Assembly (NCBI GenBank): GCA_025361425.1
Contig: JANYAH010000336.1
Location: 1 to 45,116 of the forward strand
Source: Candidatus Solibacter sp.
Lineage (GTDB): Bacteria > Acidobacteriota > Terriglobia > Bryobacterales > Bryobacteraceae
DNA: 45,116 bases
Direction: 5' to 3'
The stretch's first letter is position 1. Each line of letters opens with the position of its first letter. Shown one piece after another: positions 1 to 45,116 of the stretch. The notes beneath the pieces were generated by a model, which saw only the letters and a list, made by a program, of their open reading frames with translations, was not told the DNA's origin and ran no database searches. A program made the position numbers and the translations under genes.

Positions 1-447
1 GGCGAACATAGTCAGAATCCAGGGCGCTAGATGGTAGGGCTCGGCGCCGGCGTTGCGCACCTCGTGGATCAATTCCACCGCCGTACCCGTGGCCGCCATT
101 TTGACCGTGATCTTCTTCTCCATCCCGGTGAGCGCTTCCACGGGTCCGGTGCACACAATCTCGCCCTCCTGCACCCGGATCGCGACGGGGTCGTTATCCA
201 GCGCGTAACTCTTCACCGCGTCCTCGGGCGCAATCCATACGCGGTGACCGCCCCTGGGCTGCCAATCGGCCTCGCCCGTTTTTCCCATTTGCCCGGCGAA
301 TTCCTTGAAAAAATTCTGCCCGCCGCAGAACCCGTAGCGCATGACGCGCGGTCCGACGTCGCCCGTTACCACGAGTTCCACTTCGCCGTTGGACATCCGC
401 CAACTGTTCGCCCAACCGTAAAAATTGGTTCTTTCGATGCTTATCAT
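1..447 (-). CDS. Aldose-epimerase-like protein (DUF4380-like), 3' end cut by window
   Basis: An open frame starts at ATG 445-447 on the minus strand and runs off the window at base 1, giving 149 visible residues beginning MISIERTNFYGW. The text contains 'VELVVTGDVGPRVMRYGF' and 'GGHRVWIAPEDA', a pattern I associate with galactose-mutarotase-fold proteins of the DUF4380 type, which bind sugars and often accompany sugar permeases. It starts 12 bases after the stop of the upstream permease, so the two are probably one operon under the operator at 1472-1489. A role in sugar anomer handling is inferred. I see no signal peptide, so it is probably cytoplasmic. The catalytic half may lie outside the window. 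Confidence 0.72.
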   Translation of the reverse strand, partial: MISIERTNFYGWANSWRMSNGEVELVVTGDVGPRVMRYGFCGGQNFFKEFAGQMGKTGEADWQPRGGHRVWIAPEDAVKSYALDNDPVAIRVQEGEIVCTGPVEALTGMEKKITVKMAATGTAVELIHEVRNAGAEPYHLAPWILTMFA

Positions 448-459
448 AAATTGCCGCCG

Positions 460-1455
460 TTACTGCGTCGCCGCCCCGATCAGAACCAGTCCGATGGTGT
501 ACCCGGCCAACATCAGCCCGAGATATTTGTTGGTCCCCGCCGGCGCCGCGCGGAACTCGCGCCAGATGAACAGCCCCCAGATCGCCGCCACCAGAGTCGC
601 GCCCTGTCCCAGCGCATAAGATGCCGCCGGACCCGCCACACTCGAAGCGATTACGTTGAAGCTGAGCGCCAGCATCCAGATCACCCCGCCCAGAATGCCA
701 ATGGCGTGCAGCCGCGCGCTGCCGCGGAAATAATCGCCATAAGTCAGATTGCCGGTGCGCATGAAAATCGTGTTCCACAAGAAGTTGCTGGCCAGCACTC
801 CCGCGCCGAAGAATACCAGCGCGACGTAGGGGGTCAGCATGCCGGGCATGATCGGCGCGGAGTTGAAGTTCGGCGAAATCGCCCGCATCAGCTGCGGGTA
901 GAAGAAGCCCATCAGCGCGCCCGCAATGGCGGAATAGATCACCCCGCGCAGCGGATTCCGCACGCCACTTTGCGGGAGACGCTTGTGGGCAAGAGCGGAC
1001 ATGATCATGGCGAACACGATTAGCGTCACCCCCGTGAACAGCAGCGCCGGGTCGCCCTTGGGCATTTCCACGTAGCTTGCCACCGTGCCGATGACCAGCG
1101 CCAGGCCGACGCCTACCGGAAAAGCCACGCTCATGCCGGCCGCATCAATGCCCACTACCAACAGAATGTTCGAGAGGTTGAACAGCACCCCGCTGATCAG
1201 CGCCGGCAGGAGGAAGCCCCAACTCGCCGAGTGCAGGTTCTCCACCGTGGGGACCCCCGCCGGTCCGAAACTGCCCAGCGTGTACGCAAACACCAGGCTG
1301 AACAGGAAGACGCCAATCGCGTAGTCCCAATAGAACAGTTGGAACGGCCACTTCTCCTTGCCCGCCAGCTTTTGCGTATTGGCCCAGGATCCCCACCCGA
1401 GCATGGTCACCACACAGAACACAATCGCCACGGGCAAGCTATTCACGACGAACAT
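460..1455 (-). CDS. Ten-helix sugar permease (GRP / ureide-permease-like, DMT superfamily)
   Basis: A 331-residue integral membrane protein with about ten hydrophobic segments and a duplicated five-helix layout. The N-terminal 'VVTMLGWGSWANTQKL' and following 'PFQLFYWDYAIGV' resemble GRP-type glucose/rhamnose permeases and ureide permeases. It probably imports a sugar or related small polar solute with a cation. I prefer ATG 1453-1455 because GGGAG lies about eight bases upstream; an in-frame ATG at 1470 would put the start inside the promoter-proximal palindrome. It is first in an operon with the epimerase-like gene. A LacI-type operator and a TATAAT box sit just upstream, so substrate-responsive repression is likely. 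The actual substrate cannot be read from the sequence. Confidence 0.8.
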   Translation of the reverse strand: MFVVNSLPVAIVFCVVTMLGWGSWANTQKLAGKEKWPFQLFYWDYAIGVFLFSLVFAYTLGSFGPAGVPTVENLHSASWGFLLPALISGVLFNLSNILLVVGIDAAGMSVAFPVGVGLALVIGTVASYVEMPKGDPALLFTGVTLIVFAMIMSALAHKRLPQSGVRNPLRGVIYSAIAGALMGFFYPQLMRAISPNFNSAPIMPGMLTPYVALVFFGAGVLASNFLWNTIFMRTGNLTYGDYFRGSARLHAIGILGGVIWMLALSFNVIASSVAGPAASYALGQGATLVAAIWGLFIWREFRAAPAGTNKYLGLMLAGYTIGLVLIGAATQ

Positions 1456-1471
1456 GGTTTGAACTCCCATC

Positions 1472-1501
1472 TCTCGAACCGGTTCGAGAAGGAAAATTAT
1501 A
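1472..1501 (-). promoter_or_regulatory. Promoter -10 box and LacI/GalR-type operator for the sugar permease operon
   Basis: TCTCGAACCGGTTCGAGA at 1472-1489 is a perfect 18-base palindrome with the central AACCGGTT typical of LacI/GalR-family operators. TATAAT reads on the minus strand at 1501-1496, so the expected transcription start falls at the edge of the palindrome, the classic repressor-blocks-initiation arrangement. No good -35 hexamer is visible at 16-18 bases. No LacI-family gene lies in the window, so the repressor must be encoded elsewhere. Confidence 0.7.
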
Positions 1502-1523
1502 TCTGGAATTCCATGTGGGGCGC

Positions 1524-1537
1524 GTTCCCATGGGAAC
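1524..1537. repeat. Perfect 14-base palindrome
   Basis: GTTCCCATGGGAAC is self-complementary and lies between the acylase stop and the permease promoter, centred exactly 50 bases from the centre of the LacI-type operator. Its central AT differs from the central CG of that operator, so it would need a different protein. Alternatively it forms a 5-bp stem with a CATG loop at the 3' end of the acylase transcript; no T-run follows. Confidence 0.45.
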
Positions 1538-1566
1538 CTCAGGACCGGGGAGGCAGCCCCACACCG

Positions 1567-3750
1567 TCAGTTTCCCGGATGGTATTCCCGCTGGGTGTGT
1601 CCCTGGAGTTGCGCGCGGTAGAAGTAGACCTCCCGCAATTCGCCCGTGCTGTACCGTTTGGCTTGGTCGTTGAAGTGAGGCGATTTCGGATCCCCGCTTT
1701 CCCCGCCAGCCGTCACGGCCCTGGCGCGCACCCGGTCGCCGAACTCCACCACGGCGACAAAGCTGTTACCGGTGGTGCCGTACCACTTCTTAGTCCCCGG
1801 ATACGCGCGCGCTCCGAAAGAGGCCAGCGATCCCCACTGCGCGGAGGTGAAGCCGACGGGAATGCTTGCCCCCGCGTCATTGAACGGCTGGACGATGTCG
1901 CCGGTGAGGCGCTGGAATCGATTGATATCGCCCCACGGCGTCTTCCACGTACCAAAGTCCGCGGCAAGTTTGTCGGACGCCGCCGCCAGCGAATGCAGCA
2001 ACTGCTCCGCGGGCGCATCGGCGATGGCGTCGTCGATGGATGTTCCCGCACCACGCCCGCCTCCGCCGACGCGCCGCCGGATATCCTCGCCCCAGAAGAC
2101 GCCCAGGGAAGTGGGCACGGAGTTCACGGACCAGCGTAGATCCCACACGCGCAAAAGTGCGATCTGCGCGGCGACTTTGGCTTTCGCGGGATTGGCGGCC
2201 GGGGTCTCGTCCCACGCCTTGATGAGCGCGGGGATCGGTTTTTCAAACCACGTGAGGTAGCTGTCGTACGCCGCGGCAAGCAGAGAGTCAAGCGTGAAAT
2301 TCTTGGTGTTCCGCAGCACCCGGATGGCGTGCAGCCCGCGCGCGGATTCACCGCCGCTCTCTACATATGCGGGATAATCTTCCTTTTTCGGGCTGCTCGG
2401 CCCGGCCGCGGACCACGGCCAGTTGTTGGTGTTGTAGAGCCAGCCGCTCTTGGGGTTCAGCAGGTGCGGCGTCTCGTCCACCGCATGCAGTCCCTTCCAC
2501 TCCGTGGCCGGATTACTCCCATCCACCGGCTTGGTCCAGTCGAAGCTGGTATCGCGTTTCGGAATGAAGTTACCGTGGAAGTAGGCGATGTCGCCATCGG
2601 CATCGGCGAAGATGGTGTTGTTCGACGAGTTGGCCTGCAGTTCCATGGTCTGCCGGAACGTTTTGTAGTCCTTCGCCTTGGTCCGCGTGTAGGATTGCAT
2701 CAGCGCCTTCACTGGCTCCTGCATCAACCGGATGCTGACCCACTTGCCGTTGGCCTCCCGCACGATGGGCCCGTGGTGGGTCCGGTAGACGGTGAATTTC
2801 TTTTCAACCATCGCGTTGCCGGCGCGGTACGGCACGGTGATTGGCGCCGCCACCAGCGGACGTTCTTCGTTGCCGTATTTGTAGAAGAAGCGATCGCCTC
2901 TTTTCTGCACGGTTTCGAGATACTCGTCCACCGCATCCACACCGCTGGAGGTGTGCATCCAGCCGGTGCGTTCGTTGAACCCCTGGTACACGAAGAACTG
3001 GCCCCAGGTCACGGCGCCGTAGGCATTCAGCCCCTGCTCGCTCACCATCTGCAGCTCAGAGCGGAAGAAGAAGGAGGTGTGGGGGTTAATCAGCAGCAGG
3101 GCGTGGTGCGCCACGGTGTTGGAGGGCCCGATGGCCATGCCGTTCGACCCTCCGGGCTCCGCCGCCTGGCTCTCGGGAGCCTGGTAGAACGCCCGGCGCA
3201 CGGCGTCTTTGCCGTAGAACGCCTGGAGTTGGTTCAGGTTCACGCGCTCGATGTCGCCGCCGATGCTCCCCTCGGTGAAGGCAAGAGCCATCCACGGCTC
3301 GAAGCGCTGGATCACTCTCGGTTTCACCTCGGGATGCTTGGAGAGATAGTAGTTCAGGCCGTCGGCGAAAGCGTTCATCAGCGTTTTCAACCACGCCGGA
3401 CTGGCTGCGTATTGGCTCTTCAACGCGGCGGGGTCGATGAATAGCTTCATGCGCAGGTCCTGGTAGACCCTGCCCTCGCCCTCGGCCTCCGCCAGACGCC
3501 CCATGGCGTTGAGGTAATTGGTCTCGACGCGATTGAAATCGTCCTCCGCCTGGGTGTACATCATGCCGAAGACGGCGTCGGCGTCGCTTCTTCCGTAGAC
3601 GTGCGCGATACCCCAATCGTCACGCACGATGCTGACCCTGCCAGCCTGCTGCTGCCAGCGCGCGGCTTCGGGGGCCGCGGCGGCCTGAAACGCAAGCGCG
3701 GCGGATGCGGCAGCCAGCAGGAGAACGGCCTGCTTCACATAACGTTTCAT
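1567..3750 (-). CDS. Penicillin acylase family protein (Ntn hydrolase), secreted
   Basis: A 727-residue precursor starting [21 protein letters not shown], a clear Sec signal peptide. The N-terminal part has 'DDWGIAHVYGRSDADAVFGMMYTQAEDD', and 'GGSNGMAIGPS' places the N-terminal nucleophile serine at about residue 202. Family members are cut before this serine into alpha and beta chains that hydrolyse amide bonds of acyl side chains (acyl-homoserine lactones, beta-lactams, lipopeptides); the substrate here is unknown. A longer frame starts at 3783, but ATG 3748-3750 is preferred because it precedes the signal peptide and overlaps the ilvE stop by one base (TAATG), which suggests translational coupling. 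It is last in a flippase-ilvE-acylase operon. Confidence 0.88.
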   Translation of the reverse strand: MKRYVKQAVLLLAAASAALAFQAAAAPEAARWQQQAGRVSIVRDDWGIAHVYGRSDADAVFGMMYTQAEDDFNRVETNYLNAMGRLAEAEGEGRVYQDLRMKLFIDPAALKSQYAASPAWLKTLMNAFADGLNYYLSKHPEVKPRVIQRFEPWMALAFTEGSIGGDIERVNLNQLQAFYGKDAVRRAFYQAPESQAAEPGGSNGMAIGPSNTVAHHALLLINPHTSFFFRSELQMVSEQGLNAYGAVTWGQFFVYQGFNERTGWMHTSSGVDAVDEYLETVQKRGDRFFYKYGNEERPLVAAPITVPYRAGNAMVEKKFTVYRTHHGPIVREANGKWVSIRLMQEPVKALMQSYTRTKAKDYKTFRQTMELQANSSNNTIFADADGDIAYFHGNFIPKRDTSFDWTKPVDGSNPATEWKGLHAVDETPHLLNPKSGWLYNTNNWPWSAAGPSSPKKEDYPAYVESGGESARGLHAIRVLRNTKNFTLDSLLAAAYDSYLTWFEKPIPALIKAWDETPAANPAKAKVAAQIALLRVWDLRWSVNSVPTSLGVFWGEDIRRRVGGGGRGAGTSIDDAIADAPAEQLLHSLAAASDKLAADFGTWKTPWGDINRFQRLTGDIVQPFNDAGASIPVGFTSAQWGSLASFGARAYPGTKKWYGTTGNSFVAVVEFGDRVRARAVTAGGESGDPKSPHFNDQAKRYSTGELREVYFYRAQLQGHTQREYHPGN

Positions 3751-4685
3751 TACCCCACCAGGGCGTGGACCGGCGAGAGCCAACCGTGGCTATCCTCGCG
3801 CGTGCCGTTGATCACTCCGAAGAATTCTTTCTGCAGCCGCTCCGCGATGGGGCCTCGGCGGCCTGTGCCGACGGTGATCCGGTCGATGGAGCGGATCGGC
3901 GTGATTTCAGCGGCGGTGCCGCTGAAGAAGACCTCATCGGCGACGTACAGCATTTCCCGTGGAATGATGGTCTCCACCACCGGGATGCCGATCTCGCGGG
4001 CGATCGTGAGGATGGCGTCGCGCGTAATGCCGGGAAGCACGCTGGCGCCGAGCGGCGGGGTGTGGATCTTGCCGTCGCGCACCACGAAGATGTTCTCACC
4101 CGAGCCTTCGCTGACGTAGCCGGCCACATCGAGCGCGATCCCTTCGGCATAGCCGTTGGTGATGGCTTCCATTTTTATGAGCTGCGAGTTCATGTAATTC
4201 GCGCCAGCCTTGGCCAGCGCGGGCAGCGTGTTGGGGGCCAGGCGGCTCCAACTGGAGACGCAGACGTCGACGCCTTCGGCGAGAGCATCGTCGCCCAGAT
4301 ACTTACCCCAACTCCAGCACGCCATGAAGACGTCGATGGGGTTCTTCATGCCATTGACGCCCATTTCTCCGTACCCGCGCATCACGATGGGGCGCACGTA
4401 GCAGGAATCCATTTTGTTGACGCGCACCAGTTCCAGCATGGCGTCGGCCAGTTGATCGGCGGAGAATCCGATATTGTCCATGCGGTAAATTTTGGCCGAA
4501 TCCAGCATGCGGCGGACATGCTCGCGCAAGCGGAATATGGCCGGCCCCGACGGGGTGGAATAGCAGCGAATGCCTTCGAATACGCTGCTCCCATAGCTCA
4601 CCACGTGCGAGAGCACGTGAATCGTGGCATCCTGCCAGGGGATGAAGCGGCCGTTATGCCAAATCTTTTCAGTAGGCGTCAACAT
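3750..4685 (-). CDS. ilvE: Branched-chain amino acid aminotransferase
   Basis: A 311-residue PLP-dependent fold-type IV enzyme catalysing the last step of Leu/Ile/Val synthesis and the first step of their breakdown. '[13 protein letters not shown]' near residue 35 and '[13 protein letters not shown]' carrying the PLP lysine are diagnostic, as is the later '[14 protein letters not shown]'. Length equals that of typical group I IlvE proteins. It sits 19 bases after the flippase-like gene and overlaps the acylase start by one base. A TATAAT hexamer lies six bases before its ATG, so it may have its own promoter giving a leaderless mRNA besides read-through from upstream. D-amino-acid transaminase is a distant alternative within the fold, but the match to IlvE is close. 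Confidence 0.93.
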
Positions 4686-4691
4686 GAATAA

Positions 4692-4697
4692 ATTATA
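4692..4697 (-). promoter_or_regulatory. -10 hexamer six bases before ilvE ATG
   Basis: Minus-strand TATAAT at 4697-4692 is followed by six bases and then the ilvE ATG. A start about 6-7 bases after the -10 box would coincide with the start codon, the signature of a leaderless transcript. There is no Shine-Dalgarno sequence in the 19-base gap and no clear -35 hexamer. Confidence 0.45.
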
Positions 4698-4704
4698 CCG
4701 GAAG

Positions 4705-5685
4705 TTACTTGACCGCCTGCCTCGCGCCCTGGCGGGCTCGGTCGCGGAGTTCGCCGATATTCAGACCGGTGAGCGCGGTGGCCACGGCCCCGCCCATCAA
4801 TAGCGGCAGCGTGAGAGAGACGAACAGAATAATGGAGAACGTCTTAGCATCGTTCTGTTCGACTTCGAAGAGGCCGAGCGCCATGACGCAGGCAAGATTA
4901 ATCAGGCCGAGATTGCCGGGGGCGTTAGGCACTACCGTGCTAAGACGGATCAGGGTCAGGACGCCGCCCGCAACCCAGAAAGAGAGATCCAGGCCATAGG
5001 CGCGCATCAAGGCGAAAACCGACAGAATCTGTAGCGCGAAGTAGAGCAGACTGATGGCGGCGGTGAAGCCCAGGGTGCGCGCGCTGCCCATTAGATGCAG
5101 CCCTTCCACGATGTGGCGCAGGGTGGCGCTCCAGCGGCTTTCGCTGAGTACCGCGTGGGCATGCTGCTTGTGCTTCACGATCCAGAAGAGGATGCCGATG
5201 CCCATCAGCAGCAGTACGGCGAGCGCCTGCACCAAGATGGTGAGATCCCGCGGGATGCCGCGCACGAAGCTGGCTGTGATGAGGAACGCGGCGATCATCC
5301 AAATGCCGTCGATGATGCGCTCCAGGCCCGCGGAGGCGAAGGTGAGCGAGAGGCGCAGATCGTTCCAGTGGGCCAGCAGGTAGCAGCGAATCACCTCGCC
5401 GGTGCGCAGCGGGAGCAGTTCATTGGCGAAAAGTCCGATGTAGATTGCCTGCACGGTGCGCCAGAAGCTGACGCGCGCCACGGGCGCCAGCAGTGTGGTC
5501 CAGCGCCAGCCGTGGGCGACGTAGACCGCGAGATCGGCGGCCACCGCGAGCCCCACCCACCGGTAATCGAGCGAACGCAGCGTGGGTCCCAGTTCGCTGA
5601 GCGGGTATCCATGGAGCACCCAGATGAGGCAGGCGGCGGAGATGCTGTAACCGAGCACTTGCGGAAGCCAACCTGGGATTCTCAT
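4705..5685 (-). CDS. Flippase-like integral membrane protein (LPG synthase TM-domain family, UPF0104)
   Basis: A 326-residue protein with seven to nine hydrophobic helices. '[19 protein letters not shown]', '[10 protein letters not shown]' and '[20 protein letters not shown]' match the conserved blocks of the family related to the membrane half of lysylphosphatidylglycerol synthase (MprF) and AglD. Such proteins are thought to translocate lipid-linked molecules across the inner membrane. There is no fused synthase domain, so this is the stand-alone form. It is the first gene of an operon with ilvE and the acylase. Start ATG 5683-5685 is the only good candidate, although no strong ribosome site precedes it. 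The lipid handled is unknown. Confidence 0.83.
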
Positions 5686-5815
5686 CGGGGTTCGGTCACG
5701 CCTTCATCATAGCCTGAGGACTCAACGGAGCCTTGTGGGGCGCACCCCCTGGACCCGCTTCTTGCCTCGGCTTGCCCATCCAGCGTTCCGCAGCGCAACA
5801 CCGCCCAGGTTAGGG

Positions 5816-5821
5816 TACTCT
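5816..5821 (+). promoter_or_regulatory. TAnnnT hexamer seven bases before fadN
   Basis: TACTCT at 5816-5821 is followed by AGCTGTG and the fadN ATG at 5829. An almost identical string (TACTCT, then AGATCTG, then ATG) precedes the GH116 gene at 25957. No Shine-Dalgarno sequence is present. This is consistent with a leaderless promoter but rests on pattern only. Confidence 0.35.
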
Positions 5822-5828
5822 AGCTGTG

Positions 5829-8162
5829 ATGAAGCCATTACGCCGTGTTGCGGTATTGGGGGCCGGAACCATGGGGGCGCGGATCGCGGCCCATTTTGCC
5901 AATGCGGGGTTCCCGGTGGACCTGTTGGATATCGTGCTGCCGGACCAGCCCAAGCGGAATCTGGCGGCGCTAACCGGAATCGAAAGCGCCGCGAAGCAGA
6001 GGCCCGTTGCGTTTTTCACGGACGCCGCGAAAGCCCTGATCGCGCCGGGGAATTTCGAGGACGATCTGGGCCGCGTGGGGCGATGCGAGTGGATCGTCGA
6101 AGCCGTGGCGGAGAATCTTGAGATCAAACGTTCGCTGTGGCGCCGCGTGGCGGCGTTGCGCGCCCCGGGGTCGATTGTCTCAACGAATACCAGCGGGATT
6201 CCGCTGGCGCGGATCTCCGAGGGCTTCGATAGCGAGTTCCGGCAGCATTTTCTGGGCACGCACTTCTTCAATCCGCCGCGCTATCTGCACCTGGCGGAAG
6301 TCATCGCGGGGGCGGAGACGCGCGCTGAAGTCCTCGATTGGGTGGCCGCGTTCTGCGATCTGCACCTTGGCAAAGGCGTGGTGCCGTGCAAAGATACGCC
6401 CAACTTTATCGGCAATCGCATCGGCTGCTTCTTCGGGGCGAAAGTGGGACTGCTCACCGAAGAAGGCGACTACACGGTGGAGGAGGTGGACGCGCTGACG
6501 GGGCCGCTGATCGGGCTCCCGAAGAGCGCCAGCTTCCGGCTGATCGATATTATCGGCCTTGATGTGTGGGTCCATGTGCTGCGTAATTTGTATGAGGCGG
6601 CGCCGCTCGACCCGGCCCGCGAACTGTATCGCGTTCCGGAAATCATGCAGCAGATGATGCAGCGCGATTGGCTGGGGGAAAAGCGCGGGCAGGGCTTCTA
6701 CAAGCGCGTGGGCAAAGGCGCGGACAAGCAGATTTGGGCACTGGACCGCAAGACGTTGGAGTATCGCCTGGTGCAAAAGATGAAGTTTCCGGCGGTGGAA
6801 GCCGTGCGCGGAATCGAGGACCTCGGGCAGCGGCTGCGCGCGCTGGTGGCGTCCGACGACCGCGCCGGGCAGTTTCTGTGGAAGCTGTTTCGCGACTTCG
6901 TGATCTATGCGGCGCGCATGGTGCCAGAGATATCGGACCGCATCGTGGAGATCGATCGCGCCATGCGTTGGGGTTACGGGTTCAAGCTCGGGCCCTTCGA
7001 ACTGTGGGACGCGCTCGGCGTGCCGGAGACTGTAGAGCGCATGGGCCGCGAAGGGTGCGCGATTCCGGAGAACGTGGCACGCATGCTGGCATCGGGCGCG
7101 CAGAGCTTCTATGCGGCTGCGGATTCCGAGGGCGAACCGGCGACGCGCTACTTCCACCTGCATGGCGGCGGGTACGCCGAACTGGAGAAACGTCCGGGCG
7201 TGACGGTGCTGGGCGAGATCAAGCGGGCCCGCGGTGTAGTCAAGACCAACCCCGGAGCCTCGCTGGTGGACCTGGGAGACGGCGTGCTGTGCCTGGAGTT
7301 CCACAGCAAGATGAATGCGCTGGGCGAGGACATGATACAGATGATGGCCGGCGCCTTGGATGAGGTGGACCGCGGCTTTGAGGCGCTGGTAGTGGCCAAC
7401 GATGGCGAGAACTTCAGCGTCGGCGCCAATCTGATGATGGTGTTGCTGGCCTCCCAGGAAGGCGAGTGGGACGAACTCGACACCGCCATCCGGCGCTTCC
7501 AGGCGGCCTGCATGGCGATGAAGTACGCCTCGCGCCCGGTGGTGGCGGCGGCGTTCAACATGGCGCTGGGCGGCGGCTGCGAAGTGCTGCTGCACGCGGG
7601 CCGCGTGCAGGCCTCGGCGGAAACCTACATGGGCCTGGTGGAGACGGGCGTGGGGCTGATTCCGGCGGGAGGAGGGTGCAAGGAAATGCTGCTGCGGCTG
7701 GGCAACGCCAAACGCGCGTTCGACTTGATCGGGTTCGGCAAGGTCAGCGAGAGTGCCGCGCACGCGCGCGAGCTGGGTTTCCTGCGCCCCAGCGACGGGC
7801 TGACCATGAATCGCGAACGCCTGGCGGCGGACGCCAAGGCGGCGGCGCTTGGGATGGTGCCCGGTTGGTCGCCAATGCTGCCGCGGCAGGATATCCCGGT
7901 GGAAGGCGAGGCGGGCTATGCAACGCTGAAGATGGGTATGAAGATTGCGGCCGAAGGCGGGTACATCACGGAGTACGATTGCGTGGTCGGGGAGAAACTG
8001 GCATACGTGCTTAGCGGCGGACGCCTGACCGGCACGCAGAAGGTCTCGGAACAGTATCTGCTGGATCTGGAGCGGGAAGCGTTTCTGAGTTTGTGCGGCA
8101 ATGTGAAGACCCGGGAACGTATGCAGTACATGCTGAAGAACGGCAAGGCGCTGAGAAACTGA
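5829..8162 (+). CDS. fadN: 3-hydroxyacyl-CoA dehydrogenase / enoyl-CoA hydratase, FadN type
   Basis: A 777-residue bifunctional beta-oxidation enzyme. Residues 7-16 (VAVLGAGTMG) open the NAD-binding Rossmann fold, followed by 'LGTHFFNPPRYLHLAEVI' and 'PCKDTPNFIGNRIGCFFG' of the dehydrogenase. A crotonase domain occupies the C-terminal third, with 'MALGGGCEVLLHAGRVQA' and 'MGLVETGVGLIPAGGG'. Dehydrogenase-first order is that of Bacillus FadN and is opposite to E. coli FadB/FadJ. I use ATG 5829 rather than the GTG three bases earlier because of the TACTCT element. The following genes fadA and fadE give the same order as the Bacillus fadNAE operon, so the enzyme hydrates and oxidises acyl-CoA intermediates in the cytoplasm. 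Confidence 0.93.
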   Translation: MKPLRRVAVLGAGTMGARIAAHFANAGFPVDLLDIVLPDQPKRNLAALTGIESAAKQRPVAFFTDAAKALIAPGNFEDDLGRVGRCEWIVEAVAENLEIKRSLWRRVAALRAPGSIVSTNTSGIPLARISEGFDSEFRQHFLGTHFFNPPRYLHLAEVIAGAETRAEVLDWVAAFCDLHLGKGVVPCKDTPNFIGNRIGCFFGAKVGLLTEEGDYTVEEVDALTGPLIGLPKSASFRLIDIIGLDVWVHVLRNLYEAAPLDPARELYRVPEIMQQMMQRDWLGEKRGQGFYKRVGKGADKQIWALDRKTLEYRLVQKMKFPAVEAVRGIEDLGQRLRALVASDDRAGQFLWKLFRDFVIYAARMVPEISDRIVEIDRAMRWGYGFKLGPFELWDALGVPETVERMGREGCAIPENVARMLASGAQSFYAAADSEGEPATRYFHLHGGGYAELEKRPGVTVLGEIKRARGVVKTNPGASLVDLGDGVLCLEFHSKMNALGEDMIQMMAGALDEVDRGFEALVVANDGENFSVGANLMMVLLASQEGEWDELDTAIRRFQAACMAMKYASRPVVAAAFNMALGGGCEVLLHAGRVQASAETYMGLVETGVGLIPAGGGCKEMLLRLGNAKRAFDLIGFGKVSESAAHARELGFLRPSDGLTMNRERLAADAKAAALGMVPGWSPMLPRQDIPVEGEAGYATLKMGMKIAAEGGYITEYDCVVGEKLAYVLSGGRLTGTQKVSEQYLLDLEREAFLSLCGNVKTRERMQYMLKNGKALRN

Positions 8163-8502
8163 GGATGCGGATTCAACGCAGAGACGCAGAGATCGCAGAG
8201 GGAAGCGCGGAGAACACCTTTGAAATAGCGCGCCATGCGGCAAGCGGTAATTGTCGATTATTTCCGGGCTCGCTTTTCTCTGCTCTTCCTCTGCGCTCTC
8301 TGCGTCTCTGCGTTGAACAGCCTCGTTCGTAACCAAAGGAGAACAGCCATGCGGGAAGCGGTAATTGTCGATTATTTCCGGGCGGCGGCGCGGAGCGCGG
8401 TGCGGCGTTTCCGTGCCTCCGCCCGCTTTTCTCTGCGCTTCCCTCTGCGCTCTCTGCGTCTCTGCGTTGAACAGCCTCGTTCGTAACCAAAGGAGAACAG
8501 CC
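8163..8502. repeat. CTCTGCG repeat block with two extra copies of the fadA start region
   Basis: This 340-base gap holds three related arms. Arm 1 (8172-8207) is the reverse complement of arm 3 (8436-8471) with one mismatch in 36; arm 2 ends at 8317 and is a slightly diverged direct copy of arm 3. Each of arms 2 and 3 is followed by the same 31-base stretch (8318-8348 and 8472-8502) with AACCAAAGGAGAACAGCC directly before an ATG. That ATG and its next ~22 bases, the fadA N-terminus coding for MREAVIVD, appear at 8235, 8349 and 8503; the first copy has Gln for Glu at codon 3. Only the copy at 8503 continues into a real thiolase. It looks like a repeat element plus a tandem duplication of the fadA 5' end. 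Confidence 0.85.
8349..8486 (+). other. Repeat-derived leader ORF carrying the fadA ribosome site and first codons
   Basis: ATG 8349 has exactly the ribosome site of fadA (AAAGGAG, eight bases upstream) and encodes 45 residues starting [18 protein letters not shown], then an arginine-rich tail read through the CTCTGCG repeat, ending at TAA 8484-8486. The stop is 16 bases before the fadA ATG and lies just before fadA's own ribosome site. It is also in frame with the first start copy at 8235, giving an 83-codon open frame, though 8235 lacks a ribosome site. The peptide has no thiolase fold and is probably not functional as a protein. Translation through it could influence fadA expression. Confidence 0.5.
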
Positions 8503-9666
8503 ATGCGGGAAGCGGTAATTGTCGATTGTTTGCGGACGGCGGTGGGCAAGTCGCCGCGCGGGGCGCTCCGCCATACCCGGCCGGACGATCTGGCGGCCAT
8601 CGTGATTCGCGCCTTGCTGGACCGCTATCCGGCAGCCAAGGAAGATGTCGAAGACGTCATCCTGGGATGCGCCATGCCAGAGGGCGAGGCCGGGGCAAAT
8701 ATGGCGCGCCAGGCGGCCCTCCGCGCCGGTTTGCCGGATTCCGTTCCGGCGATGACCGTCAACCGCTTTTGCAGTTCAGGCCTGCAGGCGATTGCCCTGG
8801 CGGCGGAACGTATCCGCGCTGGCGCCGCCGATATCGTGATTGCGGGCGGCAGCGAGTCCATGTCGCTGACCCCGCCCGGGGGACTTAAGCCGGCGCCGAA
8901 TCCCTGGTTCGTCGAACATTGGCCGGAGGTCTATTTGACCATGGGCCTGACGGCCGAGCGCATGCATCGCAAGTATGGCGTATCGCGCGAGGATGCCGAC
9001 GCGTTCGCCCTGCGCAGTCATCGGAATGCGGTGCGCGCGCAGGCGAATGGCCACTTCGCGGATGAGATTGTCCCCATCGAGCTGGAACACGTTTCGCCGG
9101 GAACCGTGGAGCGCTCGGTGTTCCTCCGCGATGAAGGGCCGCGAGCGGACACGTCGCTCGAAGCGCTCGGCAAACTGAAGCCGGTATTCCACGCGCAGGG
9201 CATGGTGACGGCGGGGAATTCGTCGCAGACCAGCGATGGCGCGGCCGTGGCGCTGGTCATGTCGGAAACCAGGGCGCGGCAATTGGGGTTGCGCCCCAAG
9301 GCGCGCTTCGTGAGCTATGCCGCGGCGGGCGTGCCGCCGGAAATCATGGGCATCGGGCCGGTGGTGGCGATTCCGAAAGCGCTGGTCATGGCCGGCCTGA
9401 AGTTGCACGATATCGGCGTCGTCGAGTTGAACGAGGCCTTCGCCGTGCAGGCGCTGGCGGTGATTCGCCGGGCCGGGCTGGATGCGGATCGAGTGAACGT
9501 GAATGGCGGGGCGATCGCTCTGGGGCATCCGCTGGGCTGCTCGGGGGCGAAGCTGACGGCCACCCTGCTGCGCGAGATGGAGCGCCGCCAGGCACGCTAC
9601 GGAATGGTCACCATGTGCGTGGGCGGCGGACAGGGAGCGGCGGGGATATTCGAATGGCTGCAATAA
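8503..9666 (+). CDS. fadA: Acetyl-CoA acyltransferase (3-ketoacyl-CoA thiolase)
   Basis: A 387-residue thiolase performing the last step of beta-oxidation, cleavage of 3-ketoacyl-CoA to acetyl-CoA plus shortened acyl-CoA. Catalytic residues are visible: Cys90 in 'NRFCSSGLQ', His342 in '[10 protein letters not shown]' and Cys372 in 'MCVGGGQG'. Length and motifs match Bacillus FadA. ATG 8503 is chosen because an AAAGGAG site lies eight bases upstream and the product then begins [16 protein letters not shown], the usual thiolase N-terminus; an in-frame TTG at 8365 falls within the repeat block. Its last 13 bases overlap the fadE start, implying coupling. Two partial copies of its 5' end precede it. 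Confidence 0.95.
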
Positions 9667-11351
9667 AGGGCGGCTCGTTCCTGGTCGAAGAGACCGCGCC
9701 CGACGCGGTGTTCACGCCAGAGGATTTTTCCGACGAACATCGCGCCATCGCGCGCACCGCCGCGCAGTTCTTCGCCGGCGAGGTGGCGCCCAACATTGCC
9801 GCGATCCAACACCAGGAGCCGGGTGTGGCGGTGGCCGTGCTGCGCAAATCGGCGGCGCTCGGCCTCACCTCCATGGCGATTCCAGAGGAGTACGGCGGCC
9901 TCGAACTGGATCTCATCTCGGCGCTGGTGGCGGCGGAGCAGCTTGCGGGCGATGGCTCGTACGCCGGATGGCACGGCGCCCACAGCGGGATCGGGACGCT
10001 GCCGCTGGTCTACTACGGAACTCCCGCCCAGAAGGCGAAGTACCTGCCGAAGCTGGCCACGGCGGAGATGGTGGCGGCCTATGCGCTCACCGAGCCGCAC
10101 GCCGGCAGCGATGCGCTCGCGGCGCGCACCCGCGCAGATCTGAGCGCCGACGGCACGCACTACCTGCTCAACGGACAGAAGGCGTGGATCACCAACGGGG
10201 GCGCGGCCGATCTGTTCACTGTGTTTGCCAAAGTCGGCGGCGAAAAGTTCACCGCCTTCCTGGTGGAGCGGGCGTTCGGTGGAGTGACCAGCGGCGCCGA
10301 AGAAAAGAAGATGGGGATCAAGGGCAGTTCCACCACGGCGGTGTATTTCGATAACGTCCGCGTGCCCGTGGAGAACGTGCTGGGGGAGATCGGGCGCGGG
10401 CACATTATCGCGTTCAACATTCTGAACATCGGGCGCCTGAAGCTAGGCGCGTTCGCCCTGGGCGGGGCCAAACAGGTGCTGGCGGACTCGCTGAAATACG
10501 CCAGGGAACGCACGGCGTTCGGCAGCGCCATCGCGCAATTCGGCGCCATCCGGCACAAGCTGGCGGAGATGGCCGTGCGCCTCTACGCCACCGAATCGAT
10601 GGTGTGGCGCACGGCGGGGCTCATCGCCCCGCGGGAATCGCTCAAGACCATCGAGGAGTTCGCGGTGGAGTGCTCCATGGTGAAGGTTCACGCTTCGGAA
10701 ATGCTGGACTACGCGGTGGATGAAGGCGTGCAAATTCACGGCGGGTACGGTTATCACCAGGATTACGCGGTGGAGCGCGCCTACCGCGATTCGCGCATCA
10801 ATCGCATCTTCGAAGGCACCAATGAGATCAATCGTCTGCTGATTCCCGGGATGCTGCTGAAGCGCGCCGCGCGCGGCCAACTCCCGCTGCTGGCCGCGGC
10901 GCAGAAGGTGATGGCCGAGATCCTCAGCGGGCCGGCCGCGGGCGGCGAGAGCGGCGACGAAGAAATGCGCCTGGTGCGCAACGCCAGGAAGATTACCCTG
11001 CTGGCCATGGGGCTGGCCTACCAGAAGTTCCTCGCGGACTTGGAGAAGCAGCAGGAAGTGCTCATGGGGATCGCCGATATGGTGACGGAGGTGTTCGCCA
11101 TGGAATCCGCGCTGCTCCGCTCCCGCAAAACCGGGACGGGCGCGGATCTCTGCGCGGTGCTGTTGCGCGACGCCATGGCGCGCGTGGAGGTGGCGGCGCG
11201 CACCGTGCTGGCGGCCTGCTCCGCCGGCGACATGCTGCGCACCAATATGGCGGTGCTGCGGCGCTTTGCCAAATATGAGCCGGTAGATGCAATCGTACTG
11301 CGCCGTCAGATTGCGGATCGCTTGTTGGCTGCCGGCCGGTACGTTGTATGA
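9654..11351 (+). CDS. fadE: Acyl-CoA dehydrogenase
   Basis: A 565-residue FAD-dependent dehydrogenase, longer than the ~380-residue short/medium-chain enzymes and close to Bacillus FadE (about 590). 'YALTEPHAGSDALAARTRA' and 'WITNGG' form the FAD/substrate region, 'ERTAFGSAIAQFGAIRHKLAEMA' the following helices, and 'QIHGGYGYHQDYAVERAYRD' plus 'FEGTNEINRLLI' the C-terminal core, with the catalytic base expected in or before this last block. A roughly 150-residue C-terminal extension follows. It catalyses the first oxidation of acyl-CoA. Start ATG 9654 overlaps fadA by 13 bases; an upstream in-frame ATG at 9615 lies deeper in fadA and is less likely. The electron acceptor, ETF, is not encoded here. 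Confidence 0.92.
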   Translation: MAAIKGGSFLVEETAPDAVFTPEDFSDEHRAIARTAAQFFAGEVAPNIAAIQHQEPGVAVAVLRKSAALGLTSMAIPEEYGGLELDLISALVAAEQLAGDGSYAGWHGAHSGIGTLPLVYYGTPAQKAKYLPKLATAEMVAAYALTEPHAGSDALAARTRADLSADGTHYLLNGQKAWITNGGAADLFTVFAKVGGEKFTAFLVERAFGGVTSGAEEKKMGIKGSSTTAVYFDNVRVPVENVLGEIGRGHIIAFNILNIGRLKLGAFALGGAKQVLADSLKYARERTAFGSAIAQFGAIRHKLAEMAVRLYATESMVWRTAGLIAPRESLKTIEEFAVECSMVKVHASEMLDYAVDEGVQIHGGYGYHQDYAVERAYRDSRINRIFEGTNEINRLLIPGMLLKRAARGQLPLLAAAQKVMAEILSGPAAGGESGDEEMRLVRNARKITLLAMGLAYQKFLADLEKQQEVLMGIADMVTEVFAMESALLRSRKTGTGADLCAVLLRDAMARVEVAARTVLAACSAGDMLRTNMAVLRRFAKYEPVDAIVLRRQIADRLLAAGRYVV

Positions 11352-11388
11352 CTATGGCGCTCGACGTGCTTTGACCTACGGTAAGTTT

Positions 11389-11940
11389 ATGCGTAAACTC
11401 TTCGTGGTGCTGTGTGGCGTGTCTCTCATGGCGGTGTCGGCCTCTGGGCAAGGTGACGACAATCATTTTCGGGATTTTAAAGACAAGCTGATCTGGAAGG
11501 GGCCACTGATAAAGACCGCGATCAGCGCGCTCTTTAATGAGGCGATCAACTCCCCCACGGAGTGGGGCCGGGGAATCGATGGCTTCGGCAAGCGTGCCGG
11601 TAACTCGTTCGGACAGCGCGCCGTCAAGGCCTCGGTCGAACTGGCCTTCAGCCCATTGACGCATGAGGATCTGCACTTCAGACGGTCGGGTGAGGGCACC
11701 GTTTGGACCCGCGTGAAGCACGTCGTCGTGGGGACATTCTGGGTGCGGCGCGACAACGGTATGGGGCACACGCTGGCCGCCGGGCGGATTACCGGCGCCC
11801 TCGCGGCGGGGCAGGTGTCTCGCCTCTGGATGCCGGCCCGACTGGCCAACTTCGGAGCCGGCCTGCGGACTTCCGGCGGCACGCTTGGTCTGGACGTGGG
11901 GAGCGATCTCGTGCGCGAGTTTTGGCCCCGCAAGCGATAA
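11389..11940 (+). CDS. Secreted protein of unknown function
   Basis: I do not recognise a family. From ATG 11389 the product has 183 residues and begins with a Sec signal peptide (MRKLFVVLCGVSLMAVSASGQ). The mature part is basic and glycine-rich, with 'FNEAINSPTEWGRGIDGFGKR' and several short amphipathic stretches, no cysteines, and no obvious catalytic motif. I reject the in-frame start at 11287 because it lies inside fadE and would bury the signal peptide. TACGGT followed by six bases precedes the ATG, similar to other genes here with no ribosome site. It stands 37 bases after fadE and 21 before the GntP-type gene, but no functional link is evident. Confidence 0.68.
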   Translation: MRKLFVVLCGVSLMAVSASGQGDDNHFRDFKDKLIWKGPLIKTAISALFNEAINSPTEWGRGIDGFGKRAGNSFGQRAVKASVELAFSPLTHEDLHFRRSGEGTVWTRVKHVVVGTFWVRRDNGMGHTLAAGRITGALAAGQVSRLWMPARLANFGAGLRTSGGTLGLDVGSDLVREFWPRKR

Positions 11941-11961
11941 ACAGGGTAGAATGGCGGCTTC

Positions 11962-13299
11962 ATGCCCGCCAACGGTACCTACCTCATCTGCCTGACGGTC
12001 GCCACGTTAGCGCTTCTGCTTTTCCTGATTCTGGTGGTGAAGCTGCACGCCTTCGTCGCCCTGTTGATTTCCGCCATGGCGATGGGGCTCGCTTCCGGAA
12101 TGGGGCCGGACAAGGTGCTGAAATCCATCCAGGCGGGCTTCGGCGACGCCCTGGGATTCATCGCGGTGGTGCTCGGGTTGGGCGCCATGATCGGCCGCTT
12201 CCTGGAATATTCCGGCGGCGGCCGCGCGCTGGCGGATTGGCTGCTCGAAAAGTTCGGCATCGAACACGCCGCATGGGCCATGCTGGCGGCGGCGTTTCTG
12301 GTGGGGCTGCCGATCTTCTTCGAGGTCGGTTTCATCATCCTGGTGCCGCTCGTGTGGAACCTGGCGCGCGAGACCAAGCGCTCGCTCTTGTTCTATGGCT
12401 TGCCGATGGCGGCCGCGCTGACCATGACGCATTCCCTCGTGCCGCCCCATCCCGCTCCGGCGGCCGCCACGCAATTGCTGGGTGGCGATCTGGGGAGCAC
12501 CATCCTCTACGGCGCCGCCATCTCCCTCCCGATGGCGTTGGCCGCCGGCATGGTGTACGGTACTTGGATCGCACGGCGCATTTACATCCCCGTGCCCGAC
12601 ATCGCCCGTACCATGACGCGCGCGCCGGAGACGGAATCGGCGCCGCCCATCCCGATGGTGATTCTGCTGCTGCTGCTCCCGGTGATGCTGACCTTGGGCG
12701 CCACCCTGGCAAGCTTGCGCGATCTGCCGTTTAAGAACGTGGCGCTCTTTGTCGGGCACCCGTACACAGCGCTCACCGTGACCGCGCTCGTGGCGATTTA
12801 CTTTTTCGGCATCCGGCGCGGCCTTTCGCGCGATAAAGCCTCCAAGATGGCGACCGAAGCCCTGTTGCCGGTGGGCACGCTGATCTGCATTATGGGCGGA
12901 GGCGGCGCGCTGAAGCAGATTATTGTGGATTCGGGCGTAGGCGGCTATGCCGGCAAACTGCTCATGACCAGCGCGATCTCGCCGTTATTTGTGGTGTGGC
13001 TCATCGCGGCGGTGATGCGCCTCGCGCAGGGCTCGGCCACCGTGGCCATCATTACCGCGGCAGGCATCGCCGCGCCGCTGGTCAAGGGGATCCCGGGTTA
13101 CGCGCCCACTGAGTTGATTCTGGCCCTCTGCTGCGGCGGATCGGCCTTCTCCCACGTCAACGATTCGGGCTTCTGGCTGGTCACCCAGTACTTCGGCATG
13201 ACGGTCCCGCAAAGCTTGAAAACGTGGACCACCATGAAGATCGTCGCATCGGTGGTGGGCCTCGCGATCGTGATGACCGCGCATGCATTCCTACGATAG
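11962..13299 (+). CDS. GntP-family gluconate/organic acid:H+ symporter
   Basis: A 445-residue membrane protein with about twelve hydrophobic segments. 'VVKLHAFVALLISAMAMGLASGM', 'FGDALGFIAVVLGLGAMIGRFLEYSGG', 'GLPIFFEVGFIILVPL' and 'THSLVPPHPAPAAAT' are the conserved blocks of the GntP family, and 'HVNDSGFWLVTQYFGM' is the C-terminal signature. Members import gluconate, related sugar acids, or sometimes serine or glycerate; the substrate is not resolvable. Spacing places it just after the secreted orphan. TAGAAT lies nine bases before the ATG and no ribosome site is seen. No gluconate kinase or regulator is nearby. Confidence 0.9.
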   Translation: MPANGTYLICLTVATLALLLFLILVVKLHAFVALLISAMAMGLASGMGPDKVLKSIQAGFGDALGFIAVVLGLGAMIGRFLEYSGGGRALADWLLEKFGIEHAAWAMLAAAFLVGLPIFFEVGFIILVPLVWNLARETKRSLLFYGLPMAAALTMTHSLVPPHPAPAAATQLLGGDLGSTILYGAAISLPMALAAGMVYGTWIARRIYIPVPDIARTMTRAPETESAPPIPMVILLLLLPVMLTLGATLASLRDLPFKNVALFVGHPYTALTVTALVAIYFFGIRRGLSRDKASKMATEALLPVGTLICIMGGGGALKQIIVDSGVGGYAGKLLMTSAISPLFVVWLIAAVMRLAQGSATVAIITAAGIAAPLVKGIPGYAPTELILALCCGGSAFSHVNDSGFWLVTQYFGMTVPQSLKTWTTMKIVASVVGLAIVMTAHAFLR

Positions 13300-13337
13300 C
13301 CCCCCGACGCCCCGCTCCGGCGCTGCACTCTGAAATA

Positions 13338-13369
13338 GGCGCCAATACCCGCGGAAACGCGATGGCGCC
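13338..13369. terminator. Long hairpin between convergent genes, possible bidirectional terminator
   Basis: GGCGCCA (13338-13344) pairs with TGGCGCC (13363-13369), and inside this CGCG pairs with CGCG around a GAAA loop (13350-13361). It lies between the ends of the GntP-type gene and the convergent TolC-like gene. There is no T-run on either side, so intrinsic termination is uncertain. The rest of the 188-base gap shows nothing I can support. Confidence 0.4.
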
Positions 13370-13487
13370 AGCCCACATATCTCCGCTGGCTTCGGGTTCG
13401 TATCTCCGCACCTCCCCGTCAGATGCACGCCCTCTCTGCTTCCGGCTTCGCTGGGTCGGGGAATGGATCTCGGGTTGCAGCCAGCCG

Positions 13488-14855
13488 TCACTGTATTGTG
13501 CGAGCCTCACCAGGCGGCGCGGCGAGCCCGCCGGAATCGTCCGCCTGCCCCAGTTGCTTGCGCAGTTCGGCAAGCCCGAGGCGCCAGCCCGCTTCGGCGC
13601 GAAGCAGATCCGCTTCCGCCGCCAGGCGCGCACCCTGGGATTCCGTGTAGGCCGATTTCAGCCCCAGCCCGAGTTCGTACTGGTCTTTGGCGAGGCGCTC
13701 GCCCTCGCTGCGCAACGCGATCGCCTCACGCGCCACATTTACCATCTGGAACGACCGGTCCATAGTGCGCAGACTCTTGCGGACCTGCTGATCCAGCCCG
13801 TCCTCCACTCGCTTCAGGTTCTCTTCCGCCTGGGCGAGCAAGGTCTTGCGTTCCCGTACGAGGTCGCGCCGTTTGCCGGCGTCGAACACGGTGTAGGTGG
13901 CCGATGCGCCCACGGCGCCGAAGTTGCCCGGCAGGGTCGGAACTCCAGCCTGGTGGAAGTACTGCGCCACCACCGTGACCTCCGGGATGTAGTCGGCCTG
14001 CGCGGCGCGCACTCCGGCCCGCGCCTTGTCGATCCGCGCGCGTGCCTCGGTCACTTCCGGACTGTGTTCCAGCGCCTGGCGAACCGCTTCTTCGGGCGTG
14101 AGAAGCGGGAATTTAGGCCGCTCCGGCTCCGTCAGGGATAGTGCGGTGGTTGGCGGCAGCCCGATCGCGATGTTCAGCGCTTCACTATAGTCGGCCTCCA
14201 AATCGACCGCCGCCTGGAGGTTCTGTTTGGCTTCGAGCAATGCGACGCGCCGTCCGATGGCACTGACCGGGAGGGCGTTGCCCGTCTCCACCGCGTTCCG
14301 CGCGTCTTGCAGAAGTTCTTCGGCGGCGGGCACTTTAGCGGCCGCGGCGGAGCGTTGACGCTGAGTAATCAGAACCGCGTAGTAGAGTTGCTCCACGGCG
14401 TAGCGGACCTCATGCCGGCCTGTGGCGGATTGAGCTTTGGCGATCTCCTCGTCGCTCGCCGCGGCATTCACACTTTGCCGGATTTTTATCAGTTGCGTGA
14501 GTGGCTGCCCGACGGTGACGCCGCCGAGGAACAGGTTTTGCTTTACCAGGTTGATGGGAACGGGAATGCTCGGAAACGGCGGCGGCAGGAAGCCCAGCCC
14601 GAGTTCCCCGGCTGTGATGGTGCTGCCAAGTTTCTCGTTGAAGGAGAGGTAGTTAGCGTTGGCGAGGGCTTTGGGAAAATAGTCGGCGCGCGCGCCCGCG
14701 CGCTTGTGAGAGGCTTCCTGGACCTTCAGCCGAGCCATTATCAGTACCCGGTTGTTCTGCGCCGCGAGTTGTTGCGCTTCTTCCAGAGTCAGTGGACGGG
14801 CCGCCTGCAGAGGCAGCGAGATGGTCGCAATCAAGATGGCCAGTAGGAATTTCAT
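13488..14855 (-). CDS. TolC-like outer membrane efflux channel
   Basis: A 455-residue protein starting MKFLLAILIATISLPLQA, a Sec signal, followed by 'PLTLEEAQQLAAQNN', the usual opening of the outer-membrane efflux protein family. It has two alpha-helical repeats rich in Ala/Glu/Lys, the second containing 'LLTPEEAVRQALEHSPEVTEARARID', and a 'GASATYTVFDAGKRRDLV' strand near residue 310. It would form the outer membrane duct for the pump encoded directly upstream. The start codon overlaps the RND stop by four bases (ATGA), so a much longer frame reaching back into the pump gene is spurious. It is the last gene of the STAS-adaptor-pump-channel operon. Confidence 0.9.
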   Translation of the reverse strand: MKFLLAILIATISLPLQAARPLTLEEAQQLAAQNNRVLIMARLKVQEASHKRAGARADYFPKALANANYLSFNEKLGSTITAGELGLGFLPPPFPSIPVPINLVKQNLFLGGVTVGQPLTQLIKIRQSVNAAASDEEIAKAQSATGRHEVRYAVEQLYYAVLITQRQRSAAAAKVPAAEELLQDARNAVETGNALPVSAIGRRVALLEAKQNLQAAVDLEADYSEALNIAIGLPPTTALSLTEPERPKFPLLTPEEAVRQALEHSPEVTEARARIDKARAGVRAAQADYIPEVTVVAQYFHQAGVPTLPGNFGAVGASATYTVFDAGKRRDLVRERKTLLAQAEENLKRVEDGLDQQVRKSLRTMDRSFQMVNVAREAIALRSEGERLAKDQYELGLGLKSAYTESQGARLAAEADLLRAEAGWRLGLAELRKQLGQADDSGGLAAPPGEARTIQ

Positions 14856-17800
14856 GAGCGTCCTTCCACCGCGTCCGCGGCGCCGCGGGCGGTCAACACA
14901 TACAAGGCAGGCACCACGAGGAGCGTGAAGAACATCGAGAACAGCAGTCCGAACGCGATCACGGCCGCCATCGGTGCCCACATCAGGGAACCCGACAGGA
15001 TCATGGGCAGGACGCCGACCGCGGCAGCCAGAGTGGTCAGGAAAATAGGCCGCATCCGGCGAGCGCCGGCCGCGCGTGCGGCATCGAGCAGCGGCGTCCC
15101 CTGTTGGCGGCACTGCTTGATGTAGTCCACCAAAAGGATGGAATTGCGGACCACCACGCCGCCGACGCCAATGAACCCGATCTGCGCCACGAAGCTGAAC
15201 GGCATGTGGGTAATCATCAGCCCCACCGCCCCGCCGAACAGGGAGAGCGGTATCGACGACATCACCACCAGCGTTTCCGCCACCGAATGAAACTGGAACA
15301 GCAGAATCAGAAAAATCAGCAGGACGCTGATGACCGCTGCCTTGACAATCCCGCCGGTCATTCTGGATTGCGATTCCGTCTCGCCGCCGTAGGCGATGCG
15401 GTACCCGGGCGCCAGCGGAATTTTGGCGATTTCCGGGCGGGCCTGCGCCAGGATCTTCGATGCATACACGCCTTCCTGAAAAAAGCTCCGCACCGTGATC
15501 GTGCGCACGCCGTTGCGCCGTACAATCCGGCCAGTCTCCCACGCCGGCCTCAGGCTGGCGATCTGGCGCAGCGGCACCTTCGCTCCGGTGACCGGCGAGG
15601 TGATGTACGCATCGCGGATGTCGTCAAAGCTCTGCCGGCTGGATTCATCCAGGCGCAGCAGGATATCGACGGCGCGCGAGCCCTCCCAATACGTGGAGAC
15701 CACGGCTCCGTTGAAGCCCGCCGCCAGAGACCGGCTCACCGAGGCGTTGGAGAACCCCAGTCGATTGGCCACCTCATCATCCACGTCCACTTTCAGCTCA
15801 TAGGAATCCTCCCGCCAGTCGCGGTGGACGTATTCCGTTCCGGTGGTGTTGCGCAAGATCTGCCCGACGCGGTCCGATAGCGACTTGAGCGGACCCAGCT
15901 CGTCGCCCGAAATCCGCACTTCGATGGGCGCCGAGAAGATCTCGCCCTGCTGTAGTTCCTTCACGATGGTCAGCGCTTCCGGAACAACCACGCGCAACCG
16001 GCGGCGAAACTCATCCACCAACTCCCCGGTCTTTTCGACGTCTTTGGTATTCACCAGGATCTGCCCATAATTGGCGGACGGTTGCTGCGGATCGACATTG
16101 TAATAGAAGCGCGGCGCGCTGGAGCCGACGAAGGTGCCGTAGCTCGCCACCAGCGGGTGGGCCGCCAGTTCCTTTTCCACCTTGCGCAGCAGGGCGTCGG
16201 TGAACTCCACCTTCGACCCTTCCGGAAGCCAGAGATCGATCACGAATTGCTCCCGCTCCGCCGGCGGAAAGAAACGCTGCGGAAGGTGCATCATCAGCAC
16301 CACCCCGGCGGCCACGGCTAGAGCCCCGCCCAGCACGGTGAGCCGGGGCGCGCGCAGGGTCAGGCCGGCCACGGATCCGTAATGCGCCTCGATGCGGTCC
16401 ACCATGCTGGCCTTGCCGGCGCGCCCGTCATCCTGGTGTAGTCCCTTGGTAATAAAGCGGCGGCACACTAGCGGGGTAAAGAAGAACGCAACCGCAAAGG
16501 AGACGCTCAACGAAATCGTGACCACGATCGGCATGCTGTGGATGAACTCGCCGACACTGCCCGTGAGCGTAAACAGGTTGGGCAGGAACGCCGCGATGAT
16601 GGTCAGGGTGGCCACCAATACCGCGATTACGATATCGTTGGCGCAATGCGCGGCCGCGTAATCCACGCTCTTGCCCTGGTCCAGCAGTTCCACGTAGTTG
16701 TCGGCCACCACGATGGCGTCGTCCACCAGAATCCCCAGCATGACCACCAGCATGGAAATGGATACCTGCTGCAGGTCCATGCCGAACAGGTAGAGCAACG
16801 CGAACGTGATGGAAACCGTCGCGGGAATCGCCGCCGAGGCCACCAGCGCCACGCGGAGCGGCAAAAGCAGCATGGTGACCAGGATCACCGCCACAATGGC
16901 GATGCCAAACTCGCGCATGAAGCTGGAGATGCGCTCTTGCACCATTTGCGGCTGGTTGGCCACCAGATCGATCTGCAGCCCGGGAGGCACCAGGCGCCGC
17001 GCTTCGTCCAGCTTGCCGGCGATCTGCCGGCCGAACTCGACAATGTTGTTGCCCTCCTGCATCTCCACGGAGATCATCAGCGCGGGCTGCCCGTTGTAGC
17101 GCGTGAGCAACTGCGGGTCCTGGTAGCGGCGCTCGATTTTCGCCACGTCCCCGAGGTAGAGCGGCTGCCCCTCCGGGCTGACGTCGATCATCAGGCCCTT
17201 GAGGCCGGCGGGAGTTTCCAGCAGCCCGTTGACCCCCAGCGGCAATTTGCTCTTGTCGGTTTCGAACTGCCCGCCGAACTGTACCGTGTTTCGTGCCTGT
17301 AAGGCCTGGATCACCACCGGCAGCGGAACGCGGTACTGGGCCAGCCGTTCGGGCGTGCTGGTGACGTAGATCTGTTCCTTCTGCTCGCCGTAGCGCTTCA
17401 CCTTTGAGGTTGCCGGCAGGGTGCGTAGCGCTTCCTCAATCCGCTCCGCGTAATCCTTCAGCTCGCTATAGTCGTACCGGCCATGCACGGCCAGAAGCAC
17501 GGCGATGGTGTCGCCGAAATCGGTGTCCAGAATCGGCCCTATGACTCCCGGCGGCAGGCTCGCCTGTCGCACTACCAACATGTCGTGGCGCAGCTTCGAC
17601 CAAAATTGGTCGGGCCGCGCCGTGGATTCTTCAAGTTCGATGTTGAGGAACGCGGCGCCCGGGCGGCTGGTGGAATACGTCTTCTCCTTGCGGACCTCCT
17701 GGTAACGGAAGAGGCGCTCCTCCAGCACCTTCGTCACCTGCTGTTCCACCTGCTCGGAAGTGGCTCCGGGGTACAGCACCGCCATCACGCCCACCCGCAC

Positions 17801-17923
17801 CGTGATCTTCGGGTCCTCGCGGCGCGGCATGGTCAGCAATGCGTAGACGCCGGCGGCGAACAGCAGGGCGGTGCAAACTAAGGTGATCTGCGGATAGCGC
17901 AGCCACGCGGGTCCGGACTTCAT
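14852..17923 (-). CDS. RND efflux transporter permease
   Basis: A 1023-residue AcrB-type inner membrane pump with twelve expected transmembrane helices in two repeats and two large periplasmic loops. 'PRREDPKITVRVGVMAVLYPGATSEQVEQ' is the N-terminal signature, and 'MLGILVDDAIVVADNYVEL' carries the paired TM4 aspartates of the proton relay. 'GFIGVGGVVVRNSILLVDYI' is the matching part of the second half. The sequence is closer to multidrug or organic-solute pumps than to heavy-metal CusA types, because the cue 'DPKI' and the loop text lack CusA methionine clusters; this assignment is tentative. It overlaps its adaptor and channel genes by four bases each. The substrate is unknown. Confidence 0.93.
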   Translation of the reverse strand: MKSGPAWLRYPQITLVCTALLFAAGVYALLTMPRREDPKITVRVGVMAVLYPGATSEQVEQQVTKVLEERLFRYQEVRKEKTYSTSRPGAAFLNIELEESTARPDQFWSKLRHDMLVVRQASLPPGVIGPILDTDFGDTIAVLLAVHGRYDYSELKDYAERIEEALRTLPATSKVKRYGEQKEQIYVTSTPERLAQYRVPLPVVIQALQARNTVQFGGQFETDKSKLPLGVNGLLETPAGLKGLMIDVSPEGQPLYLGDVAKIERRYQDPQLLTRYNGQPALMISVEMQEGNNIVEFGRQIAGKLDEARRLVPPGLQIDLVANQPQMVQERISSFMREFGIAIVAVILVTMLLLPLRVALVASAAIPATVSITFALLYLFGMDLQQVSISMLVVMLGILVDDAIVVADNYVELLDQGKSVDYAAAHCANDIVIAVLVATLTIIAAFLPNLFTLTGSVGEFIHSMPIVVTISLSVSFAVAFFFTPLVCRRFITKGLHQDDGRAGKASMVDRIEAHYGSVAGLTLRAPRLTVLGGALAVAAGVVLMMHLPQRFFPPAEREQFVIDLWLPEGSKVEFTDALLRKVEKELAAHPLVASYGTFVGSSAPRFYYNVDPQQPSANYGQILVNTKDVEKTGELVDEFRRRLRVVVPEALTIVKELQQGEIFSAPIEVRISGDELGPLKSLSDRVGQILRNTTGTEYVHRDWREDSYELKVDVDDEVANRLGFSNASVSRSLAAGFNGAVVSTYWEGSRAVDILLRLDESSRQSFDDIRDAYITSPVTGAKVPLRQIASLRPAWETGRIVRRNGVRTITVRSFFQEGVYASKILAQARPEIAKIPLAPGYRIAYGGETESQSRMTGGIVKAAVISVLLIFLILLFQFHSVAETLVVMSSIPLSLFGGAVGLMITHMPFSFVAQIGFIGVGGVVVRNSILLVDYIKQCRQQGTPLLDAARAAGARRMRPIFLTTLAAAVGVLPMILSGSLMWAPMAAVIAFGLLFSMFFTLLVVPALYVLTARGAADAVEGRS

Positions 17924-19146
17924 TGCGCGGCCCTTTCATCGGTAGCCGTGACCAGCGAGCCGTCGTGCACCAGTTGCTGGCCCGCGATTACCACCCTTTC
18001 GCCGCCCGAAAGTCCACTCAGTATTTCCACCTCGCGGCCATAGACGGTGCCGGTTTCCACGCGCCGCGCATAGACGCGGTTTTTGTCCGCGAACCACACG
18101 AAGACGGTGGATACGCCCTGCGCATCGCGCACCAGCGCCTGCAACGGCAGCGTGACGGCCGAGACCTTTCCGCCGGATTCGATTTTCGCTTCCGCCACCA
18201 TGCCGGCGCGCAGTTCCAGCTTCGGATTGGGCACCGCGATCTTGACGGCGAACGTGCGCGCGGCCGGGTCCGCCGCGTAGCCGATCGTCTCCACCCGGCC
18301 TTCCAACATCCCGTCGCCCAGCGACGGAACTCGTACCTGCGCGCGCTGGCCGATTCGGATCTTGCCGATCTCCGCCTCCGGCACTCCCGCGCGCACCTTC
18401 GCCGGGCGCAGATTCATCAGCACCAGGGCCGTGCGGCCGGGGATCGCCAGAACTCCGCTCTCGATATCGCGCTTCACAATCACGCCGGCGAAGGGCGCCG
18501 TCAACCGCGTGTCGCCCACAGCTTTACGCGCCAGCGATTCCTGAGCCTGAGCCGCGTGGAATGTCTCCTTGGCGGCAAGTTTATCTTCCTGGCGGGTGCC
18601 TTCTTCGGCGAGGCTGTAGCGCTCTCGGGCGGCCAGCCAGGCGGCTTCCGTTTTCTTGTAGTCGTTGGCCGTCAGACTGCCGCGCTCATAGAGCGCCTTC
18701 AACCGCCCATACTCGTCCGCGGTGCGGTCCAGGTCGACCTTCGCCTGCGCCAGTTCCTGACGCCGTACTCCGGCGTCCACCTTCTGCATCGTGGCGCCGG
18801 CGGCGCCGGCTTGCGAAGCCGCGGCGCTCGCCTTGTACTGATAATCGCGTACGTCCAGTTCGGCTAATAGCTGGCCGGCGCGCACCAACTGCCCTTCTTC
18901 GACGTGAACCCGGCTCACCTGGCCGGTGACCTGGAAGGACAGATAGGCCGTCTCCGCCGCCTCCACGTTGCCGCTGGCGTTGATGGCCAGCGGATGGCCG
19001 AAGTGTCCCGGCAGTCGCACGGTCACCAGCTGCGGAGTTTCCGCCCGAGGGGCGGCCGGTTTGGAACCGCAGGCGCCGGTGATCAGCGCCATCAGCAGGA
19101 GTCCCGCTGTGCCGCACCCCCCGAATCGCGAACACAATACCTTCAT
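17920..19146 (-). CDS. RND periplasmic adaptor (membrane fusion) lipoprotein
   Basis: A 408-residue adaptor with a lipoprotein-like N-terminus: hydrophobic 'GLLLMALITGAC' puts the candidate lipidated cysteine at residue 26, although Thr at -3 is not the commonest lipobox residue. 'AETAYLSFQVTGQVSRVHVEEGQLVRAGQLLAELDVRDYQ' is the first half of the biotinyl-lipoyl-like domain, a helical hairpin follows (residues ~95-200), and 'DTRLTAPFAGVIVKRDIESGVLA' is the second half. The beta-barrel and membrane-proximal domains end the protein. It links the pump to the TolC-like channel. ATGA overlaps join it to the STAS gene upstream and to the pump downstream. Confidence 0.92.
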   Translation of the reverse strand: MKVLCSRFGGCGTAGLLLMALITGACGSKPAAPRAETPQLVTVRLPGHFGHPLAINASGNVEAAETAYLSFQVTGQVSRVHVEEGQLVRAGQLLAELDVRDYQYKASAAASQAGAAGATMQKVDAGVRRQELAQAKVDLDRTADEYGRLKALYERGSLTANDYKKTEAAWLAARERYSLAEEGTRQEDKLAAKETFHAAQAQESLARKAVGDTRLTAPFAGVIVKRDIESGVLAIPGRTALVLMNLRPAKVRAGVPEAEIGKIRIGQRAQVRVPSLGDGMLEGRVETIGYAADPAARTFAVKIAVPNPKLELRAGMVAEAKIESGGKVSAVTLPLQALVRDAQGVSTVFVWFADKNRVYARRVETGTVYGREVEILSGLSGGERVVIAGQQLVHDGSLVTATDERAAQ

Positions 19147-19439
19147 GCAATGCTCCTCTTGCCTGCGCCGGCGCGCTCAATCTCCGCCACCAGGTCGTTC
19201 ATCCACGGTGAACGGGCAATCAACTGGACGCCGTTCTGGTGCATCAAAGTGAGCAGATACCGGCCCGCCAGGTCAACGAATTCAGTGCCGCTTAAGTCCA
19301 CTACTTGAGTCATTTGCGGGTATTCCGCGGAGCACCTACGCCAAGTTAGCTCCAGTTCGGTAACCCAGACTCCCACCAGTCTGCCTTCGAGCAGGATGTG
19401 GACTGCATCGCCGCGATCCTCGACCGTTATTCTGAGCAT
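19143..19439 (-). CDS. Single-domain STAS protein heading the RND operon
   Basis: A 98-residue protein beginning MLRITVEDRGDAVHILLEGRL, with 'QVVDLSGTEFVDLAGRYLLTLM' around residue 57, the strand-loop-helix core of STAS domains; in anti-anti-sigma factors the serine/threonine of that loop is phosphorylated. Here SGTEF supplies Ser/Thr, so both switch-like and simple binding roles are possible. GTG starts at 19484 and 19457 would lengthen it; I prefer ATG 19437-19439, which starts directly at the domain and has GGAG 12 bases upstream. It ends in an ATGA overlap with the adaptor gene. No partner kinase gene is seen. Function in the pump operon is unknown; regulation or lipid binding (as for MlaB) are guesses. 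Confidence 0.72.
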   Translation of the reverse strand: MLRITVEDRGDAVHILLEGRLVGVWVTELELTWRRCSAEYPQMTQVVDLSGTEFVDLAGRYLLTLMHQNGVQLIARSPWMNDLVAEIERAGAGKRSIA

Positions 19440-19585
19440 TTCTTGTCGATTCTCCACTGGGTAACAATGCACGACAGGCTCCACTATGAACTACCACAGA
19501 GGTCGAGCTATCTCATTGAAGAATTAAGAAGTTTGGTCGCCGGAAAAGGCCGGCAGCCCAGTGCCAGTGCTGGTATGTTGGCGGA

Positions 19586-19601
19586 TGCCAGCCGGCTGGC
19601 A
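19586..19601. promoter_or_regulatory. Perfect 16-base palindrome upstream of the RND operon
   Basis: TGCCAGCCGGCTGGCA is self-complementary, sits 10 bases beyond the regulator's stop codon and about 150 bases upstream of the STAS start. A weaker related inverted repeat, TGCCAG-TG-CTGGTA, lies at 19562-19575. The position suits an upstream activating site for the sigma-54 regulator, whose C-terminus carries a Fis-type helix-turn-helix. A transcript-end hairpin is an alternative, but no T-run follows. Confidence 0.45.
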
Positions 19602-19610
19602 CTTGTGGCG

Positions 19611-21659
19611 CTACCGCGGGCGGGCGATGCCGAGTTTCTTCATCCGGAACTGCAGGGTCGGGCGCTTCAGCCCGAGTCTCGCAGCCGCGCCCTTTGTGCC
19701 AGAGAGCACCCAGTTCGTGTCGTTCAGCACCTGCAGGATGTGTTGCCGTTCGGCATCTTCCAGACTACCGGCTAGGCGATCTGGCCGCGGTGTCTTGGTC
19801 CTGAGCACCTCTAGTGGAATCTTCAGCGCCGGCCCCGCGGACAAAATCACCGCTCGCTCAATCACGTTCTGCAACTCCCGTATATTGCCCGGCCATGGAT
19901 AGCGGACCATGTGCTCCATTGCCTCGGAGGGGATTGTGCGGATCTCCTTCTTCATCCGGGCAGCACATTGCTGCACGAAGTAGCTGACCAGCAGCGGAAT
20001 ATCTTCCACCCGCTCCCGTAGGGGCGGGACGACAACGGGAAACACGTTCAGCCGGTAATAGAGATCGGCTCGGAACTGCCGGTCCTCCACCATCCGCAGC
20101 AGATCCCCGTTGGTGGCCGCCACCAATCGCACATCGACGCGTACGGTTCGGCTGCTGCCCAGGCGCTCAAACTCGCGCTCCTGTAACACCCGCAACAACT
20201 TTGGCTGCAGCTCCCATGGAATATCCCCCACCTCGTCCAGAAACAGCGTGCCGCGGTCCGCCAACTCGAACCGCCCGATCCGCTGTGCAATCGCCCCAGT
20301 GAATGCGCCCCTCTCATGTCCGAACATCTCACTTTCCAGAAGACCCGTGGGGATAGCGGCGCAGTTGACCTTCACAAAGGTTTTCTCGCGGCGCGAACTC
20401 AGGTTGTGAATCGCCCTCGCGATCAACTCTTTCCCTGTCCCTGTCTCGCCGAAGATCAGCACCGTCGAATCCGACGGAGCGACGGTCTCCACCTGGCGCA
20501 GAACAGCGGTGAGCGCGGCGCTCCGCCCCACGATTTCCTCGAAGAAATAGTTGGCGCGAATCTCGTCCTTGAGGTACAGCTTCTCCTCCGCCAGCCGGGC
20601 ATTGAGATCCTCGATCCGCCTGTAAGCTGCCGCGTTATCCAGCGCAATGGCGATCTGGCCGGCCACCTGCACCAGCAGCGCAACTTCGTCCCCTGTCATG
20701 TCCTCCCGGCGGCTGGCCACGTTGAGTGTGCCCGCAACGCGATCGCCACAAATCAAGGGGACTGCGCACATGCATCGAAATCCTTGCCCGATGAGGTAGC
20801 TCATCACCGGATAAGGCGTCCTCTCGAGGTCTCGACCTTTCCTCACCACCGGTCTGCGCGTCGCAAACGCTTCTCCCGGTGGCGTGCCTTCCAGCGGCAC
20901 CAACGGGTCTTCCGGGAGAACCTGATCCGCTCCATCCCAATCGAGTACGTGCCGGCGAAGTTGCCTGCTTTCGGCATCCCACAGTGTCAGGCTCGTATAT
21001 TCCACATCCAGGGCTTTCCGAAGAGCTCCAGACAGCGCTTCGAACAGCGGCCGTGTTTCCAGTTGGGCCACCACCGCGTTGTTCACTTGCAGCAATAGAC
21101 GCAGCCTGTCTCGCTCGCGAGCCAGTTCCTCCCGTAACGCCGTGGCGGCTTCGAAGTTGAGCGCGTTCTCTACGGCAACGGCAACCTGCCGCGCCACCTG
21201 ACCCATAATCCCGATCTCTTCGTCGCTGTATGCTGCCTTCTCCGATGAGCCGAACGCCAGGCTCCCAAGCTGTCGCCGATCCGTGAATAAGGGCAAGACA
21301 CAGTAGCTGCGTACACCACCTTGCAGCAGCATCTCCATCACCACCGGGAACCGCGTGTCCAATTCGATGTCGGGGAAATAGAGCGGCTGTCTTGTCCTTA
21401 GTACCACGGCTGTGGGTGTTTGGTCCGCCGGAAACTCGTGTTCCACTGCTATTCTGTGCGGAATCGAGGATTCCAGAAGGTACAGTTTGGTCACGCGCCG
21501 TTCCGCGTCATACAGCATCAACCCCAAACCAGCGAACGGCACCAGTCTCGCCAGACAGGGAGTCAGCGCGCGGAATAGCGCGGGCAAGGACTGGTGGGAC
21601 GCTATCTTTTCCGAAACTTCCAGCAGTGCGTCATAGCGGGTACGTAGCGAATCGGCCAT
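19611..21659 (-). CDS. Sigma-54-dependent transcriptional activator, GAF-GAF-AAA+-Fis HTH
   Basis: From ATG 21657-21659 the product has 682 residues. Two GAF-type sensory domains fill residues ~1-170 and ~185-350 ('FPDIELDTRFPVVMEMLLQGG' and 'RCMCAVPLICGDRVAGTLNVAS'). The AAA+ domain follows with Walker A 'GETGTGKE' near residue 405, 'GAFTGA' near 450 that contacts sigma-54, and 'GTLFLDEVGDI' as Walker B. The C-terminus 'TKGAAARLGLKRPTLQFRMKKLGI' is a Fis-type DNA-binding helix-turn-helix. The layout resembles FhlA/NorR-like activators. The start at 21788 would add 43 non-domain residues. It is upstream of and co-oriented with the STAS-RND operon, so it is the likely activator. No haem or metal motif identifies the signal. 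Confidence 0.9.
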   Translation of the reverse strand: MADSLRTRYDALLEVSEKIASHQSLPALFRALTPCLARLVPFAGLGLMLYDAERRVTKLYLLESSIPHRIAVEHEFPADQTPTAVVLRTRQPLYFPDIELDTRFPVVMEMLLQGGVRSYCVLPLFTDRRQLGSLAFGSSEKAAYSDEEIGIMGQVARQVAVAVENALNFEAATALREELARERDRLRLLLQVNNAVVAQLETRPLFEALSGALRKALDVEYTSLTLWDAESRQLRRHVLDWDGADQVLPEDPLVPLEGTPPGEAFATRRPVVRKGRDLERTPYPVMSYLIGQGFRCMCAVPLICGDRVAGTLNVASRREDMTGDEVALLVQVAGQIAIALDNAAAYRRIEDLNARLAEEKLYLKDEIRANYFFEEIVGRSAALTAVLRQVETVAPSDSTVLIFGETGTGKELIARAIHNLSSRREKTFVKVNCAAIPTGLLESEMFGHERGAFTGAIAQRIGRFELADRGTLFLDEVGDIPWELQPKLLRVLQEREFERLGSSRTVRVDVRLVAATNGDLLRMVEDRQFRADLYYRLNVFPVVVPPLRERVEDIPLLVSYFVQQCAARMKKEIRTIPSEAMEHMVRYPWPGNIRELQNVIERAVILSAGPALKIPLEVLRTKTPRPDRLAGSLEDAERQHILQVLNDTNWVLSGTKGAAARLGLKRPTLQFRMKKLGIARPR

Positions 21660-21955
21660 ATCGTCAACGCCCTCGGGCAACGCTGCGCCGCGGTACGCAG
21701 ACCTTCCAGAGAACCCAAAGCTCAGTGTAGCCCTTCTCTGCTTCCCGCCTTCGGTGTAGCTGTGGAAATTGCCCAGCCGCGCGCCCACGTCGCCCGGCCG
21801 CCCTTAGGTCCGCACGGCACTTGCAGCGGGATTTTCTCGGTTGGCGCCGCCATTGCCCCCGGTGGGCAAGTCCAGCATCCGCCGGAGCGCCGCCGCCAAC
21901 TCCACGGCCAACACCGCGAACAGGGGCCATCAACTAAGCCAGCGGCATGAACATA
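21660..21955. other. Intergenic region, no supported gene
   Basis: These 296 bases lie between the rsmA stop and the regulator start, both on the minus strand. A minus-strand open stretch of 41 codons (21929-21804) reads as alanine/leucine-rich but has no ATG at its start and no ribosome site, so I do not call it. The promoter of the regulator should lie here; I cannot pick a convincing one. Confidence 0.4.
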
Positions 21956-22711
21956 CTAATCGATGTTCACGGGCAATGTTCTGCGGAACATCTCCGCGAA
22001 TTGTTCCAGCGCGACCTGCTCCGCCCGCAGGCCCGCCTCCGGCCAGGGGTCAATCGCCTCTTTGCCATAGATCCCGGCGAGATTATTGCGCAGGGTCTTG
22101 CGTTTCTGCCGGAAGCACTGGCTGAGGAATCGCAGGAACGCCGCGCGGTCTCCCACGCCCAAATCCCGCATGTGCGGCGTCAGCAGCACCACGGCGGAAT
22201 CCACCTGGGGCGGCGGCCGGAAAGATCCGGGCTTGACCTCAAATAGCAGGCGGGTCTCAGCGAACAGCGCAGTCTGCAAAGTGAGATAGCCGTACTCGCG
22301 GTGGCAAGGTTTCGCGATCAGGCGCTCGGCGACTTCTTTCTGAATCAGAAAAACAATTCGCGGCACGTCCAGGCGCACCGCTTTCTCCAGAATCGGCGAC
22401 GTGATGTAGTAGGGTAGGTTGCCGGAAATCGGAGCCCGTCCCCATTGGGTAAGGTCGGTGGACAGCACGTCGGCATGCACAATCTCCAGCCGCGGCTCGT
22501 CGGCGAACCGCGTCCGCAGGTGTTCCACCAGGGTGGCATCGATTTCGATGGCCACCACGCGCGCGGCCCTGCGCAGCAGCTTCTCCGTCAGCGCGCCGCG
22601 GCCGGGACCAATTTCGATCACCAAATCTTCGCCCGCCGGGCATGCGGCGACGGCAATACGCTCCAAAATCGCCCCGTTCGTCAGGAAGTGTTGACCGAGT
22701 TTTTGCGGCAA
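21956..22711 (-). CDS. rsmA: 16S rRNA dimethyladenosine transferase
   Basis: A 251-residue SAM-dependent methyltransferase (KsgA) that dimethylates the two adjacent adenines near the 3' end of 16S rRNA during small-subunit assembly. 'LGQHFLTNGAILERI' is the N-terminal signature, 'VIEIGPGRGALTEKLL' the SAM-binding motif I, and 'ISGNLPYYITSPIL' the catalytic NLPY block. Length fits the family. It begins eight bases after the anti-sigma gene, so it is co-transcribed with the ECF sigma/anti-sigma pair, a less usual partner set than the pdxA/apaG context in enterobacteria. ATG 22709-22711 is the clear start. Confidence 0.95.
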   Translation of the reverse strand: MPQKLGQHFLTNGAILERIAVAACPAGEDLVIEIGPGRGALTEKLLRRAARVVAIEIDATLVEHLRTRFADEPRLEIVHADVLSTDLTQWGRAPISGNLPYYITSPILEKAVRLDVPRIVFLIQKEVAERLIAKPCHREYGYLTLQTALFAETRLLFEVKPGSFRPPPQVDSAVVLLTPHMRDLGVGDRAAFLRFLSQCFRQKRKTLRNNLAGIYGKEAIDPWPEAGLRAEQVALEQFAEMFRRTLPVNID

Positions 22712-22719
22712 GGTGGCCG

Positions 22720-23436
22720 CTAGCTCCGCAGGCGGTGGCTGCGGTTGAAGACCACCTGTTTCAGGCCCCAGGTGGGTTGCCCGCTGACCGTGGCCGGCGT
22801 GAACTTTGAGAGTAGAATCAAGCTCTTCATTTCGTCGGTCAACTCGCCCCCTGAGAGATAGTAATCCTGCACGTGGCCGCGTTCGTCAATCAGCAGTGTC
22901 AGCGCCACTTCATTGCCATAAATCAGCGCGCTGCCCGGCTCCAGCCGCGCGTTAGTGCCGCTGGTACCCACGATTTCGCCATCCGGATCGCCCCACTGCA
23001 CATCCGCCGTCAGACCCGCCAGAGGCGGTTCGTAGCTATGGCTGTGCGGGAAACTAAGCGTGGGGAACAATATGCTGAACATCACAAACGCCGAGAGCAA
23101 GCCGCCGGTGACCGGCACCGCGAAGGGCCGCATCATATTGTCGAACGCCAGGTGCGTAGCGCTTACCCAGTGCGCCAAACGGGTAGAAAGATTCTTGTGT
23201 GCGATGCGCCGGGCGCATTCATGCGACGCCATGATTCGGAGTTGGGTGGAGAGCGCGGCGGGCACCGGGGGCCGCGCCATGTCACGAAGGCTCGCGCGCA
23301 TGTACTGCATGGATTCGAATCGCTCGCCGCACTTGCCGCACGCGTCCAAGTGCGCCAACACATACTCCCGCTCACCCGCTGGCAGGTTACAGTCCAGCAG
23401 AAGGGAGATCCGTTCTTGCACGTTTTCACAACTCAT
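22720..23436 (-). CDS. Zinc-finger anti-sigma factor with TonB-like C-terminal domain
   Basis: A 238-residue membrane protein. The N-terminus carries a zf-HC2 anti-sigma motif: Cys3 and later 'HLDACGKCGERF' supply the HxxxCxxC pattern. One hydrophobic helix follows at about residues 103-127 ('FAVPVTGGLLSAFVMFSILFPTL'), then a periplasmic part whose end, 'GNEVALTLLIDERGHVQDYYLSGG' to 'ILLSKFTPATVSGQPTWGLKQVVFN', resembles a TonB C-terminal fold. It would bind the ECF sigma factor encoded just upstream (gap four bases) and release it on an envelope signal. The TonB-like tail is unusual for an anti-sigma factor and could be its sensor. The assignment of that tail is by pattern only. Confidence 0.82.
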   Translation of the reverse strand: MSCENVQERISLLLDCNLPAGEREYVLAHLDACGKCGERFESMQYMRASLRDMARPPVPAALSTQLRIMASHECARRIAHKNLSTRLAHWVSATHLAFDNMMRPFAVPVTGGLLSAFVMFSILFPTLSFPHSHSYEPPLAGLTADVQWGDPDGEIVGTSGTNARLEPGSALIYGNEVALTLLIDERGHVQDYYLSGGELTDEMKSLILLSKFTPATVSGQPTWGLKQVVFNRSHRLRS

Positions 23437-23440
23437 AGCA

Positions 23441-24115
23441 TCACTCTGCCGTTTTGGCCACTAGTCGCGGGGCCGCACCTGTTTTCAGGCTGCCCACGAG
23501 TTCTTCCCGCAGGGCTTCGCGGCCGCGCAGGATTCGAGATTTCACTGTTCCCAATGAAACACCGAGGATTTCCGCGATTTCCTCGTAGGCCAAGTCCGAG
23601 ATATCTCTCAGCGCCACGGCTTCCCGGAAGATCGGGTTGATTCTGTTCAGGGCAGCCTCAATCAGGATGTGCCGTTCGTTGTCAAACGCGGCATCAAACG
23701 GAGAACGGCTGCGATCTGGAATAATCTCCTTCCAATTGCGCGACTCGTCCGGATTCTTATCCAGTTCCACTTCCGCCCGGCGATGCCGGAAAAACCAGCG
23801 GCGGGCGTTGTGGGCTTCATTTACCGTAATCCGGTAGATCCACGTTTTCAGGGTGCTTTGGCCGCGGAAACTCCCTACATTCCGGAAGACCTTCAAAAAC
23901 ACTTCCTGAACTACATCGCACGCCTCACTCTGGTCGTCCAACAGGCGCAATGCGAGTGCGTATACCGGTTGCTGGAAGCGGATCAGCAACTCTTCGTAGG
24001 CCCGTTCCGAACCTTCACGCAAGGATGCTATCAAGTGCAGGTCCGTCACGTCGACCGTTTCCGCCGTCCGTTCCAAGCCCAAATCGAATATGGTCGTGCC
24101 CACCGGGAGCCTCAC
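23441..24115 (-). CDS. ECF-family RNA polymerase sigma factor (RpoE-like)
   Basis: A 224-residue sigma-70 family protein. Region 2 appears as 'LIRFQQPVYALALRLLDDQSEACDVVQEVFLKVFRNVGSFRGQSTLKTWIYRI', and region 4 as 'FREAVALRDISDLAYEEIAEILGVSLGTVKSRILRGREAL'. Region 3 is absent, as expected for ECF factors. GTG 24113-24115 is the furthest upstream usable start; a GTG at VTDLHLIASL would trim about 22 residues and starts closer to where the domain begins, so the start is uncertain. It is followed by its anti-sigma gene and preceded by an RpoE-type promoter, implying autoregulation. Confidence 0.9.
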   Translation of the reverse strand: MRLPVGTTIFDLGLERTAETVDVTDLHLIASLREGSERAYEELLIRFQQPVYALALRLLDDQSEACDVVQEVFLKVFRNVGSFRGQSTLKTWIYRITVNEAHNARRWFFRHRRAEVELDKNPDESRNWKEIIPDRSRSPFDAAFDNERHILIEAALNRINPIFREAVALRDISDLAYEEIAEILGVSLGTVKSRILRGREALREELVGSLKTGAAPRLVAKTAE

Positions 24116-24432
24116 ATTCAGCCTGATCTCAACGTATCAGGAAACAGTCCGCCTTGCAAAGAAGTAGACACCTCCCCGCCGGAAAAGTTCCCAAATCCGC
24201 AAAGTTTGTCCGCAGGCTGGCCAGCTGGTGGGGTGCCCAGCCAGGACTACGCAGCCGGGACGGCTACCTCCCCCGAGATTTGCCATCCCCGCTGCGCAGC
24301 CTAATGGACTCTTCTTTTGTAGCGCGGTCCCGCGCCCGGCGCCAGTAGGATTTCCCCGTTTTGCACAATTATCTAGCCCCGCTGCACCATACACTTACGC
24401 CTCGTCCAATGTGCCAAACTTGTGTATAAACC
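24116..24432. other. Divergent intergenic region between ECF sigma gene and nagA
   Basis: These 317 bases hold the ECF-type promoter at 24165-24191, a 10-base palindrome (GCTGGCCAGC) and a GC-rich 5-bp hairpin with a GTCC loop near 24318-24332. A minus-strand open frame of 85 codons (24394-24137) has no ribosome site and crosses the promoter, so I do not call it. Just before nagA, TATAAA ends two or three bases before the ATG, too close for an ordinary promoter. Confidence 0.5.
24165..24191 (-). promoter_or_regulatory. RpoE-type (ECF) promoter of the sigma/anti-sigma operon
   Basis: On the minus strand GGAACTT (24191-24185) is separated by exactly 15 bases from GTCTA (24169-24165), which matches the E. 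coli sigma-E consensus GGAACTT-N15/16-GTCTAA closely. A start would fall near 24158, leaving a leader of about 43 bases before GTG 24115. This supports self-activation by the encoded ECF factor. Confidence 0.7.
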
Positions 24433-25572
24433 ATGCAACCGCTGCAATGTTCCGGCATCGGCGCTCTCACCGGCCTCCCCATCCAGCTCGCGTTCCAGGG
24501 TTCCGTCCTCTCCGTAACCCCATCCGCCAAAGCCTCCGATCTCTACCTCGCCCCCGGCTTCATAGATCTCCAGGTCAACGGCTTCGCCGGCGTCGATTAC
24601 AATCACCCGCTCACTCCCCACCAGGAGATCGCCCGTTCCCTCCGCGCCCAGTTCGCTACCGGCGTCACCCGCCTCTACCCCACCGTGATCACCGGGGCGC
24701 CCGATGCCATGTACGCCTGCCTGCGCAATCTCGCGGCCGCCCGTGAGTCCATCCCCGAGGGCCACGCCATCGATGGTTTCCACGTCGAAGGCCCCCACCT
24801 CTCTCCCGAGGACGGCCCGCGCGGCGCCCATCCCCACCAGTGGGTCCGTCCGCCCGATCTCGACGAGTTCTACCGCTGGCAGGAAGTTGCCCGCGGCCGC
24901 ATCCGCATCGTCACCCTCTCCCCCGAATGGCCCGAAGCCCCGCGCTACATTGAACGCATCACCGCCGAAGGCGTGGTCGCCTCCATCGGCCACACCCAAG
25001 CCGGCGCCGCGCAGATCGCCGCCGCCGTGGCCTCTGGCGCCACCCTTTCCACTCACCTCGGCAACGGCGCCCACCAACTCCTCCGCCGCCACCCCAACTA
25101 CATCTGGGATCAACTCGCCGAAGACCGCCTGATGGCCGGTTTCATCGCCGATGGCATCCACCTCGGCGCCGCCTTCCTGAAATCCGCCATCCGCGCCAAG
25201 ACCGTTGACCGCAGCGTGCTGGTCACCGACGCCGCCACCCCGGCCGGCGCCTCCCCCGGCCGCTACTGCCTGGCCGATCAGCCCGTCGATCTCACCGAAG
25301 ACGGCCGCGTCGTCCTCGCCGGCACGGACCGCCTGGCAGGCAGCGCCCTCCACATGCACCGCGGCGTCGAAAACCTGATGCGCCTCACTGGCCTGTCGCT
25401 CCCCGACGCCATCCGCATGGCCACCATCAATCCCGCCCGCGCCGGCAAAGTCCCCGGCCGCACCCTGGGCCTCGTGCCCGGCGAGCGCGCCGATATCGTC
25501 CAGTTCCGCCTCACCCCGTCGAACGAAATCGAGATCGTCGCCACCTGGCTCGCCGGAGTCAGAGTCTACTGA
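24433..25572 (+). CDS. nagA: N-acetylglucosamine-6-phosphate deacetylase
   Basis: A 379-residue amidohydrolase-superfamily enzyme that removes acetate from GlcNAc-6-P, feeding amino-sugar breakdown and cell-wall recycling. 'LAPGFIDLQVNGFAGVDYN' has the Gln-x-Asn pair found in place of His-x-His in the single-metal E. coli enzyme. 'GFHVEGPHLS' carries the metal-binding Glu, 'SIGHTQAG' and 'THLGNGAHQ' the metal histidines, and 'VLVTDAATPAG' the catalytic aspartate. Length is standard. The start lacks a ribosome site. No nagB or transporter is adjacent. Codon choice is strongly C-ending (GCC, CTC, CCC), unlike fadN or the RND genes but like the next gene. Confidence 0.92.
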   Translation: MQPLQCSGIGALTGLPIQLAFQGSVLSVTPSAKASDLYLAPGFIDLQVNGFAGVDYNHPLTPHQEIARSLRAQFATGVTRLYPTVITGAPDAMYACLRNLAAARESIPEGHAIDGFHVEGPHLSPEDGPRGAHPHQWVRPPDLDEFYRWQEVARGRIRIVTLSPEWPEAPRYIERITAEGVVASIGHTQAGAAQIAAAVASGATLSTHLGNGAHQLLRRHPNYIWDQLAEDRLMAGFIADGIHLGAAFLKSAIRAKTVDRSVLVTDAATPAGASPGRYCLADQPVDLTEDGRVVLAGTDRLAGSALHMHRGVENLMRLTGLSLPDAIRMATINPARAGKVPGRTLGLVPGERADIVQFRLTPSNEIEIVATWLAGVRVY

Positions 25573-25969
25573 CGGTCGCACTGGCGGTTCGGATCCGTGC
25601 CGGCAATCGCGTCCAGGATGAATTTCGAGATCCGCCCCCGCCGCACCTGAAGTGTAGTGCGGCCGGAGTCCTGCCGGTTTTGTGCGGCGGACAATCTTGC
25701 CCGCTGGCGCCTGGGTCGCGGCCGTCCAACCGGACGAGGCGGGCGCTCCTCCTTGGCTGCAATCGGGCGCCTGGCGCTATATAACGATTCTGTCGAAGTG
25801 CTCTTGGCGACGGAGGTCAGCATCATGTGCAAACTACGTTTTTGGATACTGCTGGCCGTTGCGGAGGAACGGAAGAGGCCAGGCGCGCCTGCGCGCCGTA
25901 CAGGCCCATTCCACCTGCGACTTGAATCCCGTCTCCCACCCGTCCTCGCAGGAGAGTACTCTAGATCTG
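25573..25969. other. Intergenic region upstream of GH116 gene
   Basis: These 397 bases contain no gene I can support. A plus-strand frame open from 25682 into the GH116 gene exists, but its first 96 codons have no signal peptide or domain. TATATAAC near 25778 could be a -10 region with no well-spaced -35. TACTCT at 25957-25962, seven bases before the GH116 ATG, is the best candidate start-site element. Confidence 0.4.
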
Positions 25970-28537
25970 ATGTCCACCAAGCGACGCACTTTCCTCCAGC
26001 AAGTGGCCCTCGCCAGCGCCGCCACCCAAACCCCCGCTCCCGCCCAAACCCCCGCCTCCGCGCCACCGCCCGCGTCCGATATCTCCTACCCGCGCGTCTT
26101 CACCGGGCGACACCTCACCGCCATCGCCTTCCCCCTTGGAGGCGTCGCCGCCGGCGCCATCTCGCTCGGTGGACGCGGTCAACTCCGCGACTGGGAAATC
26201 TTCAACCGCCCCGACAAAGGCAATGCACCCAACTACGCCTTCCCCGCCATCTGGGTGCAGTCCGGCGCCCGCAAGCCCATCTCCCGCGTCCTCGAATCCC
26301 GCATCCAGCCGCCATACGAAGGTGCCAACGGACTCGGCACCAAGAACGCCCCCGGCCTCGTCCGCCTCGCCTCCGCCACCTTCACCGGCGAGTTCCCCCT
26401 CGCCCGCATCGATTTCGCCGACCCCGCCCTCCCCGTCCGCGTCTCCCTCGAAGCCTTCACCCCCTTCATCCCCCATGACCCCGATGAGAGCGGCCTGCCC
26501 GTCGCCATCCTCCGCTATCGCGTCACCAACCCGGGTGGGCTGCCCTCGGGGCCATCCGCCAAAGTCTCCATCGCCTGGTCCATCGACAACCCCACCGGAC
26601 GCACCCCGTCTACCGACACTCGCGTCAACGACTATCGCTCCTCCCCCACTCTGGCCGGCCTCTTCATGCACAGTCCGGACCTCCCCGCCGCCGATCCCCT
26701 CAAAGGCAGTTTCGCCCTCACCGCCCTCCATCCCGCCGATGCCCACATCACCTACCTCCGTGGCTGGCAGCGCGACCGCTGGTGGAATTCCCCCATGCTC
26801 TTCTGGGACGATTTCTCCGCCGATGGCGAACTGGGCCCCGAACCCGAGGCCCGCAGCGGCGTCGGCGCTCTCTGCCTTAACCGCACTCTCGCCCCCGGCG
26901 CCCACGCCGATTTCACCTTCCTCGTCGCCTGGCATTTCCCCAACCGCACCCCCCGCCGCTGTGGCTGGACCGCTCCCAAGGGCGACGAAGACACCCTCAT
27001 CGGCAATCACTATACCGCCCGTTTCTCCGATGCCTGGGCCGCGGCCGAGTACGCCGCCACCCACCTCGACGCCCTCGAAAACAAGACCCGCCGCTTCGCC
27101 GCCGCCCTCCGCGAATCCACCATCCCCGCCGCCATCAAAGACGCCGCCACCGCCAATCTCTCCACCCTCGTCACCCCCGTCTGCTTCCGCACCGCCGATG
27201 GCGAGTTCCACGGCTTCGAAGGCGCCAACGATCACGCCGGCTGCTGCCACGGCAGTTGCACCCACGTCTGGAACTACGAAACCGTCACGCCCCACCTCTT
27301 CCCCACCTTCGCCCGCTCCCTGCGCGCCACCAGTTTCAACTACGATCTCGACGACGCCGGCGCCATGCACTTCCGCGAGAACCTCCCCCACAAAGAGCCC
27401 CTCTGGGGCTTCGCCGCCGCCGATGGCACCATGGGCCAGATCATGCACGCCTATCTCGATTGGACCCTTTCCGGCGATCTCGACTGGCTGCGCGCCATCT
27501 GGCCGCGCGTCAAGAAAGCCCTCGAATTTGCTTGGATCCCCGGCGGCTGGGATGCCGACCGCGATGGTGTCCTCGAAGGCGTCCAGCACAACACCTACGA
27601 CGTCGAGTTCTACGGCCCCAACCCCATGTGCGGCATCTATTACCTCGGCGCCCTCCGCGCCGGCGAAGAAATGGCCCGCGCCACGGGCGACCCCGCCTCA
27701 GCCGCCGAATACCGCCGCCTCTTCGAGAACGGCCGCCAGTGGACCGACGCCAATCTCTTCAACGGCGAATACTACACCCAACAAATCCGCGGCGTCGCCA
27801 AGGACAAAATCGCCGCCTCCCTGCTCAGTACCATGGGTTCCGAGGACACCGAGAAGCCGCAATACCAGATGGGCGCCGGCTGCCTGCTGGATCAGTTGGT
27901 GGGCCAGTATATGGCCGAAGTCGCCGGCCTCGGCCCCCTCGTCTCACCCGCCAACATTCGCAAAACCCTCGAGTCCATCTATCGCTACAATTACAAACGC
28001 ACCCTCACCAGTCACCACACCGTGCAGCGCACCTATGCCCTCAACGACGAAGCCGCGCTCGTCATCTGCGATTACGGCAAGGCCGAGCGTCCGCGCATTC
28101 CCTTCCCCTACTACGCCGAAGCCTGGACCGGCCTCGAATACCTCGCCGCCGCCCACATGATCTACGCCGGCATGACTGCCCAGGGCGTCGAGTGCGTTAA
28201 GAATGCCCGCTCCCGCCACGATGGCGAAAAACGCAACCCCTGGGACGAGCCCGAGTGCGGCCATCATTACGCCCGCGCCATGTCCGCGTGGAGCACTCTG
28301 CTCGCCATCAGCGGCTTCCGCTACCACGGCGGCGAGCGCGCCATCACCATCAAAGCCCCGCCCGCACACCGCTGTTTCTGGAGCACCGCCACCGCCTGGG
28401 GTACCTTCCACGTGACCGCGGCCGGCGTCACCCTGCACGTCGAGCACGGCACGCTGGAGTGCCGCACCCTCACCATCAACGGCCAGCGTCACACCCCTAA
28501 CGCCACCCTCAAAGAAGGAGAAGACCTGCGCCTCTGA
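25970..28537 (+). CDS. GH116 family glycoside hydrolase (beta-glucosidase/xylosidase, GBA2-like), Tat-exported
   Basis: An 855-residue enzyme. The N-terminus MSTKRRTFLQQVALASAATQ is a twin-arginine signal, followed by a proline/alanine linker. 'GGVAAGAISLGGRGQLRDWEIFNRP' opens the beta-sandwich domain of non-lysosomal glucosylceramidases. In the (alpha/alpha)6 domain, Glu437 in 'GSCTHVWNYE' corresponds by position to the family nucleophile, and Asp544 in 'NTYDVEFYGPNPMCG' to the acid/base. It would cleave beta-linked glucosides or xylosides in the periplasm or outside. ATG 25970 is chosen because it gives the Tat signal. Codons are extremely C-ending, which leaves long spurious frames on both strands. 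It follows nagA in the same direction, but 397 bases apart. Confidence 0.88.
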   Translation: MSTKRRTFLQQVALASAATQTPAPAQTPASAPPPASDISYPRVFTGRHLTAIAFPLGGVAAGAISLGGRGQLRDWEIFNRPDKGNAPNYAFPAIWVQSGARKPISRVLESRIQPPYEGANGLGTKNAPGLVRLASATFTGEFPLARIDFADPALPVRVSLEAFTPFIPHDPDESGLPVAILRYRVTNPGGLPSGPSAKVSIAWSIDNPTGRTPSTDTRVNDYRSSPTLAGLFMHSPDLPAADPLKGSFALTALHPADAHITYLRGWQRDRWWNSPMLFWDDFSADGELGPEPEARSGVGALCLNRTLAPGAHADFTFLVAWHFPNRTPRRCGWTAPKGDEDTLIGNHYTARFSDAWAAAEYAATHLDALENKTRRFAAALRESTIPAAIKDAATANLSTLVTPVCFRTADGEFHGFEGANDHAGCCHGSCTHVWNYETVTPHLFPTFARSLRATSFNYDLDDAGAMHFRENLPHKEPLWGFAAADGTMGQIMHAYLDWTLSGDLDWLRAIWPRVKKALEFAWIPGGWDADRDGVLEGVQHNTYDVEFYGPNPMCGIYYLGALRAGEEMARATGDPASAAEYRRLFENGRQWTDANLFNGEYYTQQIRGVAKDKIAASLLSTMGSEDTEKPQYQMGAGCLLDQLVGQYMAEVAGLGPLVSPANIRKTLESIYRYNYKRTLTSHHTVQRTYALNDEAALVICDYGKAERPRIPFPYYAEAWTGLEYLAAAHMIYAGMTAQGVECVKNARSRHDGEKRNPWDEPECGHHYARAMSAWSTLLAISGFRYHGGERAITIKAPPAHRCFWSTATAWGTFHVTAAGVTLHVEHGTLECRTLTINGQRHTPNATLKEGEDLRL

Positions 28538-28589
28538 CGCCACCCGCCAACGTGGCCAATTGTTCACAACTCCATCCCAGGCAGCCCCG

Positions 28590-29051
28590 TCAAAAAGTGA
28601 TCCGCGCTTTCTGCGCCTCGGCTTTCGCCGCGTCGATGCCGGGAACCTTTAGCAGCTCTTCGAAACTCTTCAGCTCGCCATTCTTCTCCCGGTATTCAAG
28701 GACCGCGCGCACCTCGGCAACTGTAAAGCCCAGTACCACTTTGATCTCCGCGAACGGAGCCGTGTTGATGCGCACCGGGGCGCCCTTGCCGAAGTTCTTC
28801 GCCAGGTACGCCACCACCGCGTCGATCTCCGCCGGCGTGCCTTTAGCGCCGCGCTCCACCATGTCCGCCACCGAATCCGACCATTCCTCGCTGCTCCAGC
28901 GCGCCTTACGGAAGTTACCGGAATCGTGGCAATTGAGGCAAATCCTGCCGGCAATCTCCTTGCCGGCGCCCTCCGGCAGGAGTCTCGCCTCCTTCTCGTC
29001 GGCGGCCGGTGCGCCGGCCAGTGCAAGTAGCATCAGGTAAATAGTTTTCAC
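28590..29051 (-). CDS. Secreted c-type cytochrome fused to a helix-hairpin-helix domain
   Basis: A 153-residue protein with a short Sec signal (MKTIYLMLLALAGAPAADEK). 'GRICLNCHDSGNF' gives a CxxCH haem site at Cys38/Cys41/His42, and 'YLAKNFGKGAPVRINTAPF' follows the cytochrome part. Residues ~95-148 ('FAEIKVVLGFTVAEVRAVL' then 'GELKSFEELLKVPGI') form a ComEA-like helix-hairpin-helix, normally a DNA-binding module. A haem protein with an HhH tail outside the cytoplasm is unexpected; it could be a structural spacer. I cannot identify an axial methionine with confidence. It overlaps the redoxin gene stop by ATGA, so the two are translated together. Confidence 0.83.
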   Translation of the reverse strand: MKTIYLMLLALAGAPAADEKEARLLPEGAGKEIAGRICLNCHDSGNFRKARWSSEEWSDSVADMVERGAKGTPAEIDAVVAYLAKNFGKGAPVRINTAPFAEIKVVLGFTVAEVRAVLEYREKNGELKSFEELLKVPGIDAAKAEAQKARITF

Positions 29052-29632
29052 TTCACACTCCCTTCGGGAAACTGCACCGGCGCTGGCGTCTTCCTCGGAA
29101 TCGCGCAGCCGATGGATTTGTGGTTGGCGGCGTGGATGGCTGTCCCACTCAGCACGGCGTCCAGCACCTGGCGCACGTAGCTCTGGGTGGCTTGAGGCCG
29201 CTGCTTGCCAAAGTCCTCCACGCGGTTATCCACTGGCCCCAGATAGAGCATTTTGCCCTCCGGTGAGAGCACGGCGACTTGCGGCGTCACGGTGGCGTTG
29301 GTGTGGCGCACCAGCGTCTGCCCAGGGTCGAGCAGCAGCGGGAAACTATACCGGTAGTCGTGCGCGTAGCGGACCACATCGGGTTCGGCCACGGAGGGGT
29401 CGGCCTGCACCGCATAGAACGCGATGCCGCGCGCCGCGTAAGCTTCCCGCAGGCGGTTCATCTCCGGCACATAGCTATTGCCCACCGGGCAATCTACCGT
29501 CACGAAGTAGAGCACAACGGCCCTCTGGCCGGCCCACTCGGCGGCAGTGTGCGTGGCCCCCTGTGTGTCGCGCAAGTGGAATTGCGGGACGGAAGACACA
29601 AAAAATAGTGCAATCAAGAACTTCTCTAGCAT
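29048..29632 (-). CDS. Secreted redoxin / thioredoxin-fold protein
   Basis: From ATG 29630-29632 the product has 194 residues with a hydrophobic N-terminus (MLEKFLIALFFVSSV) directing it across the membrane. 'AVVLYFVTVDCPVGNSYVPEMNRL' is the AhpC/TSA-like active site with a single peroxidatic-type cysteine, and 'HTNATVTPQVAVLSPEGKMLYLGPVDNRV' the cis-proline end of the fold. A tail ending in 'SIGCAIPR' adds a second cysteine that may be the resolving or partner thiol. A GTG at 29659 gives nine extra residues. It overlaps the cytochrome-HhH gene by four bases. Only 42 bases separate it from the divergent metal transporter gene. Thiol/disulfide or peroxide chemistry is probable; the substrate is unknown. 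Confidence 0.8.
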   Translation of the reverse strand: MLEKFLIALFFVSSVPQFHLRDTQGATHTAAEWAGQRAVVLYFVTVDCPVGNSYVPEMNRLREAYAARGIAFYAVQADPSVAEPDVVRYAHDYRYSFPLLLDPGQTLVRHTNATVTPQVAVLSPEGKMLYLGPVDNRVEDFGKQRPQATQSYVRQVLDAVLSGTAIHAANHKSIGCAIPRKTPAPVQFPEGSVK

Positions 29633-29674
29633 CCGGTGTAATCCATTTTCGCACTTCACCGCGTATACCAGTCA

Positions 29675-31141
29675 ATGACTAGGAGATTGATCCTGCTTGC
29701 GTCGTTGCTCGCCGCTCTCGCGGCGGCCCACCCCATGGGGAATTTCAGCGTGAACCATTACGCGCGCCTGGAGCCGGGTCCGCACGGCGTCGCCATCCAC
29801 TATGTGATGGATTTAGCTGAGATCCCCACCTTCGAAATGTTCCAACAGTGGGGCCCTGATGCCGATCTTCAAAAGAAGGCGCTCGAGCAGGCGCGCCTCT
29901 GGGCGGCCAACCTGGAAATCACGGTCAACGGCCAGCGCGTGCCCGCCCGCCTGCTACGCGCGGAGATCGCGCTCACGGAGGGCGCCGGCAACATGCAGGT
30001 GGCGCGCATCACGGCAGATCTGCGGGTAGACGCCGCCGCCGGCACGTTCACCTACGAAGACCGCAATTACCAGGGCCGGAGCGGCTGGAAAGAGATCGTT
30101 GGTCCGGGCGGCAAGAGTCGCAGCGCAGAGCTGACGTCCTATCCGCTGGACCCCATGATGGCGCCGCCGCAGGAACTGAAGACCGCATTTTCGTGGACCG
30201 CTCCCGCCGCGCCGGCAACCCGGCCGGTGGAGCCCGTCACCCCGCCAGCGCCCGTCTCCGTAACCGCTCAGGCTCCGTCTCCCTCCGCCCCCGCGATTGC
30301 TCCCGCGGCCGCCGCCGCCGGACAGGTGGTGAAGGGCGATTACCTTTCCCGCCTGCTGCATCGCGAGCAGATCGGCTGGCAGTTGACCTTAATCGGCATC
30401 GCCGTGGCCTTCGGGCTGGGCGCCATGCACGCCATGTCGCCCGGCCACGGAAAAACCATCGTGGCGGCCTACCTGGTGGGCTCGCGCGGCACCTTCAAAC
30501 ACGCCATGTTCCTCGGCGCGATGGTCACCTTCACCCACACCGCGAGCGTCTTCCTGCTCGGCTTTGTGACCCTGTTCCTCTCCCAATACGTGCTGCCGGA
30601 GAAGCTGTTCCCCATTTTGGGCACCATCTCCGGCCTGAGCATCGTATGGGTCGGCACCATGCTGTTCTTCCGCCGCCTGCACGCACAGAGGCATCGTCAC
30701 GATCAGCCCGATGAAGATCACGTTCACGGTCACGATCACGGCGACGGGCACACCCACAGCCATAGCCACGGTCAAAGTCACACCCATAGCCACGTGCCGC
30801 AAGGCGAGATCACCATGGGGAGCCTGATTGCGCTCGGCGCAAGCGGCGGCTTGGTGCCCTGTCCTTCCGCGCTGGTAGTGCTCTTGAGCGCCATCTCGCT
30901 CGGCAGGGTCGGGCTCGGAATGCTCCTGCTGGTGGGGTTCAGCGCCGGGTTGGCCGCCGTGCTGATGGGCATGGGCGTACTCGTGCTGTGCGTCGGCAAT
31001 CTCCTGCCCTCAAGCCGCAAGTTCACCGATAGCCGTGCGTTCAGGCTACTGCCGGTGGCCTCGGCCGCGGTAATCGCGTGTGTCGGCTTGGTGATGACCG
31101 GAGTATCGTTGGGGATTATTCGCCTGCTGCCGGTTGGCTGA
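29675..31141 (+). CDS. NicO-family nickel/cobalt transporter with periplasmic N-domain and His-rich loop
   Basis: A 488-residue protein. A signal sequence ends near 'AAAHPMGNFSVNHYARL', followed by a ~200-residue extracytoplasmic domain and a Pro/Ala linker. The membrane part starts at about residue 235 and contains 'GAMHAMSPGHGKTIVAAYLVGSRGT', the NicO/RcnA signature. A loop with alternating His, Asp and Gly (30700-30800, for example 'HGHDHGDGHTHSHSHGQSH') would bind Ni2+, Co2+ or other divalent metal. RcnA-type members export metal. The extra N-domain is typical of larger NicO proteins in several soil phyla. It is divergent from the redoxin gene with a 42-base gap. Confidence 0.87.
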   Translation: MTRRLILLASLLAALAAAHPMGNFSVNHYARLEPGPHGVAIHYVMDLAEIPTFEMFQQWGPDADLQKKALEQARLWAANLEITVNGQRVPARLLRAEIALTEGAGNMQVARITADLRVDAAAGTFTYEDRNYQGRSGWKEIVGPGGKSRSAELTSYPLDPMMAPPQELKTAFSWTAPAAPATRPVEPVTPPAPVSVTAQAPSPSAPAIAPAAAAAGQVVKGDYLSRLLHREQIGWQLTLIGIAVAFGLGAMHAMSPGHGKTIVAAYLVGSRGTFKHAMFLGAMVTFTHTASVFLLGFVTLFLSQYVLPEKLFPILGTISGLSIVWVGTMLFFRRLHAQRHRHDQPDEDHVHGHDHGDGHTHSHSHGQSHTHSHVPQGEITMGSLIALGASGGLVPCPSALVVLLSAISLGRVGLGMLLLVGFSAGLAAVLMGMGVLVLCVGNLLPSSRKFTDSRAFRLLPVASAAVIACVGLVMTGVSLGIIRLLPVG

Positions 31142-31183
31142 GAAGGCTGACACGCGAACTTCGTCATATAATGATGATTCACT

Positions 31184-31285
31184 ATGCGTAAGCGTGTTCT
31201 CGGTCTCGATTGGTGGGCAGTTCTGGCATCGCTGGCTGCCGCGCTTTTGGTCAAAACCGGTTTGCTCAAGAGCATCCCGTGGTAA
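31184..31285 (+). CDS. 33-residue membrane ORF overlapping the YeiH-type transporter start
   Basis: ATG 31184 opens a 33-residue product, MRKRVLGLDWWAVLASLAAA then LLVKTGLLKSIPW: a basic start, a DWWAV motif and one transmembrane-length helix. TATAAT lies at 31167-31172, eleven bases before the ATG, and there is no ribosome site, so translation might begin near the mRNA 5' end. Its stop TAA (31283-31285) overlaps the next gene's GTG by seven bases in another frame. Larger YeiH-family proteins often start with a 'DWWA..' helix, so this may be that helix split off by a frameshift, or a separate small subunit coupled to the transporter. Either reading needs comparison with relatives. Confidence 0.5.
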   Translation: MRKRVLGLDWWAVLASLAAALLVKTGLLKSIPW

Positions 31286-32331
31286 ACGGCTTCCGCCGCT
31301 TCCTCAGCCTGATCCCCGGCATTCTGTTGCTCGCCATTCTCGGTGGCGCGGGCAAGCTCACCGAACAATCCATCGCCCGCTATGCCAAGGCGCATCAACT
31401 CTTTTTGCCCAACATTGAGTACGTGCTCTGGGCCATTGTCTTCGGGTTAATTGTCGCCAACACCACTGGCGTTCCCAAAATCTTTCGCCCCGGCGTGGAC
31501 ACCTACGAATTCTGGCTGAAAGCCGGAATCGTATTGCTCGGTGTGCGCTTCATTTTGGGGGACGTCATGAAGATGGGCGGAATCAGCCTCGCCTGCGTCG
31601 CCGTGGAAATCGTGCTTTCGCTCATTCTCATGACCTATCTGGGGCGCGCGTTCGGCCTATCGCCCAAACTCACCAGCCTTCTCGCCATCGGATCGTCAAT
31701 TTGCGGGGTCTCCGCCATTATCGCGGCCAAGGGAGCCATTGACGCCGACGATGAAGACTCCTCCTACGCCATCGCCGCCATTCTCGCGCTGGGCGCGTTC
31801 AGTCTGTTTGCGTTCCCGGCGATCGGCCATGCCCTCGGCATGAGCGATCAGGCTTTTGGCCTCTGGGCCGGCCTTGCGGTTGACAATACGGCCGAGGCCA
31901 CCGCCGCGGGCGCGCTTTATTCCGACGCCGCCGGAAAATTTGCCGTGCTCGCCAAGACCGCCCGCAACGCCACCATCGGGTTTGTCGTGCTCGGCTACGC
32001 CATCTATTGGGCACGCCAGTCGCAGGCGGCGGTGATCGATAATAAGGCGAGCTTTCTGTGGCAAAAGTTTCCGAAGTTTGTGCTCGGATTTCTTCTGATT
32101 TCCTCGGTTACCACAGCCGGATTTTTCTCCAAGCCTCAAATCACCGACATTGCCAATCTTTCGCGCTGGGCTTTTCTGCTTACGTTTGCCGGTGTCGGGC
32201 TCCGTACGAATTTCCGCGAAATGATGAAGCAGGGAATTCGTCCGTTCCTCGTCGGCGCGATTGGCGAGTTTGCCATTGCCGCCATCACGCTGATAATGGT
32301 GCTGACCGTGGCGCGCTTCTACTTGGTTTGA
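31279..32331 (+). CDS. YeiH-family putative sulfate exporter / transporter (UPF0324)
   Basis: Starting at GTG 31279 this gives 350 residues, almost exactly the length of E. coli YeiH (349). About ten transmembrane helices are visible. 'LWAIVFGLIVANTTG', 'GIVLLGVRFILGDVMKMGG', 'LLAIGSSICGVSAIIAAKGAIDA' and 'GLAVDNTAEATAAGAL' are family hallmarks. Members have been proposed as sulfite/sulfate or sulfonate exporters; the function of this one is not shown. In-frame ATG 31210 falls inside the small ORF and would add a non-hydrophobic 23 residues in a different frame from that ORF, so I prefer the GTG; AAGAG precedes it. Translation is probably coupled to the small ORF that it overlaps. Confidence 0.82.
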   Translation: MVNGFRRFLSLIPGILLLAILGGAGKLTEQSIARYAKAHQLFLPNIEYVLWAIVFGLIVANTTGVPKIFRPGVDTYEFWLKAGIVLLGVRFILGDVMKMGGISLACVAVEIVLSLILMTYLGRAFGLSPKLTSLLAIGSSICGVSAIIAAKGAIDADDEDSSYAIAAILALGAFSLFAFPAIGHALGMSDQAFGLWAGLAVDNTAEATAAGALYSDAAGKFAVLAKTARNATIGFVVLGYAIYWARQSQAAVIDNKASFLWQKFPKFVLGFLLISSVTTAGFFSKPQITDIANLSRWAFLLTFAGVGLRTNFREMMKQGIRPFLVGAIGEFAIAAITLIMVLTVARFYLV

Positions 32332-32370
32332 CATTCCCGTCCAGGCCCGCCCGACGGCGCCCACAACCCA

Positions 32371-32601
32371 TCAGCCCTTCCGCTTCTTCTTGATCTTGCG
32401 GTAGACGCCGTAGCCCCCCAGGCCAAGCAGGGCGCCGGCCAGCGCGCCAACGCCAATCACCAGGCCAGCGGACAATCCGGTCACTGCCCCTTGAGCGGCG
32501 AGTTCCAGGATGCCCACCGACGCGCCTCCAGCGGTGCCCACGCCAGCACCCACCCCGGCCGCCGCCGTCGCTTTCGCTGTATCTTTTTCGTCTTCCGTCA
32601 T
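32371..32601 (-). CDS. Small glycine/alanine-rich membrane protein
   Basis: From ATG 32599-32601 the product has 76 residues. An acidic N-terminus (MTEDEKDTAKATAAAGVG) is followed by a Gly/Ala-rich stretch and two likely helices, then a strongly basic end (YRKIKKKRKG). GGGGAT lies about nine bases upstream. It looks like a small glycine-zipper inner-membrane protein; I do not recognise a named family. An in-frame start at 32625 would add eight residues. It is convergent with the YeiH-type gene. Confidence 0.6.
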   Translation of the reverse strand: MTEDEKDTAKATAAAGVGAGVGTAGGASVGILELAAQGAVTGLSAGLVIGVGALAGALLGLGGYGVYRKIKKKRKG

Positions 32602-32897
32602 GTCATGATCCCCAACTATTCCCATTGTAGAGGTCGCAGCGGACGGTTACCAGCACGCCGAAGCAGACTCCGCAACGTGTCGCATACTGCCGGTGGCCAG
32701 CGACGGGGTCGAACCGCCGCCACCCCTTTTCGCGCCTCCATAGCTTCCCGGCGCTCGCCTTCCTTCACCCGCATCCTCACCAGAGTGCAATCTTCGACCG
32801 GCTGCACGGGACTCGACAAGACTCCACTGAAGTAGCGGAGCGCCCGTTCGGCTCTGCTATAATGTAAGGGTTCTGCCCGGCAATTCAGGTTTCCCTC
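32602..32897. other. Intergenic region with the yceD-rpmF-plsX promoter
   Basis: These 296 bases separate the small membrane protein from yceD. The only element I can support is the extended -10 promoter at 32855-32863. A tRNA-like T-arm near 32735-32755 on the minus strand has no matching acceptor stem. A minus-strand frame crossing into yceD is a shadow. Confidence 0.45.
32855..32863 (+). promoter_or_regulatory. Extended -10 promoter of yceD-rpmF-plsX
   Basis: TGCTATAAT is a perfect extended -10 element (TGn plus TATAAT). No matching -35 hexamer is seen, which extended -10 promoters tolerate. The predicted start near 32870 gives a leader of about 28 bases before the yceD ATG. Confidence 0.6.
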
Positions 32898-33416
32898 ATG
32901 TTCCTTAGTGTCAAAGAGTTGGAGCTGCGTAAGATCGGCTTCGACAAGATTTTCGAGCCCGGGCAGATTGAGTTCACCGGTGAAGGCCTGGAGCAGGGCT
33001 CCCCGTTGCACGCCATCGGTTCGGCCGAGTTGCTGCCGGAATCAGGCGGGCAACTGCGCGTTTGGGGCAGTTACACCGTGGTTATGGGGGCGCAGTGCGA
33101 CCGCTGTCTGGTGCGCGCGCGCTTTCCGCTGGAAGCTGATTTCGATTTGTACTATCGGCCCGCCTCGGATGTTCCGGAAGCGGACGAGGTCAAAATCGAC
33201 GCGGGTGAAGCGGAAATTGGATTTTACGAAGATGGCTTGGAACTGGAGGACATTCTCCGGGAACAAGTCCTGTTGGTGTTGCCGATGCAGCGGGTGTGCA
33301 GCGAGTCCTGTAAAGGAATCTGTCCCGGTTGCGGCAAGAACCGGAACGAGACCGCGTGCGATTGTAAACCCGAGGTGAGCGATCGCTGGAGCGCGCTCCG
33401 TAATCTGGAACTCTGA
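32898..33416 (+). CDS. yceD: YceD / DUF177 family rRNA accumulation protein
   Basis: A 172-residue cytoplasmic protein. 'VVMGAQCDRCLVRARFPLEADFDLYY' and the Cys-rich 'CSESCKGICPGCGKNRNETACDC' are the family hallmarks, with cysteines spaced for a zinc site. In bacteria this family sits directly before rpmF and is needed for 23S rRNA accumulation; the same order is present here. The stop is followed by 57 bases before rpmF. The gene is the first of the operon, behind an extended -10 promoter. Confidence 0.9.
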   Translation: MFLSVKELELRKIGFDKIFEPGQIEFTGEGLEQGSPLHAIGSAELLPESGGQLRVWGSYTVVMGAQCDRCLVRARFPLEADFDLYYRPASDVPEADEVKIDAGEAEIGFYEDGLELEDILREQVLLVLPMQRVCSESCKGICPGCGKNRNETACDCKPEVSDRWSALRNLEL

Positions 33417-33473
33417 ATATTGTGAAGCCCTGCCAAAGGGCAATAGCTGGACGAATTTTGTTGAGGTAGAGAT

Positions 33474-33656
33474 ATGCCGAATCCCAAACGTAGACACTCC
33501 AAGAGGCGGACGAGCACCCGCCGCGCGCACGATGCCCTGAAGGCATCCGGTCTCTCGGAGTGCCCCAACTGCCACGAGCCCAAACTTCCCCACCGCGTCT
33601 GTCCGAAATGCGGCCAGTATAAAGGTCGTGAAGTTCTCGAAGTGGTCGCGGAGTAA
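33474..33656 (+). CDS. rpmF: 50S ribosomal protein L32
   Basis: Sixty residues beginning MPNPKRRHSKRRTSTRRAHD, the canonical L32 start. Two Cys pairs, 'ECPNCHEP' and 'RVCPKCGQYKG', show the zinc-binding (C+) form, so this copy does not have the cysteine-free form used by some bacteria under zinc limitation. GAGGTAGAG lies just upstream of the ATG. It is between yceD and plsX, the conserved arrangement linking ribosome and phospholipid synthesis. Confidence 0.97.
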   Translation: MPNPKRRHSKRRTSTRRAHDALKASGLSECPNCHEPKLPHRVCPKCGQYKGREVLEVVAE

Positions 33657-33668
33657 CCCAGCCCCCAC

Positions 33669-34682
33669 ATGCTCACCATTGCGCTGGATGCAATGGGCGG
33701 AGACCACGCCCCGAAAGTCGAAGTCGAAGGGGCCGTCCGAGCCGCCGGGAGTTTGGGCGTGAAGGTCCTCCTGGTGGGCCAGCAAGATGTGGTCCGTCGG
33801 GAACTCGAACAGCACGAAGGCTACCGCGACCTTCCCATCGAGATTGTCCACGCCAGTGAACGCGTGACCATGGAAGACAGTGCCGCCAAGGCGGTCCGCT
33901 CCAAACGCGACAGCTCCATGCGCGTGGCGTCGCGGTTGGTTCGCGACGGCTGTGCCCAGGGTTTCGTCTCGGCCGGCAACACGGGCGCCATCATGGCTAC
34001 CGCCAAAATGGTGCAAGGCGTGGTGCCAGGCGTGGAGCGTCCGGCGCTACTCGGCGTCTTCCCCACCATGCTAGGCTCTCCCGTGGTCCTGGTGGACGTG
34101 GGCGCCAACGTGGATTGTTCACCCGAAATGCTGGCGCAGTTCGCCATCATGGGTGAGATTTACTCACGCAACATTCTGCACCGGCCCAATCCCAGGGTGG
34201 GGCTGCTCTCGATCGGCGAAGAAGAGCACAAGGGCAACGACCTTACGCGCGCCGCCTGGCCGCTGCTGAAGAGCCTCCGCATCAACTTCGTCGGCAACGT
34301 CGAAGGCCGCGAAGTTTATGCCGGCAACGTGGACGTGATCGTGTGCGATGGCTTCACCGGCAATGTGGCCCTCAAGGTGAGCGAGGGGCTGGTAGACATG
34401 TTCAAGAAACTGCTGCGTGAATCGCTGGAAGCCACCATTAGCGGCAAAATCGGTTACGCGCTTTCCAAGAGCGCGTTCTCCAGTTTCCGAAAACGCCTCG
34501 ACCATTCCGAATACGGCGGCGCTCCCCTCCTGGGCGTACGCGGCGGCTGCATCATCGGGCACGGTTCCTCCAACGCCAATGCCATCAAAAACGCCATCCG
34601 CGTGGCGGCCGAGTTCAGCGGCGGCAACGTCAACCGCCAAATCGAAGAAGAACTGCTCCGGCTCGGCAAAGCCGGGGATTAA
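33669..34682 (+). CDS. plsX: Phosphate acyltransferase PlsX
   Basis: A 337-residue soluble enzyme that turns acyl-ACP into acyl-phosphate, the donor for PlsY in phosphatidic acid synthesis. '[24 protein letters not shown]' is the N-terminal signature, '[18 protein letters not shown]' and '[19 protein letters not shown]' the central core, and '[20 protein letters not shown]' the C-terminal block. It starts 12 bases after rpmF. In many bacteria fabH, fabD and acpP follow; here a glycoside hydrolase follows instead, so the lipid cluster is broken after plsX. Confidence 0.96.
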
Positions 34683-34708
34683 ACTCGCAGTTCGGCCCCC
34701 CGTACCAT

Positions 34709-34714
34709 TACAAT
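34709..34714 (+). promoter_or_regulatory. TAnnnT hexamer six bases before the GH2 gene
   Basis: TACAAT at 34709-34714 is followed by TCTTAT and then the GH2 ATG at 34721. There is no ribosome site, and no -35 hexamer at normal distance. It fits the leaderless-promoter pattern described in the findings. Confidence 0.4.
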
Positions 34715-34720
34715 TCTTAT

Positions 34721-36502
34721 ATGCGTATGCAACTGGCGACGCTTTTGCTGTGCGCCTCTACCCTCTCGTTGGCCGCGGACTGGAAGCCCGCCGACAACCC
34801 ACTCACCACGCCGTGGACCGCCAAGGTCACAGCCGAGAACGCCCTCCCCGAATATCCGCGGCCCCAATTGGTCCGCTCCAAATGGACCAATTTGAACGGG
34901 CTCTGGGACTATGCCATCCAGCCCAAGGCCGAAGACCGTCCCGCTCAGTTCGAGGGTAAGATTCTGGTCCCGTTTGCGGTGGAATCGGCGCTCTCCGGAG
35001 TCAAGCGCCCCCTCACGCCGGACCAGCGCCTGTGGTATCGCCGCGGCTTCACCGCCTCGCCCCTCAAGGGCACGCGCCTGCTCCTCCACTTCGGCGCGGT
35101 CGACTGGCGCGCCGAGGTCTTCGTCAACGGCAAACCCGCCGGCCTGCATGAGGGCGGCTACGACCCCTTCACGTTCGACATCACCGACGCCCTCCAACCG
35201 GGCCCACAGCAGGAACTCGTGGTGGCCGTCTGGGACCCCACCGATACCGCGCTCGCTCCGCGCGGCAAGCAGGTGCTCAACCCGAACGGCATCTGGTACA
35301 CCGCGGTGTCCGGCATCTGGCAGACGGTGTGGCTGGAACCTGTCCCAACGGCCCACATCCGCGAAATCGCGATGATACCGGATATCGACGCGCATCGGTT
35401 GCGCCTGACCGTGGCCACGGCGGACGCGGCGGCTTTCACCGCCACGGCCAGGCTGCGCGGCAAGGTAGTTGGCCGCATCACCGCCCAGAGCAACGCCGAA
35501 GTGAAGCTCAGCCTCAGCCGGAACGAACTCTGGTCGCCCGATTCGCCCACGCTCTACACTCTGGATATCGCGCTGAAATCCGGCGACTCCGTGAAGAGCT
35601 ATTTCGGCATGCGCAGCGTGGAAACGCGCGCCGATGCCGCTGGGGCCACTCGCATCTTCCTCAACCACAAGCCGCTGTTTCAAATCGGCCCGCTGGATCA
35701 GGGTTGGTGGCCGGACGGGCTCTACACCGCGCCCACCGACGAGGCCCTGCGCTCCGATATCGACACACTCAAGAAACTCGGCTTCAACATGGCCCGCAAA
35801 CACGTCAAAGTGGAGCCCGCGCGCTGGTATTACTGGTGCGACACGCTGGGCTTCCTGGTCTGGCAGGACATGCCCAGCGCGATGACGCGCACGCCGCCGA
35901 GCGGTGTCCGCAAGGGCGCCGCGGAGGACGCGCAATTTCCCCCCGAAATCGCCGCAAGCTGGCAGCGCGAACTGAAGTCCGTGATCCACAGCCTCATCAA
36001 CGCGCCCTCTGTGATCGTGTGGGTGCCGTTCAATGAAGGGTGGGGCCAGCATGCCACCAACGATGTACTCAAGATGGTGAAGGCGCTCGACCCCACGCGC
36101 CTGGTGGATGGCCCGAGCGGATGGGAAGATCGCGGCTGGGGCGATCTCAAGGATATGCACTCCTATCCCGGTCCGGAGATGTTCCCCGTCACCAAAGATC
36201 GCGCCAGCGTCCTGGGCGAGTTCGGCGGCCTGGGGCTTCCGCTGGCCGGACACCTATGGTGGAACAAACGCAACTGGGGCTATAAAACTTTTGAGGACGG
36301 CGCCTCACTGCAGGCTGGCTATGAAGGCCTCATCGAAAAACTCGAACCCCTGGTGAAGCAGGGGCTGGCCGCCGCCATCTACACCCAGACCACCGATGTC
36401 GAGGGCGAAATCAACGGCCTCATGACCTACGATCGCAAGGTGGTAAAGTTCGATGCCGCGAAGCTGGCTCAATTGCATCGCAAGCTGATTCAAGCCAAAT
36501 AG
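34721..36502 (+). CDS. Secreted GH2 family glycoside hydrolase
   Basis: A 593-residue enzyme with a Sec signal (MRMQLATLLLCASTLSLAA). The sugar-binding jelly roll holds 'LWYRRGFTASPL' and 'LHFGAVDWRAEVFVNGKPAGLHEGGYDPFTFDIT'; 'NPNGIWYTAVSGIWQTVWLE' ends it. The TIM-barrel has Glu439 in 'VPFNEGWGQ' as acid/base and Glu500 in 'LGEFGGLG' as nucleophile. GH2 covers beta-galactosidase, beta-glucuronidase and beta-mannosidase activities; the exact sugar cannot be told. It is shorter than LacZ because the C-terminal domains are missing, as in many secreted GH2 proteins. It precedes the ABC exporter pair by 17 bases. Confidence 0.9.
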   Translation: MRMQLATLLLCASTLSLAADWKPADNPLTTPWTAKVTAENALPEYPRPQLVRSKWTNLNGLWDYAIQPKAEDRPAQFEGKILVPFAVESALSGVKRPLTPDQRLWYRRGFTASPLKGTRLLLHFGAVDWRAEVFVNGKPAGLHEGGYDPFTFDITDALQPGPQQELVVAVWDPTDTALAPRGKQVLNPNGIWYTAVSGIWQTVWLEPVPTAHIREIAMIPDIDAHRLRLTVATADAAAFTATARLRGKVVGRITAQSNAEVKLSLSRNELWSPDSPTLYTLDIALKSGDSVKSYFGMRSVETRADAAGATRIFLNHKPLFQIGPLDQGWWPDGLYTAPTDEALRSDIDTLKKLGFNMARKHVKVEPARWYYWCDTLGFLVWQDMPSAMTRTPPSGVRKGAAEDAQFPPEIAASWQRELKSVIHSLINAPSVIVWVPFNEGWGQHATNDVLKMVKALDPTRLVDGPSGWEDRGWGDLKDMHSYPGPEMFPVTKDRASVLGEFGGLGLPLAGHLWWNKRNWGYKTFEDGASLQAGYEGLIEKLEPLVKQGLAAAIYTQTTDVEGEINGLMTYDRKVVKFDAAKLAQLHRKLIQAK

Positions 36503-36519
36503 AGGGGACCACGGCGTAG

Positions 36520-37541
<1,022 letters not shown>

Positions 37542-37545
<4 letters not shown>

Positions 37546-38312
37546 ACTGGAAAACGTTTTACGCCCTGCTGGCGCGCGACGGGCACGTGGCGCGCCGCAA
37601 TCTGCTTCCCACCCTGCTACAGAACCTACTGCAACCGCTGTTGTTCACGTTCGTATTCGGCAAGGTGATGACCTCCAGCGGCATGATGCCCGCCGCTTAT
37701 AAAAACATGCTTCTGCCAGGCGTGATGGCGGTCAGCATGGTGATGGCCGGCGTGCAAGCCGTGGCCATGCCGCTGATTACGGAGTTTCAATTTACCCGCG
37801 AGATTGAGGACCGCCTGCTGGCGCCAATCGAGATCGGCTGGCTGGCGGTGGAAAAAATCGTGGCCGGCATGATTCAGGCCATGGTGGCGGGACTAGTGGT
37901 CATTCCGGCCGCGTGGCTGATCATGGGTTCGGGGGTCAAACTCGATTTTTCCAAGCCCTTCGAATTCCTGCTGGTGGCGTTGCTGGTGGCCCTGTTTTCC
38001 TCGGCGGGAGGGCTCGCGTTGGGTTGTAGCGTGGGCCAAACGCAGATCGGCCTCATGTTTAGCCTGGTGCTCGCGCCCATGATCATGTTCGGCTGCGCCT
38101 ACTATCCGTGGAGCGCCCTGGAAGCGTTCCCCATTCTGCACGCGGCAGTGCTCGTGAACCCGGTGGTGTACGCCAGCGAGGGGTTGCGCGGCGCACTGGT
38201 CCCGCAAGGGCCGCATATGAATACGGGGGTAGTCGTCGGCGCGCTGGCGGCGATCGATCTCGGGCTGCTGTATCTCGGCCTCAAAAAGTTTCACCAGAAG
38301 GCAGTGAGCTAG
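37542..38312 (+). CDS. ABC-2 type transporter permease
   Basis: A 256-residue membrane protein with six predicted helices. 'LLQNLLQPLLFTFVFGKVM', 'MLLPGVMAVSMVMAGVQAVAMPLI', 'REIEDRLLAPIEIGWLAVEKIVAG' and 'GCAYYPWSALEAFPILHAAVLVNPVVYASEGLRGAL' are typical of the DrrB/NodJ-like ABC-2 family. The start is a TTG at 37542-37544; GGAG lies nine bases upstream and the codon overlaps the ATPase stop (TTGA), which makes the rare start convincing. The next in-frame ATG would remove the first amphipathic helix. It is followed after four bases by a double-hairpin repeat. Confidence 0.9.
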
Positions 38313-38315
38313 TGG

Positions 38316-38354
38316 GACAGGCCTCCCGGGTTCTCTATCCGGGCGCAGCTCGGA
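38316..38354 (+). repeat. Double-hairpin intergenic repeat, copy 1
   Basis: Aligned with 42759-42797 it is 39 bases long with about seven differences. The second hairpin TCCGGGC-GCA-GCTCGGA still pairs (one G-T pair), while the first, GACAGGC-CTCCCG-GGTTCTC, has lost its pairing. It starts four bases after the permease stop codon. No T-run follows. Confidence 0.6.
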
Positions 38355-38381
38355 CGCTCGCGCACGCCGTCCTGATACCAC

Positions 38382-39272
38382 TTACCTCAAATATTTGTTG
38401 AAGAACTCCAGCGTGCGCTCCCACGCCAGCTTCGCCGCTTTTTCGTCGTAGCGCGGCGTCGTATCGTTGTGAAAACCGTGATTGACGCCCTCGTAAATGT
38501 ACCCTGTGTAGGTCACCTTATTGGCCTTCAAGGCTTCCTCGTACGCCGGCCATCCGCCGGTCAGGCGCGTGTCCAACGACGCGTAGTGCAGCAGCAACGG
38601 CGCCTTGATCTTGGCCGCATCCGCGGCCGGCGGTTGCCCGCCATAGAAAGGAACCGCCGCCGCCAGGTCGCTGCCCATGCGGACTGCCAGCGTGTTCGCG
38701 ATGCCCCCGCCGAAGCAGAAACCCACCACGCCGATCTTCCCCGTGCAGTCCGGCCGCGCCTTCAGCCAGCGCGCCGCCGCCACGAAATCCTCGGCCATCT
38801 TCGCCCGGTCCACCTTGCCGAAGGCCGCGCCGCCTTTCTCGTCATCCCCCGGATACCCGCCCACGCTCGTCAAACCGTCGGGAGCAAACGCGATGAAATT
38901 CGACGTGCCTAAGCGCCGCGCCACGTCTTCAATGTAAGGGTTCAGTCCGCGATTCTCATGCACCACCAGCACGCCCGGCAGCTTGCCAGCAGCCTTCGCC
39001 GGTTGCACCAGATACCCCTTGATGCTGCCATTCCCCTCTGGCGACGGAACGGTGGCATACTCCGTCTTGATCCGGCTATCGTCCTTGGGCACCTGTTGCG
39101 CCCACGCGTAATTCGGTCGCAGACTCTCCCAGATCGCCGTCGCCGTCACGCCACCCACCGCGAATTTCTTCGCGCCCTCCAGGAAGTTCCGGCGGTCGAT
39201 CTCGCCGTGAACATAGCGGTCAAACAGATTCAATAACTCCTGGGGATAATCGCTCGCCTTCTTTCGTTCCAT
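38382..39272 (-). CDS. Dienelactone hydrolase family protein (YghX-like)
   Basis: A 296-residue alpha/beta hydrolase. '[21 protein letters not shown]' and '[21 protein letters not shown]' are close to E. coli YghX. The cysteine nucleophile is Cys186 in 'GFCFGGG', the acid Asp234 in 'ASLDTRL', and the base His265 or His268 in 'NHGFHND'. The N-terminus has a twin-arginine-like '[20 protein letters not shown]' at residues 25-44, so it may be exported by Tat despite 24 residues before the motif. A ribosome site (AGGAG) precedes ATG 39270-39272. It probably hydrolyses an ester or lactone; the substrate is unknown. It is divergent from the MFS gene. Confidence 0.9.
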
Positions 39273-39375
39273 GGGACGTCTCTCCTCAATAGGGCAAGGC
39301 TATCATACTCGCTCCCGGCGCCGCCCGCTACATGTGCTCGGGTCCCGATTTCATCCAGGGTATAGAATGACACGG

Positions 39376-40641
39376 ATGACTTCCACGCCGGCAATTGCAA
39401 GTACGGCACTCTCGGGCAAGGAATGGCGCGTTCTCATCCTGCTCGTCCTTTCCGCCTTGATCAACTACATTGACCGCACCACGCTTTCCGTGGCGGCCAC
39501 CGATATCCAGCGCGAATTGCATCTGACCAATACCCAGCTCGGCGCCCTCCAATCCGCTTTCTTTGCCTCCTACGCACTCTGCCAGCTCAGTTTCCTGGCG
39601 GGCTGGGTAGTGGGACGTTTCCACGTCGGCTGGGTCCTGGCATGCGGCTTCTTCCTCTGGTCCGGCGCCACCGCGATGACCGGCGCGGCCACGGTATTCG
39701 TGGTGATCTTCGCCCTGCGGCTGCTCTTGGGCATCGGCGAATCCGTGACCTTCCCTTCCTATTCGCGGATCCTCGCCAGCGAGTATCCGGAGCATCATCG
39801 CGGGTTCGCCAACGCGCTGATCGATTCGGGAACCAAGGTGGGGCCCGCGTTGGGAATCTTGGTGGGCGGCCTCCTGGTGTCTCAAGTCGGCTGGCGGATT
39901 TTCTTCTTTGTCCTCGGCGGGGGCAGCCTGTTGTGGCTGATTCCGTGGGCCGCGTGGATGCCCCAAGGGAAGCGGGTAGCATCGCGCGAGGATGCTGCCG
40001 AAATCCCTTCCATCGGCGCAATTCTCAGCGAGCGCTCCGCGTGGTTCACCGCATTCGGCCTCTTCTGCGGCAACTACTATTGGTATTTCCTCATCACCTG
40101 GCTTCCCGCGTATTTGGAAAAAGAGCGCCACTTCCCAAAAACCAAGATGGCCCTCTTCGGCTGGCTGCCGTTTCTGGCGATCGCCGGTTCGTGCGTATTT
40201 TCCGGCTGGCTCAGCGACCGTCTCATCGCGCGCGGAGGCTCGCCGACGCGGGTCCGCAAAGCCTTCGCCGGAATCGGCCTGACATTCGCTACCATCCTGA
40301 TTCCAGTGGTGCTGGTACCAGATCCCAATCTGTCTCTCGCACTGCTGACCCTGGCGTGCATCTCCTACGGCATCTATTCGTCGAATCTTTGGGCTATTAC
40401 GCAGTCGCTCGCCGGACCGCGGGCAGCCGGCAAATGGACCAGCTTTCAGAACGGCTTCGGCAATCTCGCCGGCGTGCTGGCCCCTTCCTTGACCGGCTAC
40501 GTCGTGGACCGCACCGGCGAGTTCTACCTGGCCTTCGTGGTCGCCGCCGGATTCGCCCTGGCTGGCGCCGGAATGTTCGTCTTCGGCGTCGGCCCCGTCC
40601 AGCCCGTCAATTTCCGAAGTGGGACGGGCCATCGTCTTTAG
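39376..40641 (+). CDS. MFS transporter, anion:cation symporter (hexuronate/glucarate) type
   Basis: From ATG 39376 the protein has 421 residues and twelve expected helices. 'LVLSALINYIDRTTLSVAATDIQRELHLTN' is the ACS-family opening found in glucarate, hexuronate and phthalate transporters, and 'GIGESVTFPSYSRILASEYPEHHRGFANALIDSGTKVG' is the conserved central loop. It imports an organic acid with H+ or Na+; substrate unknown. Another ATG nine bases earlier (39367) would add three residues; I prefer 39376 because TAGAAT (39363-39368) lies seven bases upstream of it. The frame open from 39271 overlaps the divergent hydrolase gene and is rejected. A 9-bp hairpin straddles its stop codon. Confidence 0.9.
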   Translation: MTSTPAIASTALSGKEWRVLILLVLSALINYIDRTTLSVAATDIQRELHLTNTQLGALQSAFFASYALCQLSFLAGWVVGRFHVGWVLACGFFLWSGATAMTGAATVFVVIFALRLLLGIGESVTFPSYSRILASEYPEHHRGFANALIDSGTKVGPALGILVGGLLVSQVGWRIFFFVLGGGSLLWLIPWAAWMPQGKRVASREDAAEIPSIGAILSERSAWFTAFGLFCGNYYWYFLITWLPAYLEKERHFPKTKMALFGWLPFLAIAGSCVFSGWLSDRLIARGGSPTRVRKAFAGIGLTFATILIPVVLVPDPNLSLALLTLACISYGIYSSNLWAITQSLAGPRAAGKWTSFQNGFGNLAGVLAPSLTGYVVDRTGEFYLAFVVAAGFALAGAGMFVFGVGPVQPVNFRSGTGHRL

Positions 40642-40650
40642 TGGCCTGTC
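40623..40650 (+). terminator. Hairpin straddling the MFS stop codon
   Basis: GACGGGCCA (40623-40631) pairs with TGGCCTGTC (40642-40650): nine pairs including one G-T, with a ten-base loop that contains the TAG stop. There is no T-run. Its outer arms (GGGAC..GGCC and GGCCTGTC) resemble the first hairpin of the repeats at 38316 and 42759, so it may be a diverged member of the same family. Confidence 0.45.
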
Positions 40651-40727
40651 ATTCTTCACCAAACCAAGGCTGTCCGAAAGACGGAACTCGCAGATCGTCT
40701 GTCCCACGTTGTGATACCCTGCTGGGC

Positions 40728-42758
40728 GTGAAGCTATTACTCGCCATGACACTCCTTGCGGCCGCCCTCTGCGCGCAGGATCGTCCGCTCGCCTCGCTGC
40801 CTTACACCCCCAGCCTGGAGCCCGCGTTCCTCGATCGCGGCGTGGACCCCTGCGTCGATTTCTGGCGCTACTCCTGCGGCAGTTGGAACCGGCTGAATCC
40901 CATTCCTCCCGACCAGGCGAGGTGGAGCGTTTACGGCAAGTTGGCGCAGGAGAATCTGCAATTCCTCTGGGGAGTGCTGGAGCAAGCCGCGAAGCCCTCG
41001 GCCGCACGCCCCCCCAGCCAGCAAAAGATCGGCGATTTCTTCGGCTCTTGCATGAACGAAGCTGCCGTGGATAAGGCCGGCGGCGCGCCGCTCAATGCCA
41101 CGCTGGACGCCATCGCGGGCATCGCCACCCTGAAGAACCTGCCGCCCGTTCTGGCGCGCATTCACTTGCAGTCGGCGCGCAGCAACCCCGTCTTCGGATT
41201 CGGCTCCTCGCAGGATTTCGCCAACTCCGAACAGGTGATCGCCTTCGCCTCCGCTGCCGGCCTGGGGCTGCCCGATCGCGATTACTACACCAAGACCGAC
41301 GCCAAGAGCGAGGAGACCCGCGCCAAATACCTTGAGCACGTGGCGCGCATGTTCGAACTCCTCGGCGATGCGCCCGCTGCGGCGAAGGCCCAGGCCCTAA
41401 CCGTCATGGAAATAGAGACGGCCCTCGCCAAAATATCGCTGACGCAGGTGGAACTCCGCGACCCCTACAAGCAGTTCCACAAAATGCCGCGCGCTAAACT
41501 GGCAGCCATGACGCCCTCTTTCGGCTGGGCGGCCTACTGGAAGACCATCGGCCTCCCCGCCACCGGCATGGTCAACGTGACCGAGCCGGCGTTCTACGCG
41601 GAAGTGGAGAGGCAACTCAAAAGGCGCCCCATCGCGCACTGGAAAACCTACCTCCGCTGGCACGCGGCGCACAATCGCGCACCCTATCTCGCCGCCGCCT
41701 TCGTCCAGGAGGATTTCGACTTCTTCAGCAAACATCTGCGCGGCGTGCAAGCGCCCCCGCCGCGATGGAAGCGCTGCGTTCGGCTGGCGGACCGGGATCT
41801 GGGTGAGGCGCTCGGACAGGTTTTCGTCGCCAGGACTTTCACCGCCGGCGTCAAAGGACAGGCGCTGGCCATGGTCACAGAGATCGAAAAGGCGATGGAC
41901 GCCGACCTGCGCCAGCTTCCCTGGATGAGCGAAGTCACGCGCCTCAAGGCGCTCGAAAAGCTGCACGCCATGGTGAACAAAATCGGCTACCCGGACCAGT
42001 GGCGCGACTATACCGCGCTGCGCATCGAGCCCGGCGATTTCGCCGGCAATGTGGAGCGCGCCACCGAGTTCGAATCCAGGCGGCAGTTGGCCAAGATTGG
42101 CAAACCGGTGGACCGCAAGGAGTGGTTCATGACGCCCCCCACGGTGAACGCCTATTACAACCCGCAGACCAATGACATGAACTTCCCCGCCGGCGTATTG
42201 CAGCCGCCGCTGTTCGATGCCAAACTCGACGACGCGCCCAACTACGGTAATACCGGCGGCACCATCGGCCACGAACTGACCCACGGCTTCGACGACGAAG
42301 GCCGCCAGTTCGACGCCAAGGGAAACTTGAAGGACTGGTGGACCAAAAAGGACGCCGATGAGTTCATCAAGCGCGCCACCTGCATCTCCGGTCAGTACTC
42401 GCAATACACCGTGGTCGACGAAGTCAAAATCAACGGCAAGCTGACCGTGGGCGAGGACGTCGCGGATCTGGGCGGCCTGATTCTGGCCTACAACGCCTGG
42501 AAGAACGCCACCGCGACCCGGAAGCTGGAGCCCATCGGCGGCTTCACCCCCAACCAGCGTTTCTTCATCGGCTTTGCCCAGTGGGATTGCGGCGATGAGC
42601 GCCCCGAAAGCAAGCGCGCCAACGCCATCGACGACCCGCATTCCCCCGCCGAGTATCGCATCAACGGCGTGGTCGGAAACATGCCCGAATTCGCCCAGGC
42701 ATTCGCCTGCAAAGTAGGCCAACCCATGGTGCGCCCGCAAGCCTGCCGTGTCTGGTAG
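40728..42758 (+). CDS. M13 family metallopeptidase (PepO/neprilysin-like), secreted
   Basis: A 676-residue zinc peptidase. The GTG start gives a signal (MKLLLAMTLLAAALCAQ); ATG 40746 would cut it short. 'GVDPCVDFWRYSCGSWNRLNPIP' is the M13 N-terminal signature. Zinc ligands His515 and His519 lie in 'GHELTHGFDDEGRQFD' and Glu576 in 'GEDVADLGG'; 'NAYYNPQTNDMNFPAGVLQPP' is the substrate-edge block, and the C-terminus ends 'ACRVW' (CxxW). TACCCT lies seven bases before the GTG and no ribosome site is seen. It degrades peptides outside the cytoplasm. A frame reaching back to 39642 through the MFS gene is spurious. Confidence 0.94.
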   Translation: MKLLLAMTLLAAALCAQDRPLASLPYTPSLEPAFLDRGVDPCVDFWRYSCGSWNRLNPIPPDQARWSVYGKLAQENLQFLWGVLEQAAKPSAARPPSQQKIGDFFGSCMNEAAVDKAGGAPLNATLDAIAGIATLKNLPPVLARIHLQSARSNPVFGFGSSQDFANSEQVIAFASAAGLGLPDRDYYTKTDAKSEETRAKYLEHVARMFELLGDAPAAAKAQALTVMEIETALAKISLTQVELRDPYKQFHKMPRAKLAAMTPSFGWAAYWKTIGLPATGMVNVTEPAFYAEVERQLKRRPIAHWKTYLRWHAAHNRAPYLAAAFVQEDFDFFSKHLRGVQAPPPRWKRCVRLADRDLGEALGQVFVARTFTAGVKGQALAMVTEIEKAMDADLRQLPWMSEVTRLKALEKLHAMVNKIGYPDQWRDYTALRIEPGDFAGNVERATEFESRRQLAKIGKPVDRKEWFMTPPTVNAYYNPQTNDMNFPAGVLQPPLFDAKLDDAPNYGNTGGTIGHELTHGFDDEGRQFDAKGNLKDWWTKKDADEFIKRATCISGQYSQYTVVDEVKINGKLTVGEDVADLGGLILAYNAWKNATATRKLEPIGGFTPNQRFFIGFAQWDCGDERPESKRANAIDDPHSPAEYRINGVVGNMPEFAQAFACKVGQPMVRPQACRVW

Positions 42759-42797
42759 GACAGGCCTCCATGCCTGTCTATCCGAGCGAAGCTCGGA
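42759..42797 (+). repeat. Double-hairpin intergenic repeat, copy 2
   Basis: GACAGGC-CTCCAT-GCCTGTC (42759-42778) and TCCGAGC-GAA-GCTCGGA (42781-42797) are two perfect 7-bp hairpins two bases apart, directly after the M13 peptidase stop codon. The sequence recurs at 38316-38354 in the same position relative to a stop codon. A REP-like or terminator function is possible. Confidence 0.65.
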
Positions 42798-42818
42798 CAA
42801 TCGTCTTTAGGAGAATCC

Positions 42819-45116
42819 ATGTCAACCCTAATCCATTTAACGCGCCGCAGTTTCTTCTTGGCAGCCGGAGCCGCGCCCTTGTTGCGCGGTCAATCGCTCT
42901 TGCAACGCGTGTGGACCGCCCGCTGGATCGCCGTCCCCAAGGCGCCCAAGACCGAGTACGGCGTCTACCACTTCCGCAAAACCTTCGACCTGCCCGCCCG
43001 GCCCCAGCGCTTCCTGGTGCATGCCAGCGGCGACAACCGCTATCAGTTGTTCGTCAACGGCCAGCGCGCGGCGTGGGGTCCCGCGCGCGGCGATCTCTTC
43101 CACTGGCGCTACGAGACGGTGGACATCGCCGGCTTCCTGCAAGCCGGAAAGAATGTGCTGGCGGCAGTGGTGTGGAACTTCGGCGAGCACGCGCCGGAGG
43201 CGCAGATCACCCTCGAGACTGGCTTCGTTTTGCAGGGCGATGGCGATGCGGAACGCGTTGCCGATACCGGCCCCTCGTGGAAGTGCGCGCCCAACCTGGC
43301 CTATTCCCCAATCGTCATCACCAGCGCCGCCGTCCGCGGCTATTGGGCCGCCGGTCCGGGCGACCGCGTGAACGCGGCGGCCCATCCCTGGGGTTGGGAA
43401 TCGCCCGCGTTTGACGATTCGGCGTGGACACCGGCCGCCGTCGTCGGGCCCGCCGCCGGCCGCGAGGCTCGCGACGTGCACTCCCGCTGGATGTTGGTGC
43501 CCCGCACGATTCCCATGATGGAAGAGCGCACCGAGAAGGCCCTCACCGTCCGCCAGGGAAGCCTCGCCAGCGTCGCCAACTCGAAAACCACCGTGCTGTT
43601 CGATCAGGGCTACCTGACCACGGCCTATCCGGTACTCACGGTCTCCGGCGGAAAAGGCGCGGTGGTCCGCATGCGCTACGCCGAGGCCCTCTTCAAAACG
43701 TCGCCCCGCGAGAAGGGCAATCGCAACGAAATCGAGGGCAAAGAGTTCATCGGCAACTACGATGAGTTCGTCCTCGATGGCGCCTCGCACCGCGTCTTTC
43801 GCCCCCTGTGGTGGCGCACGTACCGATATCTGCAACTGGAAATCGAAACCCGCGACGAACCGCTCGCCGTGGAAAGCATCACCGCCACCACCACCAGCTT
43901 CCCCTTCATACGTAAGGCAAACTTCGACGCCGGCGTGCCGGAGCTGAACCAGATCCTCGACGTCGGCTGGCGTACCGCGCGATTGTGCGCCCACGAGACC
44001 TACATGGATTGCCCCTACTACGAACAGTTGCAGTACGCGGGCGATACCCGCGTGCAATGCCTGGTCTCGCTGTTCCAAACCGGCGACGCGCGCCTCATGC
44101 GCAATGCCATCGACCTGCTGAACGACTCGCGCCAGAGCGACGGCTGCACCATGAGCCGCTATCCCACCCGCCTGGAGCAGTACATCCCCGGCTTCGCCCT
44201 CTGGTGGGTCGGCATGGTGCACGATTACCACTGGTACGTGGCCGACGCCCCCTTCGTCCGCCGCATGCTGCCCGGCGTGCGCAGCGTGCTCAGCTTCTTC
44301 GAAGGCTATCGGAAGCCGAACGGCTCGCTCGGTTCCCTGCCCTGGTGGCGTTACTTCGATTGGGTCCCGGAGTGGCCAAACGGCGACGCCCCGCAGGATG
44401 CCGACGGCGGCGCGGCCGTCTTCGATCTGCAATTGCTGATGGCATACCGTTGGGCCGCGGCCTTGGAGAAAGCGGCCGGCCTCCCCGAACTGGCCCAGGT
44501 CTATAGCGATCGCGAACGCGTCCTGCGCGCCACTATCCGCACCCTGTACTGGGACGCCGGCCGCCAGTTGTTCGCCGATACTCCTTCGAAAAAGTTGTTC
44601 TCCCAGCACACCAATACCATGGCGGTGCTGGCCGACGTTGTGTCCGGCGAACCCGCGCGCGCCCTCATGCTGCGCACGCTCACCGCCCCGGGCCTTGCCA
44701 AAGGCGCCCTCTACTTCAAGTTCTACATGCACCAGGCGCTCGCCAAAGTGGGCGAAGGCGATCGCTACCTCGACCAGTTGGACGATTGGCGCGGCATGCT
44801 CGCCATCGGCCTCACCACCTTCGCCGAAGTGGTGGACGGTCCGGGGCGTCCGACGCGCTCGGACTGCCACGCCTGGAGCGCGAGTCCGAATATCGAATTG
44901 ATGCGCACCGTGCTCGGGGTCGATTCGGCCGCTGCCGGATTCTCGCGCCTGATCGTGCGGCCCCACTTAGGCCAACTCAAGTTCGCCGAAGGCACCGTGC
45001 CCCATCCCAAAGGGTTGATCCAGGTCCGCGTCGAGGCCGCCGGCAATGTCACCGTGAACTCCCCCGTGGACGGCGAGTTCCTATGGCGAGGCACCCGTCG
45101 CGAACTTCGCGCCGGC
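42819..45116 (+). CDS. GH78-like alpha-L-rhamnosidase, Tat-exported, 3' end cut by window
   Basis: An open frame of 766 codons from ATG 42819 to the window end, with AGGAG seven bases upstream. The N-terminus MSTLIHLTRRSFFLAAGAAP is a twin-arginine signal. 'VHASGDNRYQLFVNGQRAAWGPARGD' is the jelly-roll domain typical of bacterial rhamnosidases. 'TYMDCPYYEQLQYAGDTRVQ' near residue 395 is the GH78 catalytic-barrel block carrying the acidic residues, and 'HAWSASPNIELMRTVLGV' near the end is also typical. It would remove terminal alpha-L-rhamnose from polysaccharide or glycoside. Only a few residues are probably missing at the C-terminus. The gene follows the M13 peptidase with the double-hairpin repeat between them. 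Confidence 0.85.
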   Translation, partial: MSTLIHLTRRSFFLAAGAAPLLRGQSLLQRVWTARWIAVPKAPKTEYGVYHFRKTFDLPARPQRFLVHASGDNRYQLFVNGQRAAWGPARGDLFHWRYETVDIAGFLQAGKNVLAAVVWNFGEHAPEAQITLETGFVLQGDGDAERVADTGPSWKCAPNLAYSPIVITSAAVRGYWAAGPGDRVNAAAHPWGWESPAFDDSAWTPAAVVGPAAGREARDVHSRWMLVPRTIPMMEERTEKALTVRQGSLASVANSKTTVLFDQGYLTTAYPVLTVSGGKGAVVRMRYAEALFKTSPREKGNRNEIEGKEFIGNYDEFVLDGASHRVFRPLWWRTYRYLQLEIETRDEPLAVESITATTTSFPFIRKANFDAGVPELNQILDVGWRTARLCAHETYMDCPYYEQLQYAGDTRVQCLVSLFQTGDARLMRNAIDLLNDSRQSDGCTMSRYPTRLEQYIPGFALWWVGMVHDYHWYVADAPFVRRMLPGVRSVLSFFEGYRKPNGSLGSLPWWRYFDWVPEWPNGDAPQDADGGAAVFDLQLLMAYRWAAALEKAAGLPELAQVYSDRERVLRATIRTLYWDAGRQLFADTPSKKLFSQHTNTMAVLADVVSGEPARALMLRTLTAPGLAKGALYFKFYMHQALAKVGEGDRYLDQLDDWRGMLAIGLTTFAEVVDGPGRPTRSDCHAWSASPNIELMRTVLGVDSAAAGFSRLIVRPHLGQLKFAEGTVPHPKGLIQVRVEAAGNVTVNSPVDGEFLWRGTRRELRAG

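Follow-up and report, generated by a model that had tools for sequence, protein, structure and literature searches.

A conserved family of one-helix proteins encoded upstream of a clade of PSE (PF03601) transporters, with a predicted role as a dedicated small subunit

A small ORF upstream of a transporter gene of the putative sulfate exporter (PSE) family in Candidatus Solibacter sp. is a real, separate and conserved gene. It represents an unnamed conserved family of one-helix proteins that goes with one particular clade of PSE transporters, and we consider it likely, judging from the sequences, that the protein is a dedicated one-helix subunit that binds or serves the adjacent transporter. 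What appeared to be a frameshift in the analysed stretch of DNA (45,116 nucleotides of contig JANYAH010000336.1; hereafter the window) is a small-protein family without a name, tied to a poorly understood transporter family. The first-pass annotation had described a 33-residue membrane ORF that overlaps the GTG start of the transporter by seven bases in another frame, a description that holds in full (Table 1). Among the explanations that it offered, the sequences speak for a true small subunit, since the separate ORF is conserved, evolves under purifying selection and is linked to a transporter in 25 of 27 places.

Table 1. Features of the window around the small ORF and the PSE transporter gene
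Feature	Coordinates	Strand	Description
NicO-type nickel/cobalt transporter gene	29675..31141	+	Contains a His-rich stretch; located 42 nt before the small ORF
Conserved stretch before the ATG of the small ORF	31155..31183	+	Contains TATAAT at 31167-31172
Small ORF	31184..31285	+	33 aa, one hydrophobic helix; separate homologous ORF in 79/80 related loci
Overlap of small ORF and transporter gene	31279..31285	+	7 nt, -1 frame relation
PF03601 / putative sulfate exporter (PSE) transporter gene	31279..32331	+	350 aa, GTG start
Gene for Gly/Ala-rich probable membrane protein	32371..32625	-	84 aa, convergent with the transporter gene; weak Phage_holin_3_6 match, under cut-off

The product of the small ORF in the window is MRKRVLGLDWWAVLASLAAALLVKTGLLKSIPW, followed by a stop codon, and the motif of the family reads LSLDxWAV...ALLVRxG...(I/V)PW-stop. 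The GTG of the transporter gene sits inside the last codons of the small ORF, CCG TGG TAA. The transporter scores 265.1 bits against PF03601 (gathering cut-off 24.5) and 114 bits against TIGR00698, the model of the YeiH subfamily, which lies under the cut-off of 232.6. In the genome from which the window derives, it is the sole match both to its own protein sequence and to PF03601. With a scripted choice of start codons the 7-nt overlap is present in six of 80 rows, the window included, and is shared with the closest relatives (L002, L003 and L010). By the same start choice, neither of the two genes in the window is preceded by a Shine-Dalgarno-like motif. The overlap suggests possible translational coupling.

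The 29 nt before the ATG are identical to those of the nearest relative (L002) at 27 of 29 positions, compared with 15 of 60 in the next 60 nt upstream, so a conserved control region is plausible. The TATAAT promoter of the first-pass annotation stands in so far as a perfect TATAAT is found within this conserved stretch, and fails to find a partner, since the promoter scan pairs no -35 hexamer with it; the nearest call of the scan is a different pair (9/12). The stretch is a possible promoter with a very short leader. A NicO-like gene, such as the one upstream in the window, was seen near the pair at one of 105 other loci (L009).

Related loci were collected by a transporter scan with one genome per species, and the best 80 of 194 loci form a close set of 68-92% identity. 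In 79 of these 80 a separate ORF of the same family is located upstream of the transporter gene, whereas in the 80th (L037) the contig end leaves 90 nt before the match, within which the tail of an ORF, with IPW-stop at its end, is recognizable. Of the three arrangements that the first-pass annotation had wished to see compared (helix fused, separate or absent), it is thus the separate one that prevails, and the relatives are not all fused. The family HMM was built with 62 of the 79 rows, obtained by pattern search, and the remaining 17 were found by this HMM without contributing to it. The ORF in the window scores 52.8 bits, its own row being among the builders of the HMM; 10.6 bits was the highest value reached in 100 first-order shuffles of the 45-kb window. 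Genomes of isolates show the separate arrangement too, at L069, L072, L075 and L079, where the contigs measure 0.56-1.4 Mb; L069, L072 and L075 are loci of culturable relatives such as Edaphobacter lichenicola and Granulicella.

Conservation spans the whole helix of the small ORF. In the 80 rows (the 79 and the window) D6 and W30 are present in all 80, V10 in 74, A9 in 72, A17 in 71 and W8 in 70, an Arg or Lys occupies position 21 in 73, and a Pro occurs in the C-terminal end in 62. Every one of the 80 rows closes with a TGG (Trp) codon, whereas different stop codons follow it (TAA in 36, TGA in 23 and TAG in 21). The surveys widen the collection to 106 distinct small ORFs, of which 98 have a terminal Trp and eight a terminal Phe; the Phe-ending ORFs make up a diverged subgroup (L086, L090, L136, L209-L211, L219 and L223). 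By the scripted start choice the small proteins have lengths of 30-56 residues, and basic residues flank the helix on both sides, which leaves its orientation uncertain. An ATG start was assigned in 79 of 80 and a Shine-Dalgarno-like motif of at least 4 nt in 69 of 80 small ORFs (64 of 80 for the transporters), numbers that are overstated because the scripted start choice favours ATG and Shine-Dalgarno-like motifs. The spacer between the small ORF and the transporter gene runs from -7 to 201 nt (4-201 nt in 74 of 80). All three relative frames are present (34, 24 and 22 of 80), and further stop codons separate the two ORFs in nine of the 22 in-frame loci.

Nei-Gojobori counts on a 90-nt core showed pN<pS in 3153 of 3160 pairs (which are not independent), with a pooled ratio of 0.51, in the frame of the small ORF. 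The other two frames of the same DNA had pN<pS in 1553 and 11 of the 3160 pairs, with pooled ratios of 1.01 and 1.97. Between the window and L002 there are eight synonymous and four non-synonymous differences. Purifying evolution acts in the frame of the small ORF only, and the contrast between the frames is plain.

A survey of 149 genomes across the phylum yielded nine profile matches in eight genomes, each with a PF03601 gene immediately downstream in the same orientation. Among 151 genomes of the class, a match was found in 25 genomes at 26 places; the window's own family is represented in this survey by 20 genomes listed without a match, and the small-ORF family is hence patchy. Taking the profile-found small ORFs of both surveys together, the window's own included, a transporter gene lies just downstream in 25 of 27 places. 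At the two exceptions (G209 and G240) the small ORF follows a siroheme-synthase gene and the window-type transporter is missing; each of the two genomes has one PF03601 protein, of the classic kind. No transporter remains were detected around the two orphan ORFs, where the search gave chance-level matches only (E 0.32 and 0.69). These loci represent a natural loss of the partner. In the orphan of G240, D6 is changed to Glu and V10 to Ala, while that of G209 keeps both. Near both orphans (G209:C119, loci L126 and L153; G240:C38, loci L135 and L154) the siroheme-synthase gene is accompanied by a convergent malate dehydrogenase gene.

With the transporter of G148 as the query, a search of 396 acidobacterial genomes gave 43 places that pass E 1e-30, 30 of the window clade and 13 of a clade of long-form PSE proteins. 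All 30 window-clade places carry the separate small ORF, and in the long-form clade the corresponding helix is fused in 12 of the 13 and separate in one, that of G148. Upstream of 22 acidobacterial genes of other PF03601 subfamilies (L091, L093 and L100-L119) no small hydrophobic ORF was found; L109 has a 263-residue frame at that position. In another phylum the A1 profile matched in one of 299 genomes, namely the one whose locus had started the search, ten of the ten long forms that pass E 1e-25 have the helix fused, and 30 YeiH-type loci collected there have nothing that resembles the small ORF, with one unlike hydrophobic frame of 59 residues in L168. Several long PSE proteins of another phylum (L232 and L234-L240) have open frames with further hydrophobic segments before the EDWWA helix. 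The transporter clade that carries the small ORF is mostly acidobacterial. Three members are labelled Pseudomonadota (L022, L062 and L078), so transfer is possible. Two others, labelled Betaproteobacteria (L060) and Rhodanobacteraceae (L074), have a transporter or a gene context that looks acidobacterial, and are perhaps misassigned bins.

The topologies published for the family (PMC8396727) are nine transmembrane helices for PSE_1 and eleven for PSE_2, both with the N-terminus inside, the difference being two N-terminal helices. The DWWA-type helix that the first-pass annotation placed in the longer YeiH-family proteins is real: long acidobacterial PSE proteins start with EDWWAVWLG or similar, and all 11 share the E, D, W, G and a later W. 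The order in the long form, as judged from the sequences, is the EDWWAV helix (TM1), a second hydrophobic helix (TM2) and then a helix that aligns with the first one of the window transporter, which starts at the equivalent of the long-form TM3 and is without both N-terminal helices. The transporter of G148 likewise starts without TM2. Joining the two ORFs of the window would thus not give the longer form, as had been supposed, since the small ORF supplies only the first of its two extra helices; a simple fusion would have ten helices, presumably in conflict with the published N-in topology of both forms.

The profile of the small ORF matches an alignment of the long-form TM1 with E 5.6e-6 and a probability of 86%. 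When it is compared with the long forms over their whole length, TM1 scores highest (28.7, with E 8.7e-5 and a probability of 60%) and the next place reaches 14.2; with fewer long forms in the comparison E becomes 3e-4 and the probability 40%, so that the probabilities are moderate overall. The reversed profile scored 11.6, and 30 column shuffles reached at most 19.1. The match spans 25-28 columns, and five of the six best shuffles also landed on the TM1 region, so that part of the TM1 signal is due to composition. Taken together, the likeness between the small ORF and the long-form TM1 is suggestive of common descent, though it is not proof.

In a tree of 101 rows (31 of 104 window-clade rows kept, 73 dropped), the window clade (99/99), the long forms (99/95) and G148 are placed together across a branch (99/97) from the classic YeiH-type transporters, and the long-branch row L151 is on the same side. 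The window transporter groups with the long forms but outside them. G148 is sister to the long forms in this tree, whereas a 53-row tree with more long forms (16 window-clade rows; L141 and L144 dropped) puts G148 and the long forms at a fork, the latter being united in 27% of the bootstraps; it therefore does not follow that the split is ancestral. Under an AU test a joint clade of G148 and the window clade is rejected (p 3.9e-5), and a clade that unites the long forms and excludes G148 is not (p 0.43), with the groups named after the trees had been seen. Both trees carry long-branch warnings, and G148, itself on a long branch, is represented by one draft genome only. Its locus (L120 / L192, G148:C36) has a separate small ORF, 'EDWWAVMVGW...IPW', ahead of a transporter that falls with the long forms. 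On these trees the helix appears detached in two lineages, a reading for which the long branches call for caution. A broader scheme can be offered only tentatively, and we would sooner doubt than endorse it: a third PSE architecture, consisting of a separate one-helix subunit and a 9-helix transporter, would be the older state retained in two lineages, and the long form would have arisen by fusion via a newly gained bridging TM2, needed to preserve the orientation in the membrane.

An AF2 model was built for the read-through chain of the relative L016 (small ORF, spacer and transporter), the input including 12 more paired rows as well as 37 transporter rows; its mean pLDDT is 81.1 and its pTM 0.80. 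In this model the small helix comprises residues 9-25; the blocks 11-20 and 21-30 have means of 92 and 88, values that express local confidence and not docking. The transporter part aligns with NapA (5bz2, Z 16.3, from residue 59) and with CitS (9lsk, Z 13.2, from residue 57), and by this model the transporter matches the CPA/AT-type fold of the NapA/CitS type. Foldseek with the same model gave a best E of 6.1e-3 and none below 0.001, and no PDB entry was matched by sequence at E 0.01 when A3 served as the query.

If the small protein is indeed a dedicated subunit, the ORF would encode a 33-residue single-helix protein that is produced and inserted, in one orientation or the other, in the inner membrane. 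It may be the separate-chain counterpart of the first helix of the long form (EDWWAV...), standing beside a transporter of the 9-helix type ('1 + 9'). The small helix probably packs against the N-terminal scaffold domain of the transporter, presumably binding it there, and is probably needed for the stability, assembly or regulation of the transporter. In the window the two proteins are probably co-translated, with coupling by termination and reinitiation at the 7-nt overlap.

An alternative, which we regard as unlikely, is that the small ORF is a regulatory leader peptide, such that a ribosome on it controls translation of the transporter and the peptide has no structural role. Peptide-controlled leaders are known, and stalling might perhaps occur at the conserved -(I/V)PW-stop end or perhaps on membrane insertion. 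Such a role would agree with the conserved C-terminal end (W in 80/80, P in 62/80) and with the position of the ORF just upstream of, or overlapping, the transporter start. However, the conservation through the whole helix, the spacers of -7 to 201 nt and the Phe end in eight of 106 argue against it, and it leaves unexplained why the long PSE proteins contain a similar helix in fused form, again with a conserved Trp behind it.

It is improbable, too, that the small ORF encodes a general membrane or stress protein like YohP that merely adjoins the transporter gene. Seven of 51 members match the NCBIfam model of YohP weakly (best E 1.3e-4), and two genomes keep the small ORF without the transporter. 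In the five members tested, however, three score 12.7-18.2 bits, against a cut-off of 58, and two have no match; membership of the YohP family was rejected on score. In E. coli, moreover, yohP is about 20 kb away from yeiH, and PSE transporters accompany the small ORF in 25 of 27 places. The orphan of G240 has changed the otherwise near-invariant D6 and V10, although that of G209 keeps both. A Pfam search with the 51 members gave a single match at E 0.052, and no Pfam or NCBIfam model names the small ORF over its curated cut-off, the YohP matches being under the cut-off in those checked.

Programmed frameshifting or stop read-through, yielding a fused protein, is very improbable. The 7-nt overlap with its -1 relation in the window and the closest relatives would allow it, but as a feature of the family it is rejected, given the three relative frames and spacers that reach 201 nt (4 nt or more in 74 of 80). 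Read-through would meet further stops in the in-frame loci counted above, the small ORF in the window contains no X XXY YYZ heptamer, and the fused product would gain one helix where the long forms have two. A sequencing error or a recent mutation that split one gene, the last of the earlier proposals, has only the overlap in its favour and is refuted by the separate ORF in many species and assemblies (79 of 80 related records, isolate genomes among them) and by the Trp-stop end in 80 of 80.

A possible substrate of the transporter is indicated by the gene neighbourhood. A siroheme-synthase (uroporphyrinogen-III methyltransferase) gene is found near 22 of 79 named loci and a siroheme reductase gene near ten of 79, within flanks of at most 1.5 kb; in 57 of the 79 no siroheme-synthase gene is present within the flanks, and the window has neither gene. 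When 26 survey loci are added, some of which are from the same species as named loci and two of which were the source of queries, the numbers become 27 and 13 of 105, respectively. The score of the methyltransferase is above its NCBIfam cut-off. Nitrite/sulfite reductase domains are present in the reductase, but the best equivalog models for the two that were examined (NirA, ferredoxin-nitrite reductase) are under cut-off. The reductase can thus be assigned neither to the nitrite nor to the sulfite type, and an identification as sulfite reductase was dropped, the family search showing nitrite/sulfite reductase only. A 2026 publication (PMC12880088) describes YeiH of Salmonella as needed for sulfite resistance. 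Together with the siroheme genes in the neighbourhood, this makes sulfite the best guess for the small anion that the pair probably moves, a guess that is reasonable but weak.

Several known systems are instructive in comparison. The long form PSE_2 of the PSE family (TC 2.A.98, PF03601) shares the transporter core and an EDWWAV-type N-terminal helix that resembles the small ORF, but it carries this helix within the transporter chain, with another extra helix after it; the window has a gene of its own for such a helix and lacks the other one. A like helix can thus be compared detached, with a 9-TM partner, and fused together with an extra helix, in an 11-TM protein, which makes the gain of N-terminal helices in membrane proteins testable and provides a handle on PSE function. 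YeiH of E. coli and Salmonella (PSE_1, 9 TM, TIGR00698) has, as in the window, the PF03601 core without the N-terminal helices, but differs in that the window transporter is under the TIGR00698 cut-off and its clade is placed with the long forms in the tree. In E. coli K-12 the 98 nt between yeiE and yeiH hold no annotated gene, and in the open-access literature we found no description of a small partner of PSE or YeiH. YohP of E. coli (27 aa) shows a weak local likeness, far below the cut-off of 58. A possible parallel to the small ORF and its transporter is offered by DVU0543/0544 of Desulfovibrio vulgaris, described as a 133-aa protein with one transmembrane helix that adjoins a PSE transporter (PMC10102598).

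Other likenesses are in the way of working. Subunits that occur fused or as separate genes characterize the unrelated family of TRAP transporters. The small and large subunits of these can be separate or fused, and the small one has four helices. KdpF is a very small single-helix partner of a larger membrane complex. AcrZ (PMC7267776), as well as CcmD and CydX (PMC10903887), are described as partners of the single-helix type. In AcrZ, KdpF, CcmD and CydX alike, a tiny membrane protein is dedicated to a larger membrane complex, such as a transporter or an oxidase, which resembles the role predicted for the small ORF; the window-type small helix differs from all four in that a similar helix is fused in related transporters.
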